This document shows, in pieces, positions 1-35,584 of a stretch of 35,584 nucleotides of DNA. The translations under genes were made by a program, and so were the position numbers. Each line of letters begins with the position of its first letter. The first letter of the stretch is position 1. The notes under the pieces are model-generated. The model saw only the letters and a program-made list of their open reading frames with translations, did not search any database and was not told the origin of the DNA. The DNA lies in contig JABABG010000105.1 in assembly GCA_014238315.1 (NCBI GenBank), forward strand, positions 1 through 35,584. Reading direction: 5' to 3'. Source of the stretch: Alphaproteobacteria bacterium (GTDB taxonomy: Bacteria > Pseudomonadota > Alphaproteobacteria > JABAAW01).

Positions 1-21
1 TGACCTCACAGGCTCCGAACC

Positions 22-42
22 TACAGAGCTTGTCAGCTCGTA
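22..42. other. Small hairpin at window edge
   Basis: TAC-a-GAGCT-TGTC-AGCTC-GTA can fold into a short stem with one bulged base, followed by a mildly T-rich stretch (TTTACTCTTT). It could be the terminator of a gene left of the window read on the plus strand. A second small stem, CTTAC-agctt-GTAAG, lies at 68-82. No gene could be supported in bases 1-190. Confidence 0.25.
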
Positions 43-89
43 TTTACTCTTTCGCGTAGCCGAGGGACTTACAGCTTGTAAGGTAATCA

Positions 90-170
90 TAAAAATAATG
101 AAAGAAAAACATCAATTTCTTTCACTATCCTAAAAATAATGAAAGAAAAACACCAATTTCTTTCACTATC
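90..170. repeat. Tandem 40-bp repeat, two copies, each a hairpin
   Basis: Two 40-bp units (90-129 and 131-170) differ by one base (acatc versus acacc) and are separated by one C. Each unit holds a perfect 9-bp inverted repeat, TGAAAGAAA and TTTCTTTCA, with an 8-nt loop, so the region can form two consecutive identical AT-rich hairpins. They lie just downstream of the minus-strand tRNA-Pro and could serve as its 3' processing or termination signals; that role is inferred. No coding frame runs through them. Confidence 0.85.
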
Positions 171-190
171 GATAATTACGAACCTCACCA

Positions 191-264
191 TCGGAGTGGC
201 AGGATTTGAACCTGCGGCCCCTGCCTCCCGAAGGCAGTGCTCTACCGGGCTGAGCTACACTCCG
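191..264 (-). tRNA. tRNA-Pro (CGG)
   Basis: Read on the minus strand, the cloverleaf is complete: acceptor CGGAGTG pairs with CACTCCG, the D arm is GTAGCTCAGCC-like, the anticodon stem CTGCC/GGCAG encloses TTCGGGA, and the T arm carries GGTTCAAATCC. The anticodon is CGG, so the tRNA reads CCG proline codons. The discriminator base is A. CCA is not encoded (the next bases on the minus strand are TGG), so it must be added after transcription. No strong promoter was recognised in the roughly 75 bp upstream. Confidence 0.95.
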
Positions 265-466
265 CGAGGTAGTGTCATTAGGTTAAATACGATGCTACAT
301 TGAGCCGAGTAGCTCTATCGCATGGGAGAACTAGGCCACCGTGGCTTACTCCGAGAGACAAATACACCAAGCCTCCGAGCTATATCTCCAAGTTACAGCC
401 CCTATTTATGCTTTTTGTTTAGGCTTGCTTCTTGCCTTCATTCCCGCGAGTTTCTCCCATTCTTTA

Positions 467-937
467 TTAGCTAATGTCCTGTTTTTCTTTTTGTGTATTT
501 TCTTCTTTGTCTTTTGTTTCTATTTCTCTTTTTTTCTTTGACATTATTTCCTCTAGTTCTTTTTCGCTGATTCGATTTCCTCTCAGTCCTTGTGACAAGT
601 GGACATTTATATCGATGAGTATTTGCAACCTATCACCTATCGGATCGTTTAGAAATTCAATACTGTGCTTATCGATGAACGAGCAAAGCGTCAGCAGATT
701 ACCACGCAACTCTGGCTCTATTTCAGTATCTTCCGAGAGCAGAGATGATTGTATTATTGTCCAAGCCCGCCAGTTTAATCGCACGACTTCGAGCAGAGGC
801 ATTAAGTCTTCGAGGTTTTCTTTTCGCGCTCTTTCCATCCGTTTTGCGAGCTCTAGCAGAGCCCAAGCTTCAACCTCCCTTCCGCCTGCGCCGGACGTAG
901 CGAGGCGTTCGGTTTCTTCGTAGGGGTTTAGATTCAT
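467..937 (-). CDS. flaF: Flagellar biosynthesis regulator FlaF
   Basis: 156 residues. The middle matches the FlaF family: GREVEAWALLELAKRM, then an LNWRAWTIIQ segment, ELRGNLLTLCSFIDK, and DINVHLSQGL near residue 117. In Caulobacter and relatives FlaF acts in the cytoplasm with FlbT to control flagellin synthesis after transcription and is needed for flagellin secretion. The last 35 or so residues are a highly charged Lys/Glu tail beyond the usual domain end. The ATG at 937 has GGAG about 8 bases upstream. It lies 105 bp downstream of the FlgL/flagellin-like gene on the same strand and is probably co-transcribed from the sigma-54 promoter ahead of that gene. FlbT is not in the window. The family call is firm; the tail is unexplained. 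Confidence 0.88.
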   Translation of the reverse strand: MNLNPYEETERLATSGAGGREVEAWALLELAKRMERARKENLEDLMPLLEVVRLNWRAWTIIQSSLLSEDTEIEPELRGNLLTLCSFIDKHSIEFLNDPIGDRLQILIDINVHLSQGLRGNRISEKELEEIMSKKKREIETKDKEENTQKEKQDIS

Positions 938-1042
938 CTCTTTGCTCCGACCTGAATACCGATTTCTTGCGAGTATTTTATATTATTTTGTTCCTTGCTA
1001 CTCATTCTAACACATATATTTTTTCAGCGTTAATAGAACTAA

Positions 1043-2143
1043 TCACAAGATATTAGCGAGGCTGAGGCTATTTCTTGTTTCGATAGTCTGCAATGTAGCG
1101 GAGAATTGTTGAGCTAATGCGGATAGCTCTACGCCGGCTTGCGTTGCGTCTATAGAGGTTATTCTATCCGCGAGGGTTTGTGTAGTTATCTCGACCTCCA
1201 GCTGTCTGGCTTGTGCTACTTGCAGAGTTGCGACGACCCTTGCGGACCTCTGCCTGAGCTGGCGCAATCCATTGAGCGAGCTATCCAAGTATCCTTCTGC
1301 ATCGTTTAGTAGAGCTTGTCGATCTGCTACCGATGCAGGAACAGGGGCTAGCTCTAGCGCTCTTTTGATCAATCTAGCTGCGAGTATCAGCTGGTTTACG
1401 GGCTCTGTATTGCTAGAGACCCCGTATTCTATTGACTGCGTATCTTCGACCTGCAACACGCTTGTCAAGTGAGCCGTATATATCACCGCGCCCGTAGCCC
1501 CAGTAGGAACGGCAAGGGCATCCCTGTCGTGATCTGCAACCGAGTTGCTATTATTGACCAGCAAGTTTCTATTTATAAAATCTTGGTATGTAGCCGCACT
1601 AGGCAGAGGTGGTTTTACATTATCTGTGAGCCCTGTCAGGTCTCGTACTGGAGGCCCTTCATTATACCTTCTACCTGCGAAGATATACCTTTCTCCTACC
1701 TTGGTGTTTAGCAAAGTTTGTATAGCCCGCAACCTATTATCGAAATCTCCTTGTCCATTATCATTCTGCCATTTTTCTACATCCACTCCTGGCTGTAGTC
1801 CTTCGCGCACTATTTGTAGCAATGGCTCTAGGTATCCTTGCAACCCTTCGACTCTGCTTGCGCCTAGCGATCCAGCTTCTGCTGGACGCAGAGCGATTTC
1901 GTAAGCGTTTGTTATCGCCAAAACTTTATTGATTCGAGTTGCATCTTTTTTTGCTCTATCGACTGTGCGCTGGTATGTTAGGACTTCGGAGAGTTGCGTG
2001 CGGTATGCGGAGAGTTCTGGGAACCTACGCCCATTTATGAGCCTATCGCTAGTCAAACGATATTGCGCGCTTTTTTCCGAGAGATTCCTCAAAGATTCGA
2101 AGTTCGAGGCGTAATGGCTTATGCGGTTACTGATGTACGCCAT
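1043..2143 (-). CDS. Flagellin/FlgL-family filament or hook-filament junction protein
   Basis: 366 residues. The N-terminus has the flagellin-type helix with an LTSDRLINGRRF element, equivalent to the L-TGKRI-S motif of flagellins and FlgL. The C-terminus has the matching helix ending SALAQQFSATLQTIETRNS then LSLANIL, closest to FlgL (hook-filament junction) endings. The centre is variable, as expected for surface-exposed domains. Such proteins are exported by the flagellar type III apparatus and assemble at the hook tip or as filament subunits. The N-terminus MAYISNRISHYASN is unusual for FlgL, which normally starts near MRIST, so it may be a divergent flagellin. Start ATG has AGAGAGG upstream. 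A consensus sigma-54 promoter lies about 65 bp before the start. flaF follows. Family membership is confident; FlgL versus flagellin is open. Confidence 0.75.
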   Translation of the reverse strand: MAYISNRISHYASNFESLRNLSEKSAQYRLTSDRLINGRRFPELSAYRTQLSEVLTYQRTVDRAKKDATRINKVLAITNAYEIALRPAEAGSLGASRVEGLQGYLEPLLQIVREGLQPGVDVEKWQNDNGQGDFDNRLRAIQTLLNTKVGERYIFAGRRYNEGPPVRDLTGLTDNVKPPLPSAATYQDFINRNLLVNNSNSVADHDRDALAVPTGATGAVIYTAHLTSVLQVEDTQSIEYGVSSNTEPVNQLILAARLIKRALELAPVPASVADRQALLNDAEGYLDSSLNGLRQLRQRSARVVATLQVAQARQLEVEITTQTLADRITSIDATQAGVELSALAQQFSATLQTIETRNSLSLANIL

Positions 2144-2206
2144 GGCTATTCCTCTCTAAGCAAAAACAGTGGCAAGTGATTGTGTCATTTATCCTTAAGT
2201 TTATAA

Positions 2207-2221
2207 GCAAAAATGGTGCCA
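2207..2221 (-). promoter_or_regulatory. Sigma-54 (-24/-12) promoter for the FlgL-like gene
   Basis: On the minus strand the sequence is TGGCAC-CATTT-TTGC followed by TT, an exact match to the RpoN consensus TGGCAC-N5-TTGC. Predicted transcription start is near 2195, about 50 bases before the ATG at 2143. Sigma-54 control of hook and filament genes is well established in Caulobacter and other alphaproteobacteria, so the match and the target agree. Confidence 0.85.
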
Positions 2222-2282
2222 AAACCTCCATCCACTAACTTTGCGCATTAGCGATCTGCGGTTCTCTCTCTTTCCGCTCCCC

Positions 2283-2311
2283 TTGACTTAACCACCAGCC
2301 CAACCTATAGT
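2283..2311 (+). promoter_or_regulatory. Sigma-70 promoter of rpmJ
   Basis: TTGACT (2283-2288) and TATAGT (2306-2311) are separated by exactly 17 bp, a near-consensus housekeeping promoter. The expected transcription start, 6 to 8 bases past the -10 box, falls at about 2317-2319, only two to four bases ahead of the rpmJ ATG at 2321. The mRNA would therefore be leaderless or nearly so. Confidence 0.75.
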
Positions 2312-2320
2312 GTTCGAGTT

Positions 2321-2446
2321 ATGAAAGTTAGCTCTTCTTTAAAAACTTTGAAGTCGCGAGATCGTTATTGTCAGGTCGTTAGACGGCGCGGACGACTCTA
2401 TGTTATCAACAAGCGTAACCCGCGTTTCAAAGCCCGCCAGGGGTAA
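2321..2446 (+). CDS. rpmJ: 50S ribosomal protein L36
   Basis: A 41-residue ORF too short for the supplied track: begins [15 protein letters not shown] and ends [21 protein letters not shown]. This is the alphaproteobacterial L36 pattern (MKVRNSLKSLK... [21 protein letters not shown]) of the type lacking the four zinc-binding Cys/His residues; only one Cys is present. L36 is a small basic protein of the large ribosomal subunit. A strong sigma-70 promoter sits immediately upstream, and no Shine-Dalgarno sequence can be seen between the predicted transcription start and the ATG. It stands alone, as is common for rpmJ in alphaproteobacteria. Confidence 0.95.
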
Positions 2447-2634
2447 ATACTAGGTGGTAAAGTACTAGGGATAGTAGTAGCCCCAGGGGTATAGCCTAGG
2501 GGTATAGTAGGTGTAGTCTCCCAATAGGTAGCTAGGGGTGAGCCCTAGGTGCGTAGGTAGTTGCATAATGGTGCCGCCCCGCACATAAAAGGGTAGCCTA
2601 AAGTGGTAGGTTCATAGATAACTAACGACCCTTA
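2447..2634. other. Non-coding spacer rich in TAG/CTAGG motifs
   Basis: No ORF with a family signature is visible between rpmJ and the TRAP genes. The first 130 bases are low in complexity on the plus strand, with repeated CTAGG and GTAGG words and two copies of AGGGGTATAG at 2485 and 2498. Copies are irregular and have no constant spacer. It may be the rpmJ 3' region, but no terminator hairpin with a T-run is present directly after the stop codon. Confidence 0.5.
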
Positions 2635-2670
2635 CATTAATTCAATCGCTAGCATTAATTCAATCGCTAG
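2635..2670. repeat. Perfect tandem repeat, 18 bp x 2
   Basis: CATTAATTCAATCGCTAG occurs twice back to back (2635-2652, 2653-2670) with no mismatch. The second copy runs two bases into the left arm of the large inverted repeat that follows. The origin could be a recent slippage duplication, or the pair could be tandem binding sites; the sequence alone does not decide. Confidence 0.9.
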
Positions 2671-2714
2671 CTCCTAGATTAAAAATAGAATGTTCTATTT
2701 TTAATCTAGGAGCT
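2669..2714. repeat. Perfect 22-bp inverted repeat upstream of the TRAP genes
   Basis: Arms 2669-2690 and 2693-2714 are exact reverse complements separated by TG. The outer part AGCTCCTAGATT is mixed, the inner part AAAAATAGAA is AT-rich. It ends 17 bases before the first possible TRAP start codon, so a transcript from upstream would carry a very stable hairpin next to the ribosome site. It could be a bidirectional terminator for rpmJ, although no T-run follows the right arm, or an operator. A dyad this long and perfect is unlikely by chance. Confidence 0.9.
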
Positions 2715-2731
2715 TATTTCTGTAAAAATCG

Positions 2732-3244
2732 ATGTACAGATGCGCTTACATAGAGATGATCGGATGTATAACGCGGCGCGTCGTCGAGATTTGGGCTTGG
2801 TTAGGCGGAGTTCTGTTGATTTTCGTATCTGCGATGACAGCCGTGAGCGTTTTCGGGCGTAGCTTCCTAGCAAGCCCCCTGCTCGGTGATTTTGAAATAA
2901 CCGAGCTAGCCTGCGCGATGGCGATTTTTATGTTTTTACCATTGGCGCAATGGCATAACGAACATACAATAGTCGACATTTTCACACAAAACACCTCTTG
3001 TGCTTTCAAGCGCGGCTGTCGCAAGGTCGGTGAGTTGATCTTGCTAATATTCGCCTTAGTTTTGTTATGGCGCATGTCCCTAGGTGCGCTGGAACTAAAG
3101 CAGGCTGGAGAGGTAACGATGATCCTAGGTCTGCCACGCTACCTCTCTTTCCCGGCGATTCTCATATCCTTAGCTCTACTAGCTATCGTTCTGTTGTTGC
3201 AGTTAGTGGGGATGGCGTGCAAAGAATCTACTAAAGATTTGTAG
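2732..3244 (+). CDS. TRAP transporter small permease (DctQ family)
   Basis: 170 residues with about four membrane segments (roughly 20-40, 60-78, 103-122, 138-160). The family core is clear: FGRSFLASPL, GDFEITELACAMAIFMFLPLAQ and HTIVDIF. DctQ is the small membrane subunit of tripartite ATP-independent periplasmic transporters; it joins DctM to import organic acids or similar solutes using an ion gradient. The stop codon is 7 bases from the dctM start, so the two are co-transcribed. The start at 2732 (MYRCAY) and that at 2756 (MIGCIT) are both possible; neither has a good ribosome site, and 2756 has the closer AGAG. The substrate cannot be read from this subunit. Confidence 0.88.
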   Translation: MYRCAYIEMIGCITRRVVEIWAWLGGVLLIFVSAMTAVSVFGRSFLASPLLGDFEITELACAMAIFMFLPLAQWHNEHTIVDIFTQNTSCAFKRGCRKVGELILLIFALVLLWRMSLGALELKQAGEVTMILGLPRYLSFPAILISLALLAIVLLLQLVGMACKESTKDL

Positions 3245-3251
3245 AGCTAGC

Positions 3252-4568
3252 ATGGTAGCTATCTCGGTCTTACTTACATTACTACTATTGCTATTACTAC
3301 GGATTCCAGTAGCAGTAGCGATGCTATCGAGCGCAACGCTTGGCTTTGCACTGCTCGGCTCAATGGGGCATTTTCTCTCTTACCTAAAGACAGCTGCTTT
3401 TTGGCAATTTTCTTCGTACGACTTGTCGGTAGTACCCCTTTTCATCCTAATGGGTCAATTCGCAGCAAAATCTGGCTTGAGTCACAGCCTTTTTCGAGCG
3501 GCTAAGTCGCAGCTCGGTCATCGTTCTGGCGGCATAGCTATGGCTGCGATAGCTGGCTGCGGAGGCTTTGCCGCGATGTGTGGCTCTTCGCTTGCGACCG
3601 CTGCAACGATGGGGCGCATCGCACTACCAGAGTTAAGAAGGAATAACTACGAAGGAGGCTTTGCCGCTGCGACCCTCTCGATAGGTGGCACTTTGGGTAT
3701 ATTGATACCGCCATCGATCGTCCTCGTCATATTTGCGATCATAACAGAGGCGAACATAGCAAAACTATTCATAGCAGCTCTAGTGCCTGGCATATTGGCA
3801 GCGTGCTTATATATGCTGGTTGCTTTTCTATACGCGCGCATCAATCCGCAGAACGCACCACGAGCACAAGGCTCTAGTAGAAAGGAAAAGCTAGCTGCTT
3901 CGCTAGCGGTTGTTCCTGCTCTTTTTACCATAGCCGTAGTTATCGGTGGCTTATACCTCGGCTGGACTACACCTACCGAGGCTGCTGCTGTAGGCACAGT
4001 TCTTGTTGCTACCTACTTCGTTTGCAAGGTTAAGAAGAAAAACGCGATACGCGAGATACTTGAGATACTTTCCGAAAGTGCCCGCGCTAGTGCCATGATA
4101 TTTTTAATTTTATTCGCTGCTGACCTACTGAGCTCTTTTCTTGCTCTTGCAGGTTTTGCTCAAAGTATTGCGCAAATTACAGCGAGCGAAGTCTTTACAC
4201 CTTACGGTCTGTTGATATTGACAATGTTATTGTTAATTGTGCTGGGCTGTTTTCTTGATAGCCTCTCGATAGTGGTGCTGACTATGCCATTGCTCTGGCC
4301 TGCCTTAAGCGGTCTTGACTTTGGCATGGGCGCGGAGAGCTTCCAGTTATGGTTTGGCATTCTAGCTCTCATCCTAGTAGAGATAGGACTAATCACCCCA
4401 CCCGTCGGTCTCAACTGCTTGATCATCCACCGCATAGCTGGGGACATTCCTTTGCGACGGATATTTTCTGCCACCCTACCCTACCTCGCGGTTGACTTTC
4501 TGCGTATCGCTATACTGCTGTTATTTCCGTCTCTTGTCTTGTTCCTACCAATGCTGATGGATTCATAA
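3252..4568 (+). CDS. TRAP transporter large permease (DctM family)
   Basis: 438 residues, about twelve hydrophobic segments, the usual DctM length of about 430. Recognisable family stretches are IAGCGGFAAMCGSSLATAAT, the GGTLGILIPPSI loop, the GWTTPTEAAAVG segment and LVEIGLITPPVGLN near the C-terminus. DctM forms the ion-coupled translocation channel of a TRAP importer in the inner membrane. It follows dctQ by 7 bases. The gene end overlaps the convergent wbpE-like gene by 6 bp at the 3' end. No DctP solute-binding protein gene is adjacent on either side within the window, so it must be elsewhere or lost. Confidence 0.93.
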   Translation: MVAISVLLTLLLLLLLRIPVAVAMLSSATLGFALLGSMGHFLSYLKTAAFWQFSSYDLSVVPLFILMGQFAAKSGLSHSLFRAAKSQLGHRSGGIAMAAIAGCGGFAAMCGSSLATAATMGRIALPELRRNNYEGGFAAATLSIGGTLGILIPPSIVLVIFAIITEANIAKLFIAALVPGILAACLYMLVAFLYARINPQNAPRAQGSSRKEKLAASLAVVPALFTIAVVIGGLYLGWTTPTEAAAVGTVLVATYFVCKVKKKNAIREILEILSESARASAMIFLILFAADLLSSFLALAGFAQSIAQITASEVFTPYGLLILTMLLLIVLGCFLDSLSIVVLTMPLLWPALSGLDFGMGAESFQLWFGILALILVEIGLITPPVGLNCLIIHRIAGDIPLRRIFSATLPYLAVDFLRIAILLLFPSLVLFLPMLMDS

Positions 4569-5693
4569 CCCCGCCAACACAGCGTCTACGACTATCCGTT
4601 GCGCTTTCTCTTCTAGGTAAGGATGCATGGGTAAGCTCAATACTTCGCGCGCTGCTTTTTGTGCGCGCGGCGTCCCTGTAGAAACGATAGGACAGTCCTT
4701 ATAAGCCACTTGTTCTTGCAATGGCGCAGGATAATGCACGATGCTAGCCACTCCGAGACGACTACAGGATGCGCTTATCTGATCGCGCATTTGCGACCTT
4801 ATTGTATATTGCGCCCATACGGAAGCTCGCTCTTCTGGCACAAGCGGGACTGTGATGGATAGTGTTTTATCTTTAAATAGCTTGCTATAGATATCTGCAA
4901 TAGCTTGCCGAGCTAGTATTTCTTCTTCAAATATATCTAACTTTGCGAGCAACACCGCAGCCTGCATACTATCGAGACGCGAGTTAATCCCGACAAATTT
5001 ATGACAATATCTTTTCCCTATCACCTGCCCGTGATTAGCTAACATTCGCACTTTATGCGCGCGCTCTTCGTTTTGCGTAAAGACAGCACCGCCATCTCCA
5101 TAGCATGCCAGAGGCTTTGTCGGGAAAAAACTTGTTATGGCACCATCGCCTAATGCGAGAGAGCTTGCACCCTTATAGCGTGCGCCAAAACTTTGCGCTG
5201 CGTCTATGAACAACAGTATTTTTTCCTCAAGCGCAATTTCGCATAGAGGATCGTAATCGGCTGGCAATCCGTATAGGTCTACGGGTATTACAGCTTTTGC
5301 CTTTAGCCCTTTTTTGCGGACATCGATAATTGCTTGTTTTAAGCTTTTCTGGTCGATGGTAAAATCGTCTAGGATGTCGACGAAGAAAGGGGTAGCACCG
5401 CATAAAGCGACAGCGGCTGCGGTTGCGGCGAAAGTGAAAGAGGGCACGATAACAGCATCGCCTGGTCCTATATCTTCTGCCATTAACAGTAGGTACAGAG
5501 CGTCCGTACCATTAGCGCAAGCTATGACTTTTTTTACTTTGACACGCCTTGCGAGCTTAAGTTCTAGTTCATCGACCTCAGGACCTAGGACAAACTTTGC
5601 GTGCGAGTATATGCGCTCGATTCTCTCTGCGAGCGCATCTTCAATTCGCGCCTGCTGAGCTTTGAAATCGATAAATGGAACCTTTACCGACAA
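4563..5693 (-). CDS. wbpE: PLP-dependent sugar aminotransferase, WbpE/WlbC-like
   Basis: 376 residues of the DegT/DnrJ/EryC1/StrS family. The N-terminus FIDFKAQQARIED, the ILGPEV-like FVLGPEVDELE, CANGTDALYLL, DAAQSFGARYKG (164-175) and TSFFPTKPLACYGDGGA with the PLP lysine at K193 closely match WbpE. That enzyme transfers an amino group from glutamate to the 3-keto group of UDP-2-acetamido-2-deoxy-3-oxo-glucuronate, a step towards UDP-2,3-diacetamido sugar acids of surface polysaccharides. The adjacent upstream gene encodes the WbpB-like oxidase whose product this enzyme uses. The only good start is TTG at 5693, with AGGA overlapping the wbpB stop codon; the genes are 5 bases apart. Confidence 0.9.
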   Translation of the reverse strand: MSVKVPFIDFKAQQARIEDALAERIERIYSHAKFVLGPEVDELELKLARRVKVKKVIACANGTDALYLLLMAEDIGPGDAVIVPSFTFAATAAAVALCGATPFFVDILDDFTIDQKSLKQAIIDVRKKGLKAKAVIPVDLYGLPADYDPLCEIALEEKILLFIDAAQSFGARYKGASSLALGDGAITSFFPTKPLACYGDGGAVFTQNEERAHKVRMLANHGQVIGKRYCHKFVGINSRLDSMQAAVLLAKLDIFEEEILARQAIADIYSKLFKDKTLSITVPLVPEERASVWAQYTIRSQMRDQISASCSRLGVASIVHYPAPLQEQVAYKDCPIVSTGTPRAQKAAREVLSLPMHPYLEEKAQRIVVDAVLAGL

Positions 5694-5698
5694 ATTTC

Positions 5699-6646
5699 CT
5701 ACAAATACTTCTTTGCGAATGGGTGAGCCTCACCCATATTTACCTGCAGAGGTATTGTACGGATATCGCTAACGATTCTGATTGAAGCCCGAGCTTCGTC
5801 TATTCCTAACCCTTTACCATCCATTACGGATTTATATACCTCGGTATGCAAGTCTGTGAAGCCGTTAGAAAATTCGATTTCCTTTTCGTCCAAGCTGATG
5901 CTTCTATATGGTTGGTCTGGCTGATGTCCGTCTGGCAAGTCGTTTCTGTCGATGGAGAGGTACCATCGCACGCGTGCTCTTTTGAGTTCCATATATCCTG
6001 CGACCCGATGCTTATCTCGCACGTGCACGATATTCATATTCACCTCGCCGAAGAGCAATTGCAACATATCGAAGAAATGAATTCCTATAGTTGTAGCCAA
6101 CCCGCCGGACTTACTATCGTCTCCTTTCCAAGATATTTGGAACCATCTACCACGCGGAGTAATATAAGTCAGCTCGACGTCGTGTATTTTTTCTGGATCG
6201 TTTTTTAGCTCATTTTGTAATTTCAGAATATCTGGATGCAACCGTAGTTGTAGCACTACGTATACCCTACGCCCTGTTTCTTTTTCGAGCTCTTGTAGCC
6301 CATCCAGGTTCCAAGGATTAAGCACTAGAGGCTTTTCGCAAATTGCATCTGCACCCGCGCGCAGAGCGTATCGAATATGAGAATCGTGCAAGTAGTCTGG
6401 CGAGACTATTCCTACATAATTTATAGGCTCTCCGCGTCGATTACATTGATCGACATACCGCTCGAAGCGTTCGAATTCCTTAAAGAATCGAGCATCTGGG
6501 AAGTATTTATCCATGAAACCGATAGCATCGTTTGGGTCCATGGCTACGAGCAAATCTCCCTGCACGGCTTGAATAGCCTGCATATGCCTAGGCGCGACAT
6601 ACCCCGCGGCTCCGATGAGAGCGAAGGTTTTTTTTCTATCTTTCAT
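5699..6646 (-). CDS. wbpB: NAD-dependent nucleotide-sugar oxidase, WbpB/WlbA-like (Gfo/Idh/MocA)
   Basis: 315 residues. The Rossmann start FALIGAAGYVAPRHMQAI, the EKPLVLNPWNLD catalytic-lysine segment, the VLQLRLHPDI stretch, LTYITPRGRWF, SWKGD..KSGG, and RVRWYLSIDRNDLP strongly resemble WbpB/WlbA. These enzymes oxidise the 3-hydroxyl of UDP-GlcNAcA and recycle tightly held NADH through 2-oxoglutarate, coupling with WbpE. It is transcribed first in the two-gene unit. The ATG at 6646 has no clear Shine-Dalgarno. A run of eight A residues occurs within the first codons (DRKKTF), a place prone to slippage. Acetyltransferase WbpD and dehydrogenase WbpA are not in the window. Confidence 0.9.
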   Translation of the reverse strand: MKDRKKTFALIGAAGYVAPRHMQAIQAVQGDLLVAMDPNDAIGFMDKYFPDARFFKEFERFERYVDQCNRRGEPINYVGIVSPDYLHDSHIRYALRAGADAICEKPLVLNPWNLDGLQELEKETGRRVYVVLQLRLHPDILKLQNELKNDPEKIHDVELTYITPRGRWFQISWKGDDSKSGGLATTIGIHFFDMLQLLFGEVNMNIVHVRDKHRVAGYMELKRARVRWYLSIDRNDLPDGHQPDQPYRSISLDEKEIEFSNGFTDLHTEVYKSVMDGKGLGIDEARASIRIVSDIRTIPLQVNMGEAHPFAKKYL

Positions 6647-6721
6647 AACGCGCTTTTAATGCCTACAGCCTTATCACTGATTTCCACCCCCGCAATCGTT
6701 GAGGAATTATTCCCAAGCTTC

Positions 6722-6763
6722 AACCCTCAAGCCTCAAACCCTCAAGCATCAGACCCTCAAGCC
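6722..6763. repeat. Tandem 15-bp repeat, about 2.8 copies
   Basis: Units AACCCTCAAGCCTCA, AACCCTCAAGCATCA and GACCCTCAAGCC follow one another in the spacer between the wbpB-like gene and the MFS gene. They differ by single bases. They do not code for anything recognisable on either strand. Confidence 0.88.
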
Positions 6764-6812
6764 AAGTTGCTCGCACCGCGAGCCACCTTGGGTTTCCGAA
6801 GTTCACATCCTA

Positions 6813-6853
6813 AAGTTATGCCCAAGAAGTTATGCCCAAGAAATTATGCCAAG
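6813..6853. repeat. Tandem 14-bp repeat, three copies
   Basis: AAGTTATGCCCAAG occurs twice exactly (6813-6826, 6827-6840) and a third time as AAATTATGCCAAG (6841-6853). The array ends 7 bases before the stop codon of the MFS gene, in its 3' untranslated region. Confidence 0.88.
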
Positions 6854-6860
6854 TCTATAC

Positions 6861-8198
6861 CTAGCCCATCGCCGCACGCGAGGCAATGCCTTTTTCTTTT
6901 TCGCTATCGTCTTTTAGCAACAGCAACCCTACTGCCAAGAACAAAAGTATCGGCGTAAGCCCCAGTCTGTTATCGTGCAAAAGTGCAGTAGCGATAGAAA
7001 CCGTCAGCGGCCCTAGGAATGCTGTTGCTTTCCCCGATAGAGCGTACCATCCGAACGCCAGCCCTGCTTGTTCTGTGGGTGCGAGTCTCGATAGTATGAC
7101 TCTGCTAGAGGATTGTATCGGTCCAAAGAACAACCCCATCACCAATGCGCAAACCCAGAAGCTGTTCTGCCCTTGCAAGAAGATTATTCCTATGCCCATC
7201 AACAGAACAGCTAGTATTGCTACTCGCACTATTCGCAATGCACCGAGATAGTTTTCGAGCAAGCCACCTACGATTGCGCCTATAGCGGCACTCAAGTTCA
7301 TCATCACGCCAAACAGCAGTACATCTTTCAACGAGAATCCATGCACGCTTATGGCGAATATCCCGCCTACTGCGAAGATTGTATTAATACCATCGCTATA
7401 TAGCATCCGCGCCAATAGAAATCGTCCTGCACTAGATAGACGTCCCTGTTGGAAGATTTGTATTTTCTCGACCTTTGCTAATTTCATTTTACCAGCTATT
7501 CCTTGCGGATTAGATTTAGCTATGCGTTTTCTAGGCACGAGTAGAAGGAAGAAAGGTATAGAGAAAATAAGGAACCATAGACTTGTCAAGGGAAAGACTG
7601 CCCTTACATTTTCTGCATTCTCTTTTGTGATACCGAAGGCTGGCGTTTCTGGGTTTATTAGCAATACGAAGGCTAATGCAAGAGCTACCAATCCACCGAA
7701 GTATCCCATTCCCCAAGCTAGACCTGATAGCGCACCGCGTTGTCGGTCTGGTAACATAGTTGGTATCAGGGCATTATATAGGAAGTTTGTGATCTCAAAG
7801 GCAACGTTAGACGAGCCGACTATTAGCAGAACTAGCCATATTTTTCTCTCACCTGGTGCTACGAACCATAATAGTGCGCATAGTATGATAGCCATTATCG
7901 AGAAGCCCATCAGCATCTCTCGTATCGCGTCCTTGCGGTCTACTAGCCTGCCTAGCATGGGAGCTACGAAAGCCACGAGCAAAGCAGAGATGCCTATCGT
8001 CCAAGTCCAATAGACTTGAGCCAGAACATCCTCTTGAACGATAGCTTTTGCGAAGTATGCGGGGAATACGAATGTTATGATTAATGCTGAGTATGGCGAG
8101 TTTGCCCAATCGAAGCTACACCATCCCCAAACCTCTTTTTTGGTCATCGTGCCGTTCTTTCTGCTCGCTTTTTTATCTCTCATGTTTTTTACCCGCAT
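6861..8198 (-). CDS. MFS transporter, UMF1 (Atg22-like) family
   Basis: 445 residues with about twelve membrane helices. The N-terminal signature EVWGWCSFDWANSPYSALIIT followed by FVFPAYFAK is typical of the UMF1 branch of the major facilitator superfamily, as are the GRLVDRKDAIRE loop, FLYNALIPTMLP and the FGPIQSSSRVILSRLAP segment before helix 11. Bacterial members are predicted inner-membrane exporters or importers with substrates mostly unknown; yeast Atg22 releases amino acids from the vacuole. Start could be at 8198 (MRVKNM) or five codons later (MRDKKA). It stands alone on its strand; the tandem repeats follow its 3' end. Confidence 0.88.
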   Translation of the reverse strand: MRVKNMRDKKASRKNGTMTKKEVWGWCSFDWANSPYSALIITFVFPAYFAKAIVQEDVLAQVYWTWTIGISALLVAFVAPMLGRLVDRKDAIREMLMGFSIMAIILCALLWFVAPGERKIWLVLLIVGSSNVAFEITNFLYNALIPTMLPDRQRGALSGLAWGMGYFGGLVALALAFVLLINPETPAFGITKENAENVRAVFPLTSLWFLIFSIPFFLLLVPRKRIAKSNPQGIAGKMKLAKVEKIQIFQQGRLSSAGRFLLARMLYSDGINTIFAVGGIFAISVHGFSLKDVLLFGVMMNLSAAIGAIVGGLLENYLGALRIVRVAILAVLLMGIGIIFLQGQNSFWVCALVMGLFFGPIQSSSRVILSRLAPTEQAGLAFGWYALSGKATAFLGPLTVSIATALLHDNRLGLTPILLFLAVGLLLLKDDSEKEKGIASRAAMG

Positions 8199-8230
8199 TT
8201 ATATTGAGCTAGCTGATCGTTTGCTTATTG

Positions 8231-8259
8231 TTGCTTAGTGGATGTGCTTATTTTATACT
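8231..8259 (+). promoter_or_regulatory. Sigma-70 promoter of tRNA-Gly
   Basis: TTGCTT (8231-8236) and TATACT (8254-8259) are 17 bp apart. The expected transcription start is near 8266, about 30 bases before the mature tRNA 5' end, a usual leader length. Confidence 0.65.
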
Positions 8260-8297
8260 TTTCTTGCACGGCTTTAGTCTATAGATTAATCGCGAGC

Positions 8298-8369
8298 GCG
8301 GGCGTAGCTCAGGGGTAGAGCGCAACCTTGCCAAGGTTGAAGTCGAGGGTTCGAATCCCTTCGCCCGCT
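8298..8369 (+). tRNA. tRNA-Gly (GCC)
   Basis: Acceptor GCGGGCG pairs with CGCCCGC; D arm GTAGCTCAGGGGTAGAGC; anticodon stem CAACC/GGTTG around TTGCCAA; T arm GGTTCGAATCC. Anticodon GCC reads GGC and GGU glycine codons. Discriminator is T, normal for bacterial glycine tRNA. CCA is not encoded (CAT follows). It has its own sigma-70 promoter and a downstream hairpin. Confidence 0.96.
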
Positions 8370-8374
8370 CATAG

Positions 8375-8410
8375 AGATGCTTGTCGAGAGGTTTGCGCAT
8401 CTATTTTATT
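8375..8410 (+). terminator. Probable terminator after tRNA-Gly
   Basis: AGATGC and GCATCT form a 6-bp stem around a 16-nt loop, followed by ATTTTATT. The T-run is interrupted and the loop long, so it is a modest intrinsic terminator, but the position 6 bases beyond the tRNA fits. From 8411 to 8530 I see only partial repeats of a CATACCCTTT word and a small CCAGA/TCTGG stem. Confidence 0.5.
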
Positions 8411-8530
8411 ATTGCGCGTTTTTTAGCTATCCAGAGACCAGAGAGTCTGGCTTAACATACCCTTTTGCGTACCCTTAGCATACCCTTTAGTTACCTTTGG
8501 CAAAGCTAAAATGTTATGTAATGGGTAAGA

Positions 8531-9118
8531 ATGATAGATTTATGCTATGCTGGAAGCATGTTTGTTGTAAGACCAACCACTGATCTATGCGCAAAAGCCA
8601 TGTTGTGCATTATTTTGTCGATCTTTGCTTTAGAGCTAACTTGTAGCCCTGCCCTAGGACAAGCTGCGGGTAGCTCAAGAGCAAAGTCAAAGATTCCTGC
8701 GACCTCATCATCTTTCAAGCCATATTTTCTGAGCCTTCGCTTTAACGAAACTTATATGCGCTCTGGTCCTGGTCGCCAATATCCAGCGATCTGGGTTTAC
8801 CGCCGCTTGGGAATGCCAATAGAGATAGTCGGCAAATTCGACGATTGGCGTAAGGTAAGAGACTTCCAGGGTGACACGGGTTGGATTTTATCGAACCAGT
8901 TGCGTAGCCAACGCGCTGTTATGGTCACGCTACCGGAAGTTGGACTTTACGAAGAGCCCGATACGAATAGCGCAAAGATAGCCCGCTTAGGTCGAGAAGT
9001 CGTAGCGCGGGTTAAGCGTTGCGATGTAGAATGGTGCCGAGTTCTGATAGGTAAGCACGATGGTTGGACGAGACGCGGGGGTTTGTGGGGCATCCGCGAG
9101 GAAGAACTCCTACCATGA
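8531..9118 (+). CDS. Secreted SH3-domain protein
   Basis: 195 residues. After a signal peptide (hydrophobic stretch MLCIILSIFALELTC ending near ALGQA) comes a bacterial SH3-like region: LRFNETYMRSGPGRQYPAIWVY, DWRKVRDFQGDTGWI, then a second, weaker SH3-like half (GLYEEPDTNSAKIARLGREV ... WCRVLIGKHDGW). Such proteins are periplasmic and thought to bind peptidoglycan or other envelope ligands; the exact role is unknown. The stop codon overlaps the glmM start as ATGA, so translation is probably coupled. The first ATG (8531) is used here; an ATG at 8558 gives a shorter signal peptide. Confidence 0.8.
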   Translation: MIDLCYAGSMFVVRPTTDLCAKAMLCIILSIFALELTCSPALGQAAGSSRAKSKIPATSSSFKPYFLSLRFNETYMRSGPGRQYPAIWVYRRLGMPIEIVGKFDDWRKVRDFQGDTGWILSNQLRSQRAVMVTLPEVGLYEEPDTNSAKIARLGREVVARVKRCDVEWCRVLIGKHDGWTRRGGLWGIREEELLP

Positions 9119-10482
9119 CGCAAGCTGATGCAAAAAGCCGTCGTTATTTTGGCACCGATGGCATGCGCGGAACGGCTAACAGTTCTCCAATAACCCCTGG
9201 GCTAGTTTTATGCCTTGCCGAGTCTGCAGCGACTTTTTTCCGTAAGGGCAAAAGGCGCCACCGCGTTGTTATTGGCAAGGACACGCGTTTATCTGGATAT
9301 ATGCTAGAACCAGCCCTGACGGCGGGCTTTGTCTCGATGGGTTTTGATGTAACCCTTGTTGGTCCTATGCCTACGCCTGCGGTTGCTATGCTAACCCGCT
9401 CGATGCGAGCAGACTTAGGCGTTGTTATCTCTGCTTCGCATAACCCCTATTGTGACAACGGCATCAAGCTTTTTGGTGCGGATGGCTTCAAGCTAGACGA
9501 CCATTCAGAGCAGGAAATAGAATCGCTAATGCACCAAGAGTCGCTTCGTAAGCGGGCTAAACCGGAGCGCTTGGGACGAGCGAAACGCATAGAAGACGCA
9601 CCCGGTCGCTACATAGAGTTCGTTAAGAACTCATTCCCGCGAGCGCTCAACTTAGGCGGTCTTAAGATAGCCCTGGATTGCGCAAACGGAGCTGCCTACC
9701 GCGTGATGCCACCTATTCTTTGGGAACTCGGGGCTAACATAGTAAGGCAAATAGGCACCAGCCCAGATGGAACGAACATAAATAAAGATAGAGGGGTAAC
9801 ATCTCCATCTCGCATAGCGGAAGTAACCAAGAGCAGCAACGCGGATATCGGAATAGCGGTAGATGGTGATGCAGATCGTCTTTTGGTAGTCTCCTCGCAA
9901 GGAATGATAATTGATGGCAATCACTTGCTGGCGGCTATCACCGAGCAGTTACAAGTTAGCAATGAGATGCGCGGAGATAAAGTTGTATCGACGATACTTG
10001 CGAACTTGGGCTTGGAACGCTATCTAAATGGTAAAAACTTACAGCTTCTTCGCACAAATGTTGGCGACCGCTATGTGGTCGAGCGCATGCGTCGAGAGAA
10101 CTGCAACATAGGCGGCGAGCCCTCTGGTCACATAGTATTGGGCGACTACTCGACTACAGGCGATGCCTTGCTAGCAGCTTTGCAGGTTTGCGCGATAGTC
10201 GTGCGTAGCGGCAAATCGGTCGATACATTCGCTAAACTATTCGACTTGGTACCGCAACGCACTCTAGATGTTAGACTGCAAAATCATAAGAAAGTTCTTG
10301 AGCAAGATTCGATAAAACGCACGATCGAACAATTGCAACAACGTCTTTCCTTACAGCAGGGCAGGCTTCTTGTGCGCCCTTCTGGCACCGAATCGGTAGT
10401 TCGCATAATGGCTGAGGGGGAGAACGAAAGTCTACTAATAGAGACTTTGGAGGCTACGCGCTGTGCGCTGATGGCTGCATGA
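9115..10482 (+). CDS. glmM: Phosphoglucosamine mutase
   Basis: 455 residues from the ATG at 9115. Converts glucosamine-6-phosphate to glucosamine-1-phosphate in the cytoplasm for UDP-GlcNAc, and so for peptidoglycan and lipopolysaccharide. Family landmarks: RRYFGTDGMRG at 9-19, the phosphoserine loop VVISASHNP with the catalytic serine at about S108, the metal loop DGDADR, the sugar loop GGEPSGHI, and the phosphate loop RPSGTESVVRIMAE. The track's start at 9064 adds 17 residues in the preceding gene's other frame; the ATG overlapping the SH3 gene's stop (ATGA) gives a normal family length. It overlaps ribF in the same way at its 3' end. Confidence 0.96.
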   Translation: MTQADAKSRRYFGTDGMRGTANSSPITPGLVLCLAESAATFFRKGKRRHRVVIGKDTRLSGYMLEPALTAGFVSMGFDVTLVGPMPTPAVAMLTRSMRADLGVVISASHNPYCDNGIKLFGADGFKLDDHSEQEIESLMHQESLRKRAKPERLGRAKRIEDAPGRYIEFVKNSFPRALNLGGLKIALDCANGAAYRVMPPILWELGANIVRQIGTSPDGTNINKDRGVTSPSRIAEVTKSSNADIGIAVDGDADRLLVVSSQGMIIDGNHLLAAITEQLQVSNEMRGDKVVSTILANLGLERYLNGKNLQLLRTNVGDRYVVERMRRENCNIGGEPSGHIVLGDYSTTGDALLAALQVCAIVVRSGKSVDTFAKLFDLVPQRTLDVRLQNHKKVLEQDSIKRTIEQLQQRLSLQQGRLLVRPSGTESVVRIMAEGENESLLIETLEATRCALMAA

Positions 10483-11621
10483 CGCAGCTACTACACTATT
10501 CTTACGACAGAATCGTCTCTGTAGCTAATGCAGTAGGTAGGCGAGATGGTGCTGGTAGTGAAATTGTTACGGCTGGCGGTAGCGTTGCCATTGGTAACTT
10601 CGATGGCTTGCATCGCGGACATATAGCTCTATTGAAGAGTATGCAGCAACCTATGCAACAGAATAGTCATGCGGCTCGCTCGGATTGCCATATCTCTGCC
10701 CTACCCCGCCCTTGGGTACTGCTGACCTTTGAACCTCATCCTCGTAGCTTTTTCTCATCGCACGAGCAAACAAAAACTCCCTTGCGTTTATCAACTATCG
10801 AGCAGAAACATAGATGGTTAGAGGACTCTGAAATCGATATAGATAGCATGGTTGTCATGCGCTTTGACGAGAAGCTCTCGATGATGCCTGCACAAGAGTT
10901 TGTCGAAAACTTCTTGCTTGAAACATTAGGTGCTAAACACTTAGTCGTAGGCGAAGACTTCGCGTTTGGTCGCAACAGGGAGGGAACGCTATCTACCTTG
11001 CAAGAGATGAGCTCTCGCATATCGCATAACTCGTATGGACGAGATTGTGGCAAGAAAGATAAAGGTAGTAGCTTTCGAGTACATTGCTTTCCTACTCTAC
11101 TCATGGCATCTGGTCAATCTGCTGCCTATTCATCAACCCGTGCGCGTGAGCTTTTGCGTCTTGGCAAACTACATGATGTGCGAGATATACTAGGTAGAGA
11201 TTTCGAGATCGAAGGCGTTGTGATAAAAGGCAAGGGTTTGGGTAGCCGACTAGGTTTCCCTACAGCCAACATCGATCCGCAAGATTATTGTCGCCCTTTA
11301 TTCGGAGTTTACTGCGTGCGAGTTATGCATAAAGGCAAGAGCTTTGAGGCGGTTGCCAGCTTTGGCAAACGTCCTACTTTGGGCGAGGGGTTGCAACCGC
11401 TTTTAGAGGTGCACTTTTTCGATTGCCCGCAGGATTTATACGGCTCGAAGCTACAAGTATCTTTCGAAAAATTTCAACGCGAAGAGGAGAACTACGCCTC
11501 ACTAGATGCGCTAAGATTACAAATAGCAGAGGATGTCAGACTAGCGAAGCAGTATTTCAGGGAAGCTCCTAATAATGGAGATATTCTACGGCATAGCGAT
11601 GTAGAGCTCAGCGTCGGGTAG
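10479..11621 (+). CDS. ribF: Bifunctional riboflavin kinase / FMN adenylyltransferase
   Basis: 380 residues. Makes FMN and then FAD from riboflavin. The N-terminal adenylyltransferase domain has AIGNFDGLHRGH (37-48), FEPHPRSFF and the VVGEDFAFGRNREG loop; the STRARELLRLG segment leads into the kinase domain with GKGLGSRLGFPTANI and the conserved FGVYCVRV. It is about 60 residues longer than usual RibF: roughly 30 extra at the N-terminus before the GNFDG motif and short inserts at about 58-80 (QQPMQQNSHAARSDC) and 178-195 (a Lys/Ser-rich loop). Start overlaps the glmM stop as ATGA, so translational coupling is likely. dapB follows after 2 bases. Confidence 0.94.
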   Translation: MTQLLHYSYDRIVSVANAVGRRDGAGSEIVTAGGSVAIGNFDGLHRGHIALLKSMQQPMQQNSHAARSDCHISALPRPWVLLTFEPHPRSFFSSHEQTKTPLRLSTIEQKHRWLEDSEIDIDSMVVMRFDEKLSMMPAQEFVENFLLETLGAKHLVVGEDFAFGRNREGTLSTLQEMSSRISHNSYGRDCGKKDKGSSFRVHCFPTLLMASGQSAAYSSTRARELLRLGKLHDVRDILGRDFEIEGVVIKGKGLGSRLGFPTANIDPQDYCRPLFGVYCVRVMHKGKSFEAVASFGKRPTLGEGLQPLLEVHFFDCPQDLYGSKLQVSFEKFQREEENYASLDALRLQIAEDVRLAKQYFREAPNNGDILRHSDVELSVG

Positions 11622-11623
11622 GC

Positions 11624-12487
11624 ATGACGCAAGGTAAAAATATACCATTAGTTCCGCTGGCTATTTTCGGTGCTGGCGGTCGTATGGGACAGGCTTTATT
11701 GCTAGAGGCGGAAAATGATTCTCGCGTTGGAGAGGTTTGGGCAATTTTCTCACCGCGACAAACAGCGATACCAAAAGAAAAACGCGCAGAAGATACAACC
11801 GAGCTACTTTCTTTGAGCAGATTTAGCAAAGCGCGCGAGGCTTCGTCCGCCAACGATGCTATTCGCGCTGCGTCTTCTGGCGGGGCTACGATTGACTTCA
11901 CTCCGCCTGCTACTGCTATCAGTCATGCGCTTTTGGCTAAAAAGTATGGTTGTCCTTTTGTTTGTGGCACGACTGGTTTTAGCGATACGGAGATGTATAA
12001 TTTGCGCAAAATCTCTAGAGACTGTGCATTAGTCTATGCGGCCAATTTTTCATTGTCTGTTGCCCTACTCGCCTCATTGGTTACGCGTGCTGCGAGCAGC
12101 CTCCCTTCCTCCCACTTTGACGCGGAGATTATGGAGATGCACCACCGCAAGAAACTAGATTCTCCTTCTGGCACGGCTTTGCGTTTAGGCGAGGCAATTG
12201 CTATCGGGCGTGGTGAAGAGCATCAGCCGACACCACAAAACGACAGGTCTGGCTTGCGCTCTCGCGGAGGCGTTGGCTATGGTGTATTACGAGGTGGAGG
12301 CGTTGTTGGTGAGCATCGCGTAGTATTTGCTGGCGATAACGAGCGCATTACGTTTAGCCACGAGTCTTTCTCGCGGTCTATTTTTGCCCAAGGTGCCCTA
12401 TCGTCTGCTTTATGGGCTATAAAACAGACTGCGGGATTTTACTCTATTAACGATGTTTTAGAAAATAGCGTAGTTAGCAAAAATTAA
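11624..12487 (+). CDS. dapB: 4-hydroxy-tetrahydrodipicolinate reductase
   Basis: 287 residues; family length is about 270. Catalyses the NAD(P)H-dependent step of the lysine/diaminopimelate pathway, supplying peptidoglycan. Visible are the nucleotide-binding IFGAGGRMGQ (14-23), FVCGTTGFS (112-120), YAANFSLSVALL and the catalytic EMHHRKKLDSPSGTA with H173/H174 and K177, then GEHRVVFAGDNERI. There is a poorly conserved stretch at about 44-85. It is the last gene of the SH3-glmM-ribF-dapB unit, 2 bases after ribF. No convincing terminator follows; a small GAGCT/AGCTC stem lies about 90 bases downstream. Confidence 0.95.
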   Translation: MTQGKNIPLVPLAIFGAGGRMGQALLLEAENDSRVGEVWAIFSPRQTAIPKEKRAEDTTELLSLSRFSKAREASSANDAIRAASSGGATIDFTPPATAISHALLAKKYGCPFVCGTTGFSDTEMYNLRKISRDCALVYAANFSLSVALLASLVTRAASSLPSSHFDAEIMEMHHRKKLDSPSGTALRLGEAIAIGRGEEHQPTPQNDRSGLRSRGGVGYGVLRGGGVVGEHRVVFAGDNERITFSHESFSRSIFAQGALSSALWAIKQTAGFYSINDVLENSVVSKN

Positions 12488-12772
12488 TACAATCGGATAA
12501 TAATAAATGGCAAGGGGTGTGAAATAATGATAAGGACAAATTAAATATTAAGATAATCAAAAATTGAATAAATAAAAAACTACTATGAGCTGATCATAAT
12601 AAGCTCTTTGAGTATTATTGAATATAATTTAATAAAAATTAATACGAATGCAAAGACGTTGTGTAATCCTTATCTAAACAATTTTACAACTCTCAATTTA
12701 ATACACAAGGAATCCTTACGAGGAAATTGGAGGGCATCAGCAACTTTATTTTTTTATGTTAAACAAAAAATG
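12488..12772. other. AT-rich non-coding spacer
   Basis: No coding signature on either strand. The stretch is clearly more AT-rich than the rest of the window. Next to the tRNA-Gln 3' end the minus strand reads CAGCATTTTTTG, a T-run directly after the tRNA that could help end transcription; CAGCA there can also pair with TGCTG about 30 bases on. A weak GAGCT/AGCTC stem sits at about 12578-12597. Confidence 0.5.
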
Positions 12773-12843
12773 CTGGGGTGGTAGGATTCGAACCCACGAT
12801 CACGAGACCAAAACCCGTTGCCTTACCGCTTGGCTACACCCCA
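12773..12843 (-). tRNA. tRNA-Gln (TTG)
   Basis: On the minus strand: acceptor TGGGGTG pairs with CACCCCA, D arm GTAGCCAAGCGGTAAGGC, anticodon stem ACGGG/CTCGT around TTTTGGT, T arm GGGTTCGAATCC. Anticodon TTG reads CAA and CAG glutamine codons. Discriminator G; CCA is not encoded. A TATAGT -10-like box lies about 45 bases upstream without a good -35 box. Confidence 0.95.
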
Positions 12844-12942
12844 CTAGCAAGCAAACCTATTAGCCAATCTTCATATCCACAGTACTATAAACCAAATAGC
12901 TAACACAAAAAAATACAAAGTTATTTCTTATGCCATAAATTT

Positions 12943-13881
12943 TCATCCGAGGAATCTTGTAGCGAACACATTACCCAACCCCTTAAGCCTCAACCCTTCT
13001 GCTATATTTTCTTCATCGCCTAGTTTAGTCAACCCGAAGCAAGCAGACCCACTACCGGTCATACGAGCGCAAAAGATTCCTTCACATGCACGCAGAGCCT
13101 CTATCCTCTTGCCGATTCTAGCATCTAATCTACAAGCGACCTCCTGCAAATCGTTCCGCATATCTATTATTTCTTGCCTATAGTCTTTCCTATAATCTTG
13201 GACATAAACTTTTCCGACTTTAGTAGCCTCGCTACCGTCCTCAACAACTTGTTCTGCGAGCGAGTATCGTCTATAGACTTCGCCCGTAGCCAAGCCCTGC
13301 CCGCATATTAGAACCACTCCGCAAGCTTTCAAACTCTCTCGCGGAGCAATTCTGTCCCCCGTTCCTTCCACGAGAAGATTGTTTGTTTTTTCTCGTAGCA
13401 TAAACATTGCGACATCGGAGCCGATTTCTTTTGCGATATCGAGCCATTTTTTTTTTGCGAGAGTAACCTTTTTTTTAGCGTATAGCAAGAATGCTGCAGC
13501 ATCGCTAGAACCTCCGCCCAGCCCCGCACCTGCGGGGATATTTTTGTGCAAAGTGATTTGACAATCTATCGAGACTTGCGTAGCGCGTTCGAGTTCCCGC
13601 GCAGCACGCAGGATGAGATTTTCCTCACCACTTGGAATTTTCACGAAACTTCCCCCTGCTTGCTGATCGATGACCTCCAACATCACCCCTCCCTTCTGCC
13701 TTTCTTCCACTATCAAGACATCGTGCAACTTTAGAAAAACGATGGAGCTTCTGATTTTGTGTAATTTTTTGTCTGTTTTTTCTTCACGAGTTTTTTGTAA
13801 AGAGTCTACATGTTTTTTGTGTTCGACCTGCAACGACAAATTCAACTTTGCACGAGCGAGTAGCCTTTTTACGGATGGCAC
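12943..13881 (-). CDS. ispE: 4-diphosphocytidyl-2-C-methyl-D-erythritol kinase
   Basis: 312 residues; a GHMP kinase of the non-mevalonate isoprenoid pathway, phosphorylating CDP-methylerythritol. Landmarks: RAKLNLSLQV at the N-terminus, GEENLILRAARELE, the ATP loop IPAGAGLGGGSSDAAA, and the C-terminal ARMTGSGSACFGL. The usual GRRxDGYH motif after the first strand is not present: a charged stretch of about 20 residues (EHKKHVDSLQKTREEK...) precedes KLHKIRSSIVFLKLHD, so only the histidine of the Tyr-His pair remains. Start is GTG at 13881, 11 bases after the stop of the TPR gene, so the two are probably co-transcribed; that pairing is common in alphaproteobacteria. Confidence 0.93.
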   Translation of the reverse strand: MPSVKRLLARAKLNLSLQVEHKKHVDSLQKTREEKTDKKLHKIRSSIVFLKLHDVLIVEERQKGGVMLEVIDQQAGGSFVKIPSGEENLILRAARELERATQVSIDCQITLHKNIPAGAGLGGGSSDAAAFLLYAKKKVTLAKKKWLDIAKEIGSDVAMFMLREKTNNLLVEGTGDRIAPRESLKACGVVLICGQGLATGEVYRRYSLAEQVVEDGSEATKVGKVYVQDYRKDYRQEIIDMRNDLQEVACRLDARIGKRIEALRACEGIFCARMTGSGSACFGLTKLGDEENIAEGLRLKGLGNVFATRFLG

Positions 13882-13892
13882 TTTTTTATCTT

Positions 13893-15854
13893 TTATTTTG
13901 ACAGTCCGTTCTCGAGTTTTTGCTGCACGCTTTTGAGTAACTCTTCATCTTCATTTTCGAATACGAGCACCCTAGCCCACTGATACCTAGCTTCGATCAA
14001 CCTACCTAATTTCCAATATACATCACCTAGATGGTCGTTTATGGTTGGGTCTTCTGGCTCGAATGTTATGGCTTTCTCCAGCTCTTCTAGAGCCTCCTGA
14101 TATTCTTGCAAGCGATAGTATGCCCAACCGAGAGAATCGGCGACAGCTCCACTGCCTTGCCGCAAGCTTACCGCTCGCTGTAGCATTTTTAAAGCTTCTT
14201 CGTATTTTTCATCATTTTCTAGGTCGAGCCAAGTATATGCGAGGTAGTTCAAGACCATGGGTTGTTCTGGCGACAGTTCTAGGGCTTCTAGAAAATCTTT
14301 TTCTGCTTGTACCCACTTTCCTTCCCGCTCTAATGAAATACCTCTTTCGTAGAACAACCTCCAGTATGAGGCTCTCTTGTTTTGCGGTAATTCTTTAGCT
14401 TTTTTTCGATATATTTCTACGGCTTTATCAAAGAACGGGACGGCTTCTTTATGCCTACCAGCGACTCGATAAAATGACCCGGCGTATGACCAAGCCATTA
14501 CTTCGTTTTCTCTCTCTGCCTGCATATTTTTCAGTATCGCCAATGCTTGCTCGAGTTTATCTAGTCGAGGTTCTTTTTGCTGTAGCTTTGCTTGCCTTCT
14601 TAAGAGCTCTGCTTGTTGCAGCAGGCTTTGTCGGTAGTATAGGGATTGCTTTCCGACCTGCGACGAGACCTTGGTTGCTTCGTCGTACTGCTGGAATTCG
14701 CCTAATGCTTCGCTGAGCAGTATTTTTGCATAATCTGATGATGGATCAGTCTCCACGGCTATTCTTGCGAGCATCAACTTTGCGCCTAATGATCGCTCTG
14801 AGCTTGCTAGGTCTGCGAGAGAACGCGATAAGAAGAATGTTGCTTTATTTTTTTCTTTGCTTGGCAATATCTCTAACTCACCCCCTAACGCAATGCGTCT
14901 ATGTAGCTCGTCGAGGAATAGACTACTCGCCTGAAAGTGATTCTTAAAAGGAGATAGAGTTTCCAATGCGGCTGCATTTTTCTCATTTTTCGCGTTATGC
15001 AATGCCTGCGCCCATACGAATGAAAGGTTATTTGATTCATTCGCGCCCTCGCGCAAGATTTGCTGAACGTTTTCCTTCTCCCCGCGTGCCAATGCTGCGT
15101 ATAGCCGTAGCAGTTGAGCAAAATCTTCTAACGACTCTTGTTCTATCTCGCGCAGAGCTGACATTTCTCCGCGAGAGTCGTTTAGTGCGTATGCGATCCA
15201 GAATCGATATGTTGGTGCGCTGTATCGCACGAAGTCTCCAAACCCAGATAGGTCTCCTAAGGTTTTCCGCGCCTGTTTAGGCTTATCGTTTCGTAGTTGC
15301 TGCGCTGCCAAAAGGAATCTTGCGATAAATCCATGTATATTTTTTTTGTTTTTGAATTTTTTAGCAATCGGCAAGGCTTTTTCAATATCTCCTGCACGCA
15401 AGTGAGCGAGCAGAGCCCTCTGCAAGATTGGCTCGGTTTGTATATGTGCGGTCAATCGAGAAGCTATTTCTGAAGCGAGAGGGAAAGCCTGAACGAACTC
15501 TGCGTGCCCTAGTGCGAGGTAATCGCCGGACAAACTATTAGATACATTTTTACCAAAGAGAAAGGAGCGCACCGCCTCCATCATTTGCGAACTTTGCAGG
15601 TTTTTGCTCCAAACTATTATTCGCCCCCGCGTGCTTTCGAATAATGATTCTAGCCCGTATTTAGATTCGAGCCTCAAGGGTTCTTTTTGTTCTTGTGCTT
15701 CGACTTGTGCTACCAATGCTCCTTGCAATGCTTCTTGCGCCGAGTTTTTTCTAGCACTTGCTTCCGCACAGAGGATGTAGCCTGTGGCAAATAGAACTGT
15801 CACGAAGAAGGTAATTGCTTTCTGTAGCATCTTTCTTATTTGCCTCATTGCCAT
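13893..15854 (-). CDS. Exported TPR-repeat protein
   Basis: 653 residues. A signal peptide or anchor at about 9-32 (LQKAITFFVTVLFATGYILCAEA) is followed by a long helical protein. Its last third has clear tetratricopeptide repeats: AWSYAGSFYRVAGRHKEAVPFFDKA, AEKDFLEALELSPEQP, VADSLGWAYYRLQEYQEALEELEKA, INDHLGDVYWKLGRLIEA. Such proteins, often directly before ispE in alphaproteobacteria, are taken to be periplasmic or membrane-bound scaffolds with unknown partners. Start at 15854 or two codons later (MRQIRK). It follows the MsbA-like gene by 24 bases, so msbA-TPR-ispE may be one transcript. Confidence 0.85.
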   Translation of the reverse strand: MAMRQIRKMLQKAITFFVTVLFATGYILCAEASARKNSAQEALQGALVAQVEAQEQKEPLRLESKYGLESLFESTRGRIIVWSKNLQSSQMMEAVRSFLFGKNVSNSLSGDYLALGHAEFVQAFPLASEIASRLTAHIQTEPILQRALLAHLRAGDIEKALPIAKKFKNKKNIHGFIARFLLAAQQLRNDKPKQARKTLGDLSGFGDFVRYSAPTYRFWIAYALNDSRGEMSALREIEQESLEDFAQLLRLYAALARGEKENVQQILREGANESNNLSFVWAQALHNAKNEKNAAALETLSPFKNHFQASSLFLDELHRRIALGGELEILPSKEKNKATFFLSRSLADLASSERSLGAKLMLARIAVETDPSSDYAKILLSEALGEFQQYDEATKVSSQVGKQSLYYRQSLLQQAELLRRQAKLQQKEPRLDKLEQALAILKNMQAERENEVMAWSYAGSFYRVAGRHKEAVPFFDKAVEIYRKKAKELPQNKRASYWRLFYERGISLEREGKWVQAEKDFLEALELSPEQPMVLNYLAYTWLDLENDEKYEEALKMLQRAVSLRQGSGAVADSLGWAYYRLQEYQEALEELEKAITFEPEDPTINDHLGDVYWKLGRLIEARYQWARVLVFENEDEELLKSVQQKLENGLSK

Positions 15855-15878
15855 TGCTTGCCTACCACTTTATATCAC

Positions 15879-17765
15879 TTATTTATACTCTTTATGACCT
15901 TGCTGCCCATCCGAGATTCTGCTCCATAATTGAGCATATATGCCTCCTTTTCGCAATAGGAAGGCGTGCGTTCCACTTTCGTAGCACTGTCCTTTTTCTA
16001 GAACAAATATTTTGTCGGCGTTTAGTATGGTTGTTAGTCTATGCGCGATTGTTATGACTGTGCGCCCTTTCATCACACGGTCGAGGGTTTGCTGTAGCAA
16101 TCGTTCGGTTTCGTTATCCAAAGCTGCGGTTGCTTCGTCGAGCAAGAGTATCGGAGCATCTTTATATAAGGCTCTTGCTAGTGCGATTCGTTGTTGCTGC
16201 CCGCCGGACAAACGAAAACCTCTTTCTCCGACTTCAGTATGCAAACCCCTTGGCAACTCTGCGATGAATTCTTTTGCCTCTGCATCCTCGACCGCTTTCA
16301 GCAATTTCTCTTCGTCTATATTCTCGAATCCTAGTGCGATATTTGCGCGCAAAGTATCGTTGAACATTCCAATATCCTGCGAGACTAATGCGATTTTAGA
16401 TCTCAGGCTTTGCATTGTGCAATCGGCTATATTTTGCCCATCGATCATTACCTGTCCTCTATCGATGGCATAGAATCTTAGCAATACGCTGAGCAAGGTA
16501 GATTTTCCGGCACCAGAAGCCCCTACGATTGCTACCTTGCTCCCACCTTTGACCTCGAAGGATAGATTGTTTAGCGCGGGGGGAAGTGCAAAAGTGAGTT
16601 CTGCATTAGAATCAGTTTGCGGTATTTTTTGCGATGCTGTTTTTTTGCGATCGCTCTTGTCTTGCGTGCCTAGCTCTTCGTGATAGGTGAAACATACACC
16701 CCGAAGAGTTATATCGCCGTTGGAGACTAGCAAGTTTTTAGCGCGAGGTTTATCCAGTATTTTAGCCTTGCGCTCTATTGTGCGATAGAAATTGCCTAAC
16801 GCTGCAATACTTTCTTGCAAATCGACATTCAAGTTTACCAAAGTTCGCACCGGCTGCAGTAACAGAAGCAAGGCTACAACGAAGGACATCACTCCGCCAA
16901 TTGACAGCTCGCCGGCGCGAATCTGCAACCCGCCGAACAATACGACAAAGGCGAAGGATAACCCGACCAATATCTCGACGATCGGCATTGCTTTTGCTTG
17001 CGCATAGCTAGTGCGTTTATTCCAAAAGAATAGTGCCTCGAAGTACTTGTCTGCGAGTTTTAGGTATTTTGGCTCTGCGTTATATGCCTTTATGTGTTTT
17101 ATACCCTTGAAGGATTCGTCCAGAAATTTCCCAGTCTCGCCTATTTTTTGCTGTGTCTGCAAGGCTGCGTGTCGTGTCATCTTTGAGAGCCATCGTATTG
17201 GCAGGAAGAGCAACAAAATGAAGAAGAATGTTATGGTGGAGAGTCGCCAGTCTGTATAGAACATATTGAATAGATATGCTACTACGAGCACGCTATCTCT
17301 CAGTAGTATAATGAATAGGCGCGAGAGACTGTTTCTGATCATATGCATATTAGCGATCATTAGTGAGACATATTTACCGGTTGCCTCTCTTTGCATGAAG
17401 TAGACGTCGTTAGAGATTAAATGCCTATATAGGGTTTTTTGCAGGTCTCTGAAGATAGCACTCCCGACATATCCACTTTGCGATATTTGTAGATAGTATG
17501 CCCCGGCCCGAAGCACTGAGAACGAGAACATTAATGCCATCAACCAATATATTGATCCTCCGCCTTCGCTCGAGAATCCTCTATCTAGGATAGGCTCCAA
17601 CAACCTTACTTGTGCAAATGCGGTAAGCGAGAACATCACCAGACCGATAGCTGCTATCACTAGTCGTATTTTATATCGCTTTAGGTATTGTAAAGCGAAG
17701 CGTAGCAGGACTACCCTGCGCTCATCTTTCGGGTTTTTCTTTTTTGAATAAGAATTGTTTTTCAT
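15879..17765 (-). CDS. MsbA-like ABC exporter (fused membrane and ATPase domains)
   Basis: 628 residues. Six membrane helices occupy about 33-325 and an ABC ATPase domain follows, with Walker A GASGAGKST (415-423), signature LSGGQQQRIALARAL, Walker B ILLLDEATAALD and the H-loop TIAHRL. It resembles the MsbA/lipid-A flippase group and related lipid exporters in the inner membrane, working as a homodimer. A hydrophilic insert of about 30 residues (363-392, Lys/Ser/Thr-rich) lies at the start of the ATPase domain, between its first strand and the Walker A motif, where most relatives have only a short loop. Lipid A precursor export is the likeliest job but cannot be proved from sequence alone. 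Divergent from lpd. Confidence 0.85.
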   Translation of the reverse strand: MKNNSYSKKKNPKDERRVVLLRFALQYLKRYKIRLVIAAIGLVMFSLTAFAQVRLLEPILDRGFSSEGGGSIYWLMALMFSFSVLRAGAYYLQISQSGYVGSAIFRDLQKTLYRHLISNDVYFMQREATGKYVSLMIANMHMIRNSLSRLFIILLRDSVLVVAYLFNMFYTDWRLSTITFFFILLLFLPIRWLSKMTRHAALQTQQKIGETGKFLDESFKGIKHIKAYNAEPKYLKLADKYFEALFFWNKRTSYAQAKAMPIVEILVGLSFAFVVLFGGLQIRAGELSIGGVMSFVVALLLLLQPVRTLVNLNVDLQESIAALGNFYRTIERKAKILDKPRAKNLLVSNGDITLRGVCFTYHEELGTQDKSDRKKTASQKIPQTDSNAELTFALPPALNNLSFEVKGGSKVAIVGASGAGKSTLLSVLLRFYAIDRGQVMIDGQNIADCTMQSLRSKIALVSQDIGMFNDTLRANIALGFENIDEEKLLKAVEDAEAKEFIAELPRGLHTEVGERGFRLSGGQQQRIALARALYKDAPILLLDEATAALDNETERLLQQTLDRVMKGRTVITIAHRLTTILNADKIFVLEKGQCYESGTHAFLLRKGGIYAQLWSRISDGQQGHKEYK

Positions 17766-17810
17766 GCTCGTCGTTTATTTTTGCCTGCATCATGCTCGTT
17801 AGTGATATTA

Positions 17811-17838
17811 GCCATACTAACGAAGATTCGTTATTGGC
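17811..17838. promoter_or_regulatory. Interrupted palindrome between msbA-like gene and lpd
   Basis: The core TAACGAA-GA-TTCGTTA (17818-17833) is a perfect 7-bp dyad, flanked by GCCA at 17811 and TGGC at 17835 which also pair. It lies in the divergent control region, 46 bases from the msbA-like start and 58 from lpd. It has operator-like geometry; which regulator, if any, binds is not known. A possible lpd -10 box, TATACT, lies about 20 bases to its right. Confidence 0.45.
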
Positions 17839-17895
17839 AAATATGTGTGTATTGTATACTTTGGCTGTCTCACTTTCGAGGAGGATATAACTAGC

Positions 17896-19314
17896 ATGGA
17901 AGAAACATCGTATGATTTGGCAATAGTCGGAGCAGGTCCTGGAGGCTATGTTTCGGCAATCCGCTCTGCTCAGCTAGGATTTCGCACGGCTTTAATCAAC
18001 AAGTATAGCAAAGCGGGCGGCACATGTCTGAATGTTGGTTGCATCCCTTCAAAGGCTCTTTTGCATTCTTCGTATTTGTACGAGCAGACGAGTAAAGTTT
18101 TGCCGAACCACGGCATCAAAACTGGCAAGACATCTTTTGACTTGCCAGCGATGCAGGCACGGAAAACTTCTGTAGTTTCTTCTCTGACCGATGGCATTGC
18201 CTTTCTTTTGAAAAAAAACAAGATAACCTACATAGAGGGCGATGCGCGCCTGCGCGCCTCTTCTGGCGGTGATGCAGTTCTAGACATATCTAGTAGCGAG
18301 GGCATCCATCAGCTACGCGCCGAGCGCGTCATCTTAGCGGTTGGTTCAGAGCCTACTTTACTACCGAGCAACATTGCCGAGGTTGATGAGAAGAGGATAT
18401 TGACCTCGACTGGTGCGCTTAGCCTATCGTCTGTTCCGTCCCATTTAGCAATCGTTGGTGCGGGAGTTATCGGTTTGGAGCTAGGCTCTGTCTGGTCTCG
18501 TTTAGGAAGTGCTGTGACGGTTATCGATATGCTTGACCATATAGGCGGTCTTGACGCGGATTTTTCACGAGAGTTTCAGAAGATTTTGCAAGATCAGGGA
18601 TTTAGCTTCAAACTACAAACTAGTTTAGTTTCGCTAGAACCTAAAAAATCCGGCATATCCATTACGACTAGCTCACCTAGCGCTTCTGAAGAGACTTGGA
18701 CTGCTTCGCATATATTACTAGCGATTGGGCGCAAGGCTGCGACCTCTGGCATGGATTTAGCGTCTTCTGGCGTTGATTGCGATTCTCGCGGCTTTATCGT
18801 TGTAGATGAGGACTTCCAAACATCGGTTGCTGGGGTTTATGCGATTGGTGACTGCATTGGCGGCGCGATGTTGGCGCATAAGGCGGAGGAGGAGGGTGTC
18901 GCTCTTGTCGAGTCTCTTGCTGGCAATCTGGTCCATGTTGACTATTCGAGCATTGCTGGCGTTATCTACACGCACCCTGAGGTTGCGGTTGTAGGCTTGA
19001 GTGAGCGCGATGCGCAATCGCGAGGCATCGAGTATAAGCTTGGCAAGTTTCCATTCCGTGCGAACGCGCGCTCGCGCACGACTGGCTCTGATGCGGGCTT
19101 AGTGAAACTACTTGTTGATGCGAGCGATGGCAGGCTACTGGGCGCCCAGATTTTGGGTGATGAGGCAGGCACCTTGATACAAGAGTTAGTTGCGATCATG
19201 GCATACCGCGGCACTGCGGAGGACATCGCGCATATCTGCCATCCGCACCCGACCTTAAACGAGTCTCTACGCGAGGCAGCACTAGCGGCTATGGGGCGCG
19301 CTATCCACATCTAG
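17896..19314 (+). CDS. lpd: Dihydrolipoyl dehydrogenase (E3)
   Basis: 472 residues from the ATG at 17896, preceded by GAGGAGGAT. A flavoprotein that reoxidises the lipoyl groups of 2-oxoacid dehydrogenase and glycine-cleavage complexes with NAD. Seen: FAD loop VGAGPGGYVSAIRSAQLG (11-28), redox pair GGTCLNVGCIPSKALL (C44/C49), NAD loop IVGAGVIGLELGSVWSRLG, the YAIGDCIGG flavin segment, and the C-terminal HPHPTLNESLREAAL with the catalytic His-Glu pair. The ORF-track start at 17845 adds 17 residues that do not belong to the family. No E1 or E2 genes are near, so it may serve several complexes. Confidence 0.95.
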   Translation: MEETSYDLAIVGAGPGGYVSAIRSAQLGFRTALINKYSKAGGTCLNVGCIPSKALLHSSYLYEQTSKVLPNHGIKTGKTSFDLPAMQARKTSVVSSLTDGIAFLLKKNKITYIEGDARLRASSGGDAVLDISSSEGIHQLRAERVILAVGSEPTLLPSNIAEVDEKRILTSTGALSLSSVPSHLAIVGAGVIGLELGSVWSRLGSAVTVIDMLDHIGGLDADFSREFQKILQDQGFSFKLQTSLVSLEPKKSGISITTSSPSASEETWTASHILLAIGRKAATSGMDLASSGVDCDSRGFIVVDEDFQTSVAGVYAIGDCIGGAMLAHKAEEEGVALVESLAGNLVHVDYSSIAGVIYTHPEVAVVGLSERDAQSRGIEYKLGKFPFRANARSRTTGSDAGLVKLLVDASDGRLLGAQILGDEAGTLIQELVAIMAYRGTAEDIAHICHPHPTLNESLREAALAAMGRAIHI

Positions 19315-19340
19315 CCCTACGGTGCATTACCTGTACATAG

Positions 19341-19377
19341 CAAAACCTCCGCATCTATGATCAGACGCGGAGGCTTT
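19341..19377. terminator. Bidirectional terminator between lpd and flgE
   Basis: CCTCCGC and GCGGAGG form a 7-bp stem (19346-19352 with 19367-19373) that can be prolonged by TCT/AGA after one mismatch. AAAA precedes it and CTTT follows, giving a T-tract on both strands. It sits between two convergent genes and suits both. Confidence 0.8.
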
Positions 19378-19400
19378 ACGCTTTACTTTGGTTTATTTAT

Positions 19401-20951
19401 TTATCGAATAGAGTTGCTGAGTTCTTGTAGCATTTCGTCTGTTGTTGTGATCATTCTAGTTGCTGCGGAGAATGCTCGCTGCGTTATGATCATGTTAGAG
19501 AACTCTGTAGCGATATCGGTAGCGGAGTTTTCGACGGCTGACCCTACGAGGGTTCCAGCTCCGCTTGTTCCGGATATTCTAGCGATACCCATTCCCGAAG
19601 CTGCGGTCTCGGCGAACAAGTTTCCGGAGCGCGCGCGCAAACCGTTAGGATTGGCGAAGGTGAATACTGGCACTTGGTATAGAGCTCGAGTTTCGCCGTT
19701 TGAGTAGAATCCTTCGATCACCCCACCTGCTGCGACGGATACGGAATCGATTCCGCTAAAGAGCCTTCCGTCCTGATCGACATATTTTATTGTCGATAGA
19801 GCCTGCTCTCCGCCGCCGCCTCCGCCACCGTATTGCGTCAATCCGTCTCTTCCACTATCTACGTTTGTGGTGCTCGCGACCGAACCGAGGTTCACGACTA
19901 GGTCTACACGATCAGCAGTAAGTCCAGTTCCGGTATCTGCATCATAGTCTACGCTAAGGGTGAATTGCCCACTACCTGTGGTGGCAGCAATCCTAGGGTC
20001 CGTAGCAGCGACTCCGGGAAAAGCGGTGGTGGAGGTATCTACATAGTAAGTGCTCGGAACTGTAGATTCTATTGATGACAACCTACCAGATGCGTCGAAA
20101 ACAACCTGGCCGAGCAACCTCAAGTCATCATAAGCCCCGAACGCCGTTATCCCTTCCCCAGGATTAGGAATGAGATCGTCTCCCCTGTCAAGTAATATAG
20201 GGTCAGCCCCTGGATTATCGTCCGTTATCCCTGCGAGCATCAACCAGGTATTCGCTACTGGCGGGTTCCCTGTATCGCTAAGGCTTGGCTTTACGAAAGT
20301 AAAGGATAGAGTATGTATGGACCCCTGCCTATCGACGACGGAGCTCTCAACGGAGAAGGCATTTGTCAATCCCACTCCCGTTGCAGCAGCTAAGTTTACG
20401 CCGAGATCGACCCTAGAGGTATGTATTGGGTCAAGAGCTTGCTGTTCGATATTTACCACCTCGAATCGCGACAATTCATTGGTTTGAGTGAAGCTCCTTT
20501 CGCTAACTCGTGCATCGCTACTCGTTTCTGGTCCCCAGCTCAATAGGTATTGCCCTTCAGAGTTGACCAGATTTCCATTACTATCTTTACGGAATTGCCC
20601 CGCCCTAGTATACGAGATGTCGCCACTAGAAACATAGCTACCGTCGTTCTGTCTTGTTACGGAATCGGTTACGACGAAGAAACCGGTGCCCGTTATGGCA
20701 ATATCGGTTGAGAAGGCAGTCGGCTCTAGTATGCCCTGTTGAGCATTTTCACGCTCGGTTAGGGATACGACCCCGCCAGAGTTATACAAGCCTCTTTGAG
20801 AAGATTGCGTTACAAAAGACGAGAATCTAGCGTCTACCCTCTTGTAGCCGACTGTATTGACGTTTGCGATATTGTCAGAGATCATCGCCATGCGTTGCGA
20901 ATTTGCAAATAATGACGAAACGCCCGATCTCAATGCTCCGTATAAACTCAT
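19401..20951 (-). CDS. flgE: Flagellar hook protein FlgE
   Basis: 516 residues. The N-terminus MSLYGALRSGVSSLFANSQ, the rod/hook motif MAMISDNIANVNTVGYK, the FSTDIAITGTGFFVV segment and the C-terminal helix QRAFSAATRMITTTDEMLQEL are diagnostic. FlgE polymerises into the hook after export by the flagellar type III system. It is longer than enteric FlgE (about 400), with enlarged outer domains as in many alphaproteobacteria; a run of glycines (YGGGGGGGE) lies at about 375-383. AGGAGTT precedes the ATG. It is third in the fliK-flgD-flgE unit, 100 bases after flgD; that gap contains GGTTAGGTTAGGTTA-type short repeats. Confidence 0.95.
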   Translation of the reverse strand: MSLYGALRSGVSSLFANSQRMAMISDNIANVNTVGYKRVDARFSSFVTQSSQRGLYNSGGVVSLTERENAQQGILEPTAFSTDIAITGTGFFVVTDSVTRQNDGSYVSSGDISYTRAGQFRKDSNGNLVNSEGQYLLSWGPETSSDARVSERSFTQTNELSRFEVVNIEQQALDPIHTSRVDLGVNLAAATGVGLTNAFSVESSVVDRQGSIHTLSFTFVKPSLSDTGNPPVANTWLMLAGITDDNPGADPILLDRGDDLIPNPGEGITAFGAYDDLRLLGQVVFDASGRLSSIESTVPSTYYVDTSTTAFPGVAATDPRIAATTGSGQFTLSVDYDADTGTGLTADRVDLVVNLGSVASTTNVDSGRDGLTQYGGGGGGGEQALSTIKYVDQDGRLFSGIDSVSVAAGGVIEGFYSNGETRALYQVPVFTFANPNGLRARSGNLFAETAASGMGIARISGTSGAGTLVGSAVENSATDIATEFSNMIITQRAFSAATRMITTTDEMLQELSNSIR

Positions 20952-21051
20952 GACGAACTCCTTTGTTAGTACTTGGTTTGGATAGGTTGTTGCTTGGTTA
21001 GGTTAGGTTATGCGCTAAGTTATTAGTTTATTGGTTTAGGATTTAGCCTAT

Positions 21052-21999
21052 TTAGTTGAGCACCCCTAGTGCGTCTTCGGGGGAAATTTCTTCTCCATTG
21101 TCGAGTTGCAACTGCAAGCCTTTAGTCTGGTCTGCCAAGATGCCGACAACACGCGAGGTGCTTATGTATTTAATAGGCTCGACCTTCGTCCCCTCTGGCA
21201 GCTCGTCGTATGTTATGCTGAACGAATAACGCCCGCTAGCTGCTCTCTGTTTGTCGTCTTTAAATCCGTGCCATACTATCTCCCCATGCTTTGACTTGCC
21301 ATCATCGAGGTAAGCACGCACATTGAAATTATACTCGCCTTCCGCAGCCCTTTCGCCTAACTGGCTATTTTCACCATCCCAAACGACTAGCCCTTCACCA
21401 CCTACGACATTTTGATAGACGATGCGCCCCTTGCTATCGGTAACGAAAGCAACCCCTTGGCTTACACCCTGCGGCAATCGATAAGTTAGGCTCTTACCGC
21501 CTTCCGTCCCTAAACGGAAAGCCCCGCCACGATCGACGATGTTCAAGCCGATATGCTGGTTAGAATATACGACCTTGCCCTCGACATCCTTTACCTCTAT
21601 TTGCGCATTACGCACCTCTGGGGGTAAGACGAATTGCAAACTTGCATCCCCCTCCTCACTCAAGACGAATTGGTTAGAATCCCCATGCACAATACGCTTG
21701 CCTAAGTAACCTATGCCATCCCCGATGGGCGATTGCTTGCCATCCATCAATGCGACGAGTTTCTCTAAACTATCGCTCTGCTGTATTTGCTGCTCGACCG
21801 ATGCAAACTGCACCAGCTGATTAGTAAACTGGTGCGTGTCCAAAGGCGATAGAGGGTCTTGGTGCGTGAGTTGAGTAGTCAATAGTTTTAAGAAATTGTC
21901 GAAATCGGCAGAGATTTTAACTCTCCCTTTTTGACTATTCGTCTGCTCACTCGCACTAGCAGCAGTTGTTGTAGCTAACGCGGATACTAAATCGGTCAT
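21052..21999 (-). CDS. flgD: Flagellar hook cap protein FlgD
   Basis: 315 residues, longer than the usual 220-250. FLKLLTTQLTHQDPLSPLD at about 36-54 and FTNQLVQFASVEQQIQ are the conserved FlgD N-terminal region. The part after residue 180 fits the FlgD Tudor/FnIII region (VVWDGENSQLGERAAEGEYNF). FlgD forms the scaffold at the tip of the growing hook on which FlgE subunits assemble. GGAGAAG precedes the ATG. It lies 21 bases after fliK and ahead of flgE, the usual order. Confidence 0.93.
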   Translation of the reverse strand: MTDLVSALATTTAASASEQTNSQKGRVKISADFDNFLKLLTTQLTHQDPLSPLDTHQFTNQLVQFASVEQQIQQSDSLEKLVALMDGKQSPIGDGIGYLGKRIVHGDSNQFVLSEEGDASLQFVLPPEVRNAQIEVKDVEGKVVYSNQHIGLNIVDRGGAFRLGTEGGKSLTYRLPQGVSQGVAFVTDSKGRIVYQNVVGGEGLVVWDGENSQLGERAAEGEYNFNVRAYLDDGKSKHGEIVWHGFKDDKQRAASGRYSFSITYDELPEGTKVEPIKYISTSRVVGILADQTKGLQLQLDNGEEISPEDALGVLN

Positions 22000-22020
22000 T
22001 ACTCTTCTCCTTCCCCTTTG

Positions 22021-24771
22021 CTATATCTGTACGTTCAGGCGCCCATCTTGGCGTAGTTGTAATTTGTCGATGTTTGCAGGCAATATATCTTCATCGGCGA
22101 TAGCCTCACCCTCGCCATCATTGCCTTCCTCACCTGCTTGCGCTACTTGACTGGTAGTAGCCTGCGCATCGTCACCTTGTGCATCTTGTTTCCCTTGTCC
22201 TTGCAAGCCAAACTGCAAGCCTTGATCCTGTGTACGAATTCCTGCTTCTTGCAATGCTTGTTCTAGCTGCCTTGCATCTCGCTGTAATAGATCGAGCGTT
22301 TCGCTACGCTCGGCGAGCACTACGATCTGCAAACGCCCTGCTGCATCGCCGTCGAGTCTTATTTCTATGCGCCCTAACATTTCTGGTCGCATTTTCACGG
22401 TCATGCTATCGACCTTTCCTTCGATTGCTCGCTGAATGTTTACAAAGACTTGCTCACGAACAAAGGAGCTAGCGGTCGCGAAGTTGGAAGCAGCCCCAGC
22501 CCCACCTCTTTGCGCTACTGAGCCAGTAGAACTTTGCGAGAAAGCGTTGCCGCTGGATGCGTCCGAGTTAGAACCCGTTGAGCCAGAAAAGGATTGGCCA
22601 AACCGAGATTCTAGAGACGCTTGAGAAGAACGAGCCCCCGCCTCCTGTGCGAACTCACCTTGCGCGCGATTCCCATTTACAGCCTCACTGCGTCCTCCAC
22701 CCGTTGCCAGACGCGATGCAAGGTAATGCAGAATGTTTTTAGCACGATTGTTTGGCTGTGTGCTTTTTTCGCTTGCATGGGTTTGACTGGCTAGTCGCTC
22801 GCGCGCCTCTTGTGGACGAGTGTTGGCACCATTGTTTTGATTGCCTGCCTCTAGGTTGGCGTTGGGAACGGAGTTTAGCGTAGCTAAACCATTATTGTTC
22901 AAAGTGCTTGTAGTAGCTTGACTACCACCGTTGCCCACCTGGGTAACCCCTGATGTAACCCCCTGGCTACCCCCTTGGGCTAAGTTGTTAGGATTAGCCA
23001 CTAGATTATTGTTGCTACGAGCTTGCGACGATGCTCCAAACGCATTTGCGCCACTCAAGCGCACGGCTTCTGGATTATGCGCCTTTACATCAACTTTTGT
23101 CTGTATATCTACCTCTGGCAGATTACTATTCGCCAGTGCTGCGCTAGCGGCACGCTCTGCTGCTGTCGGCGGGACCAGACTACTTGCTGGCACAGCCGCT
23201 TGACTGGAACCAGCACCTTGCGAGTTTGCAAGGTTACCATTAGCTAGGTTAGTAGCAGGGTTTTGCGCGAGACTTTGTGTAATGCTGTTAGTTGCTGTGT
23301 TAGTGGAGCCAGAAGCGAGGCTCGCCTCCTTAGCCGCTACCTGACTAATAGTGCTGGACGCCGCTGCTCTTGTTATAGCTAGCTGGCTAGCTTTCAAAAC
23401 ATCGCTAGCCTTTTGCTGATCGATAGTATCAACCTGCGTTGTAGCGAGCGACGAGGCTATTGCATTACCATTCTTTTCTATGCCTTCAGCATTTTTTGCG
23501 AGTTGCTGGTCTTGGTTAGCTCCGCTTTGCACTTCTTGTGCTACATTTAGGTTGTTCGCCCCGCTGTTCAACTCTCCTGCGTTGAGGTTGGGTTGTAGTT
23601 TCTCTACCTCGGATTTTGACGGGGCTGATGATTTTTGCGAAGCTGTTTGCTCTACAGCATTATTTCCAGCCAGAGCGGCGTGAGCATTATTTCCAGCCAG
23701 AGCGGCGTGAGCATTATTTCCAGCCAGGGCGGCGTTAGCATTATTTCCAGCCAGAGCGGCGTGAGCATTATTTCCAGCCAGAGCGGCGTGGTCAGAACGA
23801 GCTATAGAAGGATTTTTGCTAGCATCCTGAAGGTCAAAGACATCAATCGATTCCTCTCGTATCAGGCTCGCGAGTTGACCGTTATTGTCATTCCCATTAG
23901 CCGCGAGAGCGTTTGCTTTTCGAGTATTTTCATCAACGACATTTTCCTCTATTACCTTTCTCAAGTTTTTTTCGTCATCACCCCGCCCTGCTATCGAGTT
24001 TTTTCCGACTTCTTTGCTATCGCCCGCCTGCTTGTCGCCTATGGTTTCTTTTGCGTCTGTAGATTTCGCTGTTGCGCCAGCTATGGCGTCCTGTTGTTGT
24101 GGGTTATATTGCGCGTCCTGATGAATTTTATCTAGCGCTCCACTCTGCTCTCGATAACCAGCCTCAATGCCATTTTTCCCATCCCTTTGTTGCAGGTATC
24201 TTTCTGCGGCTTCTGCGTCCTGCGCCGAGCCGTAATTTTTATCACGCCCTCCCGCACGCCCGCTCCTTTCTACCGAGGAGGCTCTAGCTTGCTCTCTATT
24301 TTGCCTACGAGCTTCTTCCAATCGTTCTTGTATCAGTTGTTGCTCTCTAATGTTTTCGCTGAGCCTATCGAACGCTCTATCTGCTTCTGCGTGTGCATTT
24401 TCGGCTTGATCTTGCGAGTATTCATTATGTTGATGATTTTGCTGTCTTTGCGCCTGCGCCTCACTTTGTGATTTTGCTATTGCATTATCCTGCGCCAGGT
24501 TTTCAGCGCTATCCCTTCTATAGTATGAGATTTCGCGTGCTCCTGCCGAGTTTAGAGCATTATCTTTGAGTTTAGGGTATGGCGGTAGCAAGCCTTCTGT
24601 TCTGCTACTTATTTTAGTTATAAATCTCTCTGGTCCTTTCACGCCATCACCGAGCACATCAGAAAACAGACTAGCTCCTTTTTGCACTATTTTTTGTGCA
24701 GTTTGCCTTTCAGCCTTCTGTTCGGAGTTCGCAATTGCATTTAGCGAATATGTTGGAAGTGTTCTATCCAT
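22021..24771 (-). CDS. fliK: Flagellar hook-length control protein FliK
   Basis: 916 residues from the ATG at 24771 (the track start at 24840 is a GTG with a weak ribosome site; GGGAG precedes 24771). Only the C-terminal domain is conserved: VDSMTVKMRPEMLGRIEIRL then LQIVVLAERSETLDLLQRDARQLEQALQEAGI, the FliK substrate-switch domain. The rest is a long hydrophilic, Ala/Asn/Gln/Ser-rich region of low complexity, as expected for the ruler part, but at more than 900 residues it is about twice the length of enteric FliK. Around residues 330-375 are five in-frame copies of a 9-residue unit AALAGNNAH. The location before flgD-flgE and a sigma-54 promoter upstream support the call. Confidence 0.9.
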   Translation of the reverse strand: MDRTLPTYSLNAIANSEQKAERQTAQKIVQKGASLFSDVLGDGVKGPERFITKISSRTEGLLPPYPKLKDNALNSAGAREISYYRRDSAENLAQDNAIAKSQSEAQAQRQQNHQHNEYSQDQAENAHAEADRAFDRLSENIREQQLIQERLEEARRQNREQARASSVERSGRAGGRDKNYGSAQDAEAAERYLQQRDGKNGIEAGYREQSGALDKIHQDAQYNPQQQDAIAGATAKSTDAKETIGDKQAGDSKEVGKNSIAGRGDDEKNLRKVIEENVVDENTRKANALAANGNDNNGQLASLIREESIDVFDLQDASKNPSIARSDHAALAGNNAHAALAGNNANAALAGNNAHAALAGNNAHAALAGNNAVEQTASQKSSAPSKSEVEKLQPNLNAGELNSGANNLNVAQEVQSGANQDQQLAKNAEGIEKNGNAIASSLATTQVDTIDQQKASDVLKASQLAITRAAASSTISQVAAKEASLASGSTNTATNSITQSLAQNPATNLANGNLANSQGAGSSQAAVPASSLVPPTAAERAASAALANSNLPEVDIQTKVDVKAHNPEAVRLSGANAFGASSQARSNNNLVANPNNLAQGGSQGVTSGVTQVGNGGSQATTSTLNNNGLATLNSVPNANLEAGNQNNGANTRPQEARERLASQTHASEKSTQPNNRAKNILHYLASRLATGGGRSEAVNGNRAQGEFAQEAGARSSQASLESRFGQSFSGSTGSNSDASSGNAFSQSSTGSVAQRGGAGAASNFATASSFVREQVFVNIQRAIEGKVDSMTVKMRPEMLGRIEIRLDGDAAGRLQIVVLAERSETLDLLQRDARQLEQALQEAGIRTQDQGLQFGLQGQGKQDAQGDDAQATTSQVAQAGEEGNDGEGEAIADEDILPANIDKLQLRQDGRLNVQI
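23657..23791. repeat. Tandem 27-bp repeat x 5 inside fliK
   Basis: Five 27-bp units begin GCATTATTTCCAGCCAGAGC on the plus strand, with one to two base changes in the third copy and at the array end. They encode AALAGNNA(H/N) on the minus strand, in frame. Near identity of the copies suggests a recent expansion. There are no spacers. Confidence 0.95.
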
Positions 24772-24932
24772 TTTATTTACTTTTCTCCCATTAAACTTTC
24801 GATTTTCGTGTATTTTTGTATTTCTAAACTGCGTTGCCACCGAGCTTTGCTATTGCCATCGCTTTATTGCGATATTGTTTTCTACTGCGCCGTTTAGCTT
24901 TTACCTATCCACCGCACTACCTTTGTATGCAA

Positions 24933-24947
24933 GCAAGTATTGTGCCA
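24933..24947 (-). promoter_or_regulatory. Sigma-54 promoter of the fliK-flgD-flgE operon
   Basis: On the minus strand: TTGGCAC-AATAC-TTGCTT, an exact TGGCAC-N5-TTGC match. Predicted transcription start is near 24921, about 150 bases before the chosen fliK start. With the identical motif ahead of the FlgL-like gene it suggests a shared RpoN-dependent flagellar regulon. Confidence 0.85.
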
Positions 24948-25111
24948 ACAGCAAGAGTTTCTTTTTTCTTATTTTAATTCCGATATTACGCTCGATAAAA
25001 ATTTACACGAACCTCGATCTATCCAAATAGAATCGGAGCAAAATTTATGCCATCCCGCAAAGAGTTTCTTACCCCCCAACCTTTGAGTTACGTATTTACT
25101 CCCGCCGTACT

Positions 25112-26269
25112 TTATTTACAGCGCACGATACAGTTTCCCGCCACTCTTGCGACTCTGCCCGCGAGTTCCATTTCCAGTAAAGCTGACTGCACTTTCTGAG
25201 CATCCGACTTCAGCAATCGTATAATATCGTCTATGGGAGTAGGCTCGAAGTTTGTGAGCTCGAAGATTTGCTCTCTTAGTTTGTCTTCCTCTTTTTGCTT
25301 TGTTCCGCTTGTTTCGAGTTTGTCTTCACTTTCGGAGATTATATCGTCGATATTGCTGTATATTTCAGCCTGCCTAGCGTGTCGTCCTTTGAGTCTTTCA
25401 CTAATAGTTTTAGTTCGATTAAGCACGGTGATTATATCTTCTGCTTCTGCTACTAGGTATGCGCCATCTCTGATGAGGTCATTTGGTCCGCTGGACCTTT
25501 CGTCTTGCGGCGAGCCTGGCACTGCGAAGACTTCTCTTCCCTGCTCGAGCGCGTATCGCGCAGTTATCATTGCGCCGGACTTTCGAGCGGCTTCGATGAT
25601 GACGGTACCTACGGATAGTCCGGCGATGATTCGGTTTCGCCTTGGAAAATGCCTTCCGGTCGGGCTGAATCCGATGGGCATTTCGGAGACGATAGCACCT
25701 CTATCTACAAGGCTGTGGTATAGTTTTCGGTTATCGTATGGATATATATGATCAACTCCTCCTGCGAGAACGGCTATCGAGCCACTTTCTATTGTAGCGG
25801 AGTTAGCTGCTGTATCGATTCCTCTTGCCATACCAGACACGACGACGTATCCACCTTCGCCGCATTCCTTTGCTATTTTTGCGGTGAATCGCAACCCGTT
25901 AGCTGAGGCATTTCTAGTCCCAACAATAGATATGCTTGTCATTAGCAAGAGTTGCGGCTGCCCGAGCACTGTTATTACTGGCGGAGCGTCGTTTAGAACG
26001 AATAGATTCTGTGGATAGTCTTCCTCGCCCCAAAAGATCATTTTTCCCTTTACTTTATCTACGCGCGCCATTTCTTCGCTTGCTTGAGCACTAGAGTTTG
26101 GCTTAATTTTCGCTTTTGCCCCGCCCCTTCTTGCGAGCTCTGGTAGCGCGAGCAGCGCCTTTCGCGCGCTACCGTACCGCTTTAGTAGATGCCTGAATGT
26201 TATAGGACCGACCCGAGGACTGCGCAAAAGTTGCAGCCGCTCTACTCGTTCTTGTTCGGAGAAAACCAT
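25112..26269 (-). CDS. dprA: DNA-processing protein DprA/Smf
   Basis: 385 residues. Binds incoming single-stranded DNA and loads RecA during natural transformation. The Rossmann-type DprA domain is complete: SIVGTRNASANGLRF, VVSGMARGIDTAAN, AVLAGGVDHIYPYDN, RRNRIIAGLS, IIEAARKSGAMITA and AVPGSPQDERSSGPNDLIRDGA. A short helical domain precedes it and a winged-helix domain ends the protein (TPIDDIIRLLKSDAQKVQSALLEMELAGRV). A charged stretch at about 295-320 joins the two. Its presence hints at transformation ability, but no other competence genes are in the window. It may share a transcript with the PfkB kinase gene 61 bases upstream. Confidence 0.94.
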   Translation of the reverse strand: MVFSEQERVERLQLLRSPRVGPITFRHLLKRYGSARKALLALPELARRGGAKAKIKPNSSAQASEEMARVDKVKGKMIFWGEEDYPQNLFVLNDAPPVITVLGQPQLLLMTSISIVGTRNASANGLRFTAKIAKECGEGGYVVVSGMARGIDTAANSATIESGSIAVLAGGVDHIYPYDNRKLYHSLVDRGAIVSEMPIGFSPTGRHFPRRNRIIAGLSVGTVIIEAARKSGAMITARYALEQGREVFAVPGSPQDERSSGPNDLIRDGAYLVAEAEDIITVLNRTKTISERLKGRHARQAEIYSNIDDIISESEDKLETSGTKQKEEDKLREQIFELTNFEPTPIDDIIRLLKSDAQKVQSALLEMELAGRVARVAGNCIVRCK

Positions 26270-26330
26270 TATCGCCCGCTAAGTTTTTTGTACTATTTTA
26301 TGCTTAACACCAGAGTTAGCTATTTTAATT

Positions 26331-27377
26331 TTACTCGAGGAAATGCTTTACATCCCCTATCAGCCTAGGACCTACTTGCTCGACTATCGCACCACCGAGC
26401 CTATTAGCTAACCGCCCTGCTTTAGACAAGCCCCAGCCTTTTGCTAGACCGAATAGTATGCCGGCAGCAAAAGCGTCTCCTGCACCGGAAGTATCGATGC
26501 AATTTTCGGCTTTTTGAGGTAGGGCGAATGTGGCTTTTGCGTTCTCATCGAGAAGCAACGCCCCGTCAGCACCGTATGTAATGCATGCTTGGCAGTCTAG
26601 CTCTGTGATTTTTTTCTCTAGGTTTGTGCGCAATTTATCGCTGAGTAGCTCCCCTTCGAGTTGCAATAGAGCCTTGCCCTCTGCTTCGTTTGCGAATAGC
26701 AGATCGACATGCTGCTCGATGAATTGGCGAAAGTGCTTTTGATTTTGCTCTACGCAGAATGGGTCTGATAAGGAAAGTGCGACCTTCCCTTTTGGTTTTA
26801 TAGCTTCATGTCGATTTTGTTTGTAAGCGCGAGCCGCAGCCTCGAATAATAGCCGTCCTTTTTCACCTCCGAGAAGATAGCCTTCTAGGTATAGGTATTT
26901 CGCCTTATCGATGATAGGCTCATCGACTTCTTGGGGTTTCAGATTTGCGGCGATTCCTAGATGCGTTGCGAAACTTCTCTGAGCATCCTCTGTTATTAAC
27001 ACGAGACACTGCCCGGTAGCGTTTTCAGCCGACCTGTTTTGCATTTTCTTTTGCATTTTCAGTATAGGCTCGACCTTGCATTCGAGCATGGATTCTACGA
27101 ACCTCTGCCCCTCTATGTCGTCGGCAACCTTTCCTAAGAAAGCGCACTTCGCGCCAAGTCTGCCAAGCAAGGCTATGGTATTAGAGCAAGACCCGCCAGC
27201 GACGATTGCTTTGGGCGAGCCTACCAGATTTTTTCGCAAAACCTCCATGCGCTCACCATCGCACAGCACCATTTGCCCCTTGACTAACTTCTGCTCGATT
27301 ATGAATTGGTCGGTCGTCGAGTATACCGCATCGACCAATGCATGTCCTATGCCTATAACATCGTATTTTTCTGCCAT
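26331..27377 (-). CDS. PfkB-family carbohydrate kinase, adenosine kinase type
   Basis: 348 residues. DVIGIGHALVDAVYS at the start, the VAGGSCSNTIALLGRLG sugar-binding segment and the catalytic DTSGAGDAFAAGILFGLA (near 293-310), followed by NRLGGAIVEQVGPRL, match the adenosine-kinase-like PfkB proteins of alphaproteobacteria. The likely reaction is ATP-dependent phosphorylation of adenosine or a related nucleoside or sugar in the cytoplasm; the exact substrate is not fixed by sequence. It diverges from the TPR-bamB-der unit. Confidence 0.88.
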   Translation of the reverse strand: MAEKYDVIGIGHALVDAVYSTTDQFIIEQKLVKGQMVLCDGERMEVLRKNLVGSPKAIVAGGSCSNTIALLGRLGAKCAFLGKVADDIEGQRFVESMLECKVEPILKMQKKMQNRSAENATGQCLVLITEDAQRSFATHLGIAANLKPQEVDEPIIDKAKYLYLEGYLLGGEKGRLLFEAAARAYKQNRHEAIKPKGKVALSLSDPFCVEQNQKHFRQFIEQHVDLLFANEAEGKALLQLEGELLSDKLRTNLEKKITELDCQACITYGADGALLLDENAKATFALPQKAENCIDTSGAGDAFAAGILFGLAKGWGLSKAGRLANRLGGAIVEQVGPRLIGDVKHFLE

Positions 27378-27439
27378 TGCTCCCCTCCTCCTCTGTTATC
27401 ATTTTATTTTTTGCCAGCTTCTAGCAGAACACGGCATGG

Positions 27440-27481
27440 AGCAATAACCACAGCGCAATAACCATAGCGCAATAGCCATAG
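27440..27481. repeat. Tandem 14-bp repeat, about three copies
   Basis: AGCAATAACCAC, AGCGCAATAACCAT and AGCGCAATAGCCAT follow each other in the divergent control region between the PfkB kinase and the TPR protein. The first copy lacks two bases. Confidence 0.8.
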
Positions 27482-27568
27482 CTTGTAGTTAGGTTAACCG
27501 TATTTTATTTAATTGCTTATATCTATTTAATGATTGATTCTGGATTAGTAGAACTATAGCAAGTAGCC

Positions 27569-27600
27569 TTATAGTATTGCTATATGTAGCAATACTATAA
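27569..27600. promoter_or_regulatory. Perfect 14-bp inverted repeat just before the TPR-bamB-der unit
   Basis: TTATAGTATTGCTA (27569-27582) and TAGCAATACTATAA (27587-27600) are exact reverse complements with a 4-nt loop. The right arm ends 12 bases before the ATG at 27613. The upstream gene is divergent, so this is not that gene's terminator. It is either a leader hairpin next to the ribosome site or an operator over the promoter; the AT-rich arms contain TATAGT- and TATAAC-like boxes. Confidence 0.7.
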
Positions 27601-27612
27601 CGAGTATATAAG

Positions 27613-28290
27613 ATGACAGAGATTTTCCGCGAGATTGACGAGGCTCTTACCTATGATCGCCTGATGGCATGGTGGCGACGCTATCGCATTTTGGCAATAG
27701 CCGCGCTTGTTGTCGCTTTGAGCGTCGGCTTGGGCTGGCAACTTTGGCAACAAGCACGAGACAAACGCCTGCTACAGTCTGGCGAAAGGTTTTTCGAGCT
27801 GTTGGCAAAGACGAAACCCGCTACAGCAACAAAAGAGGTCCCCATCGATAACCTAGAAGGTGGTCATGAATTGCTTGCAGGTTATAAGATTCTTTGGGCT
27901 TTCAAACGCGCACAAATTCTGAGCGGTCAGAAGCAATGGCAGTTAGCACACGATACTTTAGAGGAAGTTGTAGCAGAGCAATCGAATGACAAGCTCTATC
28001 GCAACTATGCTCGGTTATGGCAGGCGTCGAATAGCATCAAACAAGGTAAGCTAGAAGATGCGCTGAGGTTGCTATCTCCGCTAACGCTTTCCAACGGAAG
28101 CAAGGATGACGCTTCGCTCCGAGCCCTAGCGCTATACCTTAAGGCGAGCATAATATTAGCAGAAGGAGGCAGGGTTGTGGAGGCGCAAGAGGACCTAGAA
28201 AATGCTTTGTCGCTAGGAACGATCGCGCCAGAGTTGCGCACCAAGATAGAACAAGCGCAGACAGCACTTGGGCTAAGCGCCGAGAAGTAA
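27613..28290 (+). CDS. Membrane-anchored TPR-like protein (YfgM-like)
   Basis: 225 residues. A short cytoplasmic start (TEIFREIDEALTYDRLMAWWRRYR) is followed by one membrane helix (about 27-45) and a helical TPR_21-type domain with KRAQILSGQKQWQLAHDTLEE and LRLLSPLTLSNGSKDDASLRALALYLKA. It corresponds to the YfgM-like protein that often precedes bamB and der; E. coli YfgM is an inner-membrane partner of SecYEG and periplasmic chaperones. The role here follows from family and context. bamB starts 46 bases downstream. Confidence 0.82.
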   Translation: MTEIFREIDEALTYDRLMAWWRRYRILAIAALVVALSVGLGWQLWQQARDKRLLQSGERFFELLAKTKPATATKEVPIDNLEGGHELLAGYKILWAFKRAQILSGQKQWQLAHDTLEEVVAEQSNDKLYRNYARLWQASNSIKQGKLEDALRLLSPLTLSNGSKDDASLRALALYLKASIILAEGGRVVEAQEDLENALSLGTIAPELRTKIEQAQTALGLSAEK

Positions 28291-28336
28291 AAAAATAAAC
28301 TATCCATCAATAGTCCAGATAGAATCGGTATAAAAC

Positions 28337-29728
28337 ATGATTGCGAAACTCCCTGCCCTACGACGGTCATCCGCAATATCTAGCGCAATATCTAGCGCAA
28401 TATCTAGCGCAAGGGTTGATGCTAGCATCACTCCTATTGCAGTGCGGCTGTTGCTTGTGCTTATTTTTGCAAGCGTTGGCATCAGCGGTTGCGCAGAAAA
28501 GAAACTTCCAGGCAAGCGCGTAGACCTATCTGGATTCGAAAGCGCACGGCGGATAAAGGTAGCTAATAATTCTGAGCGTAGTATCCATCTACCCAGCACG
28601 CTATCAACTTCGGGCTGGCAGCAAGAGCTTTTTTCAGCACTGCACACACCCCCACACCTAAATATCACGCCGCAATGGAAGCGTCGCTTTACAATCGGTG
28701 CAGGCGCAAGACGAACGACAGACAAGCCCCTGCAGGCGACCCCTATAGCAAGTGCCTCTCGCTTATTTTCTTTCAACGGCAAAGGAGAGGTTTCAGCCTT
28801 CGATATAGAAACGGGGAGGCGAGTATGGCAACAAAACTTGAAAATTAAAAAGGAGAAAGGCTTCGGCGGAGGCTTAGCCTTGTCGGAGCAAAAGCTGATA
28901 GTCACGACAGGGTCTGGCAGTATTTTTGCGCTAGCAGCAGAAGATGGTGAGGTATTATGGAGCCATAGCTTTCCCTTTCCCTTGCGTAGCGCACCAGCGG
29001 TCAGCGGTCAGCGTATCCTAGCGATAACCCCGACCCATCGTGTTTTAGCATTTTCTCTGGATGGCGAAGTTCTGTGGCAGCACCAATCACCGAACCAAAC
29101 GACTGCACAACTTACGCTAGCCCCAGCTGCGGCGATTATAGGTCGCTACGCGATAATCGGCTACGGAGACGGCACTCTATTCGCGCTAGATTCAGCCAAC
29201 GGACAGCCTCTGTGGAAGGTTAATATCACGGCGCGTCGAAACGACGCGCTAACAGACATCCTAGACATCTCGACTCCACCAGTTATCTCAGATGGCGTGG
29301 TCTACGCTAGTAGCTATTCCGGTAAGACTGTAGCACTAGACCTCGCCTCTGGAGCGATTCTATGGCGTATTCATTTAGCCGCGGCAAGCTGGCTGGCTCT
29401 TTTCGAAAATTATATTTTTGTTGTCGACAGCAATAACATTATATCTGCACTAGACATAAAGGACGGCAAGGTTGTATGGGAGCAGCAACTAACAGCCCAC
29501 TCGAATGCGAAGAAAAAGGGTAAGTCGGTATTCTGGAATGGACCGCTACTGGCGGACGGCAGGCTTATAGTTAGTGGCTCGAACGGCGAGGTTATAACCC
29601 TCAATGCGCTTGATGGGACTATCATATCGAAGCAAAAATTTAGCAATAAATTCACGACCAATCCTATAGCGGTGGGTAAGATGCTCTTTCTTTTGGATAG
29701 CAAGGGTAGTATTCACGCCTTCGAATAA
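28337..29728 (+). CDS. bamB: Outer-membrane assembly lipoprotein BamB
   Basis: 463 residues from the first ATG. A hydrophobic stretch ending VGISGCAE provides a lipoprotein cleavage site (Cys at about 52). After it come PQQ-like beta-propeller blades: DIETGRRVWQQ, AAEDGEVLWSHSFP, LDGEVLWQHQ, DSANGQPLWKV, DLASGAILWRIHL, DIKDGKVVWEQQL, LDGTIISKQKF. BamB helps BamA insert beta-barrel proteins. The 35 residues ahead of the signal peptide are unusual: three in-frame AISS repeats from a 12-bp tandem repeat. A GTG at 28442 would start right at the hydrophobic stretch (MRLLLVLIFASVGISGC), a normal lipoprotein signal, and may be the real start; neither has a good ribosome site. Confidence 0.92.
   Translation: MIAKLPALRRSSAISSAISSAISSARVDASITPIAVRLLLVLIFASVGISGCAEKKLPGKRVDLSGFESARRIKVANNSERSIHLPSTLSTSGWQQELFSALHTPPHLNITPQWKRRFTIGAGARRTTDKPLQATPIASASRLFSFNGKGEVSAFDIETGRRVWQQNLKIKKEKGFGGGLALSEQKLIVTTGSGSIFALAAEDGEVLWSHSFPFPLRSAPAVSGQRILAITPTHRVLAFSLDGEVLWQHQSPNQTTAQLTLAPAAAIIGRYAIIGYGDGTLFALDSANGQPLWKVNITARRNDALTDILDISTPPVISDGVVYASSYSGKTVALDLASGAILWRIHLAAASWLALFENYIFVVDSNNIISALDIKDGKVVWEQQLTAHSNAKKKGKSVFWNGPLLADGRLIVSGSNGEVITLNALDGTIISKQKFSNKFTTNPIAVGKMLFLLDSKGSIHAFE
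28373..28408. repeat. Tandem 12-bp repeat x 3 at the bamB 5' end
   Basis: GCAATATCTAGC occurs three times without mismatch. If translation begins at 28337 it adds AISS units before the signal peptide; if it begins at 28442 the array is in the leader. Confidence 0.9.
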
Positions 29729-29795
29729 TTATCGAATAAATTAATACTTTAGTGTGCAATGTATGTGGCGCGCGAACAAAGGGGCTATATAGATA

Positions 29796-31841
29796 GTGCG
29801 CAAAACCGCGGACGATAAAAGGAGCGAAACGCCTCGCTTAGGCGGGCGAACGCGAGGAGGTTTTAAATCTAAAAAAGACGAAACGCTGGAACGAACGCAT
29901 GACGCCAATCGTAAAATTAGCTCTAGACGAGCTAGTGGCTTTTTGGCAACCACGATAGGAGATAAGCCGCGCGTTCTGATAGTCGGCAGGCCTAATACTG
30001 GAAAATCGACCTTATTTAACCGATTGTTGCGCATGCAACGCTCTCCGACGACCTCCGTTGCTGGCATGACTCAGGATTGGATAGAAGGCGAACTGATGCT
30101 ACCTAATGGCTCTCTGAGCTTGATCGACACTGCGGGAGCCGAGTTAGATGGGGTCAATAAGAACTTAGACAAACAGTGCTACGCTCAAGCTTGGCATAAG
30201 ACACGCGAGCTGTTAGAGGAGGTTGCGTTAGTTTTATTTGTGCTAGATGCTCGTACGGCTTTGACATCTATTGAGCTTGACCTTGCGAAGATACTAAGAG
30301 GCAAAAGGGTAATAGTTGTAGCGAACAAGGGCGAGGGCTTAGAGAATGTACCTGAGCCTTGCACGAGCCTTGGTTTTGCAGAGCTATTGCTAGTATCGGC
30401 TTTGCAAGGGCAGGGGATAGGAAGGTTACTCGATTGTATAGATAGATTAACTTTTCCCGAACGACCTTGCGGAGTTGTTTTGCGGGATAGCTACTCTAGT
30501 AGCTACTCTGGCGCACCTATCGCATCTAGCGAACCTTTACCACGAGCTTCTTCTTGCTTTTCGCTTGCGCTATTGGGCGTACCGAATAGCGGCAAGTCTA
30601 CGCTTGCCAACAGGTTGTTAGGCGATGAGAGAATGCTAGTATCGGAGATAGCTGGCACCACGCGTAACGCGGTAGATGCGCTGTGGCATTGCGGAGACGA
30701 GTGCGCGACGATAGTTGATACAGCTGGCTTGCGTAGAAGGAGCAGGGTTTCCGCTAGCGGCGATCCTATAGAGGAAGCCTCGTCTCGAGATTCGCTTAGA
30801 TTTCTACGCATGTCGTCGGTTGTTGCTTTAGTGATAGATTCTCCGAATTTATTTTCGACTAGTTTGCCTTTCGGACCTTATGATTCTAAGTCGTTTATGG
30901 ATTCGACGACTTCTTTGCCACCGCCAACGTCACCCCCTGCCTCTAGCGAGAGTCCACCGCACGAGCAACCGCCGATGCCACCCCCTACCCCTGGTGCTCG
31001 CCCGCCGCACGAGCAACCGCCCCATCAAGCTAGACGTTCTCTGTCATCTTTGGAGGGTGGGGGGATCAAGAAACAAGAATTAATCATTGCGAAACGCGTA
31101 CTAAATCGTGGAAAACCCCTTATGCTGCTTATGAATAAATGGGACTTAGTTTCGCATGCGCAACAAAAAGTAGTGCTCAAAGAAATAGTAGGTTCCCATG
31201 TTTTGCCAGATTTTCAAGGGCTGCCGATAATAACTCTGTCGGCTCTATACGATAGCAACTTCTCGGTTATGTTTAAAACCGCTAAAAAACTGCACTACCT
31301 AACTACTAGAAGAGAAAAAACCGCTAAAGTGAACGCATGGCTGGAACAAGCGCAAAAAATACATAGACCTCCAATATATCGGAGTAGACAAATAATATTG
31401 CGATACGCTAGCCAAGTAGATGCAGCTCCGCCGCTATTCGTAATTCACGCCAATGCGCCAGTCGCAAATGACTATGTTCGGTACCTAAAAAGCTCGCTCA
31501 GGAGATTCTTCGATTGGCCAGCCGTGCCAATAGTCATGAAAGTAATAGTAAAAGAGCAGGGGCGGGCTGGAGCAAAGAGAGTGGAGGGGGTAAAAGCAAA
31601 AGAGGTGGCAGGACAAGCAAAAGCAAAAGGGGTGGGGCGGGCTGGAGCAAAGAGAGTGGAGGGGGTAAAAGCAAAAGGGGCGGGACAAGCAAAAGCAAAA
31701 GGGGCGGGGCAAGCAGGGATAAAAAGAACAGAAACGAAAAGGGTAGGAGTGAAAAAAGCAAGCGCGAAAAAAAGCGTGAAAAAACAGCATAGGAGTGAAA
31801 AAAACAAACGCGAAAAAACAAACGCGAAAAAACAAACGTGA
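29796..31841 (+). CDS. der: Ribosome-assembly GTPase Der (EngA) with extra domains
   Basis: 681 residues; Der is normally 440-490. Start is GTG with AGGGG upstream. A basic 55-residue leader precedes G domain 1: GRPNTGKST (64-72), DTAGAELDG, NKGEG (178-182; the alphaproteobacterial variant of NKxD). G domain 2 has GVPNSGKSTL (261-270), AGTTR, DTAGLRRRSRV (308-318) and NKWDLV (447-452). Between its G3 and G4 motifs sits an insert of about 75 residues (350-425) rich in Pro, Ser and His (PPHEQPP twice). The KH-like domain follows (about 495-583), then a Lys/Ala/Gly/Arg tail (587-681) built on a 25-residue repeat (GRAGAKRVEGVKAK). Der matures the 50S subunit. The core motifs are all there, so it is likely functional. 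Confidence 0.92.
   Translation: MRKTADDKRSETPRLGGRTRGGFKSKKDETLERTHDANRKISSRRASGFLATTIGDKPRVLIVGRPNTGKSTLFNRLLRMQRSPTTSVAGMTQDWIEGELMLPNGSLSLIDTAGAELDGVNKNLDKQCYAQAWHKTRELLEEVALVLFVLDARTALTSIELDLAKILRGKRVIVVANKGEGLENVPEPCTSLGFAELLLVSALQGQGIGRLLDCIDRLTFPERPCGVVLRDSYSSSYSGAPIASSEPLPRASSCFSLALLGVPNSGKSTLANRLLGDERMLVSEIAGTTRNAVDALWHCGDECATIVDTAGLRRRSRVSASGDPIEEASSRDSLRFLRMSSVVALVIDSPNLFSTSLPFGPYDSKSFMDSTTSLPPPTSPPASSESPPHEQPPMPPPTPGARPPHEQPPHQARRSLSSLEGGGIKKQELIIAKRVLNRGKPLMLLMNKWDLVSHAQQKVVLKEIVGSHVLPDFQGLPIITLSALYDSNFSVMFKTAKKLHYLTTRREKTAKVNAWLEQAQKIHRPPIYRSRQIILRYASQVDAAPPLFVIHANAPVANDYVRYLKSSLRRFFDWPAVPIVMKVIVKEQGRAGAKRVEGVKAKEVAGQAKAKGVGRAGAKRVEGVKAKGAGQAKAKGAGQAGIKRTETKRVGVKKASAKKSVKKQHRSEKNKREKTNAKKQT
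31562..31711. repeat. 75-bp direct repeat, two copies, in the der 3' end
   Basis: A 41-base identical core starting GCGGGCTGGAGCAAAGAGAG begins at 31562 and again at 31637, period 75 bp; the remainder of the second copy has a 3-bp deletion and base changes. Shorter AGCAAAAG units occur within. It keeps the reading frame of the Der tail. Confidence 0.85.
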
Positions 31842-31927
31842 AAAAATAGCGAAAGAAAATTAGTAGCCGAAAAAAACAAAGCAAAAAAATAGCGCAAAAA
31901 ATACCAGCAAAAAATCTCAGATGGGTT

Positions 31928-32109
31928 CTAGCGTACAGACCTACTCTCAATCGTAGAAACAAATATTTTCATAGCTAGGAAACCTATCCCGCATAATCCT
32001 AATCGTAGCAATAGACTTATCGCCTAGCACAAAATGCCTGCCAGGCTTTCTCGTAGGCTTTCTCGTAGCCTCTCCCGTAGTCCGACACTACCAGTAAAAA
32101 TCCAGCGCA
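31928..32109 (-). pseudogene. Decayed duplicate of the 3' end of the DNA methyltransferase gene
   Basis: The minus strand from about 32109 to 31928 is a diverged copy of the last fifth of the methyltransferase gene at 32195-33103. One frame reads GRHFVLGDKSIATIRIMRDR then FPSYENICFYD and stop, against GRHFVLGDKSIAAIRVMRDR then FSSYENICFP in the intact gene. A 37-bp block is identical; the next 59 bases differ at eight sites, all transitions, five of them silent. Upstream of that the frame is broken by indels and a 12-bp tandem duplication (32044-32067), and the FAGSGTT motif is lost. Similarity extends past the stop codon (31891-31927 versus 32158-32194), so the duplication included flanking DNA. 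Confidence 0.85.
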
Positions 32110-32159
32110 AAAAATCCAGAGCAGGAAAACAACGCAAGAAATCCAGAGCAGGAAAACAG
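32106..32159. repeat. Tandem 27-bp repeat, two copies, between the two methyltransferase ends
   Basis: Units CGCAAAAAATCCAGAGCAGG... (32106-32132) and CGCAAGAAATCCAGAGCAGG... (32133-32159) differ at two bases. They lie exactly between the decayed and the intact 3' ends and share the CGCAAAAAAT word with both, so the array may mark the junction of the duplication. Confidence 0.85.
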
Positions 32160-32194
32160 CGCAAAAAATACCAGCAAAAAATCTCAGAAGAGCT

Positions 32195-33103
32195 CTAGCG
32201 TGCCGACCTCTTCCCTAATCGAGGAAAACAAATGTTCTCGTAGCTAGAAAACCTATCCCGCATAACCCTGATCGCAGCAATAGACTTATCGCCTAGCACA
32301 AAATGCCTGCCATGCTTCCTCGCAGCCTCCCCCGTAGTGCCGCTACCAGCAAAAAAATCTAAAACCCAATCGTCCGGCAACGAGTGAACTCGAATAATGC
32401 GCTCGACAATAGCAAGCGGCTTTTGATTGGGATAACCCGTTCGCTCCCGACCTTGCGTCGCAACTATCGTCTGCCACCATACATCCGTCGGCGTCTTACC
32501 CCGTTCTGCCTTCTCAGCACCAACAAGACCTGGCGCCAAATACGGAATACGATCTATCGCATCGTAGTTAAAGCAGTAGCGAGACGAATCCTTGCTATAC
32601 CAAAGAATCGTATCGTGCTTGGCAGACCATTTCTTTTTTGAACGCGCGCCAAAGTCGTAGGACCAAATTATCTCGTTTTGAAAACAATCGCGTCCAAAAA
32701 CCTCGTCCAGCATAACCTTCGCATAGTGAGACTCGCGGCAATCCAAGTGCAAAAATAGTGAACCTTGAGGGCTCAATACTCGATGCGCCTCCGTCATTAT
32801 TTCTCGTAGCCAAGAAATATAGTCCGCGCGCTTGTCGTCGTAGCCGATCCGTGATACCTCTTCGCGCGCGTAAAGACGATCACCAAAACCACGATAGAAA
32901 GATCGGGCGCGATTAGCTACCGTAGAGCCAGAGCCCGTAGCCTCCTTGTCCGATAGTTGTCTACAGCGCAACTGACGCAATTCTTGCCTCTTGCCAGTAT
33001 TAAAGGGCGGGTCGACATAAACTAAGCCAATCTGCCCATCCGATAAAGAACGCAAAAGCGTCTGGCAGTCGCAATGATAAACGCTATCGGCTTGTAGGAG
33101 CAA
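32195..33103 (-). CDS. Site-specific DNA methyltransferase (N4/N6, beta-type)
   Basis: 302 residues. Transfers a methyl group from S-adenosylmethionine to an amino group of adenine (or cytosine). The catalytic motif DPPF is at 31-34 (VYVDPPFNTGKRQ) and the cofactor motif FAGSGTT at about 251-257, an order found in beta-class amino-methyltransferases. PNQKPLAIVERIIR lies between them. It is shorter than CcrM and lacks a CcrM-type C-terminal domain. No restriction endonuclease or specificity subunit is adjacent, so it is an orphan or epigenetic regulator. The only start ahead of DPPF is TTG at 33103, with an in-frame stop a few codons upstream. A damaged copy of its 3' end lies beside it. Confidence 0.88.
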   Translation of the reverse strand: MLLQADSVYHCDCQTLLRSLSDGQIGLVYVDPPFNTGKRQELRQLRCRQLSDKEATGSGSTVANRARSFYRGFGDRLYAREEVSRIGYDDKRADYISWLREIMTEAHRVLSPQGSLFLHLDCRESHYAKVMLDEVFGRDCFQNEIIWSYDFGARSKKKWSAKHDTILWYSKDSSRYCFNYDAIDRIPYLAPGLVGAEKAERGKTPTDVWWQTIVATQGRERTGYPNQKPLAIVERIIRVHSLPDDWVLDFFAGSGTTGEAARKHGRHFVLGDKSIAAIRVMRDRFSSYENICFPRLGKRSAR

Positions 33104-33178
33104 TGAGACTAACTCTTATCCGTAAAACTATAGCCACAAGCACGCGCTAGATGCGCCACCCACAGACTGATAAAAAAC

Positions 33179-33224
33179 AGCTGATAAAAAATAATAGAAC
33201 AAGCTGATAAAAAGCAATAGAACA
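33179..33224. repeat. Tandem 23-bp repeat x 2
   Basis: AGCTGATAAAAAATAATAGA+ACA (33179-33201) is followed at once by AGCTGATAAAAAGCAATAGA+ACA (33202-33224), with two differences. It is in the spacer upstream of the methyltransferase. Further on (33271-33330) lie three or four degenerate GCTAACCCT words and an 11-bp stem TTGCGCTAGCT/AGCTAACGCAA after the tauC stop codon. Confidence 0.8.
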
Positions 33225-33336
33225 ATAGGCTCTTGCAAGCAAGGCGGACGCGGGGGAGAGGTAAACCTTGTTGCGCTAGCTAAACCCTTGCAGCTAACCC
33301 TTTGGCAACTAACCCTGGCAGCTAACGCAAAGAGAG

Positions 33337-34326
33337 CTATACCTTACCCTTCCAAGGTACCAAGGTGCGCTCGACCCAACGCATAACTAGGTCAAAGCAG
33401 TAAGCTATAAGACCGATAACGATGATACCCAAAAAGACGATGTCCGTCGCAAGATAACGCGCCGCGTTCAAAACCATAACTCCCAAGCCCGCCTTCGCCG
33501 CAACCATCTCGGCTGCAACTAGAGTCGTCCAGCCAAACGCTATCGCAACCCGCATGCCAGTCAAAATCTCAGGCAACGCGCCCTTCAAAACCACATGCCA
33601 AACAACTTGACGCGAAGTCGCACCCATCGAATACGCGGCATGAATCTGTTCGATCGAGACAGAACGAACTCCAGCACGAGCGTTCAGGGCAAGAGGCGCA
33701 AAACACGCAAGGAAAATCAAAATAATCTTCGAAACATCGCCAATACCAAACCAAATGATAGTCAAAGGCAAGTACGCAAGAGGCGGAATCGGGCGGTAAA
33801 ACTCAATTGGTGGGTCAAAAACCCCTCGCGAAACACGACTCATACCCATCGAAATGCCAATAGGAACTCCAACTATAACCGCAAAGCCAAAAGCGGTGAA
33901 TACTCGCTGAAGACTAGCAAAGGAATGCTGCAACAAAGTGCTGTCGTTAAAGCCAACGCACTTATCGGGGGTCAAATTGCTCAAACCCAAGTAATTCTGA
34001 AACTCTTGCAAATATGTCGGCACACAAGAAATGCGCAAAAACTTCGACCAAACAATCTCAGGCGGTGGTAAAAATAATGGCGGAACCCAACCATAAGAAG
34101 TGGATATCCACCAAGATGACAATATCGATGCAATCGTAAAGATGCTAATCAATCCGCTTTTGCCACTACCAGGCGCGCCGTAGGAATCTATAGCCTTAGC
34201 CTCGCCAGCACTTCCTTTGCCAGTTCCTTTTGCGCGGCGACCAACAAAAGTACCCCACCACATATCAACGCGCGATGCTAATGAGGTAGAAGAAACTTTC
34301 TTCGATGTCGTTTTAGCTGGGCTCAT
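33337..34326 (-). CDS. tauC: ABC transporter permease, TauC/SsuC-like
   Basis: 329 residues, longer than typical TauC (about 275) because of a hydrophilic N-terminus of about 58 residues rich in Lys, Ser and Gly. The permease part has about six helices and the strongly TauC-like block FDPPIEFYRPIPPLAYLPLT, IWFGIGDVSKIILIFLACFAPL, ARAGVRSVSIEQIHAA with the EAA loop following, GALPEILTGMRVAIAFGWTTLVAAE and the C-terminal VERTLVPWKGK. Also a 20-residue insert around CVPTYLQEFQNYLGLSN. Imports taurine or another sulfonate with TauA and TauB. AGGAG precedes the ATG. It is 65 bases downstream of tauB; that gap has two CTCTAGTAAA copies and an AGTGCT/AGCACT stem. Confidence 0.88.
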   Translation of the reverse strand: MSPAKTTSKKVSSTSLASRVDMWWGTFVGRRAKGTGKGSAGEAKAIDSYGAPGSGKSGLISIFTIASILSSWWISTSYGWVPPLFLPPPEIVWSKFLRISCVPTYLQEFQNYLGLSNLTPDKCVGFNDSTLLQHSFASLQRVFTAFGFAVIVGVPIGISMGMSRVSRGVFDPPIEFYRPIPPLAYLPLTIIWFGIGDVSKIILIFLACFAPLALNARAGVRSVSIEQIHAAYSMGATSRQVVWHVVLKGALPEILTGMRVAIAFGWTTLVAAEMVAAKAGLGVMVLNAARYLATDIVFLGIIVIGLIAYCFDLVMRWVERTLVPWKGKV

Positions 34327-34391
34327 TTTTAGTCTCCTTTATAAAAACAGAAACTCTAGTAAAAGTGCTCTAGTAAAGCACTCTGGTGAAA

Positions 34392-35243
34392 CTAGAACTC
34401 TGCCTCCTCCTCGCCATGGATGATAGAAAGAATCTTCTCGCGCATGTCTATGAAGTCCGAACGAGATTTAATCTTGCGAGCGTCTCCCTTGTCCAAAAAA
34501 TCTTTCCAAAATGTTAGATCGTATTCGTGCGTTATCCGACCAGGGCGAGGCGACATAACTATCAATCTGGTCGCCATAAACAACGCCTCTTCAACGCTGT
34601 GCGTGATGAAAAATACCGCCTTATGAGTCTTATGCCAAACATTCAAAACTAACTCTTGCATCGTCTCGCGCGTGAAGGCATCAAGCGCACCTAAAGGCTC
34701 GTCCATAAGTAATATCTCAGGGTTCGAGGTCAATGCCCTCGCCAAGCCAACCCGTTGCTGCATGCCACCAGAGAGCTGGAAAATAGGATGCTTTTCAAAA
34801 TCCCTCAAGCCTACCAAATCCAAATTAGCGCGCGCTATCTTTATCCGCTCCCTCTCTCCCACTCCTTGCAACTTCAAGCCGAAAGAAACATTTTGCAAAA
34901 CATCAAGCCACGGTAGCAAGGCGTGCTTTTGAAAAACAACTCCGCGATCCTTACCAGGACCCATAACCTCCTCAAAAACAACCCCGCGAGAGCGGTCGGG
35001 ACCCTCAACCTCAGAGCCCTTCATCAAAATACGACCACTCGTAGGCTTGATGAAGCCAGCCATAACATTCAACAACGTCGTCTTACCACAACCAGAGGCA
35101 CCAAGCGCAACGATAAACTCGCGCTCCTTCATCGCCAAGTTGACATCGTTCAGAGCGACAACATCGCCAGAACCCAAACTCGCCGGAAAAACAACCCCTA
35201 TCTTCTCAAGGCTTAACGCGTGTTGTGATGAAACCTTACTCAT
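34392..35243 (-). CDS. tauB: ABC transporter ATP-binding protein, TauB-like
   Basis: 283 residues. Walker A GASGCGKTT (48-56), signature QLSGGMQQRVGLARAL, Walker B ILLMDEPLGALD and H-loop FFITHSVEEALF are intact. The segment RGVVFQKHALLPWLDVLQNV with the Q-loop glutamine at Q105 and the PRPGRI element are typical of taurine/sulfonate/nitrate importers. A 14-residue unit is duplicated in tandem just before the Q-loop: EVEGPDRSRGVVFE (78-91) and EVMGPGKDRGVVFQ (92-105). GGGAG precedes the ATG. It is the first gene of the tauB-tauC unit inside the window; tauA, if present, would lie beyond 35584 or elsewhere. Confidence 0.9.
   Translation of the reverse strand: MSKVSSQHALSLEKIGVVFPASLGSGDVVALNDVNLAMKEREFIVALGASGCGKTTLLNVMAGFIKPTSGRILMKGSEVEGPDRSRGVVFEEVMGPGKDRGVVFQKHALLPWLDVLQNVSFGLKLQGVGERERIKIARANLDLVGLRDFEKHPIFQLSGGMQQRVGLARALTSNPEILLMDEPLGALDAFTRETMQELVLNVWHKTHKAVFFITHSVEEALFMATRLIVMSPRPGRITHEYDLTFWKDFLDKGDARKIKSRSDFIDMREKILSIIHGEEEAEF
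34929..35012. repeat. 42-bp in-frame tandem duplication inside tauB
   Basis: Two 42-bp units code for residues 78-91 and 92-105. Both contain RGVVF; the DNA has diverged, though AAAAACAAC-CCGCGA is still shared. Only the downstream unit keeps the Q-loop glutamine. Confidence 0.85.
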
Positions 35244-35584
35244 AAAATATTCTCCCTTCGCCCACTTTGCTCCGCTTTTGCCCCCTTCCCCCTTTGCTTG
35301 CCTAATCCTGCTCCCCTCTACTACGCCTACTTAACTCTGCTCGCCCGCCCGCCAGCTCCGCTTGCCATCGCCCGATGTAAAACTACCTATAGCATAGCGG
35401 GGTGGCTTGTGCATATCAGAATTCAATTATTAGGTAAATTAATTCCTTACGCTTAACAAGCTCTCATGGCAAGTCCTCCTGGCAAGTCCTCCTAACCGAA
35501 CTGAATCCATAACCTTAAACACGAATCCCCCCCTCGATCAGACCATAAATAGACTTATCGTGGGGGGGAACTCGCATAGTCTCA
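35244..35584. other. Non-coding leader region upstream of tauB
   Basis: No gene is supported. The part next to tauB (35250-35360) is strongly pyrimidine-rich on the plus strand. At 35468-35493 there is a perfect 13-bp tandem repeat, GGCAAGTCCTCCT twice. At 35527-35568 seven C residues pair with seven G residues, continued after one mismatch by CGAT/ATCG, giving a hairpin with a 16-18-nt loop; no T-run follows. A possible minus-strand -10 box TATAGG lies at about 35379-35384 with a poor -35. Confidence 0.55.

What the first reader, a model, noticed from the sequence alone, without database searches (positions are those of the whole stretch)
31891..32363. Decayed partial duplication of an orphan DNA methyltransferase gene
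The 3' end of the methyltransferase gene (32158-32363) and a region downstream (31891-32109) are paralogous. A 37-bp block is identical; the neighbouring 59 bases differ at eight sites, all transitions, five silent in the old frame, and six would be G:C to A:T if the intact copy is ancestral. The upstream half of the fragment is frameshifted and carries a 12-bp tandem insertion. This may be a scar of a second methyltransferase allele that was mostly deleted, or a tandem duplication now decaying. It could reflect a history of changing methylation specificity at this locus.
Basis: seen in the sequence. Interest (0 to 1): 0.6.

Follow-up and report, generated by a model that had tools for sequence, protein, structure and literature searches.

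The report
Decaying duplicate of a methyltransferase gene end
A short stretch next to a DNA-methyltransferase gene is a second, broken copy of that gene's last ~190 bases, probably made by a local copying slip in a genome rich in such repeats; it is an ordinary pseudogene scrap with no sign of a function.

Summary
Positions 31881-32100 are a diverged copy of the 3' end of the methyltransferase gene and its immediate downstream sequence (32148-32355). The alignment score is 134, against a maximum of 19 in 500 shuffles. The best explanation is a lineage-specific partial tandem duplication, now a pseudogene fragment. The nearest relative (83% identical protein) and two more distant ones keep the same gene neighbourhood with a single methyltransferase gene and no fragment. 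The fragment shares this gene's own derived bases. It differs from the gene at 15 of 117 coding bases, against 43% divergence at fourfold sites between gene and sister, so it arose after the split from the sister. A 14-16-bp direct repeat (TACCAGCAAAAA-TC) marks both ends of both copies and occurs nowhere else in the window, pointing to slippage or recombination between short repeats. The genome is rich in tandem repeats. 'Second allele' and 'changing specificity' are not supported: the fragment starts at motif I and lacks the catalytic DPPF motif and the region before motif I where target recognition is expected. Low interest.

The parts
32195..33103 (-). Intact N6/N4 DNA methyltransferase gene, 302 aa, TTG start; DPPF (motif IV) near the N-terminus, FAGSGTT (motif I) near the C-terminus
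   Evidence: ORF; Pfam N6_N4_Mtase 1.5e-46; PADLOC MTase_II 1.7e-114; other matches in its genome, apart from the fragment, are at most 41% identical
32148..32355 (-). Source copy: last ~52 codons of the methyltransferase plus ~45 bp after the stop
   Evidence: alignment
31881..32100 (-). Decayed second copy: motif I to C-terminus in broken frames, 12-bp in-frame tandem insertion, post-stop sequence retained
   Evidence: alignment and shuffles; tblastn 69% identity to residues 242-293, E = 1e-15, one stop
32043..32066 (-). 12-bp tandem repeat inside the fragment; the extra copy is absent from the intact gene and the sister
   Evidence: 32043-32080, period 12
32103..32174 (-). 27-bp tandem repeats between the two copies
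   Evidence: D8; 32106-32174, period 27, 2.5 copies
31902..31916 (+). TACCAGCAAAAAATC, direct repeat at the left end of the fragment
   Evidence: motif occurs only at these four places in the window
32089..32102 (+). TACCAGTAAAAATC, direct repeat at the right end of the fragment
32169..32183 (+). TACCAGCAAAAAATC, direct repeat just after the stop of the intact gene
32344..32359 (+). TACCAGCAAAAAAATC, direct repeat inside the intact gene (codes for DFFAG of motif I)

Best explanation
The 3' end of the methyltransferase gene with its downstream flank was duplicated in tandem in this lineage, most likely by replication slippage or recombination between short T/A-rich direct repeats (GATTTTTTTGCTGGTA inside motif I and GATTTTTTGCTGGTA after the stop). 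Shown: homology, single-copy state in relatives, age after the split from the sister, broken frames, repeats at the unit ends. Inferred: the slippage mechanism, and that the copy is unexpressed and drifting neutrally, with small further duplications (12-bp, 27-bp) added later.
For: Score 134 vs shuffle maximum 19. Conserved der / methyltransferase / tauC neighbourhood with one methyltransferase gene and no fragment in L009 (83%), L010 (67%) and L011 (63%). Der and methyltransferase stop codons are ~25 bp apart in the sister against 353 bp here. Three-way codon comparison: gene-fragment 15/117 differences, gene-sister 27, fragment-sister 30; fourfold divergence of gene and sister 0.43. Amino-acid changes assignable to one side fall on the fragment, while those assigned to the intact gene are silent. 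Four occurrences of the 14-16-bp motif, all at copy ends, spaced 187, 80 and 175 bp; 187 = 175 + the 12-bp insertion. Own genome: 9.5 tandem-repeat rows per 10 kb and 4.35% of bases, against 5.9 rows in the sister, 2.7 in a congener and 1.0 in loci from distant bacteria.
Against: The exact breakpoints cannot be fixed because the region is repeat-rich and A/T-rich, and the post-stop GATTTTTTGCTGGTA could be a product of an earlier duplication and not the seed. The two long identical runs together are slightly more clustered than random (P = 0.024), which leaves room for limited gene conversion. The counts used for polarisation are small.
Confidence: 0.88

Rival explanations
1. Scar of a second, full methyltransferase allele (imported or a full-length duplicate) that was mostly deleted.
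For: The fragment includes coding and downstream sequence of a methyltransferase.
Against: The fragment shares the derived bases of the adjacent gene against the sister. The copy begins at a short repeat inside motif I that also lies after the stop, as expected for a direct partial duplication. No relative has two genes here.
Confidence: 0.06
2. Assembly artefact: two strain variants of the gene end joined in tandem in a draft assembly.
For: The genome is in 130 contigs and is 84% complete; no reads are available here.
Against: Coding divergence of 13% with frameshifts and a 12-bp insertion is not like a co-assembled strain variant of an intact gene, and the spacer carries its own tandem repeats.
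Confidence: 0.04
3. The fragment is maintained for a function, such as a donor for gene conversion of the methyltransferase C-terminus or a spacer between the convergent der and methyltransferase transcripts.
For: Two long identical runs (37 and 31 bp) are mildly clustered (P = 0.024).
Against: The longest run alone is not significant (P = 0.096). No terminator-like hairpin lies in the fragment and no Rfam family matches there. The fragment is absent from relatives.
Confidence: 0.02

Closest known systems
Partial tandem gene duplication and pseudogene fragment formed between short direct repeats (replication slippage or illegitimate recombination)
   Same: Direct orientation, adjacent to the parent, short repeats at the unit ends, broken frames, absent from the sister species
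   Different: Nothing categorical; one unit end lies inside the conserved motif-I codons
Beta-class N6/N4 DNA methyltransferases (N6_N4_Mtase, e.g. RsrI, CcrM)
   Same: The intact parent gene has the family domain and the order DPPF before FAGSGTT
   Different: The fragment holds only motif I and the C-terminus and cannot be a complete enzyme

Membership tests
Partial tandem duplication / pseudogene fragment | Significant direct-orientation homology to an adjacent intact gene | tested here: met
Partial tandem duplication / pseudogene fragment | Disrupted reading frame | tested here: met
   frames and stop codons
Partial tandem duplication / pseudogene fragment | Absent at the syntenic site in relatives | tested here: met
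Partial tandem duplication / pseudogene fragment | Relaxed selection on the copy | tested here: inconclusive
   several amino-acid changes on the fragment against a similar number of silent ones; silent changes only on the gene side; counts small
Duplication between short direct repeats (slippage) | Short repeats at the unit boundaries | tested here: met
Duplication between short direct repeats (slippage) | Pre-duplication sequence carrying both seed repeats, seen in a relative | tested here: not met
   the sister contig has the motif-I copy of the repeat (with one base changed) but none after the stop; the seed after the stop is therefore inferred
Remnant of a second full methyltransferase allele | Sequence closer to another allele or species than to the adjacent gene | tested here: not met
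Beta-class N6_N4 methyltransferase (parent gene) | Pfam N6_N4_Mtase domain with DPPF and FAGSGTT motifs | tested here: met
Beta-class N6_N4 methyltransferase (fragment as an enzyme) | Catalytic DPPF motif present | tested here: not met
   the fragment begins at motif I

The most novel reading that the evidence does not exclude
The fragment exchanges sequence with the intact gene by gene conversion and thereby diversifies or repairs the methyltransferase C-terminus.
Probability: 0.02. Interest if true: 0.4.

Novelty: new member of a known kind. Interest (0 to 1): 0.12.

Why it matters
It matters little on its own: it is a clear, datable example of a partial gene duplication decaying beside its parent. 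The wider point, if it holds up, is that this genome carries more tandem repeats than its relatives, so gene ends and intergenic regions here should be read with that in mind.

Tried and rejected
A second allele from another species: rejected by the three-way comparison. A dispersed repeat family: a DNA search of the own genome finds only three short (29-45 bp) matches, all to the A-rich stretch at about 31870-31915, and no further copy of the fragment. An RNA or terminator element: no Rfam match in the region, and the only terminator-like site lies inside the intact gene. Defence context: PADLOC gives a strong match only for the methyltransferase itself, and the adjacent genes are der, tauC-like and tauB-like, not an endonuclease. 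Literature searches: none of the ten papers listed for partial duplication looked relevant to bacteria by title, and the relatives' bin names gave nothing; no paper was read.

Full report
Observation. Aligning 31881-32115 with 32141-32375 gives a local alignment of 31881-32100 with 32148-32355, score 134, while 500 dinucleotide shuffles reach at most 19. Mechanical repeat finding reports the same pair at 267-269 nt spacing, as 112 nt at 88% and 99 nt at 76%. There is also a 12-bp tandem insertion, which is in frame; the frame is lost through a 2-bp insertion upstream of it and an indel near the end. Over 197 ungapped columns there are 25 mismatches, 19 of them transitions.

The parent gene. 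The intact gene (32195-33103, minus strand, 302 aa) is an N6/N4 DNA methyltransferase (Pfam N6_N4_Mtase, E = 1.5e-46), with RsrI and CcrM methylases among its solved relatives. It lies between der (29796-31841, plus strand; TIGR03594) and tauC-like and tauB-like genes (33337-34326, 34392-35243, minus strand). In its own genome (1.54 Mb, 130 contigs) the other matches, apart from the fragment, are at most 41% identical.

Relatives. The nearest relative found, an alphaproteobacterial metagenome-assembled genome (L009, the same contig as in genome G004), has an 83% identical methyltransferase in the same order between der and tauC, with only about 25 bp between the stop codons of der and the methyltransferase, against 353 bp in the window. 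L010 (G001, 67%) and L011 (G002, 63%) keep the same neighbours. None carries a second copy or a fragment at this site. A fourth genome of the genus, G003, has no match above 37% identity but is only 69% complete.

Origin and age. In 39 aligned codons the fragment differs from the gene at 15 of 117 bases, the gene from the sister at 27, and the fragment from the sister at 30; gene and sister differ at 43% of comparable fourfold sites over the whole gene. The fragment shares bases that the gene has and the sister lacks, including codons that change the amino acid (H12, I20, D28). The duplication is therefore younger than the split from the sister and came from this gene. By the script's count, eight changes fall on the fragment, five on the gene, and two cannot be assigned; the last codon aligned (CCT/TAC) lies at an indel and its assignment is not reliable. 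One of the six apparent G:C>A:T changes (ATC/ATT) falls on the gene side and one (GAG/GAA) cannot be assigned. The fragment is lower in G+C (0.436) than the gene end (0.496). Leaving out that last codon, the gene's three changes are silent, while the fragment has both amino-acid-changing and silent ones, which fits relaxed selection on the fragment; the numbers are small.

Mechanism. The motif TACCAG[CT]AAAAA-TC occurs four times in the whole window: at 31902, 32089, 32169 and 32344, that is, at both ends of both copies. The spacings are 187 bp in the fragment and 175 bp in the gene, the difference being the 12-bp insertion. On the coding strand the motif is GATTTTTTTGCTGGTA, the codons for DFFAG of motif I. 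Slippage or recombination between such repeats would give this unit. This is inferred. The sister has the motif-I copy with one base changed but no copy after the stop, so the seed after the stop was not seen in a relative. The breakpoints cannot be fixed because the spacer (27-bp tandem repeats at 32103-32174) and the flanks are themselves repetitive. A survey of 819 kb of the own genome (80 other contigs up to their first 20 kb, plus the window) gives 9.5 tandem-repeat rows per 10 kb and 4.35% of bases in such repeats, against 5.9 and 2.38% in the sister, 2.7 and 1.19% in G001, and 1.0 and 0.6% in 56 loci from more distant bacteria. The samples differ in size, contig length and G+C, so the contrast is indicative. 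The region 31.5-33.3 kb is dense with such repeats. Most of the other long local duplications in the survey lie inside single open frames; this one spans a gene end and the intergenic region.

Significance of the identical block. A run of 37 identical bases is not unusual at this divergence (permutation P = 0.096); the two longest runs together give P = 0.024. This is weak, was one of two statistics looked at, and does not establish gene conversion.

Specificity. The fragment starts at motif I and carries only the C-terminus. In beta-class methyltransferases the order is DPPY/F, target recognition region, then motif I (own knowledge of the family; the gene shows DPPF before FAGSGTT). The fragment therefore says nothing about past specificities.

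Verdict. A real, lineage-specific, partial tandem duplication of a methyltransferase gene end, now a pseudogene fragment, of an ordinary kind. Confidence 0.88.

Noticed in passing
31540-31841: The der gene ends in a Lys/Ala/Gly-rich tail built of 75-bp, 46-bp and 14-bp tandem repeats; the sister's Der (L009) has a shorter, different Lys/Asn-rich tail.
   Followed up: partly
window and G000 as a whole: Tandem-repeat density in the surveyed half of this genome is about 1.6 times the sister's sample, 3.5 times that of a congener and 9-10 times that of loci from distant bacteria.
   Followed up: partly
23656-23790: Five copies of a 27-bp repeat at 96% match inside an ORF with a FliK-type flagellar hook-length domain (22021-24840).
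   Followed up: no
33162-33326: The methyltransferase-tauC intergenic region also carries 23-bp and 13-bp tandem repeats.
   Followed up: no
L009 4139-4350: In the sister contig a run of N inside tauC is flanked by a 57-bp direct repeat, which looks like a scaffolding overlap.
   Followed up: no
L122 3447-5146: A tandem duplication of about 1 kb at 74% identity within one 1402-codon open frame in the own genome.
   Followed up: no
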